Assembly (NCBI RefSeq): GCF_003853705.1 | Contig: NZ_QTQI01000011.1 | Span: 62,001 to 126,000 of the forward strand | From: Burkholderia sp. Bp8992 | Lineage (GTDB): Bacteria > Pseudomonadota > Gammaproteobacteria > Burkholderiales > Burkholderiaceae | Length of the DNA stretch: 64,000 bases | Direction: 5' to 3' | Part shown: positions 1 to 64,000 of the stretch, piece by piece | How positions within the stretch are numbered: the first letter of the stretch is position 1 | How the letters are laid out: every line of letters starts with the position of its first letter | Position numbers and translations under genes: made by a program | Notes under the pieces: model-generated | Told to the model about the DNA's origin: nothing | The model's input: only the letters and a program-made list of their open reading frames with translations | Databases searched by the model: none

Positions 1-1017
1 GTGGAACACGATCGTGTCGGCATGCGCGTGCGCGAACGCATCGACTTCGGCCGATCCCGGCGTGCGCCACGGTGCCGGCCACTGCCGCCAGTCCGCACCG
101 AGCCCGTGTTCGAGACAGAACGCCTGCAGCGCATCGAAGCGCGCGTGCGCGTCGAGCGCCGCACCGCCCGCCGCGCGAAACCGCTGGAACGCGTCGCGCT
201 CGGGCGTGGCGCCGGCATGCCACGCGTCGAAGCACGCGCGCAAGCGGCGCAGTTTCATCGGCAGCACGTGCGGCCAGTCGATCAGCGGCGTATCGGGCGG
301 CGCACCGGATTCGGGGTAGGCGGCCTCGGCGCCCGGCACCGCGTCGCAGTCGAGATACGCGACGTTGTGCCAGCGCCGCGACGACGGCGAATACGGGCTG
401 TCGTGCGCGGGCAGCGCCGGATAGCCGGCGTGCGTCGGGCTGACGGCCACGGCTTGCGCGCCGTGCCGCGCCGCGTGGGCGGCCAGCCGTGCGAGCGCCG
501 TATAGTCGCCGGCGCCGCCGTCGCCGGTGCGGCGCAGGCTGTAGAGCTGCGCCGCGATGCCCCAGCGGTTGTCCGCACCGGCCGCACGCGTGTCGAACGG
601 GCGCGTGCGCGGCGGCGCGATCGTCAGCCCGATGCGCTGATCGCCGACGTCGAGCGCGTGATAACCGGGTATCGCAAGCGGCGGCAGCGCGCCGTGCGTG
701 TCCACCCGCCCGTCGACGTGGCCGCCGGCTTCGAGCGTGATCCGGAAGCGCGCGCCCGGCGGCGCGACGGCAGCCGGCAGCGGCAGCGGCTGCCCGGCGT
801 CGCCGGTCACGATGCGCGGCGGCGCCGCGTTCTCGTCGGCGAGTGCGGCGGCACTGTCGACGCGCTGAGCCGCCGTGCCGCACGGCCAGCCGAGCGCGTC
901 GACGAGCGCGGCGAGCGCGTCGTCGTCCACCCGCCGCGCGACGCCGCCTGCGTCGATCCAGTCGGTTTCCAGGCCGGCCGCCTGCGCGAGTACCGCGATC
1001 GAGACGTCGGTCGTCAT
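1..1017 (-). CDS. malQ: 4-alpha-glucanotransferase (amylomaltase), 3' part beyond the window
   Basis: Cytoplasmic disproportionating enzyme that transfers maltodextrin segments between alpha-1,4-glucans. The visible 339 codons hold the long N-terminal extension typical of proteobacterial MalQ and the start of the GH77 domain. From about residue 150 the sequence reads W-G-I-A-A-Q-L-Y-S-L-R followed by G-D-G-G-A-G-D-Y, the characteristic early GH77 motif. The catalytic Asp/Glu region lies outside the window. The ATG at 1017 overlaps the treZ stop by four bases (ATGA), which fixes the start and implies translational coupling. It is the last visible gene of the glucan/trehalose run; treY may lie beyond the edge (inference). 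Confidence 0.88.
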   Translation of the reverse strand, partial: MTTDVSIAVLAQAAGLETDWIDAGGVARRVDDDALAALVDALGWPCGTAAQRVDSAAALADENAAPPRIVTGDAGQPLPLPAAVAPPGARFRITLEAGGHVDGRVDTHGALPPLAIPGYHALDVGDQRIGLTIAPPRTRPFDTRAAGADNRWGIAAQLYSLRRTGDGGAGDYTALARLAAHAARHGAQAVAVSPTHAGYPALPAHDSPYSPSSRRWHNVAYLDCDAVPGAEAAYPESGAPPDTPLIDWPHVLPMKLRRLRACFDAWHAGATPERDAFQRFRAAGGAALDAHARFDALQAFCLEHGLGADWRQWPAPWRTPGSAEVDAFAHAHADTIVFH

Positions 1018-2885
1018 GATCGACCCTGCCCGTTCGCGCGGTGGTGCCGCGCATCGTGGTTGACCGCACCGTCGCGCCACACGATGCACGCACGTGGCGG
1101 CAGCCGCAGGTCGGGCAGCCGGTCGCGGGCGCGCGGCGGCGTCTCGAACACGAGCTTGCCGACCGGCAATTCGGACAGCACGGCATCGTGCGAGCCGAGG
1201 TTCAGCGCGATCGTCAGCGTGCTGCCGTCGCCGAGGCGCCAGCGCGCGACGAGCCCCTGCGGGTCGCCGCCGCCCGCGAGCCGCTCCACGCCGAGTGCAT
1301 GCGCGCCCGGCAGCTGCGGCATCACGAGCGCCGCGCGCACGGCCAGTGCGCTGCGGTAGAAGCGCTGCCAGGCGGCCGCGTCGGCCCAGGTGTCGTCGGG
1401 CGGATGGTGCAGCGACGAGCGGACGAACGTCGCGATGTCGTTCGGATCGGGAATCAGGTCGCGATGCGCGGGATCGGCGAATGCGGGAAACGCCGCGAAT
1501 TCGCGGCGCCGGCCTTCGCGCACGGCATCGGCCAGCAAGCCGCGATAGTCGGTGAAGAACTGGAACGGCTGCGTGCTGCCGTCTTCCTCGCCCATGAACA
1601 GCAGCGGGATCGACGGCGCGAGCAGCATCAGCGCGGTGGCGGCGCGTACCGCGTCGTCGTTCGCGAGTGCGCGCAGCCGTTCGCCGAATGCGCGGTTGCC
1701 GACCTGGTCGTGGTTCTGCAGGAACGTGACGAACGCCGTGGGCGGCAGGTGCGCACTCGGCTCGCCGCGCGCGGCGCCGTCGTGCAGCGGCGATGGTTCG
1801 CCCTGGTACGCGAATCCTTCGCCGAGCGTGCGGGCGAAATGGTGCAGCGGCGCGTCGGCGTACGCGCGGTAATAGCCGTCGCGCTCGCCCGTCAGCAGCA
1901 CGTGTGCGCTGTTGTGGAAGTCGTCGTTCCACTGCGCGTCGAAGCCGCCGGGGCCGAGCAGGCTCGCCGCGTTGCGCTCGTTCTCGAGCACGAGGTGAAT
2001 GTGGCGTGCGTCGCCCGCGTACGCGCGCACGCGGCGCGCGAGTTCGCGCAGCCACGCGTCGTCGTCGATCGCGTGCGCGGCGTCGATGCGCAGGCCGTCG
2101 AAGCGAAATTCGTCGAGCCAGTACAGCGCGTTGTCGATGAAGAACGCGCTCGTCTGCGGGCACGAGAAGTCGATCGCCGGCCCCCATGCCGTCTGCCGGT
2201 CCGTGCGGAAGAAGGCGGGCGCGTAGCGCGGCAGCAGGTTGCCTTCGGGGCCGAAATGGTTGTACACGACGTCGAGGAACACCTGCAGGCCGAGCCCGTG
2301 CGCGGTATCGACGAGGGCCTTCAGTTCCTCGGGCCGCCCGTACGAGGTGTCGGGCGCGAACGGCAGCACGCCGTCGTAACCCCAGTTGCGCGCGCCGGGA
2401 AACGCATTGACGGGCATCAGCTCGACCGCGGTCACGCCGAGCGCGGCGATCGACGGCAGCCGCCGCTCGACGCTCGCGTAGCCGCCGCAGGCGCCGACGT
2501 GCAGCTCGTACAGCACCGTCTCGTGCCACGGGCGGCCGCGCCATGCGTCGTGGCGCCAGCGATAGGCGGCCGGATCGACGACCTGGCTCGGGCCGTCCAC
2601 GCCGCCGGGCTGGAAGCGCGACGCGGGATCGGGCACGACGAGACCGCCGTCGAGCCGGTAGCGATACAGCGCGCCGGGGCCGCACGGCGCGACCGTCTCG
2701 AACCAGCCGTCGCCGACGGGTGTCATCGGGATCACGTGTTCGCTGTCGTCGTGCAGCTCGACCGCGGCCGCGCGGCTCGCGGGCGCCCACAGCCGGAAGC
2801 GCGTGTGGTCGGCATCGACGCAGGTGGCGCCGAACGACGATTCGAAAGCCTGCGAGCCGGGTGGATGGTCGGAACGGGATGTCAT
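1014..2885 (-). CDS. treZ: malto-oligosyltrehalose trehalohydrolase
   Basis: GH13 hydrolase that releases trehalose from maltooligosyl-trehalose, the second step of the TreY-TreZ route. The 623-residue length fits the family. An N-terminal CBM48-like domain (F-R-L-W-A-P-A near residue 25) precedes the barrel. Barrel motifs visible are D-G-L-R-I-D-A-A-H (nucleophile Asp), L-V-L-E-N-E (acid Glu) and F-L-Q-N-H-D-Q-V-G-N-R, the last being diagnostic for TreZ. The ATG at 2885 follows a GAGGA ribosome site that overlaps the glgX stop region, with only 8 bases between the genes. The stop overlaps malQ. TreY is not in the window. Confidence 0.93.
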   Translation of the reverse strand: MTSRSDHPPGSQAFESSFGATCVDADHTRFRLWAPASRAAAVELHDDSEHVIPMTPVGDGWFETVAPCGPGALYRYRLDGGLVVPDPASRFQPGGVDGPSQVVDPAAYRWRHDAWRGRPWHETVLYELHVGACGGYASVERRLPSIAALGVTAVELMPVNAFPGARNWGYDGVLPFAPDTSYGRPEELKALVDTAHGLGLQVFLDVVYNHFGPEGNLLPRYAPAFFRTDRQTAWGPAIDFSCPQTSAFFIDNALYWLDEFRFDGLRIDAAHAIDDDAWLRELARRVRAYAGDARHIHLVLENERNAASLLGPGGFDAQWNDDFHNSAHVLLTGERDGYYRAYADAPLHHFARTLGEGFAYQGEPSPLHDGAARGEPSAHLPPTAFVTFLQNHDQVGNRAFGERLRALANDDAVRAATALMLLAPSIPLLFMGEEDGSTQPFQFFTDYRGLLADAVREGRRREFAAFPAFADPAHRDLIPDPNDIATFVRSSLHHPPDDTWADAAAWQRFYRSALAVRAALVMPQLPGAHALGVERLAGGGDPQGLVARWRLGDGSTLTIALNLGSHDAVLSELPVGKLVFETPPRARDRLPDLRLPPRACIVWRDGAVNHDARHHRANGQGRS

Positions 2886-2893
2886 GGCGGTCC

Positions 2894-5008
2894 TCACGAA
2901 GGCGGATCGGGCGGCACGGCCGCGACCGCGATCGCGGCCGCGTGCGCGGCGACGTCGAGACCGGCTTCCGGCCACGAGCGCGGGCCCGAGTCGGGCGTCG
3001 CGGTGTCGAGCAGGATCCGGTAATCGAGCACGGGCGCGGGCGGCATGAACGTGATGGTGCCGGCCGACGCGTTCAGCATCACGAGCAAGGCCTCGGTGCG
3101 CCCGGTGCGGCCGGTGCCGACGCGCCGCATCGTCAGCGCGCGGCGTTCGCCGTCTTCCCACGCGGGCACGGTGAGCGCGTCGCCGCGTTCGTCGAACCAG
3201 TCGATCTCGCGCATGCCCGGCGCGCCGTCGCGGTCGCCCGACGGATAGCGCGGCGCCGACATCACCGGATACATGCGCCGCAGTGCCGCGAGCCGCGACA
3301 CGAAGCGCGTCATCGCCACGCCGTCGTCGCTGCGGGCCTGGTCCCAGTCGAGCCACGACAGTTCGTTATCCTGGCAATACGCGTTGTTGTTGCCTTGCTG
3401 CGTGCGGCCGAATTCGTCGCCGGCCACGAGCATCGGCGTGCCGAGCGCGGTAAACAGCGTCGCGAGCATCGAGCGTGCGACGCGCGCACGCACCGCACGG
3501 ATCTTCGCGTCGTCGGTCGGCCCTTCGACGCCCCAGTTCGCGCTGCAGTTGTCGTCGTGGCCGTCGCGGTTGTCCTCGCCGTTCGCCTCGTTGTGCTTGC
3601 CCGCATACGACACGAGGTCGGCGAGCGTGAAGCCGTCGTGCGCGGTGATGAAATTGATCGATGCCCACGTGCGGCGCCGGCCGTGATTGAACAGGTCGGC
3701 CGAGCCCGACAGCCGCGCGGCCAGTTCCGGGCGCTGTCCGGCATCGCCGCGCCAGAAGCGCCGTACGGTGTCGCGAAACCGGTCGTTCCATTCGGCGAAG
3801 CCGGGCGGATGGCGGCCGAGCTGATAGCCGCCGGGGCCGAGATCCCACGGTTCGGTGATCAGCTTGCGCTGCGCGAGCACGGGGTCCTGCCGCAACGCAT
3901 CGAAGAACCCCGCGCCGGGCTCGAAGCCGTGATCCTCGCGGCCGAGCGTCACGCCGAGATCGAAGCGGAAGCCGTCGATGTTGAACGCGGTCGCCCAGTA
4001 GCGCAGCGAGTCCATCACCATCTGCACGACGCGCGGATGCGACAGGTTCAGTGTGTTGCCGCAGCCGGTTTCGTCGACGTGGTAACGCGGATCGTCGGGC
4101 CGCAGCCGGTAGTAGCTCGCGTTGTCGAGGCCGCGCCACGACAGCGTGGGCCCGAGCTGATTGCCTTCGCACGTGTGGTTGTAGACCACGTCGAGCACGA
4201 CCTCGATGCCGGCCGCATGGAGCTGGCGGACCGCGATGCGCATTTCGTCGAGCCGCCGCGTCGTGAGATACGACGGCTCCGGCGCGAAGAACGCGGCCGT
4301 GTCATAGCCCCAGTAGTTGCGCAGCCCGCGTTTCACCTGCTCGCGCTGTTGCAGGAACGCGTGGATCGGCAGCAGCTCGACCGTCGTCACGCCGATCGAC
4401 AGCAGGTGATCGACGAACGCGGGATGCGCGAGCGACGCGAACGTGCCGCGCTCCGGCACGCGCAACCCGGCGCGCCGCATCGACGCGCCGCGTACGTGGG
4501 TCTCGTAGATCACCGTGTTGCGCCACGGCACGTCCGGGCGGCGGTCGTTGCTCCAGTCGAACGCTTCGTCGACGACCACGGCTTTCGGCATCGCCGGCGC
4601 CGAATCGCGGCGGTCCATCGACAGGTCCGCGCGATTCGAATGGACGCGATAGCCGAACAGCGCGTCCGACCAGCGGAACTGGCCGACCAGCTTGCGTGCA
4701 TACGGGTCGAGCAGCAGCTTGGTCGGATTGAAGCGGTGGCCGTGCTGCGGCTGGTACGGGCCGTCCGCGCGAAACCCGTACACGGTGCCCGGATGCGCGT
4801 TGGGCAGGTAGCCGTGCCACACCTCGTCGGTGCATTCGGGCAGGTCCAGGCGCGCGAGTTCCTTGCGGCCGGTCGGATCGAACACGCACAGCTGGATGCG
4901 CTGCGCGTGCGCGGAGAACACCGCGAAGTTGGTCCCGAGGCCGTCCCAGGTCGCGCCGAGCGGATAGCAGCGGCCGGATTCGAGACGGGCGGGCAGGGCG
5001 GTCGGCAT
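2894..5008 (-). CDS. glgX: glycogen debranching enzyme GlgX
   Basis: Isoamylase-type GH13 enzyme that cleaves alpha-1,6 branches of glycogen-like glucan; 704 residues, slightly longer than E. coli GlgX. The N-terminal CBM48 region contains G-T-N-F-A-V-F-S-A-H. Catalytic motifs are N-I-D-G-F-R-F-D-L (nucleophile), L-I-T-E-P-W-D-L-G-P-G-G-Y (acid) and I-T-A-H-D-G-F-T-L. The start at 5008 is set by GGAGG eight bases upstream. It lies between treZ (8-base gap) and glgB (32-base gap) in the minus-strand run. In this context it supplies linear maltodextrins to TreY/TreZ and MalQ (inference). Confidence 0.94.
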   Translation of the reverse strand: MPTALPARLESGRCYPLGATWDGLGTNFAVFSAHAQRIQLCVFDPTGRKELARLDLPECTDEVWHGYLPNAHPGTVYGFRADGPYQPQHGHRFNPTKLLLDPYARKLVGQFRWSDALFGYRVHSNRADLSMDRRDSAPAMPKAVVVDEAFDWSNDRRPDVPWRNTVIYETHVRGASMRRAGLRVPERGTFASLAHPAFVDHLLSIGVTTVELLPIHAFLQQREQVKRGLRNYWGYDTAAFFAPEPSYLTTRRLDEMRIAVRQLHAAGIEVVLDVVYNHTCEGNQLGPTLSWRGLDNASYYRLRPDDPRYHVDETGCGNTLNLSHPRVVQMVMDSLRYWATAFNIDGFRFDLGVTLGREDHGFEPGAGFFDALRQDPVLAQRKLITEPWDLGPGGYQLGRHPPGFAEWNDRFRDTVRRFWRGDAGQRPELAARLSGSADLFNHGRRRTWASINFITAHDGFTLADLVSYAGKHNEANGEDNRDGHDDNCSANWGVEGPTDDAKIRAVRARVARSMLATLFTALGTPMLVAGDEFGRTQQGNNNAYCQDNELSWLDWDQARSDDGVAMTRFVSRLAALRRMYPVMSAPRYPSGDRDGAPGMREIDWFDERGDALTVPAWEDGERRALTMRRVGTGRTGRTEALLVMLNASAGTITFMPPAPVLDYRILLDTATPDSGPRSWPEAGLDVAAHAAAIAVAAVPPDPPS

Positions 5009-5040
5009 GGGGCGAACCTCCGTGTCGAGGGCACAGGAAA

Positions 5041-7244
5041 TCAAGCGGGCGTCAGCCATAGCGTCGCGAGCGGCGGCAGGCGCAGCAGCGCCGACCACGC
5101 CTCGCCGTGCGCGGGCACGGCCTCGGCCCACACGGCGCCGTCGTTGCCGGCGTTGGTGCCGCCGTACGGCGCGGCATCGGTGTTCATCAGTTCGCGCCAG
5201 TGGCCGGGCGCGGGCAGCCCGAGACGGTAGCCGGCGCGCGGCACCGGCGTGAAGTTGCAGACGGCCACGACCAGGTGCCCGGCATCGTCGCGGCGCGCGA
5301 ACGCGAACACGCTGTTGTCGCGGTCGTCGCCGATCAGCCAGGAGAATCCGGCCGCGTGGCAGTCGAGCGCATGCAGTGCCGGTTCCGCCGCATACGTGCG
5401 GTTCAGGTCGCGCACGAGCCGCTGCACGCCGCGATGGGCCGGTGCGTCGAGCAGGTCCCAGTGCGGCGTCGCATCGTGCGCGAACTCGGCCCATTGCGCG
5501 AATTCGCTGCCCATGAACAGCAGCTTCTTGCCGGGGTGCGCCCACATGAAGCCGAAGTACGCGCGCAGCGTCGCGAGCCGCTGCCACGCGTCGCCCGGCA
5601 TCTTCGCGACGAGCGAGCCCTTGCCGTGCACGACCTCGTCGTGCGACAGCGGCAGCACGAAGCGCTCCGAGAATGCGTAGACGAGCCCGAACGTCATCCG
5701 GTCGTGGTGATAGCGGCGGTGGATCGGATCCTCGTGCAGGTATGCGAGCGTGTCGTGCATCCACCCCATGTTCCACTTGAAGTCGAAGCCGAGGCCGCCG
5801 TCACCGGTCGGTGCGGTGACGCCAGGCCACGCGGTCGACTCCTCCGCGACGGTGACGACGCCGGCCGGCGCGGCCGCACCGTGCAGCGTGTCGTTCAGCA
5901 GGCGCAGGAACGCGACCGATTCGAGGTTTTCGCGGCCGCCGTGCACGTTCGGCACCCATTCGCCTTCCTTGCGCGAATAGTCGCGGTACAGCATCGACGC
6001 GACCGCGTCGACGCGGATGCCGTCGACGTGATAGCGGCGCGCCCACGCGAGCGCCGACGCGACGAGGAACGCACCGACCTCGGTGCGCCCGACGTTGAAC
6101 ACGCAGGTGTTCCAGTCGGGGTGCATCCCTTCGCGCGGATCGGCGTGCTCGTACAGCGCGCTGCCGTCGAATTGCGCGAGCCCGTGCGCATCGTTCGGGA
6201 AGTGCGCGGGCACCCAGTCGACGATCACGCCGATGCCGGCTGCATGCGCGCGATCGACGAACCGCGCGAAACCGTCGACCGGGCCGAAGCGCGCGGACGG
6301 CGCGAACTGCGCGAGCGGCTGGTAGCCCCACGAGCCGCCGAACGGGTATTCGGCGATCGGCATGAACTCGACGTGCGTGAAACCCATCCCCTTCACGTAC
6401 GGAATCAGCCGCTCGGCCATCTCGTCCCACGTCGCGCTGCGGTTCATCTCCTCGGGCACGCGCTGCCACGACTCCGGATGCACTTCATAGATCGACCACG
6501 GCACGCGGTAGCGGTCGACGCGAGGCCGTGCGTGCATCCAGCCGTCGTCGTGCCACGCGAAGGCGTCGAGCGCCGCGACGTCGGCGACCACCGACGCCGT
6601 GCGCGGCGGCGCCTCGGTCGCGCGTGCGCACGGATCGGCCTTGTGCGGCAGCACGCGCCCGTCGGCCGCGCGCAGCTCGTACTTGTAGCACTCGCCCGCA
6701 CCGATGCCCGGCACGAACAGCTCCCATACGCCCGATGGCCGCCGCAGCCGCATCGGATGGCGGCGACCGTCCCACGCGTTGAAGTCGCCGACCACCGACA
6801 CGCGCTGCGCGGTCGGCGCCCAGATCGCGAAACGCACGCCGTCGGCGCCGTCGATGCGCATCGGCGTCGCGCCGAGGCAGTCGAGCACGGCGCTCGGGTC
6901 GCCGGCCGAGAAGCGCCCGAGCGCCGCTTCGTCGAGCAGCGTGCCGAACGCGTACGCGTCGTCGATCACCTGCCGCGCGTCCGGCCAGTCGACCGCGAGC
7001 AGGTAATGCGGCACGCCGCCGTCGTGCGCGATCGTCCCGGCGAAGCAGCCGGCGCGATCGACGCATGCGAGCGCGCCGAGTTCGTCGCCGTCGGGCGACA
7101 GCGCACGCACGCGTTCGGCGCCCGGCAGCAGCGCGCGCACGACGAGCCGGTCGTCCTGCCCGTGCGGGCCGAGGCAGGCGAACGGATCGGGATGGCGGCC
7201 GGCGAGCAGCGCGTCGATATCGGCGCGTTCGAACAGCGTGTCGG

Positions 7245-7248
<4 letters not shown>
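5041..7248 (-). CDS. glgB: 1,4-alpha-glucan branching enzyme
   Basis: GH13 enzyme forming alpha-1,6 branches; 735 residues, near the usual length. It has an N-terminal CBM48 pair, with [11 protein letters not shown] at about residue 145. The GH13 core includes [12 protein letters not shown] (nucleophile near 408), T-V-A-E-E-S (acid near 466) and [10 protein letters not shown] (near 536). The ATG at 7248 overlaps the upstream treS stop by four bases. Branching is needed with GlgE to build branched alpha-glucan, and the adjacency to treS-maltokinase and glgE is the classic GlgE-pathway layout. Confidence 0.95.
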
Positions 7249-10654
<3,406 letters not shown>

Positions 10655-10658
<4 letters not shown>

Positions 10659-13600
10659 CCGTGGGCTCCCGAGGCATGTCGGGCGTCGTCCGGTGCGGGC
10701 GCCGCCGCCCGCGCGGCGTCCGGCGACGGCATGAGCCGCCAGATTGCGTAAGGCCGCACGTGCGGATCGAGCGACACGTACTGGCGATGGCCGCGCCAGG
10801 TCTGCGCATGCGCGGCGTCCTGTTCGAGTGCGTCGAGCGGTTCGCCGTCGACGAGCCCGAGGCCGCGCCACAGCGCCGCGTCGAGCGTGAAGTTCGCGGC
10901 CTGCGGATGCCACGGGTCGAGGCTGATCGCGACGAGGACCACGCTGTCGAACGCCGGCGTCGCCTTCATGAACACGAGCACCGAATCGTTGTCCGCGTCG
11001 ACGAACGTGAGGCCGAGGTGCGTCTGCAGCGCCGCGTGATCGCGCCGCGCACGGTTCAGCCGCGCGACTTCGGCGCCGATATGCGCGGCCTTGCTCCAGT
11101 CGCGCGCGCGCAGCTCGTATTTCTCGGCGTTCGCATATTCCTCGCTGTCCGGCAGCGGCGCCGATTCGCCGAGTTCGAAACCCGAGTACAGGCCCCACGA
11201 GCCGGCCAGCGTCGCCGCGAGCGCCGCGCGGATCACGAACTGCGAGCGCGGCGCGTTCTGCAGGTGGCGCGGGTTGATGTCGGGCGTGTTGACGAAGAAG
11301 TTCGGCCGGAAGAACTCGCGCGCGGGGCCGGTCGTCAGCTCGGTCAGGTAGTCGATGAAGTCGCGCTTCGACTCGCGCCACGTGAAGTACGTGTACGACT
11401 GCGAGAAGCCGACCTTCGCGAGGCGATACATCATCCCCGGCCGCGTGAACGCCTCGGACAGGAACACGACGTCCGGATGCCGGCCGCGCACGTCGTCGAT
11501 CATCCACGCCCAGAACGGCAGCGGCTTCGTGTGCGGGTTGTCGACGCGGAAGATCCGCACGCCCGCATCGACCCAGAACAGCACCGCGTCGCGCAGCGCG
11601 AGCCACAGGCCGGGCAGCGCGTCCGGCGCGTAGAAATCGGGGTTCACGATGTCCTGGTAGCGCTTCGGCGGATTCTCCGCGAAGCGCAGCGAGCCGTCGG
11701 GCCGCCACGCGAACCAGCCGGGATGCGCGGCGAGCCATGGATGGTCGGGCGAGCACTGGATCGCGAAATCGAGCGCGATCTCGAGCCCGTGGAGGCGTGC
11801 GGCAGCGACGAGCGCGCGAAACGAGTCGAGCGTGCCGAGCTGCGGATGCACGGCCGTGTGGCCGCCGTCGGGCGAACCGATCGCATACGGGCTGCCGACA
11901 TCGTCGGGGCCGGCGTTCAGGCTGTTGTTGCGTCCCTTGCGCGCGGCCGTGCCGATCGGGTGGATCGGCGGGAAGTACAGCACGTCGAAACCCATGTCGC
12001 GGATGCGCGGCAAATGCGCGATCACGTCGTCGAACGTGCCGTGCCGGTGCGGATCGTCGCTGGCCGAGCGCGGAAACATCTCGTACCAGCTCGAGAAGCG
12101 CGCCGCGCGGCGCTCGACGTCGACCGGGTAGGCCGTGTCGTCATGCGTGACGAACGGGCGGTAGCGCAGCGCCGCGAACGCGTCGGCGAGCGGCGGGGCG
12201 CCGAGCAGCGCGAGTCGCGCATCGGCCGGCGCATCCGTGAATTCGGCGACGAGGCGCTCCATCCGCGGGACCGCGCGCGGGTCGGCCGGCTCGGCGCGCT
12301 TGAGCGCGGCCGCGAGCAGCAACTGCGCCTCGCGCAGTTCGAGCGTCACGTCCTGGCCGGCTGCGTGCTTCTTCGTGACGTCGTCGACGAGCGACGCCCA
12401 GTCGTCGCGCCATGCGATCACGCGGAATTCATGCCGGCCGAGCCGGTCGAGCGTGACGCGCGCGTGCCAGCGGTCGTTCGGCTCGGCTTCGAACGGCACT
12501 TCGCGCCAGGTGTCTTCATCTTCCGCGCGCCACTGGAGCGCGGCCGCGAGGTGCGCATGGCCGTCCGTGAAGATCGACGCCCGCACGACGAGCGGTTCGC
12601 CGATCACGCGCTTGACCGCGAAGCGGCCGCCGTCGACCGACGGCTCGACGCGCTCGATCGCGATCCGGTCGGCCGCGAGCGCGGCGGACAGCGCGCCGCG
12701 CTCGCGCGACGCGTCGGGACGGGTCGTGACAGCGGGCGCACGCCACGCGTGCAGCAGCGCGTAGGCGCCGGGTTCGAGCGTGAACGGTGCGAGCGCGGCC
12801 GGCGGATGCGTTTGCGCACCGTCTTGCGTGACGACACGCGTGAAGCCGCCGGGCACGCCCGGCAGGATCGTTGCGGGGTCGACCGGCGCCGGCGCGTCGA
12901 GCGCGGGATTCAGCGCGATCAGCAGCGCGGCTTCGTCGTGTTCGAGCGACGGGCCCGTGCCGCGCAGCAGCACGGTCGCGGCTGCGCCCGGCGCGCTCAG
13001 TTGCGCGATCTCGCCGCGCGCCGCGGCGACGGGCGTCGCACGGCGCCATGCGTTGGCATCGGCGAGCGCGCCCGACAGGTCGAAACGGCCGTGGTCGAAC
13101 GCGGCGCGGTAGCGCCCGGCATCGGCGTCGCGCGCCATCAGCGGCACCGTGACGCCGCGCTCGAAGCCCATCGGTACGAGCCAGCCGGTGCCGACGGCCG
13201 CGGCCGTCCACAGCGCGCGGCGATACGCGCGGGCGACGGTGTCGTCCGATGCGTCGGACCAGTCGTCGGCGAGACGCGGGCCGTCCGGTGCATCGGGGAA
13301 GGCGATCGGCGAGCCGATGCGCCGCAGCAGCCGGTGTTCGTCCGCGAACCACGGCGCGTGCAGGTCCCACCAGCGCACCGACGAAAACACCGCGTCGAAC
13401 CCGGCAGCCTCGAGCTGCGCGAGCGCGTCGCGCGCATGGCCGGGCACGCCCGCGAGCACCGCGACGTCGGGGCGCGCGCGGCGCAGCGCCGCCCGCCAGC
13501 CCGGCCACCAGCCGGCCGGCAGATGATGCGGCGCATCGATCAGGAAACCGGCCGCGCCCGCATCGGCGAACGTGGCGAGGTGCGCGCACCACCATGCCGA

Positions 13601-14047
13601 CAGCGCGTCGCGCGCCGCTTCGTCGCCGACGTTCGCGTGCGCGAGATCCAGCGCGTGCGCGGTGCCGCGCGGGTCGATCAGCGCGTCGTCGTGCGTGCGC
13701 TCGACGTACCAGTCCGGATGCTCGGCGCGCAGCGGGTTGTCGCGTGCGATGCGGTCGGGCACGACTTCGAGCAGCAGGCGCAGCCCGTGGCCCTTCGCCA
13801 GTTGCGCGAGCCGCGAGAAGGTTTCGAGCGCGCTCGCGCGCGTCTCGTACGACTGCGCCGGCCGCCGGAAATCGGCCACGTGGCGCGGAAAGCCGGCGGC
13901 GCTCGCAGCCCAGAAGGCGCCGACGAGCACATGATCGAAGCCCATGCCCGCGATGTGCGCGAACGTCTGAGGCCACGCGTCGAGCGGCCCGACGAGGCGG
14001 GCGTCGCAGAAATAGAGGTGCGGAGCGAAGGTCGGCGTGGAGTCCAT
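10655..14047 (-). CDS. glgE: alpha-1,4-glucan:maltose-1-phosphate maltosyltransferase with extra N-terminal domain
   Basis: GH13_3 enzyme that extends alpha-1,4-glucan using maltose 1-phosphate. The GlgE core starts near residue 463 with its DUF3416-type domain ([13 protein letters not shown]). The barrel follows, with [17 protein letters not shown] (nucleophile near 838), F-L-S-E-A-F-T-R-P (acid) and Y-T-Y-F-T-W-R. The first ~460 residues look like another alpha-amylase-type barrel. It keeps G-F-L-I-D-A-P-H-H, but I see no matching acid Glu or His-Asp motif, so it may be non-catalytic. Canonical GlgE is about 660-700 residues; this protein has 1130. No good Shine-Dalgarno was seen at 14047. 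It is first gene of the glucan block, 149 bases after the previous gene. Confidence 0.94.
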
Positions 14048-14196
14048 GGCGTGGCGCGGGCGGGTAGCGGCGATCGGTGATCCCGGTGCGCCGCAACGCG
14101 CGTGCCTGCCGCGTGGCGTTCCGTGCAGCAAGGGGCGGGCCGGATCCCGGTGAATGGGGACTGTCGTTTTTACATGCGCATGGCAGCCGCGCGTAC

Positions 14197-14685
14197 TCAC
14201 ATCCGCGGTATCGAGCGGATATCCGTGCTGTCGCCTGCGGCGCGATCGTCGTCCGGCTCGGGCAGCGGTGCGCCGGGGTCGTAGCGCACCACGGCGCCGT
14301 GTTCGATCCGGTGCGAGAACGGCGGCGGCGCATCGACCGTGTCGCCGAAGCGCGCACGCACGAACGCGCGCAGCAGCGCCACGCGCGCATCGTGGCCGTG
14401 GGCACCGCACGTCGACGGCCCGTCGACGAAGGTCGCGTCGCACTCGACGTCGTTGCCGTGGCGGGTGATCCGCAGGTCGTCGACACGGTCGAGCACCGTG
14501 CACGCGTCGGCCCACGACGTCGACGGCGCGAATGGCGCATCGACGTGCCGGAACGCGTCGCAGGCGGCCGTCACGACGACGGTCGGCGCGACGGCCGTGA
14601 AGCGCAGCGTGTCTTCGTCATCCGCGCACAGCGCGCGGGCGCACCAGTAATCGAGATCCTTTCCGTCGAGGGCGTCGGTTTGCAT
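14197..14685 (-). CDS. DUF2591-like (NinX-type) protein of unknown function
   Basis: A 162-residue acidic protein with no signal or membrane segment. The N-terminal L-D-Y-W-C-A-R-A-L is reminiscent of DUF2591/NinX proteins, which begin with a similar L-D-x-W-V-A-x-A-x-G stretch; assignment is by eye only. The middle contains W-A-D-A and the C-terminal part contains multiple Asp and Pro. It starts 27 bases after the stop of the upstream phosphatase-family gene on the same strand and precedes glgE by 149 bases, so it could be co-transcribed with either. No function can be assigned. Confidence 0.68.
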   Translation of the reverse strand: MQTDALDGKDLDYWCARALCADDEDTLRFTAVAPTVVVTAACDAFRHVDAPFAPSTSWADACTVLDRVDDLRITRHGNDVECDATFVDGPSTCGAHGHDARVALLRAFVRARFGDTVDAPPPFSHRIEHGAVVRYDPGAPLPEPDDDRAAGDSTDIRSIPRM

Positions 14686-14712
14686 GGTGACTCCGCCGAA
14701 TCGTAAAAGGAC

Positions 14713-15513
14713 TCACTGCGCAAGCAACGTACCCGCCGCGGGCGTCGAGGGCGGCGCGCGCATCCGCGCGACCAGCGGATAGTGGTCGGAAGCATGCCGT
14801 GCCCGCACGCTGCGGTGCACGACCACGTCGATCAGCCACTCGCCCGGGTGGATCCAGATCCGGTCCAGCGAGAACACCGGGCATACGGTCGGGAACGTGC
14901 GCGGCGCCGGTGCGCGCCGGAACCGCGTGACGAGCGCTTGCAGTGCACGGCCGCGCACGAACCACTCGTTGATGTCGCCCAGCAGGATCACCGGCATCGC
15001 GCCCGTGTCGAAGGCCGCGAGCAGCCGCTGCACCTGCGCGCTGCGTTCGCTTGCCGACAGCCCGAGATGGGTCGCGACCACGCGGATCGTGCCCGCGTCG
15101 CAATCGATGTCGGCGTCGAGCGCGCCGCGCGGCTCGCGCTGGTGGAACGACAGGTCGAGCGTGCGCGCCGCGCGGATCGGGCAGCGCGACAGCACCGCGT
15201 TGCCGTAGCGGCGCTCCGGCGTGTCGATCGTCGGGCCGGCGACCGCATGCATGCCGGTCGCGTCGCGCAGGTGGGCGAGCACGTCGGGTGCGCGCGTGCC
15301 GCCGAGCGGTACTTCCTGCAGGGCGATCACGTCCGCGTCGAGTTCATCGATCACCGCGGCGATCCGGTCGGCCGCGCGCGCCGGCCATGCGCCGTAGCCG
15401 CCACGAATGTTGTAGGTCGCGATCCGCAAGTCGCGCCCGCCCGGCGCGGCGGCGGGCGCGCCGTCGGCGACGGCGATTTCCGGCGGCGGCGCCGCGTGTG
15501 AGCTCAGCGCCAT
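14713..15513 (-). CDS. endonuclease/exonuclease/phosphatase family protein
   Basis: 266-residue hydrolase of the DNase I/inositol-phosphatase fold. Motifs in order are R-I-A-T-Y-N-I-R-G-G-Y-G (metal Asn), V-I-A-L-Q-E-V (metal Glu), V-V-A-T-H-L-G-L (His), L-L-G-D-I-N-E-W (Asp-Asn pair), L-D-R-I-W and S-D-H-Y-P-L-V (terminal Asp-His), so all core catalytic residues are present. It overlaps the upstream phospholipase D gene by 10 bases. In proteobacteria such genes often sit next to cardiolipin-synthase-like genes, which suggests a membrane-lipid or stress role (inference). The true substrate is unknown. Confidence 0.86.
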   Translation of the reverse strand: MALSSHAAPPPEIAVADGAPAAAPGGRDLRIATYNIRGGYGAWPARAADRIAAVIDELDADVIALQEVPLGGTRAPDVLAHLRDATGMHAVAGPTIDTPERRYGNAVLSRCPIRAARTLDLSFHQREPRGALDADIDCDAGTIRVVATHLGLSASERSAQVQRLLAAFDTGAMPVILLGDINEWFVRGRALQALVTRFRRAPAPRTFPTVCPVFSLDRIWIHPGEWLIDVVVHRSVRARHASDHYPLVARMRAPPSTPAAGTLLAQ

Positions 15514-17702
15514 CGTCGCAGCACCCTGACGAGCAGGATCGACACGCCGACCAGCGCGAGGCCGATCGCGGCGAGCCACGCAAACGCCGCGGGCCGCGGA
15601 TGACCGAGCGCGGCCGTCAACTGGTGCGCGAACGTGACGGTCAGCACAATGCCGGGCAGCATCCCGATCGCCGTGCCGACCAGGAAGTCGCGCAAGCCGA
15701 TGTGCGACGCACCGGCGACGAGGTTCACGACCGCGAACGGCGCGATCGGCAGCAATCGCAGCACGGCCATCGCGAGCACGCCGCGCCGGCCGATGTGTTC
15801 GCTCAGCCGGTTCGCGCGCGCGCCGGCCAGCCGGCGCACCGCGTCGCGCCCGAGCCAGCGGCCGAGCCCGTAGGTCGCGGCGGCGGCCGCCATCGTGCCG
15901 ATCGCCGCATAGGCGAAGCCCGGCCACGCGCCGAACACGAGCCCCGTCACCGCGATCAGCAGCGTGATCGGCACCGCGAAGGTCGCGGCGATCACGTAGC
16001 CGGCCAGCAGCAGCACCGGTGCGGCAGGCAGTTGCGCGACGCCGGCTGCCGCATGCGACAGCGACGCGACGTTGACGCGTTCGCCGAGCGGCGTGAAGCG
16101 CCACGCGAGCGCGAGTGCGGCGACGAGCAGCACGGCCGTGCCGAGCACGAAAAAGCGCGCGGTGAGCGGGCGATGGCGGTCGCGCGGCACGAATTCGCGG
16201 ACGAAGCGGTCCGGTTCGATCGGCTGCTCCGGGTCGAGCCGCGCGCTGACCGGCACGAGCGCGTCGAGCTGCGGCGCGACGGCCGGATCGAGCGTGCGCA
16301 GCGTGCGGCCGGGCTTCGCGCGCAGCCGGTCGAGCACGGCATTCGGTCGTTCGGCGCCCGCCAGTGCATCGGCCACGACCGCGGGCGCCGTACCGAGATG
16401 CTCGGCCAGCAGCCGTGCACGCATGCCGGCGATCGACGCGCGAATGCGTGTATCGCCGGCCGCGACGAGCGCGATGCAGCATTCGGTGTCGAGCAGCATC
16501 GAACGGTTGTTCAGGTTCGCACTGCCGATCACGATGCATTCGTCGTCGACGATCGCGAGCTTGCTGTGCACGTTCACGCATGCGTCGCCGAGCCCGTCGA
16601 CGTGCGGATACAGCAGCCGGTAGCGACCGAAGCGGTCGGCCGCTACAAGCGTCGCGTGCAGCCGCGCGCGCAGCACGCCCATCGTCGCTTCCTGCAGCCA
16701 GCCGCTCTGCACGCGCGGTGCGACAACCGTCACGTCCGGCCCGTGCGCGTCGGCGAGGCGCGCGGAGAGCGTCTCGCGCACCACTGCCGCGGTGAAGTAC
16801 TGGTTCTCGACATACAGGTGCCGGCGTGCGGCGCGGATCGTGTCCTCGACGAGCGCGCGCACCTGCCGCACCGGCGCGCGGCCGCTGTGGCGCGGGGCCG
16901 TATAGGCGATGCCGAGCCGCACGTCGCGCACGTCGACGCGTGTCCCGGGCGGCCAGGGATCGTCGCCGTCCGGCCGGTCGAGATGGCGCTGCGCGCGGAT
17001 CGCGATCCGGCGCCCGCATGCCTGCAGCCAGCGCGCGCGGGCCTGCTCGCCGATCGCGGCGGCCGCGTCGCCGTCGAACATCGCCTGCACGTCGTGGAAC
17101 GGTGCGTACGGCATCCCGTCCTCGTCATGGCGGCGCGGGTCGCCGGCTGCGTGCGCGGGCGTGTCCCGGCGCGCACGCGTCAGGTCCAGGCCGCCGACGA
17201 ACGCGAGCCGGTCGTCGATCACGACGAGCTTCTGGTGATGCGACGCGCCGCGCGGATGCGTGCCGTCGAGCCGGAACACGATCCCGCGATGCGCGTGCCA
17301 GCCGGCGCGGTACACGGGCGGCCAGTCGCGCTCCAGCGCGTAGATCATCGCGAAGTCCCACGCGAGCACGTAGATGCGCAGGTTGTGGCGTGCTTCGGCA
17401 AGCGCATGCAGGAATGCCGCGAGCGTGTCGGGCAGCGTGTCGTCGGGGCCGCCGCGCGCGAGTCGCATCCGGCTGTCGACGTCCCAGCCGACGATGAACA
17501 CCGTATGGCGCGCGCGCAGCAGCGCGGCGCGCAGTGTCGAGAAGTATGCGTCGCCGTCGACGAGCATCGTGAAGCGGTCCGCGTGACGGATCGCGTCGCA
17601 GTTGCGACCGCGTTCGAGCAGGCCGTGCCGCGATGCGCCGCGGGGCTGGGCGCCGTCGATCGCCGGCTCGCCGGCGAGTGTCTTGCGATCCGTCTCGATC
17701 AT
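15504..17702 (-). CDS. phospholipase D-like/VTT-domain membrane fusion protein
   Basis: 732-residue two-part protein. The N-terminal ~480 residues form a phospholipase D superfamily unit with two HKD motifs: S-H-H-Q-K-L-V-V-I-D-D and V-H-S-K-L-A-I-V-D-D followed by G-S-A-N-L-N-N-R-S. This is typical of cardiolipin synthases. The C-terminal ~210 residues are hydrophobic, with several membrane helices and a VTT/DedA-like segment (F-G-A-W-P-G-F, L-R-L-L-P-I-A-P-F-A-V-V-N). Likely an inner-membrane phospholipid transferase/transphosphatidylase. The ATG at 17702 overlaps the upstream gene by ATGA. Confidence 0.9.
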   Translation of the reverse strand: MIETDRKTLAGEPAIDGAQPRGASRHGLLERGRNCDAIRHADRFTMLVDGDAYFSTLRAALLRARHTVFIVGWDVDSRMRLARGGPDDTLPDTLAAFLHALAEARHNLRIYVLAWDFAMIYALERDWPPVYRAGWHAHRGIVFRLDGTHPRGASHHQKLVVIDDRLAFVGGLDLTRARRDTPAHAAGDPRRHDEDGMPYAPFHDVQAMFDGDAAAAIGEQARARWLQACGRRIAIRAQRHLDRPDGDDPWPPGTRVDVRDVRLGIAYTAPRHSGRAPVRQVRALVEDTIRAARRHLYVENQYFTAAVVRETLSARLADAHGPDVTVVAPRVQSGWLQEATMGVLRARLHATLVAADRFGRYRLLYPHVDGLGDACVNVHSKLAIVDDECIVIGSANLNNRSMLLDTECCIALVAAGDTRIRASIAGMRARLLAEHLGTAPAVVADALAGAERPNAVLDRLRAKPGRTLRTLDPAVAPQLDALVPVSARLDPEQPIEPDRFVREFVPRDRHRPLTARFFVLGTAVLLVAALALAWRFTPLGERVNVASLSHAAAGVAQLPAAPVLLLAGYVIAATFAVPITLLIAVTGLVFGAWPGFAYAAIGTMAAAAATYGLGRWLGRDAVRRLAGARANRLSEHIGRRGVLAMAVLRLLPIAPFAVVNLVAGASHIGLRDFLVGTAIGMLPGIVLTVTFAHQLTAALGHPRPAAFAWLAAIGLALVGVSILLVRVLRRWR

Positions 17703-18037
17703 CGCGCGTCGACGTCCCGGCCGCCGTCGATCCGCTGCAGCAGCGCGTCGCAACGCTCACGCAGCGCCTGCAGTTCCGGTGAATCGGCATCGAGCCGCAC
17801 GCGCTTGCCGCTGTCGGGGGCGCCTGACGCGATCGCGATGTCGTAGATGCCTTGCGCGATCGTCGCCGACGCGTTCGCGATCCGGATCCGCTCGAGCCAT
17901 CCGCATTCGGCGTGATGGCACGCGAGCCATGCGCGCTGCGCGTTCACGAGCTGGCGAGGGGTGAGCCATGCGCTCGACCGCATGCGCGTGGCCAGCTGGC
18001 TCGTCACGAGATAGGAGAGCAGGTCGGTGCGGGTCAC
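17699..18037 (-). CDS. small conserved protein of unknown function
   Basis: 112-residue protein with no signal peptide or membrane helix; I do not recognise a family. It contains two Trp-Leu motifs (S-A-W-L-T-P-R, R-A-W-L-A-C-H-H) and an Arg/Asp-rich C-terminus. The GTG start at 18037 is supported by GGAG six bases upstream and by the GTGA overlap with the mgtC stop. The stop overlaps the start of the phospholipase D gene (ATGA). Its position inside a tightly coupled operon makes it real despite its size. Confidence 0.75.
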   Translation of the reverse strand: MTRTDLLSYLVTSQLATRMRSSAWLTPRQLVNAQRAWLACHHAECGWLERIRIANASATIAQGIYDIAIASGAPDSGKRVRLDADSPELQALRERCDALLQRIDGGRDVDAR

Positions 18038-18729
18038 GCGAGGCTCCTTGACGCGTTGTCGGGTTGGCAGGTTCGTACGCCGGCGATGTTCTGCAGCGTC
18101 TCGCAGATCGCGGCGAATTCCGGTCCGCTCGTGCGCGAGAAGGACACCGAAATGTCGTCGGTGTCGGGATCGTCGTCCGACTGCTGGACGATGAACCGTT
18201 TCACGCGCACGCGGCCGGGGCCGAGCGCTTCGTGCAGCGTGCCGAGCGTGAGGCCGCCGCGCTCGGCCACGAGCTGCAGCGTGCGCTGCTGGCGCTGGGC
18301 GATGAAGCGGCGTTCGAGCGGCTTCACGCCCGCGAGGATCGCGAGCACGATCGCCGTCGCGCCGATCGACGCCAGGTACATGCCGCCGCCCGTGGCAAGG
18401 CCGACGCCGGCCACCGCCCACAGGCTCGCAGCCGTCGTCAGTCCGCGCACGACTTCGCCGCGCAGCAGGATCGAGCCGGCGCCGAGAAAGCCGATGCCCG
18501 ACACCACCTGCGCCGCGACCCGCGACGGATCGAGCACGACGCCGTTTTGCCCGCGCACGTCCTCGAAGCCGAATGTCGACACCAGCATCACGAGCGCGGA
18601 GCCCACGCACACGAGCATGTGCGTGCGCAGCCCGGCGGCCCAGTTCAGGCGCTCGCGTTCGAGCCCGATGACGCTGCCGAGCAGTGCGGCCAGCAGCAGG
18701 CGTCCAAGCAGTTCGAGATGGCCGATCAT
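18034..18729 (-). CDS. mgtC: MgtC/SapB family membrane protein
   Basis: 231-residue inner-membrane protein matching MgtC in length. Four or five hydrophobic segments occupy residues 1-140, with the family motifs G-L-E-R-E-R, G-L-R-T-H and G-I-G-F-L-G-A-G. A soluble C-terminal ACT-like domain follows (V-K-R-F-I-V, D-D-I-S-V-S-F). MgtC proteins support growth at low magnesium and intracellular survival, partly by acting on F-ATP synthase or cation transport. The start at 18729 has GGAAGGAG upstream. It heads the minus-strand operon. The 176 bases to the divergent gene at 18906 should hold its promoter; no clear Mg-responsive element was seen. Confidence 0.9.
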   Translation of the reverse strand: MIGHLELLGRLLLAALLGSVIGLERERLNWAAGLRTHMLVCVGSALVMLVSTFGFEDVRGQNGVVLDPSRVAAQVVSGIGFLGAGSILLRGEVVRGLTTAASLWAVAGVGLATGGGMYLASIGATAIVLAILAGVKPLERRFIAQRQQRTLQLVAERGGLTLGTLHEALGPGRVRVKRFIVQQSDDDPDTDDISVSFSRTSGPEFAAICETLQNIAGVRTCQPDNASRSLA

Positions 18730-18905
18730 GATGTGCACTCCTTCCCGCACGCGCGTGGCGGCGCGGCGGCGATTCGATGCACCAAGGGGACGCAAGCCGC
18801 GTGCCGGCCGGGCACGGCGCGTGCGCACAAGGCCTACGGCGTGCGCGGCGACCATGCGGCGCGCATTTTTTGCATCGGAATCGCAGATAAGGACAGGAGG
18901 CCACC

Positions 18906-19148
18906 GTGCAACATCAACAGGATGCGCAGGTTCGGGACCCATATCGCGGTCACGAGATTCTCGTCTGGGCGCGGCGCGACGAAAGCGGCGCATGGCGCGA
19001 CGAGGTGCAGGTGTATGTGGACGGCGCACGCATCGAGCTGTATGTTCCCGAGCCGGCCGGCCCCGAATGGCTGACCGAGGTGGAGGCGCTGCGCGCGGGT
19101 GTCGAGCGCGGCCGCTATCTGATCGACAAGCGCGTGGATGACGACTGA
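18906..19148 (+). CDS. small conserved protein of unknown function
   Basis: 80-residue soluble protein with a GTG start, supported by a near-perfect AGGAGG five bases upstream. The sequence alternates charged and hydrophobic residues (H-E-I-L-V-W-A-R-R, V-Q-V-Y-V-D-G-A-R-I-E-L-Y-V-P). This resembles small beta-strand-rich stress-linked proteins common next to mgtC in Burkholderia, but I cannot name a family. It is divergent from mgtC with a 176-base shared upstream region. Confidence 0.7.
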   Translation: MQHQQDAQVRDPYRGHEILVWARRDESGAWRDEVQVYVDGARIELYVPEPAGPEWLTEVEALRAGVERGRYLIDKRVDDD

Positions 19149-19285
19149 CCGGCGTGGCGCTTGCGGCGACGGGCCTTCGTCTTTGCATGTCGGCCCGCGC
19201 TGGGAAGAATCGACGAGCGATCCGCGCACCCTTCATGTTTGGCGCTACGAGATCGACGTGAATCCTGACGATCGCATGCTGCTCG

Positions 19286-19717
19286 TCATGAAAATAACGC
19301 GATCAGTCGTTGCAGCAAAGGTACTCGCGCCGTCCACCCGTCCATCCTGGAAGGCGGCATGGCGATGAAGCGCAACCGAGACGACTTCGATTGGTCGTAG
19401 TAGAAAATATTGTCGTCGCCGTACTCTAGTTCCCGAGGGGCTGCATCGTTAATCGTGCGCACCGCGAAATACCGCTCCGCCAGCACATCTCCTGCCGGTC
19501 CTATCACCTGGATCCGAATTTCGTCGCCGTCGCCAAACGAGCGACGTGCCCCACACAGCCCGATTTTGTATTTCTCGCCACCGAACTCTTTCGTTCCTCC
19601 GTTAAGAGCCTGAGTAAAGCTTTCGCAGCCCTCGTATGATTTTCGCAACGTAAGAAACGGAATCGCCAGCGCCAAAACGAGCGCGATCACGATTGAATTT
19701 TTTCTGGTGACCTGCAT
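19286..19717 (-). CDS. membrane-anchored or secreted protein of unknown function
   Basis: 143 residues from the ATG at 19717. An N-terminal hydrophobic helix (I-V-I-A-L-V-L-A-L-A-I-P-F-L) after N-K/R residues suggests a signal anchor, followed by a soluble domain with two Cys (E-G-C-E, G-L-C-G). Base composition is lower in GC than neighbouring genes and codon use includes more A/T-ending codons, hinting at acquired DNA. The first in-frame codons further upstream lack a ribosome site, so the shorter start is preferred. No family recognised. Confidence 0.6.
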   Translation of the reverse strand: MQVTRKNSIVIALVLALAIPFLTLRKSYEGCESFTQALNGGTKEFGGEKYKIGLCGARRSFGDGDEIRIQVIGPAGDVLAERYFAVRTINDAAPRELEYGDDNIFYYDQSKSSRLRFIAMPPSRMDGWTARVPLLQRLIALFS

Positions 19718-19934
19718 ATTTCGCCCAGGCTTAATTCGACAGCTGAACGGCGGCTGCGCTATCGGAGGGCGGTGCGCGTAGTGCCCGATGCCGCCGCGCA
19801 GAGCGCCACGATGTATTTCGCTTGGGCGCGCACCTTTCACGTCGAGCTTGTCGCCCACGCAAGCTGCCGGACAGTTGTGTGCTGCACGGCCCGTCGTGTA
19901 GACCCGTTGTCACCGTCGACAGGCCGGCCGGCAC

Positions 19935-20609
19935 CTACGGCCGCGCCGCAATCTCGTCCAGATGCCACAGCAGATCGGCCGGATCGTCATACACGCGCAG
20001 CGCGCCCGCGCGTTCCAGTTCGTCGCTGCCATACCCGCCCGACAGCAGCCCGACGCCGAGTGCGCGGCAGCGGGCCGCGGCGAGCATGTCCCAGATGCTG
20101 TCGCCGACCACCACCGTGTGTTCGATCGGCACATTCAACTGAGCGGCCGCGGTCAGGAACAGGTCGGGGTCCGGCTTCGCATACTTCACCTGGTCGCGCG
20201 TGACGACCACGTTCTTCGCCGGATCGACGCCAAGCGCTTCCAGATTGATCGCCGCGGTTTCCATCCGCCCGCTGGTCGCGATGGCCCAGCGAATGCCGGC
20301 ATTCGTCAGCGCGGCCAGCAACTCGCGTGCACCGGGCAGCGGCCGCACCTGCGCGCGCAGCCGCTGGTAGGCGGCCGCATGCAGCCGCGCGAGCCGCTCG
20401 ACGCGCTCCGCGTCGATGTCGCCGGCCGTCTCGCGCAGCAGCTGATTCAGGAACAGGCCGCCGCTCATCCCGATCTTGCGGTGGATGCGCCACACCGACA
20501 GTTCGATGCCTTCCGCATCGAGCGCCTCCTTCCACGCGAGCACGTGCTGATAGACGCTGTCGACGAGCGTGCCGTCGAGATCGAACAGAAATGACGTTTC
20601 AATGCGCAT
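19935..20609 (-). CDS. HAD-superfamily phosphatase
   Basis: 224-residue haloacid-dehalogenase-fold hydrolase of the beta-phosphoglucomutase/phosphatase type. Motif I is F-D-L-D-G-T-L-V-D-S (residues 9-18), motif II A-T-S-G-R, motif III Lys in Y-A-K-P-D-P-D and motif IV V-V-G-D-S-I-W-D. A helical cap lies between motifs I and II. The start at 20609 has AGGAG six bases upstream. It is divergent from the sotB exporter, so a sugar-phosphate substrate is possible (inference only). Confidence 0.87.
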   Translation of the reverse strand: MRIETSFLFDLDGTLVDSVYQHVLAWKEALDAEGIELSVWRIHRKIGMSGGLFLNQLLRETAGDIDAERVERLARLHAAAYQRLRAQVRPLPGARELLAALTNAGIRWAIATSGRMETAAINLEALGVDPAKNVVVTRDQVKYAKPDPDLFLTAAAQLNVPIEHTVVVGDSIWDMLAAARCRALGVGLLSGGYGSDELERAGALRVYDDPADLLWHLDEIAARP

Positions 20610-20820
20610 GTGAATCTCCTGGTCCGGTAGCGTTCGGGCAAATCGTCGGCAAAAACCCATTCGTTACATTATCGGTGCGCGGCCGTGTCACCGCCATGTC
20701 CCGCGCCGCACATGCCGCACGCGCCGCGCCCGGCGGCAGCGTGTCGAACGGCGCTGGTACAATCGCGCCGATGCGCCGGGCGGGCCGCCCGCGCGCGCCC
20801 AACCTTCGTCGAATCCCCGT

Positions 20821-22023
20821 ATGGCAACCCCCGACGCCGTCAGTTCCGAACAATCGTGGTGGGGCGTTCTGGCCCTTGCGCTCTCCGCCTTCATCTTCAA
20901 CACCACCGAATTCGTACCCGTCGCGCTGTTGAGCGCGATCGGCGACAGCCTGCAGATGCAGCCGACCGCCGTCGGCCTGATGCTGACGATCTACGCGTGG
21001 GCCGTCGCGGTCGTCTCGTTGCCGCTGACCTTCGTCACGCGGCACGTCGAGCGCCGCAAGCTGTTGAGCGTGGCGCTGCTGGTGTTCATCGGCAGTCATG
21101 TCGTGACCGGCTTCGCGTGGAACTTCACCGTGCTGATGATCGGCCGGCTCGGCATCGCGTGCGCGCATGCGGTGTTCTGGTCGATTTCGATCCCGCTCGC
21201 GGTACGGCTCGCGCCGAGCGACCGTAAAAGCCGTGCGCTCAGCCTGATCGCGATGGGCTCGGCGATCGCGATGGTGGCCGGGATTCCGCTCGGCCGCGTG
21301 ATCGGCGAGGCGTTCGGCTGGCGCGTCACGTTCCTGATCATCGCGGGCGCGGCGGGCGTCGCGCTGCTGTTGCTGCGCGCCACGCTGCCGTTGCTGCCGA
21401 GCCAGGGCGCCGGATCGCTGAGCAGCATCGGCGTATTTCTGCGCAAGCCCGCGCTGGTCGCGCTGTACGCGATCACCGTGCTGGTCGTGTCCGCGCACTT
21501 CACGTCGTACACGTACATCGAACCGTTCGTGCAGAGCATCAACCACGCGAGCAACAGCCGGATCACGTACGTACTGATCCTGTTCGGCGTCGCCGGCCTG
21601 CCGGCCGCGGTCTGCTTCAATCGCGTCTATCCGCACCGGCCCGACGATTTCCTGCTGGCGTCGATCGTGGCGCTGTCAGGCTGCCTGCTGATCCTGTTCC
21701 CGTGCGCGCTGAACATCGTCACGCTGTCGGTGCATACGCTGGTGTGGGGCGGCGCGATCGTCTGTTTCGGGCTGGCGATGCAGGCGTGGGTGCTGAAGCT
21801 GGCGCCGGAGGCGACCGACCTGGCCGTGTCGATCTACTCCGGGCTGTACAACGTCGGGATCGGCGCCGGCGCGCTGCTCGGCAACCATATCGCGGGCGAC
21901 TTCGGGCTGCCGTGGATCGGCACCTTCGGCGGCGTGGTCGCGATCTTCGCGGCCGGGATCGCGTGGGCCGCGTTGCGGCTGCACGCGAAACGGGAAGCGG
22001 CGGTCGCGGCCCCCGCACCTTGA
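20821..22023 (+). CDS. sotB: sugar efflux transporter SotB (MFS)
   Basis: 400-residue major-facilitator transporter with about 12 membrane helices. It matches the SotB/YdeA family closely in recalled motifs: A-F-I-F-N-T-T-E-F-V-P-V near the N-terminus, M-L-T-I-Y-A-W, V-E-R-R-K-L-L, G-R-L-G-I-A-C-A-H-A-V-F-W and Y-I-E-P-F-V-Q. These proteins export arabinose and related sugars. A TACAAT hexamer at 20758-20763 is a possible -10, with no convincing -35. The gene is followed by a short GC hairpin before the convergent SDR. A second, decayed copy of its 3' end lies at 23.9-24.1 kb. Confidence 0.9.
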   Translation: MATPDAVSSEQSWWGVLALALSAFIFNTTEFVPVALLSAIGDSLQMQPTAVGLMLTIYAWAVAVVSLPLTFVTRHVERRKLLSVALLVFIGSHVVTGFAWNFTVLMIGRLGIACAHAVFWSISIPLAVRLAPSDRKSRALSLIAMGSAIAMVAGIPLGRVIGEAFGWRVTFLIIAGAAGVALLLLRATLPLLPSQGAGSLSSIGVFLRKPALVALYAITVLVVSAHFTSYTYIEPFVQSINHASNSRITYVLILFGVAGLPAAVCFNRVYPHRPDDFLLASIVALSGCLLILFPCALNIVTLSVHTLVWGGAIVCFGLAMQAWVLKLAPEATDLAVSIYSGLYNVGIGAGALLGNHIAGDFGLPWIGTFGGVVAIFAAGIAWAALRLHAKREAAVAAPAP

Positions 22024-22038
22024 AGCCGCTGCGCGGCT
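22024..22038. terminator. short hairpin between convergent genes
   Basis: AGCCGC-TGC-GCGGCT forms a 6-bp stem directly after the sotB stop and before the convergent SDR stop. There is no U-tract, so a bidirectional termination role is only plausible. Confidence 0.3.
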
Positions 22039-22051
22039 CGCGCCCCGTGGA

Positions 22052-22828
22052 TCATGCCACCGAATAGCCGCCGTCGGCCACGAGTGCATGCCCCGACACG
22101 TAGCTTGAGTCGTCCGACGCGAGGAATGCGACGATCGTCGCCATTTCCTCGGCGGAACCCCACCGTCCTGCCGGTGTCGACGCGGCGAACGCCTGTTGCG
22201 CTTCGTCCGACGGCCAGATGCCGCGGTGATGGAACGGCGTTTCGATCAGGCCGGGGCACAGCGCGTTGACGCGGACGCCGCGCTTGAACCACTCGATCGA
22301 CGCCGTCTTCGTCATCCCGATTACCGCGTGCTTGCTCGCGATATAGACCGACGCGTTCTCGAAGCCGATCAGGCCGCCCATCGACGCGTTGTTGATGATG
22401 CTGCCCGACCCCTGGCGCAGCATGATTTCGGCCGCGAACTTCATCGAGTTGAAGACGCCGCGCACGTTCGGCTCGAACACCTTGTCGAAACTTTCCGCGT
22501 TCTGCTCGAGCAGCGGCGCGAACACGCCTTCCGTGCCGGCATTGTTGAACGCGATGTCGAGGCGGCCGTAAGTCGATACCGCGAAGTCGAAGAGCTTGCG
22601 CAGATCGTCTTCGTTAGCGACGTCCGCCGCGAATGCGCGGGCTTCGCCGCCGGCCGTCGCGATCTCGTCGACCAGTCGATCGAGTTCCGTCTTGCGCCGG
22701 GCGCTGACGACGACCTTCGCGCCGCGTCGCGCGAGTTCGATCGCCGATGCGCGGCCGATGCCGGAACTGGCGCCCGTCACCACGGCGATGCGGCCTTCGA
22801 GTTGGGCAGGTTGAGTGCTTGCGTTCAT
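22052..22828 (-). CDS. short-chain dehydrogenase/reductase (SDR)
   Basis: 258-residue classical SDR. Cofactor motif T-G-A-S-S-G-I-G-R, the N-N-A-G motif, catalytic Ser in N-N-A-S-M-G-G and Tyr-x3-Lys in Y-I-A-S-K are all present. The Arg residues after the first beta strand (S-A-R-R-K) favour NADP (inference). Length is typical. It is divergent from a LysR-family regulator, with a perfect 9-bp inverted repeat in the shared 158-base region, so LysR control is likely. Substrate unknown. Confidence 0.9.
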   Translation of the reverse strand: MNASTQPAQLEGRIAVVTGASSGIGRASAIELARRGAKVVVSARRKTELDRLVDEIATAGGEARAFAADVANEDDLRKLFDFAVSTYGRLDIAFNNAGTEGVFAPLLEQNAESFDKVFEPNVRGVFNSMKFAAEIMLRQGSGSIINNASMGGLIGFENASVYIASKHAVIGMTKTASIEWFKRGVRVNALCPGLIETPFHHRGIWPSDEAQQAFAASTPAGRWGSAEEMATIVAFLASDDSSYVSGHALVADGGYSVA

Positions 22829-22931
22829 GATGCGTTTCTCCAGAGTGGTTGACCGTCCACGTCAATGCGACGTCTGGTGCCCATTGTGGGCGCTCGATCG
22901 TCGCAATAAAATGGAACAATTACGCATTCAG

Positions 22932-22950
22932 AATTCCTGATTCAGGAATT
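22932..22950. promoter_or_regulatory. inverted repeat, probable LysR operator
   Basis: AATTCCTGA-T-TCAGGAATT is a perfect 9-bp inverted repeat with a 1-base centre. It lies 37 bases before the LysR start and about 100 bases before the SDR start. Its position between divergent genes is that of a LysR-type autoregulatory and activation site. Confidence 0.6.
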
Positions 22951-22986
22951 AAGTGCGCAGTTTCCGGTGCGTCAGAAGGGTTCGCC

Positions 22987-23889
22987 ATGCTCAATCGACT
23001 CGATCTCCTCAAGATCTTTGCCGCGGCTGCCGCGGCCCCCACGTTCCGCGAGGCGGCGGCGCGTCTCGGCGTATCGCCGCAGGTCGTGACGCGCGCGGTG
23101 CGCGAGCTGGAGGAGATGCTCGGCGAAACGTTGTTTCACCGGACGACCCGCAGCATCCGGATTACCGCATTCGGCCAGTCGTTCGCGCGTGACGCGCAGG
23201 CGGCGCTTTCCGCCGTCGACGGGCTGTTCGGGCCCGCGGCCGGCCAGGTCGACGAGCCGGTCGGCATCGTCAGGATCACCGCGCCGTCAGGCATGGGGCG
23301 GCATTACGTGCAGCCGATCCTCACCGGCCTCATGCAGCAGTATCCGGGGCTCGTGCCCGATCTGCGGCTGTCCGACGTGCCGTCGCCGGTGGTCGACGAG
23401 CAGATCGACATCGGCGTGCGCGTCGGCGCGATCGGCGACAACCGCTTCGTCGCGCGCATGGTCGGGCCGCTGCCGATGTGGGTCGTGGGCGCGCCGTCGC
23501 TGATCGAGCGGCTGGGCGAGCCGAAAAACCGCAAGGCACTCGAAGCGATGCCGGTGACGTGCCTGATCGACCGCGCGAGCGGTCGCGCGTGGCCGTGGAT
23601 CTTTCGGGGAGAGCAACACTTCGTTCCGTCGTCGCCGGCCTATCTGACGGACGACACCGAGGTGGAGATCGAGGCCGTGTGTGCCGGAGCCGGGTTCGGC
23701 CAGTGCTCGGAGTACCTGGTCCGGCAGTATGTCCGGAAGGGGCGCTTGGTGCGCCTGTTGCCGAGTCTCGAACCCGAGCCGTGGAAGCTGCACGTCTATC
23801 GGCCGCGGCGCGGCCCGATGCCCCGGCGTATCCGCGTGGTGTACGACGAACTGGTGGCGAAGCTCGCGGAGGCGACATGGCGGGAGTAG
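22987..23889 (+). CDS. LysR-family transcriptional regulator
   Basis: 300-residue regulator. The N-terminal winged HTH (residues 5-65) contains F-R-E-A-A-A-R-L-G-V-S-P-Q-V-V-T-R-A and L-F-H-R-T-T-R-S-I-R-I-T. The C-terminal LysR substrate domain contains I-D-I-G-V-R-V-G and H-V-Y-R-P-R-R. It probably controls the divergent SDR and itself through the inverted repeat upstream (inference). The ATG at 22987 was chosen for the standard LysR N-terminus. Confidence 0.92.
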   Translation: MLNRLDLLKIFAAAAAAPTFREAAARLGVSPQVVTRAVRELEEMLGETLFHRTTRSIRITAFGQSFARDAQAALSAVDGLFGPAAGQVDEPVGIVRITAPSGMGRHYVQPILTGLMQQYPGLVPDLRLSDVPSPVVDEQIDIGVRVGAIGDNRFVARMVGPLPMWVVGAPSLIERLGEPKNRKALEAMPVTCLIDRASGRAWPWIFRGEQHFVPSSPAYLTDDTEVEIEAVCAGAGFGQCSEYLVRQYVRKGRLVRLLPSLEPEPWKLHVYRPRRGPMPRRIRVVYDELVAKLAEATWRE

Positions 23890-23940
23890 GGGCCGCCGCT
23901 GCGGTGCCGTCCGCCGACACGCTGCGGGATCGTCATGGTG

Positions 23941-24113
23941 TCGCCGCACCCGCATGCGGTGATCGCGGGCGACTCCGTGCTGCCGTGGATCGACGCCATC
24001 GACGGCGTGGTCGGCAGCGTTCGCGGCCGGGCTCGCGTGGCTCGCGTTGCAGCGGCACGTGTGGCGGGCAGTGGCACCGGGCCATCGCCCACGGCCCGCA
24101 TCCTGCCGAACCG
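23941..24113 (+). pseudogene. decayed 3' end of an MFS (SotB-like) transporter gene
   Basis: The stretch 23962-24059 aligns base for base with sotB 21889-21985, roughly 80-85% identical by eye with one inserted base. In two frames it still reads I-A-G-D-x-x-L-P-W-I...G-V-V, then after the +1 shift F-A-A-G-L-A-W-L-A-L-Q-R-H. This corresponds to the sotB C-terminus (I-A-G-D-F-G-L-P-W-I, F-A-A-G-I-A-W-A-A-L). No upstream part of the transporter remains next to it, so it is a remnant of a second copy. Confidence 0.65.
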
Positions 24114-25283
24114 TCAATGCGCCCCGTCGCGCCCGATCCCCGCCGCTTCGCGCTGCCGCAGTTTCGCGTACAGCGTCGTGCGTGAAATGCCGAGCTGCCG
24201 CGCGGCCGCCGACACATTGCCGTCGTGCTCGTCGAGCGCCCGCCGGATCGCATCGAGCGACTGTTCGTGCAGGCTTGCCTGTGGGCCGGCGGCCGGCACC
24301 GCATGGCATACATCGGCGGCTTCTTCGAGCACATCGGCGTGACGCGCCGTCGCCGCATGATCGAGCGGCGCACGCACGGTGCGTACCCATACGTGGCTAC
24401 CATCGTCGCGCGCGATCCGCTGCGGCGTGCGGGCCGGTGTCAGCAAACGGCGCCGCTGCGCAGGCGTCGCGCCGGGAAACAGTTGCCGGAGATCGTACGG
24501 GGCCACCGTCCCGACGGCCGCGAGGTCGAGCATCTGACGCGCCAGCCGGCTTACAGCGCGCACCCGGCCCGCTGCGTCGAGCGCGATGACGCCGGCGAGC
24601 GGCGTGCCGAGCCAGCGCGGATCGAATTGCACCTGCAGCAGATGGCAGTCGCGCAGCATCGCATAAAGCCGCTGCTCGGCGGACAGCGACGCGTGCCGGA
24701 ACGGCTCGCGCAGCTGCACGACGTTGCGCCTGCCGATGCCGGTGATATCGAGCGCGCCGATCACTTCGCCGTTGAAGCCCACCAGCGGCACCGCGAGGCA
24801 GAACACCCGCGACAGCTCGTCGAGATAGTGCTGCGCGCCCGCGACGACGGCTTCGGCGCCGTCGTGAATCACGCAGCTCGGCGCGGTCGTGCCGATGTTC
24901 GGTTCGACGATCCGGCGCCCGGCGACGATCGGCGTCAGCAGCGCGTCGTCGCATTGCGGGCTGCGGCGCGCATGGATGATCGTGCCGTGCGGATTGACGC
25001 ACATGATCGTCCATTCGCTGCCGCCGAATGCGGCCCACAGCGGCTCGATCTCCTGCGCGACGCAGCGGTAGAGCCGCCGGTCCGCGCGCGATTCGTCGTG
25101 CTCGCGCTGCATTTCATAGCGGGCGGTTTGCCATGGCCGCAGCCCGGCGTCGCGCGAACGCAGCCACGAGCGCGCGACGCTGGCCGGCAACGCCGCTTCC
25201 GGCAGCGGCTCGCCCGCCGCGAAGCGGGCGCGGAGGCGGTCGAGGTCGACCGGCCGTGAAAGGGATTCGGGGGCTGTATTCAC
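24114..25283 (-). CDS. GAF/Fis-type transcriptional regulator lacking the AAA+ domain
   Basis: 389-residue AcoR-like regulator. An N-terminal GAF-like sensor (about residues 60-210, with W-T-I-M-C-V-N, E-P-N-I-G-T-T-A-P-S-C) and a PAS-like middle (P-L-A-G-V-I-A-L-D-A-A-G-R-V) lead to a C-terminal Fis HTH (A-L-D-E-H-D-G-N-V-S-A-A-A-R-Q-L-G-I-S-R-T-T-L-Y). No Walker A or GAFTGA motif exists, so it cannot activate sigma-54 polymerase in the usual way. The GTG at 25283 has GGAG six bases upstream. Next to alcohol and aldehyde dehydrogenase genes, it is the likely aromatic-alcohol sensor (inference). Confidence 0.86.
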   Translation of the reverse strand: MNTAPESLSRPVDLDRLRARFAAGEPLPEAALPASVARSWLRSRDAGLRPWQTARYEMQREHDESRADRRLYRCVAQEIEPLWAAFGGSEWTIMCVNPHGTIIHARRSPQCDDALLTPIVAGRRIVEPNIGTTAPSCVIHDGAEAVVAGAQHYLDELSRVFCLAVPLVGFNGEVIGALDITGIGRRNVVQLREPFRHASLSAEQRLYAMLRDCHLLQVQFDPRWLGTPLAGVIALDAAGRVRAVSRLARQMLDLAAVGTVAPYDLRQLFPGATPAQRRRLLTPARTPQRIARDDGSHVWVRTVRAPLDHAATARHADVLEEAADVCHAVPAAGPQASLHEQSLDAIRRALDEHDGNVSAAARQLGISRTTLYAKLRQREAAGIGRDGAH

Positions 25284-25449
25284 GCTGCGCTCCAGTTTGG
25301 GTCGAAGGGCCGGGCCGGACGTGCCGGGCTGGCGTGTCGCGCGAATGCGTAATATAGCCCGGTCCCCAAAGCAGGGCATTTTCACGAGAAGAGGCGCCGC
25401 CGCGCGCGGCCGATTTGCGTCGGCGTGCCGCCGGCGGCGCCTTTTGCGT

Positions 25450-26577
25450 TCAATGCGGCAAACGCAGGATCGGCTTGAGCGTGATGCCTTTGCTGCTGTC
25501 CTCGGCGGCTTGGTTGATCTGCTCGAGCGGATAGAACTTCACCAGCCGGTCGAACGGGAACCGCCCTTGCAGGTACAGTTGCACGAGCTGCGGGATGAAC
25601 GTCTGCGGCACGCTGTCGCCTTCGACGATGCCGCGGATCGTATGGCCGCCGAGCAGCAGGCTGTTGACGTCGAATTCGGCCTTGGTGCCGAGCTTCGGCG
25701 CGCCGACCACGCCCATCGTTCCGCGCGAGCCGAGCGCGTCGATCCCTTGCGACAGCACGGCCGGCAGCCCGGTCGACTCGAGCGCGAAGTCGACGCCGCC
25801 GCCGGTGATCTCACGGATCGCGTCGACGACGTCGACTTCCCGGCTGTTGATTGCATGCGTCGCGCCGAGCTCCAGCGCGAGCGCGAGCCGCGACGGCACG
25901 ATGTCGACGGCGATGATCGTCGTCGCGCCGGCGATGCGCGCGGCCATCACGGCGCTCATGCCGACCGCGCCCGCGCCGAAGCTCGCGAAGCTGCTGCCGG
26001 TGCGCACCGCGAGCGAATTGATTACGGCGCCCGCGCCGGTCTGGATCCCGCAGCCGAGCGGGCCGAGCAGTTCGAGCGGCGCTTCCTTCGGCACCTTGAT
26101 CGCGTTGTTCTCGCGTGCGAGCGCGTAGCTCGCGAACGACGACTGCGCGAAGAAATGATCGTTCAGCGGTTGTCCGGCTTCGTCCCGGATGGCCGTCTGC
26201 CCGTCGGCGTCGGCGCCGCCGAAATTCAGCGCGAAGAACTGCCGGCAGTACGCGCCGTGACCGCCCACGCACGACGCGCAATGGCCGCACGCACCGTAGG
26301 TCAGCACGACGTGATCGCCGGCGGCGAGCGTCTTCACATTCGGGCCGACCGCCTCGACCACGCCGGCGCCTTCGTGACCGAGCACGGCCGGCAGCGGCAC
26401 CGGATAGTACTGGTCGCGCACGATCAGGTCGGTATGGCACAAGCCGGTCGCGACGACGCGCACCAGCACCTCGTCGCCGCGCGGCGCGCGGATGCGGGCC
26501 GCTTCGATCGAGAAGGGCGCGCCGGCGGCGCGCGCGACGGCCGCGGTGACGGCGCGCGTATCGTTTTCGGTGTACAT
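25450..26577 (-). CDS. Zn-dependent (aryl-)alcohol dehydrogenase
   Basis: 375-residue medium-chain dehydrogenase. Catalytic zinc ligands appear in G-L-C-H-T-D and G-H-E-G-A-G-V-V-E. The structural zinc loop is C-G-H-C-A-S-C-V-G-G-H-G-A-Y-C, the Rossmann motif G-A-G-A-V-G-M follows, and V-D-I after beta-2 favours NAD. The family includes benzyl-alcohol dehydrogenases (XylB, AreB). It lies 14 bases downstream of an aromatic aldehyde dehydrogenase gene. The pair would oxidise benzyl alcohols to benzoates, feeding benABCD at 37-41 kb (inference). Confidence 0.88.
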   Translation of the reverse strand: MYTENDTRAVTAAVARAAGAPFSIEAARIRAPRGDEVLVRVVATGLCHTDLIVRDQYYPVPLPAVLGHEGAGVVEAVGPNVKTLAAGDHVVLTYGACGHCASCVGGHGAYCRQFFALNFGGADADGQTAIRDEAGQPLNDHFFAQSSFASYALARENNAIKVPKEAPLELLGPLGCGIQTGAGAVINSLAVRTGSSFASFGAGAVGMSAVMAARIAGATTIIAVDIVPSRLALALELGATHAINSREVDVVDAIREITGGGVDFALESTGLPAVLSQGIDALGSRGTMGVVGAPKLGTKAEFDVNSLLLGGHTIRGIVEGDSVPQTFIPQLVQLYLQGRFPFDRLVKFYPLEQINQAAEDSSKGITLKPILRLPH

Positions 26578-26591
26578 GGTCGGTCTCCTCG

Positions 26592-28064
26592 TCAAATCGG
26601 ATACAGCGGCGCTTCGCCCTTGATCGTCAGCCACTGCCACTGCGTGAATTCCTCCCAGTTTGCCGCACCGCCGATGCTCGAACCGTTGCCCGAGGCGCCC
26701 ACGCCGCCGAACGGGTTGATCACTTCGTCGTTGACCGTCTGGTCGTTGATGTGCAGCAGCCCCGTGTTCAAGCGCTCGCCGATCCTCAGTGCGCGGCCGA
26801 CGTCGGCCGACAGGATCGCCATCGACAGCCCGTATTCGGTCTTGTTCGCGAGCGCGATCGCGTCTTCGTCGGTATCGAATGGCACGACGATCGCGACCGG
26901 CCCGAAGATTTCCTCGTCGAATGCCGGATTGCCCGGCGCGACACCGCTCAGCACGGTCGGCTCGAAGAACAGGCCGCGATGGCCGCCGCCCGTCTCGACG
27001 CGCGCGCCCGCGCGGCGGGCCGCGTCGACCACGCTCGCCGCATGGTCGCGTTGCGCGGCGTTGATCAGCGGGCCGAGGCCGACGTCGCCGGTGGCCGGGT
27101 CGCCGACGCGCAGGCTTCGCGCCGTCTCGACGAGCTTCGCGACGAAGCGGTCGTGAATCGCGCGCTGCACGAGCACGCGGCCGGTCGCCATGCAGATCTG
27201 CCCTTGATGCAGATACGCGCCCCACGCGGTGTTGGCGACCGCGCGGTCGAGGTCGGCATCGTCGAGCACGATCAGCGAATTCTTGCCGCCGAGTTCGAGC
27301 GATACCTTCTTCAGGTGGCGGCCCGCCGCTTCGCCGACCTTGCGCCCGGCCGCGGTGGAGCCGGTGAACTGGATCATCGCGACGTGCGGATCGGCGACCA
27401 GCGCCGCGCCGGCTGCGCCGTCGCCGGGCAGCACGTGCAGCAAGCCTTCGGGCAAGCCGGCGAGTTCGAACACGCGGGCGATCGCGACGCCGCCGCACAC
27501 GGCGGTGCGCGGATCGGGCTTCAGTACGACCGCGTTGCCGAGTGCGAGCGCCGGCGCGACCGCACGTATCGCGAGGTACAGCGGGAAATTGAACGGCGAG
27601 ATCACGCCGACTACGCCGCGCGGACGGCGGCGCGCGAGCGACAGCCGGCCGGCCGCCGACGGCAGCACTTCGCCGGCTGCGCGCGACGGCAGGCCGGCCG
27701 CTTCGTGCAGCGCCTTGATCGTGACCGACGTTTCGAACGACGCCTTCGCGCGCGTCGAGCCGCTTTCGCGCACGAGCCAGTCGACGATCGCGTCGAAGTG
27801 CGTTTCGGCGACTGTCGCCGCGCGGCGCAGGACTGCTGCGCGGTCGTCGTAGGGGAGGGCGAACCATGCGGGCTGCGCGCGATGCGCGGTAGCCGATGCT
27901 TCTGCGATGGCCGCGCTGTCGGCGACGCCGATGCGGCCGAGGGTGTTGCCGGTCGCCGGTTCGATCACGTCGGCTGATTGCGGGCTTGCGTGCCACTGGC
28001 CGTTGAAGGTCTTGCCGCGCCAGATGTCGGTGTCGAACAATGCGGGGGTGCTGCTGCTATCCAT
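26592..28064 (-). CDS. benzaldehyde-type aldehyde dehydrogenase (NAD+)
   Basis: 490-residue ALDH superfamily enzyme. Motifs include S-P-F-N-F-P-L (cofactor site), F-T-G-S-T-A-A-G-R, the general base in L-E-L-G-G-K-N, and the nucleophile Cys in H-Q-G-Q-I-C-M-A. The H-Q-G-Q-I-C-M arrangement and overall sequence are those of XylC/AreC and vanillin dehydrogenases. It starts at 28064 after AGGAG, and is the first gene of the two-gene unit with the alcohol dehydrogenase. Exact aldehyde is inferred. Confidence 0.87.
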   Translation of the reverse strand: MDSSSTPALFDTDIWRGKTFNGQWHASPQSADVIEPATGNTLGRIGVADSAAIAEASATAHRAQPAWFALPYDDRAAVLRRAATVAETHFDAIVDWLVRESGSTRAKASFETSVTIKALHEAAGLPSRAAGEVLPSAAGRLSLARRRPRGVVGVISPFNFPLYLAIRAVAPALALGNAVVLKPDPRTAVCGGVAIARVFELAGLPEGLLHVLPGDGAAGAALVADPHVAMIQFTGSTAAGRKVGEAAGRHLKKVSLELGGKNSLIVLDDADLDRAVANTAWGAYLHQGQICMATGRVLVQRAIHDRFVAKLVETARSLRVGDPATGDVGLGPLINAAQRDHAASVVDAARRAGARVETGGGHRGLFFEPTVLSGVAPGNPAFDEEIFGPVAIVVPFDTDEDAIALANKTEYGLSMAILSADVGRALRIGERLNTGLLHINDQTVNDEVINPFGGVGASGNGSSIGGAANWEEFTQWQWLTIKGEAPLYPI

Positions 28065-28669
28065 GTGCGCTCCTGGTGAATTCGGATCGGCCGGGTCGGT
28101 TTTGTTGCGTGGGCATCGACCGGCATGCGCGCGAGGGTAGGCGGGCGGGCGAAACGGGGGTATCCGGGTTTGTTCCCACGCGCGGAGGGCGCGTGGAGTG
28201 GGGGGCGTTCGCGATTGGGTGTGCGGAAATTGGACAGTTGTTGGGCGGGTTGTTGCCGCATGTGGTCTGGTGACACGGCGGATATGACTCGTGCAGCGCG
28301 ATGTGCGCCGTATCCGACGGCTCAGCGTGCAAACGTGCGCTCACACTTCTTCGGAGCGGCAGTTACCGACCCTTTGCGGCACGTCGGTGAGTTTCTCCGA
28401 ATGTCTCGGCCTCACCAAAAACGGACCTTACCATCCCGACTACGCCCCCCGCGGGGGGCTTGACAACTCCTGTTTAAGAATTAGCTCTATTCCGTCGAAC
28501 GGTGGCGCCAGCGAATATCGGATGGATCCGCACCGAGTGGAAAAGCTTTGCGGATGGAAGCCAAGCTTGGCATACTCAGCGAAACGAACTGAGGTGCCCT
28601 CGTGCGCGACGCAGCACCTCCCCTCCGTCACCGAAGCTGACTCCTTTTCGTTTTTCAGATCGTGGTAGT
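28065..28669. other. intergenic region ahead of the aldehyde dehydrogenase and the AT-rich island
   Basis: No gene supported. The left part (to about 28290) is GC-rich and should hold the promoter of the dehydrogenase operon, including an 8-bp inverted repeat. A perfect 16-bp palindrome, GCCCCCC-GC-GGGGGGC, sits at 28444-28459. It is directly followed by a drop in GC, so it may mark the left edge of the inserted ATPase island. Confidence 0.5.
28176..28196. promoter_or_regulatory. inverted repeat upstream of the aldehyde dehydrogenase gene
   Basis: CCACGCGC-GGAGG-GCGCGTGG, 8-bp arms with a 5-base loop, about 112 bases upstream of the aldehyde dehydrogenase start. It could be the binding site of the GAF/Fis regulator or a leader hairpin; the sequence alone does not decide. 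Confidence 0.35.
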
Positions 28670-28697
28670 TTGTTCGTTACACATTTTCCGATATTCT
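28670..28697 (+). promoter_or_regulatory. probable sigma-70 promoter for the ATPase gene
   Basis: TTGTTC (28670-28675), 16-base spacer, TATTCT (28692-28697), 79 bases before the ATPase start in locally AT-rich DNA. Both hexamers deviate from consensus at a few positions. Confidence 0.4.
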
Positions 28698-28776
28698 GTA
28701 CGCTGAAAGCCTTCGTTTGCAGAGTCGCACCATGCGCCAAGCGAAGTGATAAAACGACACAAAAACTCGAACTGAA

Positions 28777-30411
28777 ATGATAGAGACCAATCACGGTTTT
28801 CACTTTCGGCTTCGCCGCGGTGCATCAATCGGGGAGCTTGACGCCGAGTCAGATGGCGATTTTTTGTCGTCCTGTTTCGTGGATACGGGAGACTTCGAGA
28901 CGCTGAAAGACTGCCGGTCTCCACACCGCATAATTGTCGGACGGACGGGATCAGGGAAGACTGCACTGATCAATCATTTGATTGAAAATATAACTAACGT
29001 CATCGTAGTATCCCCAGAAAACCTTTCCCTTAATTATCTTTCAAATTCCGATATTCTTGTTACCCTAGAAAAAGCTGGGGTTAAGCTGGATATTTTCTAC
29101 GGATTGCTTTGGAAGCATGTTTTTGCCGTTGAGCTACTAAAGCGACGTTGCCATCTTACTAACGAAGAGAAGACGCGTAGCTGGATCGCGGGGTTTATTC
29201 CCACGCTGAAGCGAAAAGATCAGGCCAAGGAACGCGCTTTTAACTACTTGTCTACATGGGGCGATACTTTTTGGCAAGAGACCGAATATCGGGTGAAGGA
29301 AGTTACCGAAAAGCTTGAGGGGGAAATTACGTCGAAACTTGGGGCAGAAATCGGCGCATTGAAGGCGGATGTGAGCGGTAGCCTCAAAAGGATGGATGAG
29401 CGTAAGACGGAGGTTGTTAACAAGGCGCAGACCGTTATAAATTCGATTCAAATTAAAGCGCTTGCCGACGTGATCGCGTTAATGAACGAAGAAATATTTA
29501 CAGACCCCCAGCAAAAATATTATCTTGTTATTGATCGACTTGATGAAAACTGGGTTGATGACGATCTCCGATACAGGCTAATTCGCGCTTTGATTGAGTG
29601 TGTGAAGACATTTCGAAGTGTTGTGAATGTAAAAATAATTGTGGCTTTGCGTCAAGATCTCGTTCAAACGGTGTTTGAAAGGACCCGCGATGCAGGGTTC
29701 CAAGAAGAAAAGTACGCTGCGCTTTTTTTGCAACTTCGGTGGGAAAAGAATCTTTTGATAAAGATGCTCAATGAGCGAATTATACGGTTGGTGCGGGAGC
29801 AATATACTTTATCACCAATTGAGTTAGTAGATTTGTTTCCAAAAACGATTGGAAAAGAGGTGTTCGTTGATTATCTGCTAGAGCGAACTCACTACCGCCC
29901 GAGAGACGCGATCTCATTTATAAACGAATGCTTAAAGCGCTCAGAGGGTAAGGGGCAGGTTACAGTTCAGACAGTTAGAAATGCGGAAATAGAATATTCG
30001 ACAACACGAATGAATGCACTAAGTTTCGAATGGACTTCTCATTTCCCGGATTTCTTGGAATATTTGCCGCTGATAGAGCAAATGCCATCTAAATTTAGGC
30101 TATCTCAAATCCACAAAGATCGTATCAATGAGTTTGCTGTTGCCAAGTGTTTCGACGGTGAACATGCCGTCGACCCGGTAATTCGGGCCGGATTTGCATT
30201 TATAAATAATGATAACACTCATGCGTTCCGTGTTGAACTTATAAAAGCACTTTACTCAATAGGTGTGGTGGGTCTAAAGCTGGCGTCTTTTAATAGTCAG
30301 ATTTGGGCATATATGGATATCAACGCACCTGGTGACGGGCAAATTCGGGCCAACTCGGAAGTATTTATTCATCCCATGGCATGGGCGAGACTTGGCGTGA
30401 AGCCGAACTAG
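28777..30411 (+). CDS. P-loop ATPase, resembling the Sll1717 family; candidate defence gene
   Basis: 544-residue protein. Walker A is G-R-T-G-S-G-K-T at residues 55-62 and Walker B is Y-Y-L-V-I-D-R-L-D-E-N-W near 247-258. A sensor-like I-V-A-L-R-Q-D-L follows near 288, then L-R-W-E-K and, further on, H-Y-R-P-R-D-A-I-S-F. The R-x-D-L and R-P-R-D motifs fit large STAND/KAP-like P-loop ATPases such as the Sll1717 family (by memory). Charged helical stretches near 130-210 suggest a coiled coil. No membrane helix or nuclease motif is seen. Codon use is rich in TTA, ATA, AAA and AAT, unlike every neighbour, so it is acquired. It stands alone with its own promoter. The upstream ribosome site is weak. 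Confidence 0.8.
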   Translation: MIETNHGFHFRLRRGASIGELDAESDGDFLSSCFVDTGDFETLKDCRSPHRIIVGRTGSGKTALINHLIENITNVIVVSPENLSLNYLSNSDILVTLEKAGVKLDIFYGLLWKHVFAVELLKRRCHLTNEEKTRSWIAGFIPTLKRKDQAKERAFNYLSTWGDTFWQETEYRVKEVTEKLEGEITSKLGAEIGALKADVSGSLKRMDERKTEVVNKAQTVINSIQIKALADVIALMNEEIFTDPQQKYYLVIDRLDENWVDDDLRYRLIRALIECVKTFRSVVNVKIIVALRQDLVQTVFERTRDAGFQEEKYAALFLQLRWEKNLLIKMLNERIIRLVREQYTLSPIELVDLFPKTIGKEVFVDYLLERTHYRPRDAISFINECLKRSEGKGQVTVQTVRNAEIEYSTTRMNALSFEWTSHFPDFLEYLPLIEQMPSKFRLSQIHKDRINEFAVAKCFDGEHAVDPVIRAGFAFINNDNTHAFRVELIKALYSIGVVGLKLASFNSQIWAYMDINAPGDGQIRANSEVFIHPMAWARLGVKPN

Positions 30412-30647
30412 ATAGAAGATGAGTGGGGCGTCACAGCAGTGAAACTTAAACCCGCTCAAGCGGAAATCACCGCCGAGCGTAGGTCAGTTCGCCGAATCGT
30501 CGGTCGTCGCTTTGCAAAATGGGCAGCTCGTCGCTCGCCAACAGACGTTCGCCAGCCCGCCGCAAATGTCCGCTCATGGCCGAAGGCAGTCGGTCACCAC
30601 CCGTGACATGAAACCGGCGCAGCTCGCCCGTCAATCGACGATCCTGC

Positions 30648-30995
30648 TCACGCGAGTTCCACCGGACCGTGATCGTCGCAGTGATCGCCATGCGGGTGAT
30701 GCAGATGCCCGTCGACCAGGTAGTCGACGTGATCGCCGTGCGGTACCGCCTCGTGTCCGCAGCCGGGACCGTGGACGTGGCCCGGTTCGTGGCCGCCGCA
30801 ATTCGACGTGCACTGGTCCGGATTGTTTGCACTGACCTCGACCTTGTGTTCGTCGACATGATCGCCGTGCGGATGATGCAAATGGCCATCGTGCAGATAG
30901 TCGACGTGGTCGCCATGCTTGATTGCGGTATGTCCGCAGCCCGGGCCGTGCTGATGGTCATGGCGGGCATGATGAGCTTCGTTGCACGTACTCAT
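30648..30995 (-). CDS. His/Cys-rich metal-binding protein with two tandem repeats
   Basis: 115-residue soluble protein built of two ~38-residue repeats (about 12-50 and 70-108). Each carries H-G-P-G-C-G-H, H-G-D-H-V-D-Y-L, D-G-H-L-H-H-P-H-G-D-H; a C-x3-C pair lies in the linker. The His density indicates zinc (or related metal) binding or storage. Homologues are sometimes labelled zinc transporter permease, but there is no membrane segment here. AGGAG lies six bases before the ATG at 30995. A Zur-like box lies about 260 bases upstream, and the gene diverges from a TonB receptor operon. The roughly 236 bases downstream, to the ATPase gene, contain no gene I can support. Confidence 0.82.
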   Translation of the reverse strand: MSTCNEAHHARHDHQHGPGCGHTAIKHGDHVDYLHDGHLHHPHGDHVDEHKVEVSANNPDQCTSNCGGHEPGHVHGPGCGHEAVPHGDHVDYLVDGHLHHPHGDHCDDHGPVELA

Positions 30996-31254
30996 GCTTG
31001 TCTCCTATGTCTGCCTGGCCGCGCGAGACGATCGACGGACACCTGTCTGCGCGCCATCGAAGCACGCTTCGACGGGGGGATTGCGCCCGACGGAGAACTG
31101 CACTGTCACAGGTCACGAAACCGGAGCACGTGAGGCGCTTCCGGTCAGCATACTCGCGGCCCATCATGAATACCAGCCGGTGCTTCCGTGCCGTCCACTG
31201 CACTCGCCAGAGCGCGTCCATCCGCAACAAAAGGGGGCATTGTGCGCGACGAAT

Positions 31255-31272
31255 GCAATGTTATATCATCGC
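31255..31272. promoter_or_regulatory. Zur-like box
   Basis: GCAATG-TTATAT-CATCGC, a near-palindrome with one arm mismatch. It shares the TTATAT core and 6-6-6 layout with the box at 31355. Zur sites in proteobacteria contain a GTTATA core with dyad symmetry. It lies on the His-rich gene side of the intergenic region. Confidence 0.55.
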
Positions 31273-31342
31273 GAAATTCCGGCGCGACGCGGTCGTTTCA
31301 TATGCTTACGCCGGCAAAAAGCCTCCCGTAAGCGAGAAGTAA

Positions 31343-31387
31343 TACGCTGAAAACGATACGTTATATCGTATCCAATTCTTCAGCGTA
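31343..31387. promoter_or_regulatory. nested inverted repeats with a Zur-like core ahead of the TonB receptor
   Basis: The inner site, GATACG-TTATAT-CGTATC (31355-31372), has perfect 6-bp arms. It is enclosed by TACGCTGAA (31343-31351) and TTCAGCGTA (31379-31387), perfect 9-bp outer arms. The outer end lies 51 bases before the receptor start. The inner box likely binds Zur; the outer arms could bind another protein or form a cruciform. Confidence 0.6.
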
Positions 31388-31438
31388 ACGCTTCATCGTG
31401 CTCTCACGGGAACAAACGACCCCATCCCGAAGCGCACC

Positions 31439-33799
31439 ATGAATCTCCATCGCTTGCTACTGTCCCGGGCTGCCGTCCTGGCGTTCACCGCGGTCCTCCA
31501 GGCCGAGACGTTTGCTGCCGACGCCGGCACCACGCTCGCCGGCACCGTCGCTGATGCGCAAGGGCACGCGCTCGCCCACGCCCGCGTCGCGCTCCAGGAC
31601 GCCGATGGCCACGCAGTGGCGCACGTGCAGTCTGGCGCCGACGGCCACTTCCGGTTCGACAACGTCGCGCCCGGTACCTATGCGGCAGTCGTCGACGCCG
31701 CCGGTTATGCGACCGGCACGAGCATCGCGACGGTCGCACAAGGCGAAACGCCCGCGCCGCTCGACGTCAAACTCGGCAAGGACACCGGTACGCTCGACGT
31801 GACGGTCAACGCGAAACGGCTCGATCGCGCGCGCAACGGGCTGCTGCCGGACGTCGGCGCCAGCGTCTACCGGTTCTCGCAGGCCGACATCGACACGCTG
31901 CCCCAAGGTGAGAACACGCCGCTCAACCAGGTGCTGCTCCAGGCGCCGGGGGTGGCCTACGATTCGTACGGTCAATTGCACGTGCGCGGCGATCACGCGA
32001 ACCTGCAATACCGGCTGAACGGCATCATCATCCCCGAGCCGATCAGCGGGTTCGGCCAGTCGCTCGACACGCGGATCGTCGACCAGGTGAACTTCGTCAC
32101 CGGTGCACTGCCTGCGCAATACGGCTATCGGACGGCCGGCGTCGTCGACATCCGCACGAAGTCCGGCGACACCGGTAACGGCGGCACGATCGACGTCTAC
32201 GGCGGCAGCCATCAGACGATCCAGACGAGCGCCGACGTATTCGGTTCGAGCGGCCCGCTCAGCTATTACTTTTCCGGCACGCTCGGCGAGAACAATCTCG
32301 GCATCGAGGCGCCGACGTCGAACGGGAATCCGCTGCACGATCACACGCGGCAAGGCAACGCGTTCGGCTACATCTCGTATCTGCTGAATCCGCTCACGCG
32401 CGCGAGCCTGATGTTCGGCGCAACGAGCAACCGCTTCGAGATCCCGAACACCCCCGGCGTCGCGCCCGCATTTACGCTCAACGGGAACTCGACGTTCGAC
32501 TCGGCCGCGCTCAACGAGACGCAGGCGGAACTGAACAACTTCGCGGTGTTCGCGTTGCAAGGCACGAATGGCGGTGCACTCGACTATCAGGTCGCGCTGT
32601 TCACGCGCTACACGCGCACGAAATTCAATCCTGATCCGGTCGGCGATCTGATTTTCAACGGCGTCGCGTCCGACGATTTCCACAGCAACCGGGCGAACGG
32701 CGTACAGGCCGACTTCACCTATCGCCTGAACGACAGCCATACGTTGCGCGCCGGCCTGATGTTCGAGCGCGAGCACGCGGTCTTCAACGACAACGTCGCC
32801 GTGTTTCCTGTGGACGGCAACGGCAATCCGCTGTCGGATCAGCCGACCACGATTTCGGATTCGCACGACAAGTCCGGCTATCTGGTCAGCCTCTATGCGC
32901 AGGACGAGTGGAAGATCACGCCGAAGCTGACGCTGAACTACGGACTGCGTATCGATCGCATGAACGAATACGTGCAGGCCGGCCAGTTGAGCCCGCGCAT
33001 CGGCCTCGTCTATCGGCCGACCGAATCGACGACGCTGCACGCCGGCTACGCGCGTTATTTCACGCCGCCGGCGTTCGAACTGGTGTCCGATTCGACGATC
33101 GGCACCTTCAATGGAACGACGAACCAGAGCCCGAACACGCAGAACGATCCGGTCAAGCCCGAGCGCAGCCACTATTTCGACGTCGGCATCGCGCAGCGGC
33201 TCACCCCGGCACTCACGGTCGGACTTGACGCGTACTACAAGAAGGTGTCCGATCTGCTCGATGAAGGCCAGTTCGGCAACGCGCTGATCTACACGCCGTT
33301 CAACTACCAGTACGGTCGCGTGTACGGCCTCGAATTCACGTCGAGCTACAAGCAGGGCAACGTTTCCGCCTATCTGAACGTCGCGTATAGCCGCGCGCAG
33401 GGCAAGAACATCGAATCCGCGCAATTCAACTTCGGCCCCGACGAGCTCGCTTACATCGCGAACCATTGGGTCTACCTCGATCACGATCAGCGCATCACGG
33501 CGTCGTTCGGCGGGGCGTATACGCTCGGCAAGACGACCTTCAGCGCCGACGGGATCGTCGGAAGCGGCCTGCGGAGCGGCTTCGCGAATACCGATCGCCT
33601 GCCATGGTACGCACAGGTCAATCTCGGCGTGCTCGAGCACTTCGAGGAACCGATCGTGGGCAAATTCGATGCGCGCGTCGCGCTCGTCAACACGTTCGGC
33701 CGTGTCTATCAACTGCGGGACGGCTCGGGCATCGGCGTCGGCGCGCCGCAATTCGGGCCGCGGCGCGCGATCTATGCCGGGCTGACCAAGCACTTCTGA
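31439..33799 (+). CDS. TonB-dependent outer-membrane receptor, probably for a zinc-linked ligand
   Basis: 786-residue receptor. The signal peptide spans about residues 1-27, with cleavage after A-E-T-F-A-A. A CarboxypepD-regulatory-like domain (about 30-115: L-A-G-T-V-A-D-A, G-H-F-R-F-D-N-V-A-P-G-T-Y) precedes the plug (Q-V-L-L-Q-A-P-G-V, V-R-G-D-H-A-N-L-Q-Y-R-L-N-G). The beta-barrel follows and ends in a terminal Phe (T-K-H-F). The gene leads an exbB-exbD-tonB operon and sits behind Zur-like sites, beside a His-rich metal protein. This points to high-affinity zinc or zincophore uptake (inference). Confidence 0.88.
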   Translation: MNLHRLLLSRAAVLAFTAVLQAETFAADAGTTLAGTVADAQGHALAHARVALQDADGHAVAHVQSGADGHFRFDNVAPGTYAAVVDAAGYATGTSIATVAQGETPAPLDVKLGKDTGTLDVTVNAKRLDRARNGLLPDVGASVYRFSQADIDTLPQGENTPLNQVLLQAPGVAYDSYGQLHVRGDHANLQYRLNGIIIPEPISGFGQSLDTRIVDQVNFVTGALPAQYGYRTAGVVDIRTKSGDTGNGGTIDVYGGSHQTIQTSADVFGSSGPLSYYFSGTLGENNLGIEAPTSNGNPLHDHTRQGNAFGYISYLLNPLTRASLMFGATSNRFEIPNTPGVAPAFTLNGNSTFDSAALNETQAELNNFAVFALQGTNGGALDYQVALFTRYTRTKFNPDPVGDLIFNGVASDDFHSNRANGVQADFTYRLNDSHTLRAGLMFEREHAVFNDNVAVFPVDGNGNPLSDQPTTISDSHDKSGYLVSLYAQDEWKITPKLTLNYGLRIDRMNEYVQAGQLSPRIGLVYRPTESTTLHAGYARYFTPPAFELVSDSTIGTFNGTTNQSPNTQNDPVKPERSHYFDVGIAQRLTPALTVGLDAYYKKVSDLLDEGQFGNALIYTPFNYQYGRVYGLEFTSSYKQGNVSAYLNVAYSRAQGKNIESAQFNFGPDELAYIANHWVYLDHDQRITASFGGAYTLGKTTFSADGIVGSGLRSGFANTDRLPWYAQVNLGVLEHFEEPIVGKFDARVALVNTFGRVYQLRDGSGIGVGAPQFGPRRAIYAGLTKHF

Positions 33800-33855
33800 T
33801 TCCCCGACTTGAACGAGGTGACACGATGAATGAATAGACAAGTCTCGCCGATGCG

Positions 33856-34416
33856 GTGCGCATCGGCGGCTGGGTCGTTTATCCGCTCAGCGTGCTCGCG
33901 GTTGTCGCGCTCACGATCATGCTCGACCGCGCGTATGTGTTCTGGCGCCATGCGAGCGGTCGGGTCGGCGCTGCGTCCACGTTGCCGGACCGGCACGTCA
34001 TGCAACGGCTCGCAGTGATTCTGGATCACGGTGCGACGCCGCTCTGGCATGTCGAGGCGAAGCTCGAGGCTGCCGCCCAGCAGATCGAGCGGGACATGAG
34101 CCGCGGCCTGTGGCTGCTCGAGACGATCGTGACGGCGGCACCGCTGCTCGGCCTGCTCGGCACGATCGTCGGGATGATGCATTCGTTCCGGCTCATCGGC
34201 GGAGACGGGCTCGTGAGCCCTGCCGGTGTGTCGGGCGGCATCGCGCAAGCGCTCGTCGCGACCGCGATCGGCCTCGTCATCGCGCTCGTTTCGCTGTTCG
34301 CGTTCAACTACTTTTCGCGGCGCGTGGACAGGCTGATGGACGATCTCGAATCGCATGCGAACGAACGGCTCGTGGAACTGAGGCTCGCGCGCGAGCACGC
34401 GGGAGCTTCGTCATGA
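33856..34416 (+). CDS. exbB: ExbB/TolQ-family proton channel, start disrupted
   Basis: Energy-transducing inner-membrane protein with three membrane helices (near 5-22, about 88-108 and 130-150) and the family stretch L-L-G-L-L-G-T-I-V-G-M. As read, translation must begin at the GTG at 33856, giving 186 residues, but this GTG has no ribosome site. The natural start is the ATG at 33826, with GAGGTG five bases before it. That frame reads M-N-E-stop-T-S-L-A-D-A then joins this ORF, so codon 4 is an amber TAG. Either expression is reduced, or the GTG is used. exbD overlaps the stop by ATGA. Confidence 0.82.
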   Translation: MRIGGWVVYPLSVLAVVALTIMLDRAYVFWRHASGRVGAASTLPDRHVMQRLAVILDHGATPLWHVEAKLEAAAQQIERDMSRGLWLLETIVTAAPLLGLLGTIVGMMHSFRLIGGDGLVSPAGVSGGIAQALVATAIGLVIALVSLFAFNYFSRRVDRLMDDLESHANERLVELRLAREHAGASS

Positions 34417-34811
34417 AGCTGCGCCGCTCGCGTGCGTCGAAGCGCGGTCGTATCGAGATCATTCCGATGATCGACGTGATGTTCTTCCTGCTCGCGACGT
34501 TCATGCTGACTTCGCTCGCGATGCAGCGTCTCGACGCGCTGGGGATCGATCTGCCCCGCGGACGCGCGCAGCAGTTGCAGGCGGAGCGGCCATTGACGCT
34601 ATCCGTGAACCGCACGAACCAGATCTTCATCAATCAGCAACCGGTGCCGCTCGACCGCGTCAACGATGCCGTCGCGCGTCTGCTCGGACGGAACCACGAC
34701 ATCGTGATCGCGGCGGACGACGGCGCGACGCATGGCATCGTCGTGCAGGCGATGCTCGAAGCCCGGCGCGCCGGGGCCGAGCATTTTCTCGTCGCGGTTC
34801 ATCGTGACTAG
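34413..34811 (+). CDS. exbD: ExbD/TolR-family protein
   Basis: 132-residue protein with one N-terminal membrane helix containing the conserved protonatable Asp (I-I-P-M-I-D-V-M-F-F-L-L). The periplasmic domain has L-T-L-S-V-N and I-V-I-A-A-D-D. It works with ExbB to energise TonB. The start overlaps the exbB stop (ATGA) and the end overlaps tonB by 8 bases. Confidence 0.9.
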   Translation: MKLRRSRASKRGRIEIIPMIDVMFFLLATFMLTSLAMQRLDALGIDLPRGRAQQLQAERPLTLSVNRTNQIFINQQPVPLDRVNDAVARLLGRNHDIVIAADDGATHGIVVQAMLEARRAGAEHFLVAVHRD

Positions 34812-35517
34812 GGACCCGCTCGAAGCAGGTTCGCAGCTCGACCCGTCCGGGTATCGGTTCGCGGGCACCGTCGTGGTCGCCGGCGCAATCTGGTGCGCAT
34901 TTCTCCTGAGCTCGACGCGGCTGTTTTCCGGCGATGCGCCGGTTCGACAGGCGCCGAAGGCGATTCAGATGCAACTGGTCGAACTGCCCCCGCCGGCGCC
35001 GAATGCGCCGCAGCCTGTGCATGTGGCGCCGAAGGCAGCACCTGCGCGGAACCCTGTATCGAAGGCGTTGCCGGTTCGGCCCGCCACGCCTGCGAAACAG
35101 GCTGAAGCGACACCGTCGCATGACGTGCCGCCCGCTCGGCAACCGGCGCGGCCGGATCAGGCACAGTCCGCCAAAGCATCGACCGACGAAGCGCGGCTCG
35201 CGTCTGCGCCGAATGCGGCATCCGCTGCAACGCATTCGGCCGCAGCGGGAAACGCGCAGGCAAGGTTGATCTCGCAGCCGCTGCCCGTGCTGCCGGACGA
35301 TCTGCGTGAAGACGGCTATCAAGCCGTCGCGGTGGCGCGCTTTCTCGTTCACGCGGACGGCACGTTCGACATCGACCTCGTCAAACCGACAGCGAATCCC
35401 CGGCTCAATCAGATCCTGCTCGAGACGCTGCGCCGGTGGCGCTTTTTCCCCGCGATGGAAAACGGCCGCCCCGTCGAGAGCCGACAGGACGTACGCGTGC
35501 ATTTCAACGTGAACTGA
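34804..35517 (+). CDS. tonB: TonB-like energy transducer
   Basis: 237 residues from a GTG at 34804 that overlaps exbD. A single N-terminal membrane helix (residues 17-38) is followed by a Pro/Ala/Lys-rich spacer (about 45-140) and a TonB C-terminal domain (about 165-237: A-R-F-L-V-H-A-D-G, L-R-R-W-R-F-F-P-A). The helix contains no His, although the classic TonB helix has one that couples to ExbB. The dedicated ExbB may work differently. The start is inferred; no strong ribosome site is visible. Confidence 0.84.
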   Translation: MTRDPLEAGSQLDPSGYRFAGTVVVAGAIWCAFLLSSTRLFSGDAPVRQAPKAIQMQLVELPPPAPNAPQPVHVAPKAAPARNPVSKALPVRPATPAKQAEATPSHDVPPARQPARPDQAQSAKASTDEARLASAPNAASAATHSAAAGNAQARLISQPLPVLPDDLREDGYQAVAVARFLVHADGTFDIDLVKPTANPRLNQILLETLRRWRFFPAMENGRPVESRQDVRVHFNVN

Positions 35518-35741
35518 GCGGCCTCGAGTGGCTCGCGCGAAGCGTCCCGATCGTTCTTCGTCGCCCAAGCCGGAAGCCGAGCCGGCACCGCCGCTCGTTT
35601 TCCCCTCAGGAAAACCCTGATTCTCCCGGTAGAGCGCCGGTTTCAAGCCGATTTCCCGATGCCGCAGGCGGCCACATCGCACCCGCAACCACGCGATGGC
35701 GCGAATACCCGCGGCCACGCTCCATCAAGCCTTCCAGCCCG
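35518..35741. other. intergenic region after tonB
   Basis: No gene or clear terminator is visible in these bases. The expected divergent LysR regulator gene (BenM/CatM type) that normally borders such operators is absent here. Confidence 0.5.
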
Positions 35742-35764
35742 CATACCTAGCCAAGAAAGGTATG
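35742..35764. promoter_or_regulatory. first CatM/BenM-like dyad
   Basis: CATACC-N11-GGTATG, 6-bp perfect arms. Its centre is 56 bp upstream of the centre of the second site. The half-sites match the ATAC/GTAT pattern of BenM/CatM, although the spacing is wider than N7. Confidence 0.45.
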
Positions 35765-35801
35765 GCGCGCCGCAATATTTCGCGTTGTAAGCGCGATTTC
35801 A

Positions 35802-35816
35802 ATACCCGTCAGGTAT
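35802..35816. promoter_or_regulatory. BenM/CatM consensus operator ATAC-N7-GTAT
   Basis: ATAC-CCGTCAG-GTAT matches the known consensus for muconate-responsive LysR regulators exactly, extended to 5-bp arms ATACC/GGTAT. It lies 21 bases before a -35-like TTGGAC. Confidence 0.65.
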
Positions 35817-35837
35817 CAAAAAGCGCAATCAAAAGTA

Positions 35838-35868
35838 TTGGACGCTCCATTTCCCCGCCGCGTATAAA
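35838..35868 (+). promoter_or_regulatory. likely promoter of the cat-ben unit
   Basis: TTGGAC (35838-35843), 19-base spacer, TATAAA (35863-35868). The long spacer is typical of activator-dependent promoters and the operator sits immediately upstream. It probably was the catB promoter and now drives catA-benABCD. Confidence 0.45.
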
Positions 35869-35876
35869 TCCGTTCC

Positions 35877-36059
35877 ATGAACAGCCCCCACGCAGCGCGC
35901 CCCATGTTCTCCGCGACCATCGAACGCATCGAAACCCGCGGCGGCGACGTGACCGGTATCGGTAAAGGCACGACCGTCGCGGGGAGGGCCTACGGTCCGG
36001 AACGCCCGGAAGCGATGAAGCGCACGATCGACGTGTCCGTCCTACGTGCGACAGGCTGA
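35877..36059 (+). pseudogene. catB: remnant of catB (muconate cycloisomerase), internally deleted and truncated
   Basis: The 60-codon reading frame preserves the start of CatB. A-T-I-E-R-I-E-T is followed by T-G-I-G-K-G-T-T-V-A-G, A-Y-G-P-E-R-P-E-A-M-K and T-I-D. In intact CatB about 35-40 residues lie between the first two blocks, and about 300 residues follow the last. Here both are missing, with the frame kept open across the joint. It lies behind the CatM-like operators and 67 bases before catA, the expected position for catB. It cannot encode an active enzyme. Confidence 0.75.
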
Positions 36060-36126
36060 CGAAAGTCGCGCGGTAATCGAGTCGGGCAAAGACCGTCATC
36101 CCCCAAATACACATGGAGACACCATC

Positions 36127-37071
36127 ATGAGCGTCAAGGTTTTCGAAACCCGGGAAGTGCAGGATCTGCTGAAGGCTGCGTCGAACGCGGGCGGGAACGG
36201 TGCGAAGGGCGGCAACGCACGTACGCAGCAGGTCGTGCTGCGCCTGCTCGGCGACCTGTTCAAGGCGATCGACGATCTCGACATCACGCCCGACGAAGTG
36301 TGGGCCGGCGTGAACTATCTAAACAAGCTTGGTCAGGATGGCGAAGCCGCGCTGCTCGCGGCCGGCCTCGGTCTCGAGAAATATCTCGACATCCGGATGG
36401 ATGCCGAGGACAAGGCACTCGGCGTCGACGGCGGCACGCCGCGCACGATCGAGGGGCCGCTGTACGTCGCGGGCGCACCGGTGCGCGACGGCGTCGCGAA
36501 GATCGACCTCGACGCGGACGAAGGCGCGGGCCCGCTGGTGATCCACGGCACGGTCAAGGATCTCGACGGCAAGCCGGTGGCCGGCGCGTTGGTCGAATGC
36601 TGGCACGCGAATTCGCACGGCTTCTATTCGCACTTCGACCCGACCGGCAAGCAGAGCGACTTCAACCTGCGCGGCGCGGTGAAGACGGGCGCCGACGGCA
36701 AGTATGAATTCCGCACGCTGATGCCGGTCGGCTACGGTTGCCCGCCGCACGGCGCGACGCAGCAACTGCTGAACGGCCTCGGCCGTCACGGCAACCGCCC
36801 CGCGCACGTGCACTTCTTCGTCGACAGCCACGATCACCGCAAGCTGACGACGCAGTTCAACATCGCCGGCGATCCGCTGATCTGGGATGACTTCGCGTAT
36901 GCGACGCGCGAGGAGCTGATTCCGCCCGTGGTCGAAAAGACCGGCGGCACGGCGCTCGGCATGAAGGCCGATGCGTACCAGGACATCGAGTTCAACTTCG
37001 TGCTGACGCCGCTCGTGCAGGGCAAGGACAACCAGATCGTCGAACGCCTGCGCGCTTCCGCCACGGTATAA
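36127..37071 (+). CDS. catA: catechol 1,2-dioxygenase
   Basis: 314-residue intradiol dioxygenase that opens catechol to cis,cis-muconate using non-haem Fe(III). The N-terminal helical dimer domain (to about 105) is followed by the dioxygenase core. Likely iron ligands are Tyr in G-P-L-Y-V-A-G-A-P or S-H-G-F-Y-S-H, Tyr in M-P-V-G-Y-G, and the His pair in [12 protein letters not shown] lies eight bases before the ATG at 36127. It is now the first intact gene of the cat-ben unit; a GC hairpin separates it from benA. Confidence 0.95.
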
Positions 37072-37078
37072 CCGCCGG

Positions 37079-37111
37079 CGGCAGGGTGGCGCGCATGCGC
37101 CGCCGCTGCCG
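37079..37111 (+). other. intergenic stem-loop between catA and benA
   Basis: CGGCAG (37079-37084) pairs with CTGCCG (37106-37111) around an inner GGCGC-GCAT-GCGCC stem. No U-tract follows. It could attenuate read-through or protect mRNA ends to set the catA/ben ratio. Confidence 0.4.
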
Positions 37112-37187
37112 GCCGGTCCCCCGAGATTCAACCGAAACCGATGCGAGCGTGCTTGCAGGACGCGGCACGCGCATGGGAGGAGTCAAC

Positions 37188-38546
37188 ATGTCCGCCACGA
37201 TCGACCACACCAACGAGCTGGATCACCTGCTGGAAACCGCCGTGCAGGATGACAAGGAGAACGGAATTTTCCGTTGCCGCCGCGACATCTTCACGAACGT
37301 GGCACTGTACGAGCTCGAGATGAAGCACATCTTCGAGAGCAACTGGGTGTACCTAGCGCACGAAAGCCAGATTCCGGCCAACAACGACTACTACACGACG
37401 TGGATCGGCCGCCAGCCGATCGTGATCACGCGCGACAAGACCGGCGAGCTGCATGCGGTCATCAATGCGTGCGCGCACAAGGGCGCGATGCTGTGCCGCC
37501 GCAAGCACGGCAACAAGGGCAGCTTTACCTGCCCGTTCCACGGCTGGACCTTCTCGAACACCGGCAAGCTGCTGAAGGTGAAGGACGAGAAGACGACCGA
37601 GTATCCGGTGCAGTTCAACACGCATGGTTCGCACGACCTGAAGAAGGTCGCACGCTTCGCGAACTATCGCGGGTTCCTGTTCGGCAGCCTCAACGCCGAC
37701 GTGCTGCCGCTCGAGGACTACCTCGGCGAAGCGCGCGTGATCATCGACCAGATCGTCGACCAGGCGCCGAACGGGCTCGAAGTGCTGCGCGGCAACTCGT
37801 CCTACATCTACGAAGGCAACTGGAAGATGCAGATGGAGAACGGCTGCGACGGCTACCACGTCAGCACCGTGCACTGGAACTACGCGGCGACGATGGGCCG
37901 CCGCAAGGAAGACGGCACCAAGGCTGTCGACGCGAACAGCTGGAGCAAGTCGGTCGCGGGCGTGTACGGGTTCGACAACGGCCACATCCTGCTGTGGACC
38001 AAGACGATGAATCCGGAAGTGCGGCCCGTGTACCAGCATCGTGACGAAATCAAGGCGCGCGTCGGCGACGTGCAGGCCGATTTCATCGTGAACCAGACGC
38101 GCAACCTGTGCGTGTACCCGAACGTGTTCCTGATGGACCAGTTCAGCACGCAGATCCGCGTGGTGCGGCCGCTCGATGTCGACAAGACCGAAGTCAGCAT
38201 CTTCTGCTTCGCGCCGAAGGGCGAGAGCGAAACCGATCGCACGACGCGGATTCGCCAGTACGAGGATTTCTTCAACGTGACGGGCATGGGCACGGCCGAC
38301 GACCTGGAAGAATTCCGCGCGTGCCAGGCCGGCTATGCGGGCATCACGGCGATGTGGAACGACCTGTCGCGCGGCGCGCCGCTGTGGGTACACGGGCCGG
38401 ACGATAACGCGAAGAAGATGGGGCTGAACCCGCGCATCTCGGGCGAGCGCAGCGAGGACGAAGGGCTGTTCGTGTGCCAGCACGAACATTGGGTGAACGT
38501 GATGCGCGATGCGCTGAAGAAGGAACGCGGGGAGGTGGCGGCATGA
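37188..38546 (+). CDS. benA: benzoate 1,2-dioxygenase, alpha subunit
   Basis: 452-residue large oxygenase subunit that converts benzoate to the cis-1,2-dihydrodiol. The Rieske centre is C-A-H (near 97) and C-P-F-H-G-W. The mononuclear iron site is [15 protein letters not shown] seven bases before the ATG at 37188 fixes the start; longer in-frame extensions have no such site. Sequence agrees with BenA/XylX rather than anthranilate dioxygenase by family memory. Its stop overlaps benB (ATGA). Confidence 0.93.
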
Positions 38547-39031
38547 GCTTCGATTACCGGACCATTTGCGCGGCGCTGTATCGCGAAGCGCGCCTGCTCG
38601 ACGATCGTCAGTGGGACGAGTGGCTGACCTGCTACACGGAAGACGTCACGTACTGGATGCCCGCATGGGACGACGACGACCGACCGACCGACGATCACCA
38701 GAGCCAGATCTCGCTGATGTATTACCCGGACCGCGGCGGCCTCGAGGATCGCGTGTTCCGGATCAAGACCGAGCGCAGCGGCGCGTCGACGCCCGAGCCG
38801 CGTACCAGCCACAACGTGACGAACGTCGAGGTGCTGGCCGAGCGCGATGACGAAGTGGACGTGCGCTACAACTTTCACACGCTGAACCATCGCTACCGCG
38901 TGACCGATCACTTCTTCGGCACGATGTTCGTCACGTTGCGCCGGGCTGGCGATGCGCTGCTGATTTCGCACAAGAAGATCGTGCTGAAGAACGACTACAT
39001 CCGGCAGGTGCTCGACGTGTATCACGTCTGA
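38543..39031 (+). CDS. benB: benzoate 1,2-dioxygenase, beta subunit
   Basis: 162-residue small subunit of the ring-hydroxylating dioxygenase, with the family's cone fold pattern ([24 protein letters not shown]). Structural partner of BenA in an alpha3-beta3 complex. Coupled to benA by a 4-base overlap and followed by benC after 40 bases. Confidence 0.94.
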
Positions 39032-39071
39032 CGCTCGTTGCCATGTCATGAAAGGAAGTGGAGGTGACGCC

Positions 39072-40094
39072 ATGTCCAGCTACAAGATTGCACTGAATTT
39101 CGAGGACGGGGTAACCCGCTTCATCGATTGCAAGGCCGGCGAGAAGGTTCTCGACGCGGCCTTCCGCGCGAAGATCAACCTGCCGATGGATTGCTCCGAC
39201 GGCGTATGCGGCACCTGCAAGTGCCGCGCCGAAAGCGGCAGCTACGACCTCGGCGACGACTACATCGACGACGCGCTCACCGAGGACGAGAAGGACGGCG
39301 GCCTCGTACTGACGTGCCAGATGGTGCCGCAGAGCGATTGCGTGATCGCGGTGCCGACCTCGTCGGTCGCGTGCAAGACCGGCCAGAGCGGCTTTGCCGC
39401 GACGGTCACGAAGGTCGAGCAGCACAACGATGCGGCCGTCGTGCTCGAACTCGACGTCGGCGCGGCCGCACCCGTGTTCCTGCCGGGGCAGTACGTGAAC
39501 ATCGACGTGCCCGCGAGCGGCCAGCACCGCTCGTATTCGTTCTCGTCGGCACCGGCCGACGCAAAGGTCAGCTTCCTGATCAAGAAGATTCCCGGCGGCG
39601 TGATGAGCACGTGGCTCGAATCGGCGCAGCCGGGCGACACGCTGCAGTTGCACGGCCCGCTCGGCAGCTTCTACCTGCGCGACGTGCAGCGGCCGCTGCT
39701 GTTCCTCGCCGGCGGCACGGGCCTCGCGCCGTTCCTGTCGATGCTCGAAGTGCTGGCGCGCAGCGGCTCGCAGCAGAAGGTGCACCTGATCTACGGCGTG
39801 ACGCGCGATCTCGATCTCGTGCTGGTCGACGCGATCGAAGCGGTTGCGGCGAAACTGCCGAACTTCAGCTTTTCGACGGTCGTCGCGGATGCCGCGTCGA
39901 GCCATCCGCGCAAGGGCTGGGTCACGCAGCACATCCCGGCCGATGCGCTGAACGACGGCGATGTCGACGTGTACCTGTGCGGGCCGCCGCCGATGGTCGA
40001 CGCGGTGCGCAAGTACTTCGACGACGAAGGCGTGAAGCCGAACAGCTTCCACTACGAGAAGTTCACCCCCAACGTCACGGCAAAGGCGGCATGA
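39072..40094 (+). CDS. benC: benzoate 1,2-dioxygenase electron-transfer component
   Basis: 340-residue reductase that feeds NADH electrons to BenAB. The N-terminal 2Fe-2S ferredoxin domain has C-S-D-G-V-C-G-T-C and a distal Cys in L-T-C-Q-M. An FAD domain (R-S-Y-S-F-S-S-A) and an NAD domain (G-G-T-G-L-A-P-F-L, C-G-P-P-P-M) follow. GGAGGTG precedes the ATG at 39072. The stop overlaps benD (ATGA). Confidence 0.94.
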   Translation: MSSYKIALNFEDGVTRFIDCKAGEKVLDAAFRAKINLPMDCSDGVCGTCKCRAESGSYDLGDDYIDDALTEDEKDGGLVLTCQMVPQSDCVIAVPTSSVACKTGQSGFAATVTKVEQHNDAAVVLELDVGAAAPVFLPGQYVNIDVPASGQHRSYSFSSAPADAKVSFLIKKIPGGVMSTWLESAQPGDTLQLHGPLGSFYLRDVQRPLLFLAGGTGLAPFLSMLEVLARSGSQQKVHLIYGVTRDLDLVLVDAIEAVAAKLPNFSFSTVVADAASSHPRKGWVTQHIPADALNDGDVDVYLCGPPPMVDAVRKYFDDEGVKPNSFHYEKFTPNVTAKAA

Positions 40095-40867
40095 CCATGC
40101 AACGATTCTCCGGCAAGGTCGTCGTCGTCACCGGCGCGGCACAGGGCATCGGCCGAGGCGTCGCGCTGCGCGCGGCGGCCGAGGGCGGCAGGGTGCTGTT
40201 CGTCGATCGTGCAGACTTCGTCGCCGAGGTGGCGGCCGAGGCGACCGGCGGCGAGACGGCCGGCTTCGTCGCCGATCTCGAAACCTACGAAGGCGCGCAC
40301 GCGGCGATCGCGTACGCGGCGCAGGTGTTCGGCGGCATCGACATCCTGATCAACGGCGTCGGCGGCGCGATTCGCATGCGCCCGTTCGCCGAATTCGAGC
40401 CGGCGCAGATCGACGCGGAAATCCGCCGCTCGCTGATGCCGACACTCTATGCCTGTCACGCGGTGCTGCCGCACCTGCTCGCGCGCGGCGGCGGCACGAT
40501 CGTCAACGTGTCGTCGAACGCGACGCGCGGGATCCGCCGCGTGCCGTACTCGGCGGCGAAAGGCGGCGTCAATGCATTGACGTCGGCGCTCGCGATGGAG
40601 TACGCGGAACACAACATTCGCGTCGTGGCCACCGCGCCCGGCGGCACGCAAGCGCCGCCGCGCCGCGTGCCGCGCAATGCGGCGGGCGACACCGAGCAGG
40701 AACAGGCGTGGATGGGCGAGGCCGTGCAGCAGGTGACTGACTCGTCGTATTTCAAGCGCTACGGCAGCCTCGACGAGCAGATCGCGCCGATCCTGTTCCT
40801 CGCGTCCGACGAGGCAAGCTACATCACCGGCACGGTGCTGCCGGTCGCGGGCGGCGATACGGGTTGA
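40091..40867 (+). CDS. benD: 1,6-dihydroxycyclohexa-2,4-diene-1-carboxylate dehydrogenase
   Basis: 258-residue SDR that oxidises and decarboxylates the benzoate dihydrodiol to catechol with NAD. Motifs are T-G-A-A-Q-G-I-G-R, catalytic Ser in N-V-S-S-N-A, and Y-S-A-A-K-G. The ATGACCATG start lies on the benC stop. The insertion around G-G-T-Q-A-P-P-R-R is typical of BenD/XylL. Completes benzoate to catechol, which CatA then opens. Confidence 0.93.
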   Translation: MTMQRFSGKVVVVTGAAQGIGRGVALRAAAEGGRVLFVDRADFVAEVAAEATGGETAGFVADLETYEGAHAAIAYAAQVFGGIDILINGVGGAIRMRPFAEFEPAQIDAEIRRSLMPTLYACHAVLPHLLARGGGTIVNVSSNATRGIRRVPYSAAKGGVNALTSALAMEYAEHNIRVVATAPGGTQAPPRRVPRNAAGDTEQEQAWMGEAVQQVTDSSYFKRYGSLDEQIAPILFLASDEASYITGTVLPVAGGDTG

Positions 40868-40889
40868 GCGGCGCGCCGCTTGCCATCGT

Positions 40890-40928
40890 TCATCGACAGA
40901 CTTCATCGACAACCCTCATCGACAACCA
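40890..40928. repeat. three tandem 13-bp repeats
   Basis: TCATCGACA begins at 40890, 40903 and 40916, an exact 13-base period with 4 variable bases per unit, in the gap between benD and the RidA gene. Could be a replication slippage array or a binding site. Confidence 0.6.
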
Positions 40929-40965
40929 CACGGCCGGCGCGCCGACGCCGGCTACGGAGACATCC

Positions 40966-41364
40966 ATGCGTGATCGCAAAGCCGTCGTTCCGGCGGGAAT
41001 GGAAGCGGTGTACGAGAAAATCGGCTACGCGCCGGGCCTTCGGGTCGGCGACACGCTGTACGTGTCCGGCCAGATCGGCCGCGACGCGGCGATGCAGCTG
41101 GTCGAAGGCCGCGAAGCGCAGATCGTGCAGGCGTTCGAGAACCTGAAGCAGGTACTGGAAGCGGCCGGCACATCGTTCGACGACGTGGTCGACCTGACCA
41201 CGTTCCATACCGACATGCGCGACCTGCCGCTCTTCATGCAGGTGCGCGACCGCTATCTCGGCGCGCATCCGAAGCCGGCATGGACGGCGGTCGGCGCGCA
41301 CATGCTGGGCGGCTCGCCCGGCTATATCGTCGAGATCAAGGCGGTGGCGGTGCTGCGAGGCTGA
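40966..41364 (+). CDS. RidA/YjgF-family protein
   Basis: 132-residue Rid-superfamily protein. The pattern G-D-T-L-Y-V-S-G-Q-I-G, F-E-N-L-K-Q-V-L-E-A-A-G and P-A-W-T-A-V-G matches the fold. The canonical RidA deaminase Arg is not obvious (the C-terminal part reads Y-I-V-E-I-K-A-V-A-V), so it may belong to a non-deaminase subgroup. GGAG is six bases before the ATG at 40966. Same strand as benD, 98 bases downstream, so possibly in the same unit. Role in benzoate catabolism is unproven. Confidence 0.83.
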   Translation: MRDRKAVVPAGMEAVYEKIGYAPGLRVGDTLYVSGQIGRDAAMQLVEGREAQIVQAFENLKQVLEAAGTSFDDVVDLTTFHTDMRDLPLFMQVRDRYLGAHPKPAWTAVGAHMLGGSPGYIVEIKAVAVLRG

Positions 41365-41412
41365 TCGACGGGCATCGCGCTTGCCGCCGATATCGCGTCA
41401 TCTATCGTCCCG

Positions 41413-42219
41413 TCACCCGAGCCCGAATTTCTTCCGCAGGCTCGAATCGACCGGGCCGGCCGGCATGAAGCGCCGCAATTGGCGCAATAGCGATGCCTCG
41501 CCGTTCGGCGTGCGCCGCATCCGCCACGCGCCGAGCGCCGCGTCCACGATGGTGGCGGCGACGCCGTCGGGTTCGGGCGCGGCTTGCACGCCGTCGACGA
41601 CAGCCTGCGACGCCAGCGCGCGTTCGCGGTCGTAGTCGGCGATCTTCGCGTTCGCGCGCGGCGCATTGACGTCGAGACTGGTGCGCGTAAACGACGGTTC
41701 GACCAGCGTCGCGCGGATGCCGAACTGGCGCACCTCGTGATCGAGCGTTTCGGTCAGCCCTTCGACCGCATGCTTGGACGCCGAATAGAGCCCCATGTAC
41801 GGTGCCGGCAAGAAGCCGAGCACCGAACTCACGTTGACGATGCGTCCGCTGCGCCGTGCGCGCATGTGAGGCAGCACCGCCTGCACGGTGCGCACGATGC
41901 TGAAGACGTTGGTGTCGAACAGGGCGGCCGCTTCGTCCACCGACGTTTCTTCCACCGCGCCGATCAGGCTCGTGCCCGCGTTGTTGACGAGCACGTCGAT
42001 ACGCGCGGCTCGCTCGATGATCGTCTGGATTCCGGCGCGAACGGACGCATCGTCGCGCACGTCCATCTCGATCAGCTCGACGCCGGCGACGGGTGCCGTC
42101 CGGGCGATGCTGCGCACGGTGCCGAATACGCGACACCCGCGTCTGGCGAATTTTTCCGCGGCGGCGCGCCCGATGCCCGACGACACGCCGGTCACGACGA
42201 CAACGATGGAGTTCGACAT
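41413..42219 (-). CDS. short-chain dehydrogenase/reductase
   Basis: 268-residue SDR with [21 protein letters not shown] and Y-S-A-S-K-H. The start at 42219 follows AAGGA. Lies 31 bases downstream of the RND pump gene on the same strand, so it may be read through from that operon. It is convergent with the RidA gene. Substrate unknown. Confidence 0.88.
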
Positions 42220-42250
42220 GGCTGTTTCCTTCGATGCGATGAATGGGGGG

Positions 42251-45200
42251 TCAATTACGCGCATCCAGCGCGGTCTGAAGTGCTGGTTCGGCAGGCAATG
42301 CCGGTTCATGCCGGCCGTGGCGCGCACCGGCGGAATGGCCCGGCCGGATCCTGTACCAGATCGCGTACATCGCCGGCAGGAACACCAGCGTGAGGACGGT
42401 TCCGGCGAACGTGCCGCCGATCAGCGTGTACGCGAGTGTGCCCCAGAACACCGAATGCGTGAGCGGAATGAACGCGAGCACGGCGGCCATGGCGGTCAGG
42501 ATCACCGGGCGCGCCCGCTGCACGGTCGCTTCGACGACCGCATGGAACGGATCCAGTCCCGCCTGTTCGTTCTGATGGATCTGCCCGATCAGGATCAGCG
42601 TGTTGCGCATCAGGATCCCCGATAGTGCAATCAGGCCGACCAGCGCGTTGATGCCGAACGGCTGCCGGAACAGGATCAGCGTGGGCACCACGCCGATCAG
42701 CCCGAGCGGGCTCGTCAAGAACACCATCACCATCGCCGAGATCGAGCGCACCTGGAAGATGATGATGACGAGCGTGATCGCCAGCATGATCGGGAACAGC
42801 GGCAGCATCGCCGTCGTCGCCTTGCCCGATTCCTCGATGGAGCCCGCTTCCTCGATTCGATAACCGCTCGGCAACCTGGCCATGATCGGCTGCAGCTGCT
42901 TCGTGATTGCGGCCGATACGTCCGGCGGCTGCAAGCCGTCGGCGATGTCGCCGCGCACCGTGATCGTCGGCACGCGATCGCGCCAGCGCATGATCGGTTC
43001 CTCCATCCGCACGTCGACCTTGCCGACCTGCGACAGCGGAATGCGCTGCCCGTTCGCGCCGGCGAGCGTGAAGTCGTCGAGCCGCGCCGGGTCGAGCCGC
43101 GCGTCGCCGCCCGAACGCGCGATCACCTGCACGGTCCGGATATCCTCGCGCACCGCGGTGACGGGCACACCGGTGAGCAGGAACTGCAACTGCTGCGCGA
43201 CCGCGCTGGACGTCAACCCGACGGCCTGCAGGCGATCCTGCTGCAACGTGAAGTGCAGCGTCGGCGCGCGCGTGCCCCAGTCGGCGTTGACGGTGCGCAT
43301 CATCGGGCTGCCGGTCATCAGGTGCCGCACCTCGGCCGCGATGCCGCGCAACCTGTCGGGGTCGGGGCCGGTGATCCGATACGCCACCGGGAACGGCGAA
43401 TACGGGCCGAACACGAGCTGCGTGACGCGCACGCGCGCTTCGGGCGTGAGGCCGTCGGCGACGGCGCGACGCAGCCGCGCTTTCAACGCGTCGCGCTCGT
43501 CCTGGCTGTCCGTGCGTACCACGATCTTCGCGAACGACGGATCGGGCAGCTCCGGTCCCATCGCCAGATAGAAGCGCGGCGCGCCCTGGCCGACGTACGT
43601 GGTGACGATCCTCGCTTCCTTCTGCCTGGCGAGCCACGCTTCGACCTTCGACGCGGCGGCGCTCGTCTGCGAAATCGACGTCCCGTACGGCATCTGCACC
43701 TCGACGAGGACCTCGGGGCGATCGGAGATCGGGAAGAACTGCTTCTTGACGACGGCCATCCCGAGAATGGCGAGTACAAACAGGCCGACGACGGACCCGG
43801 CAACCAGCCATTTGCGTGCAATCACGCGGGTCAGCAACCGGCGGAAGCGGTTGTAGCGCGGCGTATCGTAGATTGCATCGTGACCGCCTTCGATCTTCTT
43901 GAACTCGGGCAGCATCTTCACACCGAGGTACGGCGTGAACGCCACCGCGACGACCCACGATGCGATCAGCGCGATCCCGACGATCCAGAACATGTTGCTG
44001 GTGTATTCACCGGCGGTGGAGCGCGCGAAGCCGTTCGGCATGAAGCCGACCGCGGTCACCAGCGTGCCGGCCAGCATCGGCGCGGCCGTGTGGCTCCACG
44101 CGTAGGCCGACGCGGCCACGCGATCGTAGCCTTCCTCCATCTTCACGACCATCATTTCGATGGCAATGATGGCGTCGTCGACCAGCAGGCCGAGCGCGAG
44201 GATCAGCGAGCCGAGCGTGATGCGGTCGAAGTTCTTGCCGGTGGCGGCCATCACGACGAATACCGCGGCCAGCGTCAGCGGCACGGCCGCGGCGACGACG
44301 AGGCCCACGCGCCAGCCCATGCTGACGAAGCTCACCAGCATGACGACGAGCAGCGCGGCGAAGAACTTGACCATGAACTCGTCGACGGCCGAGCTGATGT
44401 TCACGGATTGATCGGTGACCTTGGTCAGGCTCATGCCGAGCGGCAGCCCCGCATTGATCGCGCCGACTTCGCGGTCCAGCGCGCGGCCGAGGTCGAGCCC
44501 GTTCCAGCCGTCGCGCATCACGATGCCCAGCAGCAGCGCGGGTTCGCCGTTGTTGCGGATCACGAACGTCGACGGATCTTCGTAGCCGCGCTCGACGGTG
44601 GCGATGTCCGACAGTTTCAGCGTGCGGCCCCGTGAGACGATCGGCGTGTCGCGAATCTTCTGCAGCTTGTCGAACGCGCCGTCGACGCGAATGAAGATCT
44701 CCGGCCCGCGCGTCTCGACGGAGCCGGCCGGCGTCAGCGCGTTCTGGCCGTTGAGCGCGGCGAACACTTCCTGCGGGCTCACGCCGAGCGTCGCGAGCCG
44801 CTCGTGCGACAGCTGGACGTAGATGCGCTCGGGCTGCTCGCCGATGATGTCGACCTTCTTCACGCCGGGCACGTGCAGCAGCCGCTGGCGCAGCGTTTCG
44901 GCGTCGCGCACCAGCAGGCGCTGCGGTTCGCCCCTGGCCTTCAGCGCGAACAGCCCGAACGTCACGTCCGCGTATTCGTCGTTGACCATCGGGCCGATCA
45001 CGCCGGCCGGCAGATCGTTCGCCTCGTCGCCGATCTTCTTGCGCGCCTGGTAGAACTGCTCCTGTACCTCCGATGGCGGCGTGCTGTCGAGCAGCGTCAG
45101 CGTCGTGATCGCCAGGCCGGGACGCGTATAGGTCTCGGTGCGGTCGTACCAGCGCAGCTCCTGCATGCGCTTTTCGATCTTTTCGGCGACCTGATCGTGC

Positions 45201-45391
45201 ATTTCCTGCGCGGTGGCGCCCGGCCACGCGGTGACGATGGTCATCACCTTGATCGTGAATGCCGGGTCTTCCGCGCGGCCCAGCTTGAAGAACGATACGA
45301 GCCCCGCGAGCGAAATCAGGCAGATCAGGAACAGCGTGATCGCACGCTCGCGCACGGCGAGCGCCGACAGGTTGAAGCGGCGTTCGCTCAC
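42251..45391 (-). CDS. RND efflux transporter, inner-membrane pump
   Basis: 1046-residue HAE-type proton/drug antiporter, normal length for the family. Twelve membrane helices in two halves and two large periplasmic loops are recognisable. The proton-relay pair lies in [12 protein letters not shown]. The C-terminal half has the usual R-N-T-L-I-L and G-T-L-A-Y-T stretches. The GTG start at 45391 overlaps the adaptor stop (GTGA). Works with the adjacent adaptor and a divergent outer-membrane factor. Substrates not predictable. Confidence 0.93.
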
Positions 45392-46506
45392 GGCCGTACT
45401 CCTTCGTCCGCGACCGCGATGGCCTGCGCGGACACGCGGACCGGCTCGCCTTCGCGCAGCAGCTGCGCGCCGAGCGCGACGACGCGTTCGCCTTGCTTCA
45501 GCGCACCGGACACGCGCGCGCTGTCGTCGTCGAGATGCTCGACCTTGACCGGCCGCCACGCCACCTTGGCCGGTTCGCCGGCGACGATCCACACGCCGGG
45601 CCCTTTGCCCGCGTCCAGCAGCGCGCCGATCGGCACCTGCAGGCCGCCTTGCGATGCGGTGCGCGCGTCGTCCGGCAGGCGGATCGTGACGGTCGCGCCC
45701 AGCGGTGCGTTCGCCAGCGTGCCCTGCAGCACGTAGCGCGCTTCGAAAGTGCGGGTTCCCGGATCCGCGGTATCGGAAAGCTGGCGCAGCGTCGCGGGGA
45801 CGCTGACGTCCGGCTTGCCGAACAGTCCGGCCTGCGCGACCGACCCGACCGCCGGGCGCAGGGTTTCGGGCAGCTGGATCACGGCCTCGCGGCTGCCCGC
45901 GTGCGCGAGTCGCACCACCGGCTGGCCGGCGCTGACGACCTGGCCGGGTTCCGCGAGCGTTTCCATCACGACGCCGTCGCCGTCCGCGACGAGGTCCGCA
46001 TAGCCGGTCGCATTGCGCGCGACGTCGGCGTCGGCCTCGGCGGCGCTCAGCTGCGCCTTCGCCGCATCGGCTGCCGCCTTGACCTGGTCATAGGCCGATG
46101 CCGATATCGCGCCGGTGCCGCGCAGGTCGCGGTAGCGCGCTTCGTCCTCGGCGGTCTGCCGCGCGCGTGCCCGTGCGGCGGCCACCGCTTCGTCGCGTGC
46201 GCGCGCCGCCAGCTTCAGGTCGACGGGATCGATCCGCATCAGCGGCTGGCCGCGCCGGACGGTTTGCCCGGTATCGACGAGCCGCTCCAGCACCTTGCCG
46301 GGCACCCGGAAGCCGAGGTCGCTCTGCACGCGTGCGGCGACGATTCCGGTAAACGCGCGGGACGCGGGAACGGCCGCCTGCACGATGGCGGTACGCACGA
46401 GCGGCGCCTCCGTGCGCGGATCGGAAGGCGCTTTTCCGCTACAGGCGGCTAGCGCGAGGGGCAGTGCGGAAGCGACTGCGAAGAGAGCGAGGCGACGCCG
46501 AACCAT
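45388..46506 (-). CDS. RND efflux periplasmic adaptor (membrane fusion lipoprotein)
   Basis: 372-residue HlyD/AcrA-family adaptor. A lipobox, L-A-L-A-A-C-S-G, gives lipidation at about Cys22. The barrel-sandwich halves (G-F-R-V-P-G-K-V, G-D-G-V-V-M-E-T-L-A-E-P-G-Q-V-V) flank a coiled-coil hairpin (about 105-150). A GTGA overlap ties it to the pump gene. A 24-bp TetR-type operator lies 46 bases upstream of the start. Confidence 0.92.
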   Translation of the reverse strand: MVRRRLALFAVASALPLALAACSGKAPSDPRTEAPLVRTAIVQAAVPASRAFTGIVAARVQSDLGFRVPGKVLERLVDTGQTVRRGQPLMRIDPVDLKLAARARDEAVAAARARARQTAEDEARYRDLRGTGAISASAYDQVKAAADAAKAQLSAAEADADVARNATGYADLVADGDGVVMETLAEPGQVVSAGQPVVRLAHAGSREAVIQLPETLRPAVGSVAQAGLFGKPDVSVPATLRQLSDTADPGTRTFEARYVLQGTLANAPLGATVTIRLPDDARTASQGGLQVPIGALLDAGKGPGVWIVAGEPAKVAWRPVKVEHLDDDSARVSGALKQGERVVALGAQLLREGEPVRVSAQAIAVADEGVRP

Positions 46507-46551
46507 GAAAGACCCAGTGACGAAGTGATCGGGGCTTTCATTGTGTATCTA

Positions 46552-46575
46552 GTGACCAATATAGTCAATGGTCAC
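46552..46575. promoter_or_regulatory. TetR-type operator, adaptor side
   Basis: GTGACCA-N10-TGGTCAC, a 24-bp site with 7-bp perfect arms between the TetR stop and the adaptor start. Same length and outer GTGAC/GTCAC halves as the site at 47236. Confidence 0.65.
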
Positions 46576-46588
46576 ATGTGGTGACGCA

Positions 46589-47206
46589 TCAGGGCGCGAG
46601 GCTGCGGAGAACGAGGCTGGACAGTTGAGCGGGCGCGGCGTCGGTGGTGTCGAGGTTGTACTGCAGCAGCAGCGGATTCAGGTACGGGCGCATCACCAGA
46701 TAGATCGCCATCGCGGTTTCGTCCAGCGGCGTCTTGCGTTCGAACTCGCCGTTTTGCCGGCCTTCCTGCAGCACGTCCTGCAGCAGCTTCTGCACGCGCG
46801 CCTCGTAGGCCTGCACCGACGGCCAGTTTCCGGTGGCGGCCGACGCGGCGATGTCGTACAGCTTGCGGTCGCGGAAGAACAGCCGAAGGCTCGCTTCGGT
46901 AAAGACCTTGAACATCCGGCGCAGCTTTTCGGTGGGCAGCTCGGCCTCGGCGACGGCCGCGCGCACGTCCGTTTCGATCTCGTGCAGGCAGTTCGCGCAG
47001 ATCATTTCCCCGATCGCCTGTTTCGACTCGAAGAACTTGTAGATATAGGCCTTCGAGAAGCCGATCGCCTTCGCGAGGTCCGACACGGTCGTCTTTTCAT
47101 AGCCGTACCGGCTGAAGTGCTCGGTGGCGGCGGCCACGATCTGGTCGCGGACGTCGTGGTCGGCCGGGCCGCGCGCGGGCGCCGGGGAAGGGTCGATTTT
47201 TTTCAT
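46589..47206 (-). CDS. TetR-family regulator of the efflux system
   Basis: 205 residues from the ATG at 47206. The N-terminal HTH (about 20-66) contains F-S-R-Y-G-Y-E-K-T-T-V-S-D-L-A and G-F-S-K-A-Y-I-Y-K-F-F, followed by a helical ligand domain. It lies between the adaptor gene and the outer-membrane factor gene. Two matching 24-bp operators flank it, so it likely represses both branches and itself. A TTG nine bases further upstream is a less likely start. Confidence 0.9.
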   Translation of the reverse strand: MKKIDPSPAPARGPADHDVRDQIVAAATEHFSRYGYEKTTVSDLAKAIGFSKAYIYKFFESKQAIGEMICANCLHEIETDVRAAVAEAELPTEKLRRMFKVFTEASLRLFFRDRKLYDIAASAATGNWPSVQAYEARVQKLLQDVLQEGRQNGEFERKTPLDETAMAIYLVMRPYLNPLLLQYNLDTTDAAPAQLSSLVLRSLAP

Positions 47207-47235
47207 GGGCTGCAACAGACAGGAATGGACAACGA

Positions 47236-47259
47236 GTGACTATTTGGTATTATAGTCAC
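47236..47259. promoter_or_regulatory. TetR-type operator, outer-membrane-factor side
   Basis: GTGACTAT-N8-ATAGTCAC, 24 bp with 8-bp perfect arms, between the divergent TetR and outer-membrane factor starts. It ends 24 bases before the OMF start and would block both promoters. Confidence 0.68.
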
Positions 47260-47283
47260 AACCGGATTCTTGCTAATGCCCAC

Positions 47284-48744
47284 ATGCTACCCAAACCCAT
47301 CGTTGCCGCGGCGCTGGCCGCCATCTTGTCGGCGGGGTGCGCCGTCGGTCCCGACTATGTGCGGCCGGAAGTGGCGATGCCGGAGCGGTTCCAGGGGCAG
47401 GGCGCCGTGGAGCAGCGCCACGCGGCTGCCGACGTCGACCTCGCGACGTGGTGGGCGGGTTTCGGCGATCCTCAACTGACGCGATTCGTCTCGCTCGCGC
47501 TCGCGCAGAACCTCGATCTGGCCCAGGCCGCGGCGCGCGTCGAGCAAGCGCGCGCGGGGCTCGGTGCGGCGAATGCCGCGCTGCTGCCGTCGGGTAACGT
47601 GAGCGGCCAGGCGGCGCGCGTCTACCAGTCGGTCGAGACACCGTTGGGGCGCGTGTTGAATGCGACGCCCGGTTTCGACCGTCACGGTAACGACTATGAG
47701 GCCGATTTCAACGCGAGCTGGGAGCTGGACGTATTCGGCGGATTGCGCCGCGGCCGCGAAGCGGCGCTCGCCGATTATCAGGCCTCCGAAGCGGCGGCGG
47801 TCGCGACGCGGCTCGCGGTCGCCGCGCAAACCGCCGACACCTACATCACGATTCGCGGGTTGCAGGGCCGCCTCGAAGTCGCACGGCACCAGGTGCAGAC
47901 CGAGCAGGACCTGCTGTCGACCATCAATCTGCTCTATGGAAAGGGCCTCGCGGCGGAACTTCAGGTCAGGCAGGCCGAGGGCGCGCTCGCGCAGGTTCGC
48001 GCCACGGTGCCGGTGCTCGAAGCGGCGCTGGACGCGGCGATGAATGCGCTCGACGTGATGCTCGGCGCACAGCCCGGCACGCATCGCGCGGCATTGCTCG
48101 CCGGCGGCGAAGTTCCGGTCGCGCCGCGGATCGCGGCGACGGGCACGCCCGGTGAACTGCTCCGGCGCCGACCCGACCTGATCGTCGCCGAGCGGCGTGT
48201 GGCGGCATCGAACGCCCGCATCGGCGTGGCCATCGCCGAGTATTACCCGAAGTTCTCGCTGAGCGGACTGATCGGCAGCGCGACCACGATGGGCGCGGGC
48301 AATCTGTTTGCCGGCGGCGCGAACCAGGCGGCGGGCGTGCTCGGCCTGCGCTGGCGTCTGTTCGACTTCGGCCGGATCAATGCGCAAATCGCGCAGGCGA
48401 AAGGGCAGGATGCCGAAATGCTGGCCGCGTATCGGCTCGCGGCATTGCATGCGACCGAGGACGTCGAGAACGCGTTCTCGGCGCTCGTCAAGCGTGACGA
48501 GCAGGCGGCCGTTCTGGCCGACGGCGTCAATTCGCTTGGCCGCGCGAGGGCGGCGTCATTTGCGGCGTACCAGAAAGGCGTCGTGAGCCTGATCGAAGTG
48601 TTGCAGGCCGATGAAAGCCTGCTGCGCGCATCGGACGAGCGCGTGCAGGCACGAACCGAATCGGCGCGCGCGGCGGTCGCGGCGTTCAAGGCGCTCGGCG
48701 GTGGGTGGCAGGCGCCGGAAGCGCAGGCTGTTGCGAGCCGGTAG
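47284..48744 (+). CDS. RND efflux outer-membrane factor (NodT family lipoprotein)
   Basis: 486-residue TolC/OprM-type channel. The signal peptide ends in a lipobox, L-S-A-G-C-A-V-G-P-D-Y, with the family's P-x-Y-x-R-P start. It has two repeats of the OEP domain (N-L-D-L-A-Q-A-A-A-R-V-E-Q-A-R; R-R-R-P-D-L-I-V-A-E-R-R-V). The start at 47284 gives a correct signal peptide; the earlier in-frame GTG lies inside the operator. Completes the tripartite pump with the minus-strand genes. Confidence 0.92.
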   Translation: MLPKPIVAAALAAILSAGCAVGPDYVRPEVAMPERFQGQGAVEQRHAAADVDLATWWAGFGDPQLTRFVSLALAQNLDLAQAAARVEQARAGLGAANAALLPSGNVSGQAARVYQSVETPLGRVLNATPGFDRHGNDYEADFNASWELDVFGGLRRGREAALADYQASEAAAVATRLAVAAQTADTYITIRGLQGRLEVARHQVQTEQDLLSTINLLYGKGLAAELQVRQAEGALAQVRATVPVLEAALDAAMNALDVMLGAQPGTHRAALLAGGEVPVAPRIAATGTPGELLRRRPDLIVAERRVAASNARIGVAIAEYYPKFSLSGLIGSATTMGAGNLFAGGANQAAGVLGLRWRLFDFGRINAQIAQAKGQDAEMLAAYRLAALHATEDVENAFSALVKRDEQAAVLADGVNSLGRARAASFAAYQKGVVSLIEVLQADESLLRASDERVQARTESARAAVAAFKALGGGWQAPEAQAVASR

Positions 48745-48896
48745 CGATAACTTCGGAACCTGATCGGTCGGACCGGACAAGCGTCGAATGATTGCGATGC
48801 CCGGCGCCGTGCCCAGTGCGCGTCCACGGTGCCTGCGGATCTGATGAGCAACGCGGAGCAGTAGTCGAATTGTCCCCCATGAGTTACAATCGATTC

Positions 48897-49193
48897 ATGT
48901 TCAAAGTCCTGACCACCCCCCAATTCGACAAATGGCTTGACGGCCTTCGCGACCCGGTCGGCAGCGCCGCGATCAGCCTGCGCCTCGAGCGGGCAAAGCT
49001 CGGCAACCTTGGCCAGTGGCGTACCATCGGCGATGGCGTCAATGAAATGAAGATCGACGTAGGGCCGGGGTATCGGGCCTACTTCGTGCGGCGCGGAAAG
49101 ATCATCGTCGTGGTGTTGTGTGGCGGGGACAAGTCGACGCAGAAGAAGGACATCAAGACGGCGAAGCAAATCGCCGCCGAACTGGAGGATTGA
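48897..49193 (+). CDS. RelE/ParE-superfamily toxin (HigB-like)
   Basis: 98-residue basic protein of the addiction-module killer family: Q-F-D-K-W-L-D-G-L-R-D, R-L-E-R-A-K-L-G-N-L-G, G-P-G-Y-R-A-Y-F, L-L-C-G-G-D-K-S-T-Q-like C-terminus (V-L-C-G-G-D-K-S-T-Q-K-K-D-I-K-T-A). Such toxins cleave mRNA on the ribosome. The TACAAT at 48885-48890 is a likely -10 only six bases before the ATG, so the message may be leaderless; no ribosome site is seen. An ATG 18 bases earlier is an alternative. Followed at once by its antitoxin. Confidence 0.88.
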   Translation: MFKVLTTPQFDKWLDGLRDPVGSAAISLRLERAKLGNLGQWRTIGDGVNEMKIDVGPGYRAYFVRRGKIIVVVLCGGDKSTQKKDIKTAKQIAAELED

Positions 49194-49195
49194 AT

Positions 49196-49561
49196 ATGAA
49201 AATCAGCGAACTGGCCGAATTCGATGGCTCGAAGTACCTGAAGGATGAGGAAGCGATTCGTCACTATCTGGCGCAGGCGTTCGAAGACGGGGATCCTCGA
49301 CTGATCCAGGCCGCGCTCGGGAACGTCGCGAAGGCGCGTGGCATGACGGCGCTGGCGCGGGAGTCCGGTGTGAAGCGTGAAGCGCTCTACCGTGCGTTGT
49401 CGGAGGGTGGGAACGCGGAGTTTGCAACGATCATGAAGGTTGTCGCCGCGTTGGGATTGCATCTGACCGTTGCGCCGACCACGCAGACCGCCGAAGCCGC
49501 ACCCGCGCCTGAACCGACTTCGCGCGCGCGCTCGCACGCACGTGCGGCGGCCCACGGATGA
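49196..49561 (+). CDS. HigA-like antitoxin with long C-terminal tail
   Basis: 121-residue HTH antitoxin of the addiction-module antidote family: Y-L-K-D-E-E-A-I-R-H-Y-L, A-L-G-N-V-A-K-A-R-G-M-T, HTH around V-K-R-E-A-L-Y-R-A-L-S, and G-L-H-L-T-V. Only 2 bases separate it from the toxin stop, with GGAGG just before that stop. The last ~30 residues (Ala/Pro/Arg-rich, S-R-A-R-S-H-A-R-A-A-A) extend beyond the usual ~95-100-residue family length. Confidence 0.88.
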   Translation: MKISELAEFDGSKYLKDEEAIRHYLAQAFEDGDPRLIQAALGNVAKARGMTALARESGVKREALYRALSEGGNAEFATIMKVVAALGLHLTVAPTTQTAEAAPAPEPTSRARSHARAAAHG

Positions 49562-49637
49562 TGTCCTCAAGGGGCTGCAAACTTCGCGCCGGCCCACCCG
49601 TATTGATCCGGTCGGCATCGAACGGTGCGGCACGCCG

Positions 49638-51209
49638 CTACCGATGTATCGCCTCCCGCAACCGCCTCACCTCCCGTTCCGACACCGGCGCCGCCCGATT
49701 CCCCCACGCGCCGCGCACATAGCTGACCACCGCCGCGATCTCGCTGCTCGTCAGCGCGCCGCGCATTGCCGGCATCCGGCGCACGGGCCCGGTTTGGCCC
49801 GGCGCCGGCCGCGCGCCTTCGACGACGATGCGGATCGCACTCGTCGGATCCGCCGCGAGCACGGCCGGATTCCCGGCAAGCGCCGGCCCCCGATCGCGCA
49901 CCCCCATGCCGTCCGCACCATGGCAACGCGCACAGAACCCCACGTACACACCGCCCCCCGGCGCCTGCTGACCGCCTTCCGGACGCGGCCCGGCGGCCGT
50001 CAGCCGCGGCACGCCGACGCCCAGCGGATTCGTCGCGGCAGTCGGTTGCGCGGGCAACGACTTCAGGTACACGGCGATCGCCTGGCGGTCGGCATCCGTC
50101 AGCAACGCGGTGCTTTCGCTGACGACCGGTGCCATCGCACCGAATACCGCGCCGCGTTGCGCGTGACCGCTGCGCAGGAACGCGGCGATGTCGTCGGCCG
50201 ACCAGCGGCCGAGGCCGTCGGTATCCGCGCCGGTCAGGTTCGGCGCGAACCAGTGGTCGTTGATGCCGCCGGTCAGGAACGCGGGGCTGCGCTCGTCGTA
50301 GCCGCGTTCGTTGTAGGCCGGCCCGCGCGGCGTATGGCATGCGCCGCAATGGCCGAGCCCCTGCACGAGATACGCGCCGCGATTCCATTGCGCCGATTGC
50401 GACGGCTGCGGCGTGAATCGGCCTCGGTTCGAGAACACGAGGCTCCAGAGGCCGAGCGCCCAGCGCTGGTTGAACGGAAACGACAACTGCGTGAGCTTCG
50501 CCGCGTTCGCGGATGGCGCGACGCCGCGCATGAAATACGCATACAGCGCGCGCACGTCGTCGTCGCTCAGGTGCGCGAACGACGGGTACGGCATGGCCGG
50601 ATACAGCCGGCTGCCGTCCGCGCGCACGCCGCGCCGCATGGCATCGTCGAACTGCCGTAGCGTGTAGTTGCCTATGCCGTGCGCCGGGTCCGGCGTGATG
50701 TTCGGCGCATAGATCGGCCCGAACGGCGAATTCACCGGCTGGCCGCCCGCGTACGGCGTATGGTCGGCCGCGTCGTGGCACGCGGCGCAATCGCCGGCGA
50801 GCGCGAGGTAGCGGCCGCGCGCGATCGTCGCGGCGTCGGCGCTCGCGGCAGCCGCGGCGATCACCGGGCGGCGGGCGGTCGAAGCGGAAGCGGCGTCGGG
50901 CGGCGGGGCGGACGCGGCCGAACCCTGCGCCGCGTCCCTCGACCGGGAAAGCCGCGGATCGTCTCTCGCGCGAGCGGACATCGACGCGCCGGCATCGGCC
51001 GCCGACGCGCCAATCCGTACGAACCGCCAGCCCGACGCGGGTTCGGGCGCTTCCGCCGCCGATGCGGCGCCGGCTGTCTCGCCGGCCGAGGCCGCATTGT
51101 CGTCGCGCTGCCTGTCGCATCCGCAGAGCGCGACGCATATCGCGAGCAAGACACCCGCGCGGCGGCCCGGAACTCGGAACGTGAACGAAGCGAACGAGAT
51201 CAGCGCCAT
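49638..51209 (-). CDS. three-haem cytochrome c
   Basis: 523-residue exported cytochrome with three haem sites: C-A-A-C-H, C-G-A-C-H and C-A-R-C-H, each followed by a cytochrome c fold as in alcohol dehydrogenase cytochrome subunits (AdhB type). An N-terminal hydrophobic segment ends in L-C-G-C-D, a possible lipobox. A long Ala/Ser/Pro/Asp-rich linker (about 35-125) lacks structure motifs. Coupled by a 10-base overlap to the small membrane protein, so it belongs with the oxidase operon, probably feeding electrons to CtaC (inference). Confidence 0.88.
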   Translation of the reverse strand: MALISFASFTFRVPGRRAGVLLAICVALCGCDRQRDDNAASAGETAGAASAAEAPEPASGWRFVRIGASAADAGASMSARARDDPRLSRSRDAAQGSAASAPPPDAASASTARRPVIAAAAASADAATIARGRYLALAGDCAACHDAADHTPYAGGQPVNSPFGPIYAPNITPDPAHGIGNYTLRQFDDAMRRGVRADGSRLYPAMPYPSFAHLSDDDVRALYAYFMRGVAPSANAAKLTQLSFPFNQRWALGLWSLVFSNRGRFTPQPSQSAQWNRGAYLVQGLGHCGACHTPRGPAYNERGYDERSPAFLTGGINDHWFAPNLTGADTDGLGRWSADDIAAFLRSGHAQRGAVFGAMAPVVSESTALLTDADRQAIAVYLKSLPAQPTAATNPLGVGVPRLTAAGPRPEGGQQAPGGGVYVGFCARCHGADGMGVRDRGPALAGNPAVLAADPTSAIRIVVEGARPAPGQTGPVRRMPAMRGALTSSEIAAVVSYVRGAWGNRAAPVSEREVRRLREAIHR

Positions 51210-51601
51210 GGGCTGCAAGGCCCCACGAAAGCGGTGACGATCCCCGTAAACACGAGACCGATCACGAAACCGAGCGCGGCAAGCATTCCGCAGCGCGCGA
51301 GAAAGCGCGTACTGTCGTCGCGCGTCGCGACGGACGCCTCGGCATCGTGCCGGTGCCGCCACGCGCGTGCGAGCCACGTCGCGCAGGCCGCGGCCAGCGC
51401 GAACGCGCCCGCGGCGATCAGCGCGAGCCACACGCCGACATGCGCCCAGCGCGGCACGGCTTGCGCGACACCGAGCGGATAACACGCGGTGGACGCAAGC
51501 GTCTCCGACACCAGCATCTGCGCGAACCACAGCGCGGGCGCACCGACGAGGCCGGCGGCGATCGCGAGCAGCGGGGTCCATGCGCGTCGGGCGTCGTTCA
51601 T
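51200..51601 (-). CDS. small membrane protein of the oxidase operon
   Basis: 133 residues with three hydrophobic segments (about 12-35, 50-75 and 100-125). Cys appear in S-T-A-C-Y and in G-P-C-S near the end. Start overlaps the oxidase I+III stop by ATGA; end overlaps the cytochrome start. Possibly the CtaF-type small subunit or an assembly factor. I do not recognise the family. Confidence 0.7.
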   Translation of the reverse strand: MNDARRAWTPLLAIAAGLVGAPALWFAQMLVSETLASTACYPLGVAQAVPRWAHVGVWLALIAAGAFALAAACATWLARAWRHRHDAEASVATRDDSTRFLARCGMLAALGFVIGLVFTGIVTAFVGPCSPWR

Positions 51602-54237
51602 CCCGCGCTCCTCAGCCAGAACGGCGACACGTACAGCGCGGTGAAGATGAACAGCCACACGATGTCGACGAAGTGCCAGTAGAGCCCGCCGACCGTCAGT
51701 GCGACGCGCCGCTCGCGATCGAAGAAGCCGGCGGTCGTCCAGCCGGCGAGCAGTGCGAGGATGACGAGGCCCGCCACCACGTGCGCAAGGTGGAACCCGG
51801 TGATCGTGAAATAGAGGCTGCCGTACAGGTGCGCGGTCGGGCCGTACGGATGCTCGCGCCATTCGTGCAGCTGGACGAGCGCGAACGCGGCGCCGAGCAC
51901 CAGCGCGACGGCGAGCATCGCGACCGCGCGCGCCTGCCGCCCGGCCCGCACCGCACGCTCCGCGAGCCACACGAATACGCTGCTCGACAGCAGCACGACC
52001 GTGTTGCCGGCCGCGAGCGCGAGCTTCGGCATCCCTTCGGGCGGCCACGGCGCGGAAGATTGCGACTGCAGGTAGAAGTAGCAGAACAGCAGGTAGCCGA
52101 ACAGCCCGGCCTCGGTCACGATCAGCGTCAGTACGCCCCACCAGCCGCCCGCGCGCTCGCCGCAACTGCCGACGGGCAGCGGGTCGATGCAGGCAGCCGG
52201 CGCGCCGGCCGGCACCGTCGCCGACGGCGGTTCGTCCGGATGAAGCCCGGCCGCGCCGGCGGGCGCCTGCGTGTCGGCGCGGGCCGGCGGGCGCGTGCGT
52301 TGTCCGAGCGTGCGGCGCGGCCACAGCCACGCGCCGGTCGCGATCGTGCAACCCGCAACCGCCGCACAGACGAGTGCGGGCGAGCGCACGAGCATCGCCG
52401 CGAACACGCCGGTCGCGAGCAGCGCGAGCACGAACGGCACGCAGCTGTCGTCGGGCATCTTCAGGATCGCGTCCGGCGTCGCGGCAAGCGGCGTGACCGC
52501 GAGCGCCTCGCGCCCATCCGCGAGCCGGTAGCCGACGCGCATGGTGGTGCGCGTCGGATCGTCGCGCGTTTCCCACAGCGGGTGCCGCGACGCGACGAGC
52601 GGCAGCACCGCGAAGTTGTACACGGGCGTCGGCGACGCGACCGACCATTCGAGGCCGGGCGCGCCCCACGGGTTGTCGCCGGCGCGTGCGCCGCGCCGTG
52701 CGCTCACCAGCGCGTTGACGACGAACATCACGATGCCGATCCCGAACACGAACGAGCCGATCGTCGTCAGCAGGTTCGACGTGTCCCAGCCCATCCCGGA
52801 CGGATAGGTATAGATGCGGCGCGGCATCCCGAGCAGCCCCGAGAGGTGCATCGGGAAGAAGCCGAGGTTGAAGCCGACCAGGACGACCCAGAAGGTCCAG
52901 CGGCCGAACCGCTCGTTCATCATCCGCCCGGTGAATTTCGGGAACCAGTACGCGACGCCGCCGAGCACCGGGAACACGTTGATGCCGAGCAGCACGTAAT
53001 GCAGGTGTGCGACGACGAAGTACGTGTCGGTGAGCTGCCAGTCGAGCGGCACCGCGGCCGTCATCACGCCCGACACGCCGCCGATCACGAACATCAGCAC
53101 GAAGCCCGCGAAATACAGGAACGGCGTGCGGAACACCGGGCGGCCCGTCCAGATCGTCGCGATCCACGCGAACACCGCGACCGCGCTCGGGATCGAGATC
53201 AGCATGCTCGCGGCGCCGAAGAACGCGAGCGCGAGCGGCGCGATACCGGTCGCGAACATGTGGTGGACCCACACTTCGAAGCCGATCAGCATCGTCGCGA
53301 CCGTCGATACCGCGACGGCCTCGTACGCGACGAGCGGCCGCCGGCAGAAGGTCGGCAGTGCGTCCGACACGATCCCCATCGCGGGCAGCACGACGACGTA
53401 CACCCACGGATGCGCGAACATCCAGAACAGGTGTTGCCACAGGAGCGGCCGGCCGCCTTGCGCGACGTCGAAGAAGTGCGTGCCCGCGTTGCGGTCGAGC
53501 CACAACAGCAGGAACGCGAGGCTCACCGACGGCACGGCGACGAGGTTCGCGACCGACGCGGTCAGCGTGCCCCAGACGATGATCGGCAGCCGGTCGATCG
53601 ACATCCCGTGCGCGCGCATTCGCAGCAGCGTGACGACGAAGTTCGCGGCGCCGCCCGTCGTCGAGATGCCGAGCAGGATCATCCCGAGCGCATAGATGTC
53701 GATGTTCGCGCCGGCGCTGTAGTCGAGCGACGTGAGCGGCACGTAGTTGAACCAGCCGCCGTCGGGCACCGCGCCGAGCGGAAAGCTCGCGTACAGGAAC
53801 AGCCCGGCGAACAGGAACGACCAGTATGAGAACGCGTTGAGCCGCGGGAACGCCATGTCGCGCGAGCCGAGCATCAGCGGCCACAGGTAGTTCGCGAAGC
53901 CGGACAGCACCGGTAGCGCGTACAGGAAGATCATCGTGACGCCGTGCATCGTGAACAGCGCATCGTATTGCGCGGGCGTGAGCAGCGTCGCGTTCGGCCG
54001 CGCGAGCTGGATGCGCATCACGAGCGCCTCGACGCCGCCGAGCAGCAGGAACGCGAATGCCGTGACGATGTAGCGGAGCCCGATGCGCTTGTGGTCGACG
54101 GTGCCGAGCCAGCCGCGCCAGCCGGGTTCCGATTCCCACAGTTCCGCCAGCGCGCGCTCGTGCGCGGAACCGGGCGGCGCTTCGCCGAGGTCGGGTACGC
54201 GGCTGAGCGGGGCGGGCGTGTCGCGGGCAACGTCCAT
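51598..54237 (-). CDS. ctaD: cytochrome c oxidase subunit I fused to subunit III
   Basis: 879-residue protein. The CtaD-like part (to about 600) holds the haem a His (M-H-G-V-T-M), the CuB site (F-A-H-P-W-V-Y and V-H-H-M-F) and haem ligands in V-A-H-L-H-Y. Subunit III-like helices occupy about 690-879 (L-H-E-W, H-F-V-D-I-V-W). Such fusions occur in caa3-type oxidases. The canonical H-P-E-V-Y Glu is Trp, and the usual Lys in the S-I-P-T-G-V-K-x-F motif is Ala (S-I-P-S-A-V-A-V-F). The start is 54237, because GGAGG is six bases before this ATG but adjoins the ATG at 54243. Confidence 0.92.
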   Translation of the reverse strand: MDVARDTPAPLSRVPDLGEAPPGSAHERALAELWESEPGWRGWLGTVDHKRIGLRYIVTAFAFLLLGGVEALVMRIQLARPNATLLTPAQYDALFTMHGVTMIFLYALPVLSGFANYLWPLMLGSRDMAFPRLNAFSYWSFLFAGLFLYASFPLGAVPDGGWFNYVPLTSLDYSAGANIDIYALGMILLGISTTGGAANFVVTLLRMRAHGMSIDRLPIIVWGTLTASVANLVAVPSVSLAFLLLWLDRNAGTHFFDVAQGGRPLLWQHLFWMFAHPWVYVVVLPAMGIVSDALPTFCRRPLVAYEAVAVSTVATMLIGFEVWVHHMFATGIAPLALAFFGAASMLISIPSAVAVFAWIATIWTGRPVFRTPFLYFAGFVLMFVIGGVSGVMTAAVPLDWQLTDTYFVVAHLHYVLLGINVFPVLGGVAYWFPKFTGRMMNERFGRWTFWVVLVGFNLGFFPMHLSGLLGMPRRIYTYPSGMGWDTSNLLTTIGSFVFGIGIVMFVVNALVSARRGARAGDNPWGAPGLEWSVASPTPVYNFAVLPLVASRHPLWETRDDPTRTTMRVGYRLADGREALAVTPLAATPDAILKMPDDSCVPFVLALLATGVFAAMLVRSPALVCAAVAGCTIATGAWLWPRRTLGQRTRPPARADTQAPAGAAGLHPDEPPSATVPAGAPAACIDPLPVGSCGERAGGWWGVLTLIVTEAGLFGYLLFCYFYLQSQSSAPWPPEGMPKLALAAGNTVVLLSSSVFVWLAERAVRAGRQARAVAMLAVALVLGAAFALVQLHEWREHPYGPTAHLYGSLYFTITGFHLAHVVAGLVILALLAGWTTAGFFDRERRVALTVGGLYWHFVDIVWLFIFTALYVSPFWLRSAG

Positions 54238-54250
54238 CGGCATCCTCCGT

Positions 54251-55324
54251 TCAGTGCAGCGTCGCGAGATACGCGGCGAGATCGTCGGCGTCGCGCGGCG
54301 CGAGCGCGATCGACGGCATCAGCGACTGCGGCTTGACCTGCCGCGCATGCGCGATCCAGCGGCGCAGGTCGTCGGGGGTGTTGTCGAGCGTGCCGGCCGC
54401 GAGCAGCCGGCGCGAGCCGACGTGCGTGAGGTCGGGGCCGGCGTCGCCTGTCGCGTCGGTGCCGCGCACGGTGTGGCAGCCCGCGCAGCGCGCGGCGAAC
54501 ACGCGCCGGCCATGCCGTTGCGCGTCGGTGCCGGGCACGGGTGCCGGCTGGCGCTGCGCGGCGAGCCACGCACGAAACGCGGCGGGCGGCTCGGCCACGA
54601 CCTCGAGCGCCATGTGCGCGTGCTGCGCGCCGCAGTATTGCGAGCACTGCCCGCGATAGATGCCCGGCCGGTCGGCCTGCAGCCATTGGCGATTCGTCTG
54701 GCCGGGAATCGTCTGCGTCTTGCCGGCGAGCTGCGGCACCCAGAACGCGTGGATCACGTCGGCGCTTTTCAGTTCGATCGCGACGGGCTCGCCCACCGGG
54801 ATGTGCAGCTCGTTCGCGGTGACGAATGCGCTGCCGCCCGCGTCGTCCGGATAGCGCGCGGCCCACCACCAGTCGTGCGCGGTGACGACGACCGTCAGCG
54901 CGGGCGGATGCGGCGGCGTCGCGACCGCACCGAGCACGCGCAGCATGGACACGAGCGCGCCGAACAGCAGCACGATCGAGATCGCACTGCCGACGGTCAC
55001 GATCGTCATCCCGCTGCCGTGGCTGCCGCCTGCCTGCGCGCGCCGGCGGAACATCGCGATCAGCAGCAGCACGGCGATCGCGACGCAGACGGCCACGCAC
55101 AGCGCGAGCAGCGCCCAGCCGAGCACGAAGACCGGCTGCGCGGCGGGGCCGGCTGCATGTACGACGTACGCGAGCGGCAGCGGCGCGGCGGGATTGCCGG
55201 GCGCGGCGCGCTGGGCGGCCGCGCGCGCGGCGAGCGGCGCGACCGCCCACGCAAACGGTGCGATGCACGCGATATGACGCGTTTTCCTGGACGGCGCAAC
55301 GAGCAACACGACTCCTTGCCGCAT
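54251..55324 (-). CDS. ctaC: cytochrome c oxidase subunit II with fused cytochrome c domain
   Basis: 357 residues. The signal and two membrane helices lie in the first ~130 residues. The CuA domain has A-F-W-V-P and C-S-Q-Y-C-G-A-Q-H-A-H-M. A C-terminal cytochrome c carries C-A-G-C-H with distal Met in S-L-M-P. This is the caa3 arrangement, where the fused haem delivers electrons to CuA. Only 13 bases separate it from the subunit I+III gene. No ribosome site precedes the ATG at 55324; a TTG shortly downstream after AAGGAG is an alternative start. Confidence 0.91.
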   Translation of the reverse strand: MRQGVVLLVAPSRKTRHIACIAPFAWAVAPLAARAAAQRAAPGNPAAPLPLAYVVHAAGPAAQPVFVLGWALLALCVAVCVAIAVLLLIAMFRRRAQAGGSHGSGMTIVTVGSAISIVLLFGALVSMLRVLGAVATPPHPPALTVVVTAHDWWWAARYPDDAGGSAFVTANELHIPVGEPVAIELKSADVIHAFWVPQLAGKTQTIPGQTNRQWLQADRPGIYRGQCSQYCGAQHAHMALEVVAEPPAAFRAWLAAQRQPAPVPGTDAQRHGRRVFAARCAGCHTVRGTDATGDAGPDLTHVGSRRLLAAGTLDNTPDDLRRWIAHARQVKPQSLMPSIALAPRDADDLAAYLATLH

Positions 55325-55597
55325 TCGGCGGCGTGACGACAGCCGTTCGCGGCAGAGCAAGTTTCGTGCGCGACGGGCTCGCTCATAGCCAGCCTTGGGG
55401 ATGCGGAATTGCGCGCGCCACGGCCTGTGCGTTACAGCTGGCTTGTAAATTGGGCGAGCGTTCCCGGCATGCGCCGGGGTGATACGGCTCGCGTGCGCGG
55501 CGGCATACCGTTTGCTGGGCGGATCCCGTTCCGGCACGCTGCGGCGCGAAAGCGTCGGCGGCGTGCCGGCCCTCATCGCAAAACGGGAGGACCGACC

Positions 55598-56581
55598 GTG
55601 AAGACCGTCGCGATCACCGGCGCGAGCGCCGGCGTCGGCCGTGCGACCGCCCACGCATTTGCACGGCTGGGCGCGAACGTCGCGCTGCTCGCTCGCGACC
55701 CGCGCGCGCTGCACGACACCGCGGGCGAGGTGCGTGCGTATGGCGTCCAGGCGCTCCCGATCGCCGTCGACGTCAGCGACGCGGCCGCGCTCGACGCGGC
55801 GGCCGAGCGGATCGAACACGAATTCGGGCCGCTCGACGTATGGGTCAACAACGCGATGGTCACCGTGTTCGCACCGTTCGACGCCATCTCGCCGGAAGAC
55901 TATGCGCGCGTGACGGCCGTGACCTACCTCGGCTGCGTCTATGGCACGCGTGCCGCGCTCGCACGGATGGCCCCGCGCAACCGCGGCACGATCGTGCAGG
56001 TCGGTTCGGCGCTCGCGTACCGGTCGATTCCGTTGCAGGCGCCGTACTGCGGCGCGAAACATGCGATCCGCGGCTTCACCGACGCGCTGCGCTGCGAACT
56101 GCTGCATGCACGCAGCCGCGTGCGCGTGACGATGGTGCAACTGCCGGCGATCGACACGCCGCAGTTCGACTGGGCCGAATCCGTGCTGCCGCACGCACCG
56201 CGTCCGGTCGCGCCGGTCTATGCGCCGGAGGTGGCGGCCGATGCGATCGTGCACGCCGCGCGGCATCCGTGCCGCGAGCGCTGGGTCGGCTGGTCGTCGC
56301 TCGCGGCGATCGTCGCGAACGGCATCGCGCCCGGCTGCTTTGACCGCTATCTCGCGCGGACTGCCGTGCGCGGCCAGCAGCGCGCGGCGCCGGCTGGCCC
56401 GCGCGTGTCGAACCTGTGGACGCCCGTGCCGGGCCGGCATGCGACACGTGGCGCGTTCAGCGACGAAGCGCACCGCACGGGCGCCGAGGCCGGGCTCGGC
56501 GCGTCGCGCGCGCTCGCATTCGGCGCGGCCGTCGCGGTGCTCGCGGCCGCGTGTGCCGCCGCACGCAAATGGCGCCGGTGA
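55598..56581 (+). CDS. SDR-family oxidoreductase with C-terminal extension
   Basis: 327 residues from a GTG at 55598, preceded by GGGAGG at seven bases. The SDR motifs are T-G-A-S-A-G-V-G-R, N-N-A-M-V (variant of N-N-A-G), Q-V-G-S-A-L-A-Y-R with Y-C-G-A-K-H. The C-terminal ~80 residues extend past the SDR fold and end in a hydrophobic stretch with A-A-V-A-V-L-A-A-A-C-A-A, a possible membrane anchor. Divergent from ctaC with a 273-base shared region. Overlaps or abuts the next gene. Confidence 0.86.
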   Translation: MKTVAITGASAGVGRATAHAFARLGANVALLARDPRALHDTAGEVRAYGVQALPIAVDVSDAAALDAAAERIEHEFGPLDVWVNNAMVTVFAPFDAISPEDYARVTAVTYLGCVYGTRAALARMAPRNRGTIVQVGSALAYRSIPLQAPYCGAKHAIRGFTDALRCELLHARSRVRVTMVQLPAIDTPQFDWAESVLPHAPRPVAPVYAPEVAADAIVHAARHPCRERWVGWSSLAAIVANGIAPGCFDRYLARTAVRGQQRAAPAGPRVSNLWTPVPGRHATRGAFSDEAHRTGAEAGLGASRALAFGAAVAVLAAACAAARKWRR

Positions 56582-56586
56582 GCGCG

Positions 56587-58365
56587 ATGCGGATCGAGGA
56601 TTACGCGCTCGTCGGTGACGGTCGCAGCGCGGCGCTCGTCGCGCGCGACGGCAGCATCGACTGGCTGTGCTGGCCGGACTTCGATTCGCCGCCGTGCTTC
56701 GCCGCGCTCGTCGGTACGCCGGACAACGGCCGGTTCCGGATCGCGCCGCGCGAGTGCGATGCCCGCGCCACACGCCGCTATCTGCCTGGCACGGCGATCC
56801 TCGAAACGACGTTCGAAACGGCGTCGGGCTGCATCTCGATCACCGACTGGATGAGCTGGAACGCGCGCGATCCGTGTCTGATCCGCAGCGTGCGCGGCGA
56901 GCGCGGGACGGTCGACGTCGACGTCGATCTCGGCGTGCGCTTCGACTACGGCAGCGCGTTGCCGTGGTGCCGGCGTTTGGGCCGGCGCTGGCGGATGACG
57001 ACGGGCGGCGATGCGATGTGGCTCGACACCGATGCGCGACTCGACGTGCAGAACGACCGGCTGGTCGGCACGCGACGGATCGCGGCGGGCGAGCGGGTGG
57101 ATTCCTGCATCAGTTACGCGCGCTCGTTCGACCCGGCGCCGGCCGTGCCCGATGCGTACGCGTCGCTGCACGACACGCAGGCGTTCTGGCGCGTCTGGTC
57201 GGATTGCAACGTCGCGAAGGGCCCGCATCGCGACGCGATCGAACGCGCGCTGATCACGGTGAAACTGCTGTCGAGCGTGCGTACCGGGGGCATCGTCGCG
57301 GCGCCGACCAGTTCGCTGCCCGAGCGCTTCGGCGGCAAGCGCAACTGGGACTACCGCTTCTGCTGGTTGCGCGATGCGAGCTTCACGCTGCGCGCGCTGG
57401 TGCGCTGCGGCTATCGCGATGAGGCCGCGCGCTGGCGCGACTGGCTCGTGCGTGCGATCGCCGATCATCCGTCGCAACTGCAGGTGCTGTATGCGGCCGA
57501 CGGCGGCCGGCGCGCGGCCGAGTGGCAGGCCGTGCATCTGGCCGGCTACGAAGGCGCGCAGCCGGTGCGCTTCGGCAACGCGGCGGCCGACCAGTTGCAG
57601 CTCGACGTATACGGTGAGGTGCTTGGCGCGCTGTACCAGGCGCGCCGGCACGGGCTGCCGCCCGACGACGACGCGTGGACGCTCGAGCGGCGCCTGCTCG
57701 AACATCTGGCGACGATCTGGAGCGAGCCGGACGAAGGCATCTGGGAAGTGCGCAGCGGCCGGCATCCGTTCACGTCGTCGAAGGTGATGGTGTGGGCCGC
57801 GGTCGAAAGCGCGTACCGCTCCGCGCGCGCATTCGGCCATCAAGCGCCGCTCGACGTGTGGCGGCGCTGGGCCGACGCGGTGCGCGCGGAGGTGCTCGAA
57901 CACGGTTATCACGCGCAGCTCGGCCGCTTCGTCGACCGCTTCGACGGCGACGGCATCGACGTCAGCCTGCTGCTGATTCCGCTGACGGGGATGCTCGATG
58001 CGTCCGACTCGCGCGTGGTCGCGACGGTCGCGGCGATCGAGCGCGAACTGATGGACGACGGCTTGCCGTTCCGCTATCGGCCGCCGCGTTTCGCGGACGG
58101 CTGCGAAGGCGACGAGGGCGCGTTTGTCGCGGCCGGCTTCTGGCTCGTGCAGGTGTACCGAATGCAGGGCCGCGACGACGACGCGCATGCGCTGTTCGAG
58201 CGGCTGCTCGGCTTGCGCAACGACGTGGGGTTGCTGTCCGAGGAATACGACGTGAACGCGCGGCGCCTGTGCGGGAATTTTCCGTTCACGCTCGCGCAGG
58301 TCGGGCTCGTGAACGCGGCGCTCGCGCTGCAGGGGAACGGGCGGGACGACGTCGACATCGGCTAG
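56587..58365 (+). CDS. glycoside hydrolase family 15 protein (glucoamylase/trehalase-like)
   Basis: 592 residues from the ATG at 56587. The N-terminal R-I-E-D-Y-A-L-V-G-D-G-R-S-A-A-L-V and D-G-S-I-D-W-L-C-W-P-D-F-D-S match bacterial GH15 proteins, followed by an (alpha/alpha)6 barrel with N-W-D-Y-R-F-C-W-L-R-D-A-S. Such enzymes hydrolyse alpha-glucans or trehalose. Starts at 56569 (ATG) or 56578 (GTG, overlapping the SDR stop) are also possible, as none has a clear ribosome site. May relate functionally to the glucan block (inference). Confidence 0.88.
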   Translation: MRIEDYALVGDGRSAALVARDGSIDWLCWPDFDSPPCFAALVGTPDNGRFRIAPRECDARATRRYLPGTAILETTFETASGCISITDWMSWNARDPCLIRSVRGERGTVDVDVDLGVRFDYGSALPWCRRLGRRWRMTTGGDAMWLDTDARLDVQNDRLVGTRRIAAGERVDSCISYARSFDPAPAVPDAYASLHDTQAFWRVWSDCNVAKGPHRDAIERALITVKLLSSVRTGGIVAAPTSSLPERFGGKRNWDYRFCWLRDASFTLRALVRCGYRDEAARWRDWLVRAIADHPSQLQVLYAADGGRRAAEWQAVHLAGYEGAQPVRFGNAAADQLQLDVYGEVLGALYQARRHGLPPDDDAWTLERRLLEHLATIWSEPDEGIWEVRSGRHPFTSSKVMVWAAVESAYRSARAFGHQAPLDVWRRWADAVRAEVLEHGYHAQLGRFVDRFDGDGIDVSLLLIPLTGMLDASDSRVVATVAAIERELMDDGLPFRYRPPRFADGCEGDEGAFVAAGFWLVQVYRMQGRDDDAHALFERLLGLRNDVGLLSEEYDVNARRLCGNFPFTLAQVGLVNAALALQGNGRDDVDIG

Positions 58366-58397
58366 GGTGTCGCGCAGCCGTCCCGCGCCTGGCTTAC

Positions 58398-60233
58398 TTA
58401 CGATTCGCCTTTGCTTCCCTTGCTGCTCTTGTCGCCGTGTTCGCCGTTGCCCGGCAGCACGGCCGACAGCACCTGCCGCGCGGTCTCGACGATCACGTTG
58501 CCCTCCCGCGCGTCGCCTTTCACCAGCGTTTCGGCGAAATGCTTCGCCTGCTGCAGCGTCACGTGCGGCGGCAGCGGCGGCACCTCGGGGTCGCTCTTCA
58601 CTTCGAGCACGACCGGCCGGTCGGACGCGAGCGCTTCGTCCCACGCGGCGCCGAGCTGTTCCGGATCGTCGACGTAGATGCCCTTGAGGCCGAGCAGCGT
58701 CGCGAAGCGGTAGTACGGCACGTTCGGGATCTGCTGCGATGCGTCGAACTTCGGGTCGCCTTCCATCACGCGTTGTTCCCACGTGACCTGGTTCAGGTCC
58801 TCGTTGTTCAACACCATGCAGATCCAGCGCGGGTCGGGCCACTGGCGCCAATATTTCGCGACGGTGATCAACTCGGCCATGTTGTTCATTTGCATCGCGC
58901 CGTCGCCGACCATCGCGATCACCGGGCGCACCGGGTGCGCGAACTTCGCGGCGATCGCGTAGGGCACCGCCGCGCCCATCGACGCAAGCCCGCCGGACAG
59001 CGACCCCATCATTCCGCGCCGCATCATCAGGTCGCGCGCATACCAGTTTGCGCAGGAGCCCGAATCGCTCGTCAGGATCACGTCGTCGGGCAGGCGTGGC
59101 GACAGTTCGGTGAACGCCCGCTGTGGATTCACGCCCCGCCCGGCGCTGGCCCTCGCGGCGGCGCGGGCCGCGAGCGTGTCGTGCCAGTCGCGGTTCCATT
59201 TCGCGATCCGGTCGCGCCATGCGGTGTCGCGACGCTCGTTCAGCAGTGGTAGCAGCGCGCGCAGCGTCTCGGCGCTGTCGCCGACGAGGTTGACTTCCAT
59301 CGGGTAGCGCAGGCTCAGCATGTCGGCCTTCAGGTCGATCTGCACGCCGCGCGCCTGACCTTCCTTCGGCAGGAATTCCGAGTACGGAAAGCCGGAGCCG
59401 ACGACCAGCAGCGTGTCGCATTCGGTCATCAACTCGTAGCTCGGCTTGGTGCCGAGCAGCCCGATCGAGCCGGTGACCCACGGCAGGTCGTCCGGCAGCG
59501 CGGCCTTGCCGAGCAGCGCCTTCGCGGCGCCCGCGCCGAGCCGGTCGGCCACCGCGATGACTTCGTCGGTCGCCTTCAGCGCGCCGGCGCCGACCAGCAG
59601 CGCAACTTTCGACCCCGCGTTGAGCACGTCGGCCGCGCGCCGCAGGTCGTCCGCATACGGCACGACTTTCGGCGCGGTATAGCCGACCCCCGAATGCACG
59701 GTGCCGTGCGCGCGCTTCGGCGGCGCGTAGTCGAGCTCCTGCAGGTCGTTCGGCAGCACGAGCGCCGTGACCGTTCGCGCGCCGAGCGCGGTGCGTACCG
59801 CACGGTCGACCAGGTGGCGCACCTGGCCGGGCACCGTCGCAAGCTGGACGAATGCGCCTGCAACGTCCTTGAAAAGCGCCGGAAGATCGACTTCCTGCTG
59901 ATAGTGGCCGCCGAGCGCCGCGCGCGCCTGCTGGCCGACGATCGCGAGCACCGGCATGTGGTCGAGCCGCGCGTCGTACAAGCCGGTCACGAGGTGCGCG
60001 GCGCCGGGGCCCGATGTTGCGACGCATACGCCGAGCTCGCCTGTAAATTTTGCATGCGCGGACGCCATGAAGGCCGCCATCTCCTCGTGGCGCGCCTGGA
60101 TGAATTCGATCTTGCCGTCCGCGCGGTTCAGCGCGCCGAAAAAGCCGTTGATGCCGTCGCCCGGGTAGCCGTAGATGCGGCGCACGCCCCAGTCGTACAG
60201 CCGCTCGACGATGAAATCCGCCACTGTCGCCAT
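58398..60233 (-). CDS. ThDP-dependent pyruvate oxidase/dehydrogenase-like enzyme
   Basis: 611-residue thiamine-diphosphate enzyme of the PoxB/acetolactate synthase family. Catalytic Glu is in Q-A-R-H-E-E-M-A-A-F. The middle FAD/DHAP-like domain is present, and the ThDP motif is G-D-G-A-M-Q-M-N-N-M followed by V-L-N-N. A Lys/Ser/Gly-rich tail ends the protein. AAGGAG precedes the ATG at 60233. Convergent with the GH15 gene and divergent from the enolase-superfamily gene. Pyruvate to acetate oxidation is the usual role of PoxB; substrate here is inferred. Confidence 0.88.
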   Translation of the reverse strand: MATVADFIVERLYDWGVRRIYGYPGDGINGFFGALNRADGKIEFIQARHEEMAAFMASAHAKFTGELGVCVATSGPGAAHLVTGLYDARLDHMPVLAIVGQQARAALGGHYQQEVDLPALFKDVAGAFVQLATVPGQVRHLVDRAVRTALGARTVTALVLPNDLQELDYAPPKRAHGTVHSGVGYTAPKVVPYADDLRRAADVLNAGSKVALLVGAGALKATDEVIAVADRLGAGAAKALLGKAALPDDLPWVTGSIGLLGTKPSYELMTECDTLLVVGSGFPYSEFLPKEGQARGVQIDLKADMLSLRYPMEVNLVGDSAETLRALLPLLNERRDTAWRDRIAKWNRDWHDTLAARAAARASAGRGVNPQRAFTELSPRLPDDVILTSDSGSCANWYARDLMMRRGMMGSLSGGLASMGAAVPYAIAAKFAHPVRPVIAMVGDGAMQMNNMAELITVAKYWRQWPDPRWICMVLNNEDLNQVTWEQRVMEGDPKFDASQQIPNVPYYRFATLLGLKGIYVDDPEQLGAAWDEALASDRPVVLEVKSDPEVPPLPPHVTLQQAKHFAETLVKGDAREGNVIVETARQVLSAVLPGNGEHGDKSSKGSKGES

Positions 60234-60363
60234 GCCGTTTCTCCTTGGTTCGGGATGAGTCGATGCGAGGCTGCCGCGCAAGGCACATGCCGCGCCGCAT
60301 GCGGTGGGCACAGCGGTTGCACGCGGCATCCGCACGCAACAGCAAGCTGACCGGAGCCCAACG

Positions 60364-61464
60364 ATGCCACTTTCCGCCGCACCGACGATCGACGACGTGC
60401 GCGCTCGCGCGTACCGCGTGCCGACCGACGGGCCCGAAGCCGACGGCACCTACGCATGGACCGCGACGACGGTCGTCGTCGTCGAGATCGACGCGGGGCC
60501 CGTGACGGGGCTCGGCTATACGTACACGGACGCGAGCGCCGTGACGCTCGTGGCGTCGCTGCTGGCCGGCGTATTGCGCAACCGGCCGGTGGTGGATATC
60601 CCGGCCGCGGTCGATGCGCTGTGGCGCGCGGTGCGCAACGTCGGCCGCAGCGGGATCGCGGCGACCGCGATTTCGGCGCTCGATGTCGCGCTGTGGGATG
60701 CGAAGGCGAAACTCGCCGACGTGCCGCTCGCGCTGCTGATGGGCCGCGTGCGCGACCGCGTGCCGGTGTACGGCAGCGGCGGCTTCACGACTTACGATGC
60801 GCCGACGCTTGCCGCGCAGCTCGACGCCTGGCGGGCCGAACACGTACGCGCATGCAAGATCAAGATCGGCATGGCGGACGCGCACGATCCGTTGCGCGTG
60901 CGCGCGGCGCGCGACGCGCTCGGGCCCGGCGTCGACCTGTTCGTCGATGCGAACGGCGCGTATGCGCCACGCACTGCGCTCGCGTTCGCGCAGGCCGCCG
61001 CCGATTGCGACATTCGCTGGTTCGAGGAGCCGGTCAGCAGCGACGACGTCGCCGGGTTGCGGTTCGTGCGCGAGCACGTCGGCGCGCGAATCGACGTCGC
61101 GGCCGGCGAATACGCGTATACGCCTGACGATTTCCGTCGCCTGCTGGAGGGCCGAGCAGTCGACGTGCTGCAGGCCGACGCAACGCGCTGCGGCGGCGTC
61201 AGCGGCTTTCTGGCGGCCGCCGCAGTTGCCGATGCATACCACGTCGACCTGTCCGCGCATTGCGCGCCCGCGCTGCACCGGCACGTCGGATGCGCGGCGC
61301 GGCGCCTGCGTCACGTCGAATGGTTTCACGATCACGTCCGCATCGAGCGAATGCTGTTCGACGGCGCGCCGATGCTCGTCGACGGCGCACTGGAAATCGA
61401 CGCGACGCGCGCGGGGCTCGGCCTCGAATTGCGCGCCGCCGACCTGCTGGATTTTGCGCGCTGA
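60364..61464 (+). CDS. enolase-superfamily (mandelate racemase/muconate lactonizing-like) enzyme
   Basis: 366 residues. The K-x-K acid-base motif is in C-K-I-K-I-G. Metal ligands are in F-V-D-A-N-G-A-Y, W-F-E-E-P-V and A-A-G-E-Y-A-Y, and a His is in L-S-A-H-C-A-P-A-L-H. This is a complete active site of the MR/MLE group. CGGAG precedes the ATG at 60364. It is divergent from the PoxB-like gene and opens a plus-strand series. Substrate unknown; a muconate cycloisomerase role is not supported by context or by the MR-like His. Confidence 0.87.
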   Translation: MPLSAAPTIDDVRARAYRVPTDGPEADGTYAWTATTVVVVEIDAGPVTGLGYTYTDASAVTLVASLLAGVLRNRPVVDIPAAVDALWRAVRNVGRSGIAATAISALDVALWDAKAKLADVPLALLMGRVRDRVPVYGSGGFTTYDAPTLAAQLDAWRAEHVRACKIKIGMADAHDPLRVRAARDALGPGVDLFVDANGAYAPRTALAFAQAAADCDIRWFEEPVSSDDVAGLRFVREHVGARIDVAAGEYAYTPDDFRRLLEGRAVDVLQADATRCGGVSGFLAAAAVADAYHVDLSAHCAPALHRHVGCAARRLRHVEWFHDHVRIERMLFDGAPMLVDGALEIDATRAGLGLELRAADLLDFAR

Positions 61465-61483
61465 ATGCCGACGAGGAGGAACG

Positions 61484-62335
61484 ATGCGACACCGCCGATA
61501 CCGCGCCGCCGAGCGTGACAGGTTACTGGCCGACGCCGCGCGGCTGCTCAACCGCAGCGCGCTGCTGCTGGCCGGCTCGGTACTCGCCGACAGCGGCGTC
61601 GAGCATTACCGCGGCACCTTTCACAATCGCGCGATGCTCGCGCCGCTCGCGATGTCCACGCTGTCGGTGATCGCGAGCGTGCACGGCCATGCGGACGACA
61701 CGCCCGCGCGCCATCGGCTGCGCGACGCGGTGCACGTCGCGTCGGCGGCGGTCGGCGTCGCCGGTTCGGCGTTCCACCTGTACAACGTGACAAAGCGGCC
61801 GGGCGGGTTCAGTTGGCACAACCTGTTCTACGGCGCACCGCTCGGCGCGCCGTTCGCGCTGCTGCTGTCGGGCGCGCTGGGCGCGGCGGGCGAGCGGTTG
61901 CGCGAGAGCCCGGCCGACGCGCCGCGGCTCGCCGGACTGCCGGCCGGGCGCGCGCTGGCCGGGCTCGTCACGGCGGGGCTCGTCGGCACGCTCGGCGAAG
62001 TCGGTCTGCTGCATTTTCGCGGCGCGTTCCAGCATCGCGCGATGTTCGCGCCGGTCGTCGTGCCGCCGGCGGCCGCCTTGGCGACCGCACAGCTCGCGCT
62101 GTCGCGCCCGCGCGCCGACCGGCGCTTCTGCCGCGCGTGGCTGCGCGCGACGGCCGTGCTCGGCTTCATCGGCGTCGCGTTCCATGCGCGCGGCGTCGCG
62201 CGGCAGATGGGCGGCTGGCGCAACTGGTCGCAGAACCTGCTGTCGGGCCCGCCGCTGCCGGCGCCGCCGAGCTTCACCGCGCTCGCGATCGCGGGGCTCG
62301 CCGCGACCGCGCTCGCCGAACAGGAGGCGCGATGA
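61484..62335 (+). CDS. multi-spanning membrane protein with internal duplication
   Basis: 283 residues, about seven hydrophobic segments, no recognised family. Two halves (about 25-135 and 155-283) repeat the same pattern. First H-[YF]-R-G-x-F-x-[NH]-R-A-M-[LF]-A-P, then G-x-A-F-H-x3-V, then G-G-[FW] and N-L-[FL]-x-G-[AP]-P-L-x-A-P. Conserved His and Arg face equivalent positions, suggesting two symmetric cofactor or quinone sites. GGAGG lies four bases before the ATG. It overlaps the next gene by ATGA, tying it to the dehydrogenase subunits. Confidence 0.8.
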   Translation: MRHRRYRAAERDRLLADAARLLNRSALLLAGSVLADSGVEHYRGTFHNRAMLAPLAMSTLSVIASVHGHADDTPARHRLRDAVHVASAAVGVAGSAFHLYNVTKRPGGFSWHNLFYGAPLGAPFALLLSGALGAAGERLRESPADAPRLAGLPAGRALAGLVTAGLVGTLGEVGLLHFRGAFQHRAMFAPVVVPPAAALATAQLALSRPRADRRFCRAWLRATAVLGFIGVAFHARGVARQMGGWRNWSQNLLSGPPLPAPPSFTALAIAGLAATALAEQEAR

Positions 62336-62997
62336 ACGACGCAAGCCGCAAGCCGGTCGCGCTGCCGCGCTATCCGGGCTACGACGTGCTCGCCAAGCGC
62401 GATACGCCGTCGTGGAACGATGCGACGCGGCGTGCGATCGATGCACGCTTGCGCGTCGCGGCCAATGCGCCGCGTTATCTGGATTCCGAACGATTTGCGA
62501 CGCTCGGTGCGCTGTGTGCGCGCATCGTGCCGCAGCAACCGGGCGGCGCGGGCGCGATCCCGACCACCGCGCTGATCGACGCGCGGCTCGCGGCCGACGA
62601 CGGCGACGGCTATCGCGATGTGCGCCTGCCGCCGCTGCGCGCCGCCTGGCAGACGGGCCTCGCCGCACTCGACGCGATGGCACGCCACGCGCATGGCTGC
62701 CCGTTCGCGGCGCTCGGCGCACGCGACGCCGATGCGTTGCTGCACGCGGTACAGAAAGGCGATATCGATCCGCAGGTAGCGCAGGCCTGGGCCGGCATGG
62801 ACCCGCAGACGTTCTTCATGAAGCGCGTGCTGATGGATATTTGCGGTGCGTATTACGGGCATCCGTTCGCATGGAACGAAATCGGCTTCGGTGGCCCCGC
62901 GAGCCCGCGCGGCTACGTGCGAATGGACTTCAACCGCCGCGACCCGTGGGAAGCGGAAATGCGCGTGGAGGAGGGCGATCGCGATGGCCGCCAATGA
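62332..62997 (+). CDS. gluconate 2-dehydrogenase subunit 3-like protein
   Basis: 221 residues resembling the small (gamma) subunit of FAD-dependent gluconate/sorbitol dehydrogenases: R-F-A-T-L-G-A-L-C-A-R-I-V-P-Q, a D-P-Q-T-F-F segment, and M-D-I-C-G-A-Y-Y-G-H-P-F-A-W near the C-terminus. Usual members have a Tat signal; none is visible here, so export may depend on the partner. Overlaps the membrane-protein gene by ATGA and the GMC gene by 14 bases, so three proteins are co-translated. Confidence 0.82.
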   Translation: MNDASRKPVALPRYPGYDVLAKRDTPSWNDATRRAIDARLRVAANAPRYLDSERFATLGALCARIVPQQPGGAGAIPTTALIDARLAADDGDGYRDVRLPPLRAAWQTGLAALDAMARHAHGCPFAALGARDADALLHAVQKGDIDPQVAQAWAGMDPQTFFMKRVLMDICGAYYGHPFAWNEIGFGGPASPRGYVRMDFNRRDPWEAEMRVEEGDRDGRQ

Positions 62998-64000
62998 ACC
63001 GCTGTCCGCGCCGACGCCGCGCGGCCGCGACGGCCGTGCACCCGATCCGTTACGCGTGGGCGGCTGGTCGCCGATGCGGATGTTCCGCGACGACGACGCG
63101 GTCGACTTCGTGATCGTCGGCACCGGGGCAGGCGGCGGCACGCTCGCATGCAAGCTCGCCGAATACGGTTTCTCGGTCGTCGCGCTCGATGCGGGCGCCT
63201 GGTGGCGGCCGCTCGAGGAATTCGCATCGGACGAGACGCATCAGCACAAGCTGTTCTGGACCGACGAGCGGATCTGCGACGGCGCCGATCCGCTGACGCT
63301 CGGCACCAACAACAGCGGCCGCGCGATCGGCGGCAGCACCGTGCATTTCGCGATGGTGTCGCTGCGGTTCCGGCCCGCGTGGTTTCACTCGCGTAGCGCG
63401 CTCGGCTATGGCGTCGACTGGCCGCTCGACTGGCGCGAGATGTGGCGCTACTACCGCGAGGTCGAACAGGCGTTGAAGATCAGCGGGCCGGTGAACTACC
63501 CGTGGGGCCCGCCGCGCCCGCGCTATCCGTATCGCGCACACGAACTGAACGCGGCCGCGCTCGTGCTCGCACGCGGCGCGGAGGCAATGGGCATCGACTG
63601 GACGCCGACGCCGCTCGCGACACTATCCGCGCCGCGCGGCCGCGCCCATCCGTGCGTGTATCGCGGCTTCTGCATCGCCGGCTGTGCGACGAATGCGAAA
63701 CAGAGCGCGCTGATCACGTGGATACCGCGCGCGGTCGCGGCCGGCGCCGAAGTGCGCGATCTCGCGATGGCGCTGCGCATCGAGGCCGAAGGCGACCGCG
63801 TGACCGGCGTGCACTACCAGCGCGACGGCCGCACCCGGTTCCAGCGCGCGCGCAACGTCGTCGTCGCCGGTTATGCGATCGAGACGCCGCGCCTGTTGCT
63901 GCTGTCCGCGAACGGGCGGCATCCGCAGGGGCTCGCGAACAGCTCGGGCCTCGTCGGCCGCTACCTGATGGCGCAGCTCAACCAGGCGTCGTGGGGGACG
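62984..64000 (+). CDS. GMC-type FAD oxidoreductase, C-terminal part beyond the window
   Basis: First 339 codons of a dehydrogenase large subunit. The FAD motif I-V-G-T-G-A-G-G-G-T-L-A is at about residue 44, with G-R-A-I-G-G-S-T-V-H near 110. A C-x3-C-x3-G-C pattern appears at C-V-Y-R-G-F-C-I-A-G-C as in gluconate dehydrogenase-like flavoproteins. GGAGGAGGG precedes the ATG at 62984. Substrate unknown; pairs with the subunit-3-like protein. A cytochrome subunit may follow outside the window. Confidence 0.88.
   Translation, partial: MAANEPLSAPTPRGRDGRAPDPLRVGGWSPMRMFRDDDAVDFVIVGTGAGGGTLACKLAEYGFSVVALDAGAWWRPLEEFASDETHQHKLFWTDERICDGADPLTLGTNNSGRAIGGSTVHFAMVSLRFRPAWFHSRSALGYGVDWPLDWREMWRYYREVEQALKISGPVNYPWGPPRPRYPYRAHELNAAALVLARGAEAMGIDWTPTPLATLSAPRGRAHPCVYRGFCIAGCATNAKQSALITWIPRAVAAGAEVRDLAMALRIEAEGDRVTGVHYQRDGRTRFQRARNVVVAGYAIETPRLLLLSANGRHPQGLANSSGLVGRYLMAQLNQASWGT

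What the first reader, a model, noticed from the sequence alone, without database searches (positions are those of the whole stretch)
28440..30470. AT-rich island with a solitary P-loop ATPase: candidate undescribed defence gene
One 544-residue gene, far richer in A/T codons than all neighbours, sits alone between catabolic and metal-uptake genes. It has Walker A (55-62), Walker B (near 247-258), an L-R-Q-D sensor-like motif and R-P-R-D, and its own AT-rich promoter. Single acquired STAND-like or Sll1717-like ATPases often turn out to be phage-defence genes. No effector domain is visible, so the mechanism would be new. Acquisition is seen from base composition; a defence role is inference.
Basis: partly seen in the sequence, partly recalled or inferred. 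Interest (0 to 1): 0.72.

Follow-up and report, generated by a model that had tools for sequence, protein, structure and literature searches.

The report
Mobile single-gene Sll1717-family ATPase
This is one horizontally moved bacterial gene for an ATP-using protein of an already named but unstudied family (Sll1717), one branch of which carries a published antiviral label, so it is probably an antiviral gene, but its way of working is not known.

Summary
A 544-codon gene (28777-30411) with 44% G+C sits in a window whose comparable stretches average 69%; the motifs named are there and conserved in relatives. It is not an undescribed family: it scores 215 bits (cut-off 75) against NCBIfam NF047389, "P-loop ATPase, Sll1717 family", over its full length. 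A related protein passes the cut-offs of both NF047389 and NF053860 (DS41_1, antiphage); DS-41 is listed in print as a validated phage-defence system. The window protein itself fails the DS41_1 cut-off (52 against 370). The gene moves as a unit of about 2.2 kb (28360-30554) that lies in unrelated surroundings in two other bacteria, under purifying selection (dN/dS 0.044). It is patchy (2 of 65 genomes of the genus, one of them chosen as centre because it has the gene), AT-rich against its flanks in 20 of 20 relatives, found on viral contigs and plasmids, and several times in restriction loci. Its site in the window is a variable insertion site in related genomes; only some cargo looks defensive. 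Best reading: an acquired AAA+/STAND-ORC-like ATPase, probably antiphage, without a visible effector. Defence is inferred; the mechanism is open. New member of a known kind.

The parts
28777..30411 (+). 544-aa P-loop ATPase, Sll1717 family
   Evidence: ORF; NCBIfam NF047389 215.2 bits, cut-off 75, residues 18-538
28360..30554 (+). transferred unit: gene with about 400 bp upstream and about 140 bp downstream
   Evidence: 95.0% identical DNA in Burkholderia sp. Bp9142 (L006); core 28540-30430 84.6% identical in Paraburkholderia unamae (L001); no other match over 150 bp between window 17-44 kb and these loci
28939..28962 (+). Walker A GRTGSGKT (residues 55-62)
   Evidence: G55, G58, G60 and K61 nearly invariant
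29518..29550 (+). Walker B with DRLDEN (about residues 248-258)
   Evidence: D253, L255, D256 and W259 invariant in 20 aligned sequences
29647..29658 (+). LRQD, sensor-1-like (residues 291-294)
   Evidence: R292 and D294 invariant, at the end of a strand 285-292 in the model; 'sensor-1-like' is my reading
29896..29907 (+). RPRD, sensor-2/lid-like (residues 374-377)
   Evidence: invariant in 20 aligned sequences, at the start of a helix 375-388 in the model; 'sensor-2-like' is my reading
30175..30408 (+). C-terminal helices with a short beta pair (about residues 467-544), winged-helix-like
   Evidence: model m5e7239af2a9c, secondary structure only; G499, K501 and W510 invariant
26592..28064 (-). 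left border of the variable site: aldehyde (benzaldehyde) dehydrogenase
   Evidence: orthologue annotated in B. pyrrocinia BX1; left flank conserved
35560..36048 (.). right border of the variable site, before the muconate cycloisomerase/catA/ben genes
   Evidence: conserved in 18 of 20 fetched relatives; gene names from BX1

Best explanation
A horizontally acquired, single-gene cargo unit that encodes a AAA+ ATPase of the STAND/ORC-like kind in the Sll1717 family. It most likely protects the host, or the element that carries it, against phages or other invading DNA. Shown: a unit shared by three unrelated settings, family membership, intact and conserved ATPase motifs, purifying selection, and recurring mobile and restriction-locus settings of relatives. 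Inferred: at rest it is a monomer or nucleotide-bound inactive form; a phage product or invading DNA is bound through the helical insert (about 92-240) or the winged-helix-like C-terminus; ATP drives assembly of a ring or filament; this complex blocks phage replication or packaging directly, or recruits a host or restriction effector, since no effector domain of its own can be seen.
For: NF047389 over cut-off, full length. A related protein (L117) passes both NF047389 (112.6, cut-off 75) and NF053860 DS41_1_antiphage (396, cut-off 370), and the DefensePredictor paper lists DS-41 among 31 additional validated defence systems (PMC13092281, passages read). Same unit in three unrelated settings. 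Patchy: 2 of 65 genus-level, 7 of 299 family-level and 8 of 274 class-level genomes, 0 of 14 control genomes; the centre genome G001 is one of the hits in each count by construction. dN/dS 0.044 against P. unamae, 171 of 210 differing codons synonymous. Gene G+C below the flanks in 20 of 20 relatives. Relatives in type I RM loci (L007, L010, L013), near a type IIG RM gene (L003) and beside PDC-S14 (L010), near McrBC (L006; Pfam; PADLOC gave no match to it) and beside DUF4062 (L011); on 3 viral contigs. A Klebsiella plasmid form occurs in 30 of 5,426 E. coli genomes, at 31 places, all on plasmids. Two over-cut-off members carry extra N-terminal regions. The weak fold hits include the defence ATPases RdrA and BrxC.
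Against: No phage assay of this subfamily was found; the window protein fails the DS41_1 equivalog cut-off (52 against 370). PADLOC matches are weak (mad8 1.9e-6, PDC-M28C 2e-4). In the window it has no defence neighbour by eye: catabolic and metal-uptake genes flank it. Copies sit beside metabolic genes in L002-L004. The neighbour test is small, not independent and depends on which models are counted: 12 of 115 against 2 of 115 with restriction/abortive-infection models, p 0.010, but at most 13 against 5 with every listed PADLOC model, p 0.083. Fold matches are weak (best E 6.4e-4, to ClpQ-ClpY; TM mostly 0.15-0.37 by query). Several plasmid copies are labelled 'DNA repair protein'.
Confidence: 0.58

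Rival explanations
1. An accessory ATPase of restriction systems: it modulates or loads type I (or other) restriction enzymes, and the solitary copies work with restriction enzymes encoded elsewhere in the genome.
For: Directly beside or inside hsd operons in L007, L010 and L013 and near a type IIG RM gene in L003.
Against: Only these 4 of 20 relatives (5 with McrBC in L006) showed restriction genes nearby; in the window, L001, L002, L004 and L005 none was seen (by eye); the plasmid copies looked at had none beside them. The rest of the window's own genome could not be searched.
Confidence: 0.16
2. A DNA-metabolism or maintenance ATPase of mobile elements (ORC/Cdc6-like; replication, repair or stability of plasmids and prophages), not defence.
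For: Several plasmid copies carry the label 'DNA repair protein' and two lie near replication or partition genes; very weak ORC/Cdc6 hit TIGR02928 (16.6 bits, cut-off 181); winged-helix-like C-terminus.
Against: The label rests on no experiment seen here; many copies are solitary and not on plasmids; one family member is a DS41_1 equivalog.
Confidence: 0.14
3. A superinfection-exclusion or addiction passenger of prophages and plasmids, helping the element rather than the host.
For: Copies on three viral contigs among phage-like genes (L099-L101, by eye); VapBC and ParD genes near two plasmid copies.
Against: No toxin-like partner next to the window gene (by eye); the solitary unit stays under purifying selection.
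Confidence: 0.09
4. A decaying hitch-hiker without function.
For: Broken or shortened copies exist: Bp9142, pMOL30, and pieces in G572.
Against: Intact frame in the window and in most relatives; dN/dS 0.044 at dS 0.84.
Confidence: 0.03

Closest known systems
NCBIfam NF047389, P-loop ATPase, Sll1717 family
   Same: Full-length match well over the curated cut-off (215 against 75 bits); the same name is used by RefSeq for E. coli plasmid relatives
   Different: The model has 454 positions; the window subfamily has about 545 residues, with a long helical insert (about 92-240) between strand 2 and the Walker B strand
DS-41 (DefensePredictor), first gene, NF053860
   Same: Remote homologue (52 bits, residues 21-412); the DS41_1-type protein of L117 also passes the Sll1717 model
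   Different: Far below the equivalog cut-off of 370; the model name suggests that DS-41 has more than one gene, the window gene is alone (inference from the name; supplements not read)
PADLOC PDC-M28 and mad8 (MADS)
   Same: Weak matches, partly over the ATPase core (E 2e-4 and 1.9e-6)
   Different: Scores too low for membership; no such partner genes noticed beside the window gene
RdrA (RADAR) and BrxC (BREX) ATPases
   Same: Among the best of the weak fold matches: AAA+ ATPases of defence systems; BrxC is placed in the ORC/Cdc6 clade (PMC12839542, passages read)
   Different: E about 1e-3 to 1e-2, TM 0.2-0.3, different size and partners; no family link claimed
STAND NTPases (Avs, bNACHT, MalT; recalled) and archaeal ATPases 2qen/2fna
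   Same: P-loop ATPase with conserved Arg after a core strand (sensor-1-like) and a lid motif with Pro-Arg; weak fold matches 2fna, 2qen and 8bob
   Different: No N-terminal effector and no C-terminal repeat array found by Pfam; nSTAND3 and NACHT models are below cut-off
GiPD474, single prophage ATPase giving phage resistance (PMC12724215, passages read)
   Same: Single-gene, prophage-linked ATPase
   Different: ParA/MinD-like by its authors, not Sll1717

Membership tests
Sll1717 P-loop ATPase (NF047389) | score over curated cut-off along the model | tested here: met
   215.2 bits against 75, model 1-453 of 454
DS41_1 antiphage protein (NF053860) | equivalog cut-off 370 bits | tested here: not met
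   52 bits
DS41_1 antiphage protein (NF053860) | that a DS41_1 member also belongs to the Sll1717 family | tested here: met
   one protein, L117, passes both models
STAND NTPase | Walker A/B, sensor-1 Arg and lid motif (recalled criteria) | tested here: inconclusive
   Motifs conserved; assignment to STAND rests on recall and weak fold hits
STAND NTPase | N-terminal effector and C-terminal repeat sensor (recalled criteria) | tested here: not met
   No Pfam domain over cut-off, only sub-threshold matches mostly at the P-loop; model shows helices and a small winged-helix-like end
KAP NTPase (PF07693) | Pfam gathering score 20 | tested here: not met
   14.8 bits
nSTAND3 (PF20720) | Pfam gathering score 27.2 | tested here: not met
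   21 bits, P-loop only
PADLOC defence systems | a confident model match | tested here: not met
   best mad8 25.6 bits, E 1.9e-6
Antiphage system | reduces plating or burst of phage | not testable with these tools
   needs a plaque assay
Active ATPase | ATP hydrolysis | not testable with these tools
   motifs intact only

The most novel reading that the evidence does not exclude
The standalone ~545-aa Sll1717 subfamily is a complete one-protein immune system: a AAA+ ring or filament whose own assembly, through the long helical insert and winged-helix end, stops phage DNA without any nuclease, NADase or pore. The same ATPase core is the common switch of a modular family in which other members carry added N-terminal domains (a ParA-like KGGVGR domain; possibly a nucleoside-deoxyribosyltransferase/TIR-like domain) or sit in restriction operons.
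Probability: 0.2. Interest if true: 0.6.

Novelty: new member of a known kind. Interest (0 to 1): 0.36.

Why it matters
It ties a named but unstudied ATPase family (no paper in the held library contains 'Sll1717') to phage defence through a member that passes both the family model and the DS41_1 antiphage model. It also gives a small, effector-free version in which the ATPase core can be studied alone, and a single-gene unit that moves between unrelated sites without a visible recombinase of its own. If the antiphage role held, the relatives on plasmids (221 plasmid records with a match at E 1e-5), many of them labelled 'DNA repair protein' or 'hypothetical protein' among the rows listed, would gain a testable function.

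Tried and rejected
Housekeeping ATPase: rejected by patchy presence and no control genome with the family (0 of 14). Native gene with odd codon use: rejected by the site in relatives, where other cargo or almost nothing lies, and by the shared unit elsewhere. RNA element: no Rfam match up to E 1 in 28060-30660. Inverted-repeat (transposon-like) ends: no convincing pair; the best candidate (28357-28380 with 30559-30582, 71% complementary) has no counterpart among the 24 pairs listed for L006, so I do not claim a transposon. A junction motif: CGACCCNTTGC occurs once in the window, at the left junction, but at least one match is found in 27 of 100 shuffles, and in the relatives only CGACCC is shared, so this is a hint only. 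Solved homologue by sequence: none convincing (best E 0.36, best E 0.029). Effector in the protein: none by Pfam. Structure comparison with the viral library and with pdb_via did not run. Literature: 'Sll1717' 0 papers, 'KGGVGR' 0 papers; broader searches gave context only. Same-species genomes were not at hand, so presence or absence within the species is unknown. Dropped before counts: the neighbour test used 115 of 134 ORFs (18 farther than 5 kb and one over 1300 aa left out; this also dropped hsdS of L013) and 115 of 117 control ORFs (two over 1300 aa left out); control stretches were contig 5 of each of 19 genomes, some very short, and the genome of L010 was not held. The site comparison used 20 of the 21 genomes whose match reaches the dehydrogenase side. 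The frameshifted L006 copy was left out of alignment A1. In one search a locus-level comparison (7 of 20 against 1 of 19) used numbers set by hand, with Pfam evidence on one side only; I do not rely on it.

Full report
Observation. The open frame 28777-30411 (+, 544 aa) is real. Its G+C is 0.445, against 0.691 (sd 0.030, minimum 0.615) for equal-sized windows away from it in the 64 kb; the maximum-likelihood AT-rich segment is 28634-30450. The four motifs of the finding are where it put them. The key residues of Walker B, LRQD and RPRD are invariant in the 20 aligned sequences (window plus 19 relatives), and those of Walker A are nearly so; two rows are fragments that lack that end. A separate promoter was not supported: the scan gave no sigma-70-like site upstream of the start.

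Family. NCBIfam NF047389 (P-loop ATPase, Sll1717 family) matches at 215 bits, E 1.8e-63, cut-off 75, over residues 18-538. Pfam gives only sub-threshold matches, mostly at the P-loop, PADLOC only weak ones (mad8 1.9e-6, PDC-M28C 2e-4), and PHROG 13260 (unknown function) E 2.8e-32. The second NCBIfam match is NF053860, DS41_1_antiphage, 52 bits against a cut-off of 370. A DS41_1-type protein from another genome (L117) passes both models, 396 over 370 and 112.6 over 75, so by NCBI's own cut-offs at least one DS41_1 protein is also an Sll1717-family protein. In the DefensePredictor paper (PMC13092281; outline, passages and figure legends read) DS-41 is named among 31 additional validated systems, with homologues in Halobacteria; its supplements were not read.

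Mobility. The DNA from 28360 to 30554 is 95.0% identical to Burkholderia sp. Bp9142 (L006), and its core 28540-30430 is 84.6% identical to Paraburkholderia unamae (L001); shorter stretches at both ends of the P. unamae unit also match. No other match over 150 bp was found between window 17-44 kb and these loci. Between the window and P. unamae 171 of 210 differing codons are synonymous, dN 0.037, dS 0.845, ratio 0.044. The Bp9142 copy is interrupted (two overlapping frames); intact copies exist. Each of the 20 relatives found in genome contigs has a gene G+C below that of its flanks. Presence: 2 of 65 genomes of the genus, 7 of 299 of the family, some of them in pieces or shortened, 8 of 274 of the class by the NF047389 model, and 0 of 14 control genomes; the centre genome G001 (Bp9142) was chosen because it has the gene and is one hit in each of the first three counts. 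In PLSDB plasmids 221 records have a match at E 1e-5. A Klebsiella plasmid form has near-identical DNA in 30 of 5,426 E. coli genomes (23 with at least 80% of it), at 31 places, all on plasmids, and RefSeq calls the 15 full-length rows listed 'P-loop ATPase, Sll1717 family'. Three viral contigs hold relatives; by eye they lie among phage-like genes (terminase-like and RusA-like in L099). In GenBank phages only two records match, at 21% identity.

The site. In the window the unit lies between an aldehyde dehydrogenase and a His-rich/TonB-receptor module. The left-flank query matched 23 of 65 genomes, of which 21 on the dehydrogenase side (G001 and G009 match only its far end); I fetched 20 of these 21. 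In 18 of 20 the left and right borders lie on one stretch; in five of these 18 the gap is 63 to 455 bases, in 13 it is 0.9 to 7.2 kb with different content. B. pyrrocinia BX1 has about 132 bases there and B. arboris about 3.85 kb. None of these 18 genomes has the protein anywhere, and neither plasmid record shows it at the site. Three cargos were scanned: L078 (OLD-family nuclease, PADLOC Old 1.8e-55, with a type III-like endonuclease piece), B. arboris L031 (HNH_2, ParA-like, HEPN_RiboL-PSP) and L082 (a GTPase); the others, read by eye only, look largely metabolic or regulatory. So this is a variable insertion site with some defence-like cargo, not a pure defence hotspot.

Neighbours of relatives. 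Type I restriction genes stand next to the ATPase in L007, L010 and L013, a type IIG enzyme 3.4 kb away in L003, PDC-S14 next to it in L010; a second PDC-S14 neighbour is counted (by eye L020); McrBC in L006 by Pfam (no PADLOC match); DUF4062 about 290 bases upstream in L011. DUF4062 proteins were reported as antiphage NADases (PMC13174449, preprint, passages read). As a control I scanned 115 neighbour ORFs and 115 ORFs from arbitrary contigs of 19 genomes of the set against PADLOC at E 1e-30. By my count from the listed families, 12 of 115 neighbours and 2 of 115 controls match restriction, abortive-infection or PDC models, Fisher p 0.010; with every listed PADLOC model counted it is at most 13 against 5, p 0.083. 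Only 25 of 84 and 25 of 30 families are shown, the listing does not name the proteins, so some may coincide, and proteins of one operon are not independent. This is suggestive only.

Architecture. The predicted structure is good (mean pLDDT 85, pTM 0.84): a P-loop core whose strands carry Walker A, Walker B and the LRQD Arg, a long helical insert (about 92-240) before the Walker B strand, a helical region with RPRD, and a helical C-terminus ending in a small winged-helix-like unit (my reading of the secondary structure). Foldseek against the PDB gives weak matches to AAA+ and STAND-like proteins: ClpY, RdrA of RADAR, archaeal ATPases 2fna and 2qen (TM by target 0.47 and 0.52), BrxC of BREX, 8bob (maltose-system regulation) and ORC/Cdc6. 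There is no convincing solved homologue by sequence. Members of the wider family over the NF047389 cut-off carry extra N-terminal regions: a KGGVGR ParA-like ATPase in L115 (NF047398 140 over 90) and, in L111, a region weakly like nucleoside 2-deoxyribosyltransferases (PF05014 E 0.004, below cut-off). Fusions of ORC/Cdc6 ATPases with TIR and STAND domains have been described in defence neighbourhoods (PMC10853773, passages read).

Mechanism. Shown: ATPase motifs, predicted fold class, mobility, selection. Inferred: an ATP-switched sensor that assembles on a phage product or invading DNA and blocks it directly or through a recruited host factor. I give 0.58 to defence in some form, about 0.2 to a complete one-protein, effector-free system (a part of that 0.58), and the rest to restriction accessory, element maintenance, exclusion, or no function.

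Verdict. The family is already named and has a relative with a published antiphage label, so this is a new member of a known kind. Its interest lies in the effector-free form and the patchy single-gene mobility, not in a new family.

Noticed in passing
window 28064-36048: Variable insertion site between the aldehyde dehydrogenase and the ben/cat genes: nearly empty (63-455 bases) in 5 of 18 genus genomes with both borders, different 0.9-7.2 kb cargo in 13.
   Followed up: partly
window 28360-28380: A short sequence CGACCC marks the left junction in the window, in relatives with different cargo (L078, L079, L081, L082) and at the left end of the unit in L006 and L001; the longer CGACCCNTTGC is not rarer than chance would allow.
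   Followed up: partly
window 30487-30584: The right end of the unit has partial copies between genes, without the ATPase, in a Paraburkholderia sp. FT54 plasmid, and a shorter one in a P. hospita record.
   Followed up: partly
window 30648-35517: His-rich small protein, TonB receptor and ExbB/ExbD/TonB-like genes (by eye) form a second module in the same site; DNA relatives of its first part (query 30440-32400) occur in 10 of 65 genus genomes, one of which (G001) matches only the ATPase unit's right end.
   Followed up: no
L111:7838-10159: Sll1717 ATPase fused to an N-terminal region weakly like nucleoside deoxyribosyltransferases; a HipA-like gene lies nearby.
   Followed up: partly
L115:6716-9394: Sll1717 ATPase fused behind a KGGVGR ParA-like ATPase domain.
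   Followed up: partly
L117:9531-10046; L006:7202-7726; L118:12800-13477: Small proteins with an HExxH motif lie beside or near Sll1717-type ATPase genes in three loci, directly downstream of the DS41_1-type gene in L117; a possible partner. No NCBIfam match, and only a sub-threshold Pfam match for the L117 one.
   Followed up: partly
L002, L003, L004: In three Gallionellales/Nitrosomonadales genomes the ATPase gene sits beside an mtnP-like gene, with an mtnA-like gene on the other side in L003 and L004 (by eye).
   Followed up: no
L001:9232-9385 and 11936-12090: In P. unamae the unit is flanked by direct repeats of about 110 bases, 78% alike.
   Followed up: no
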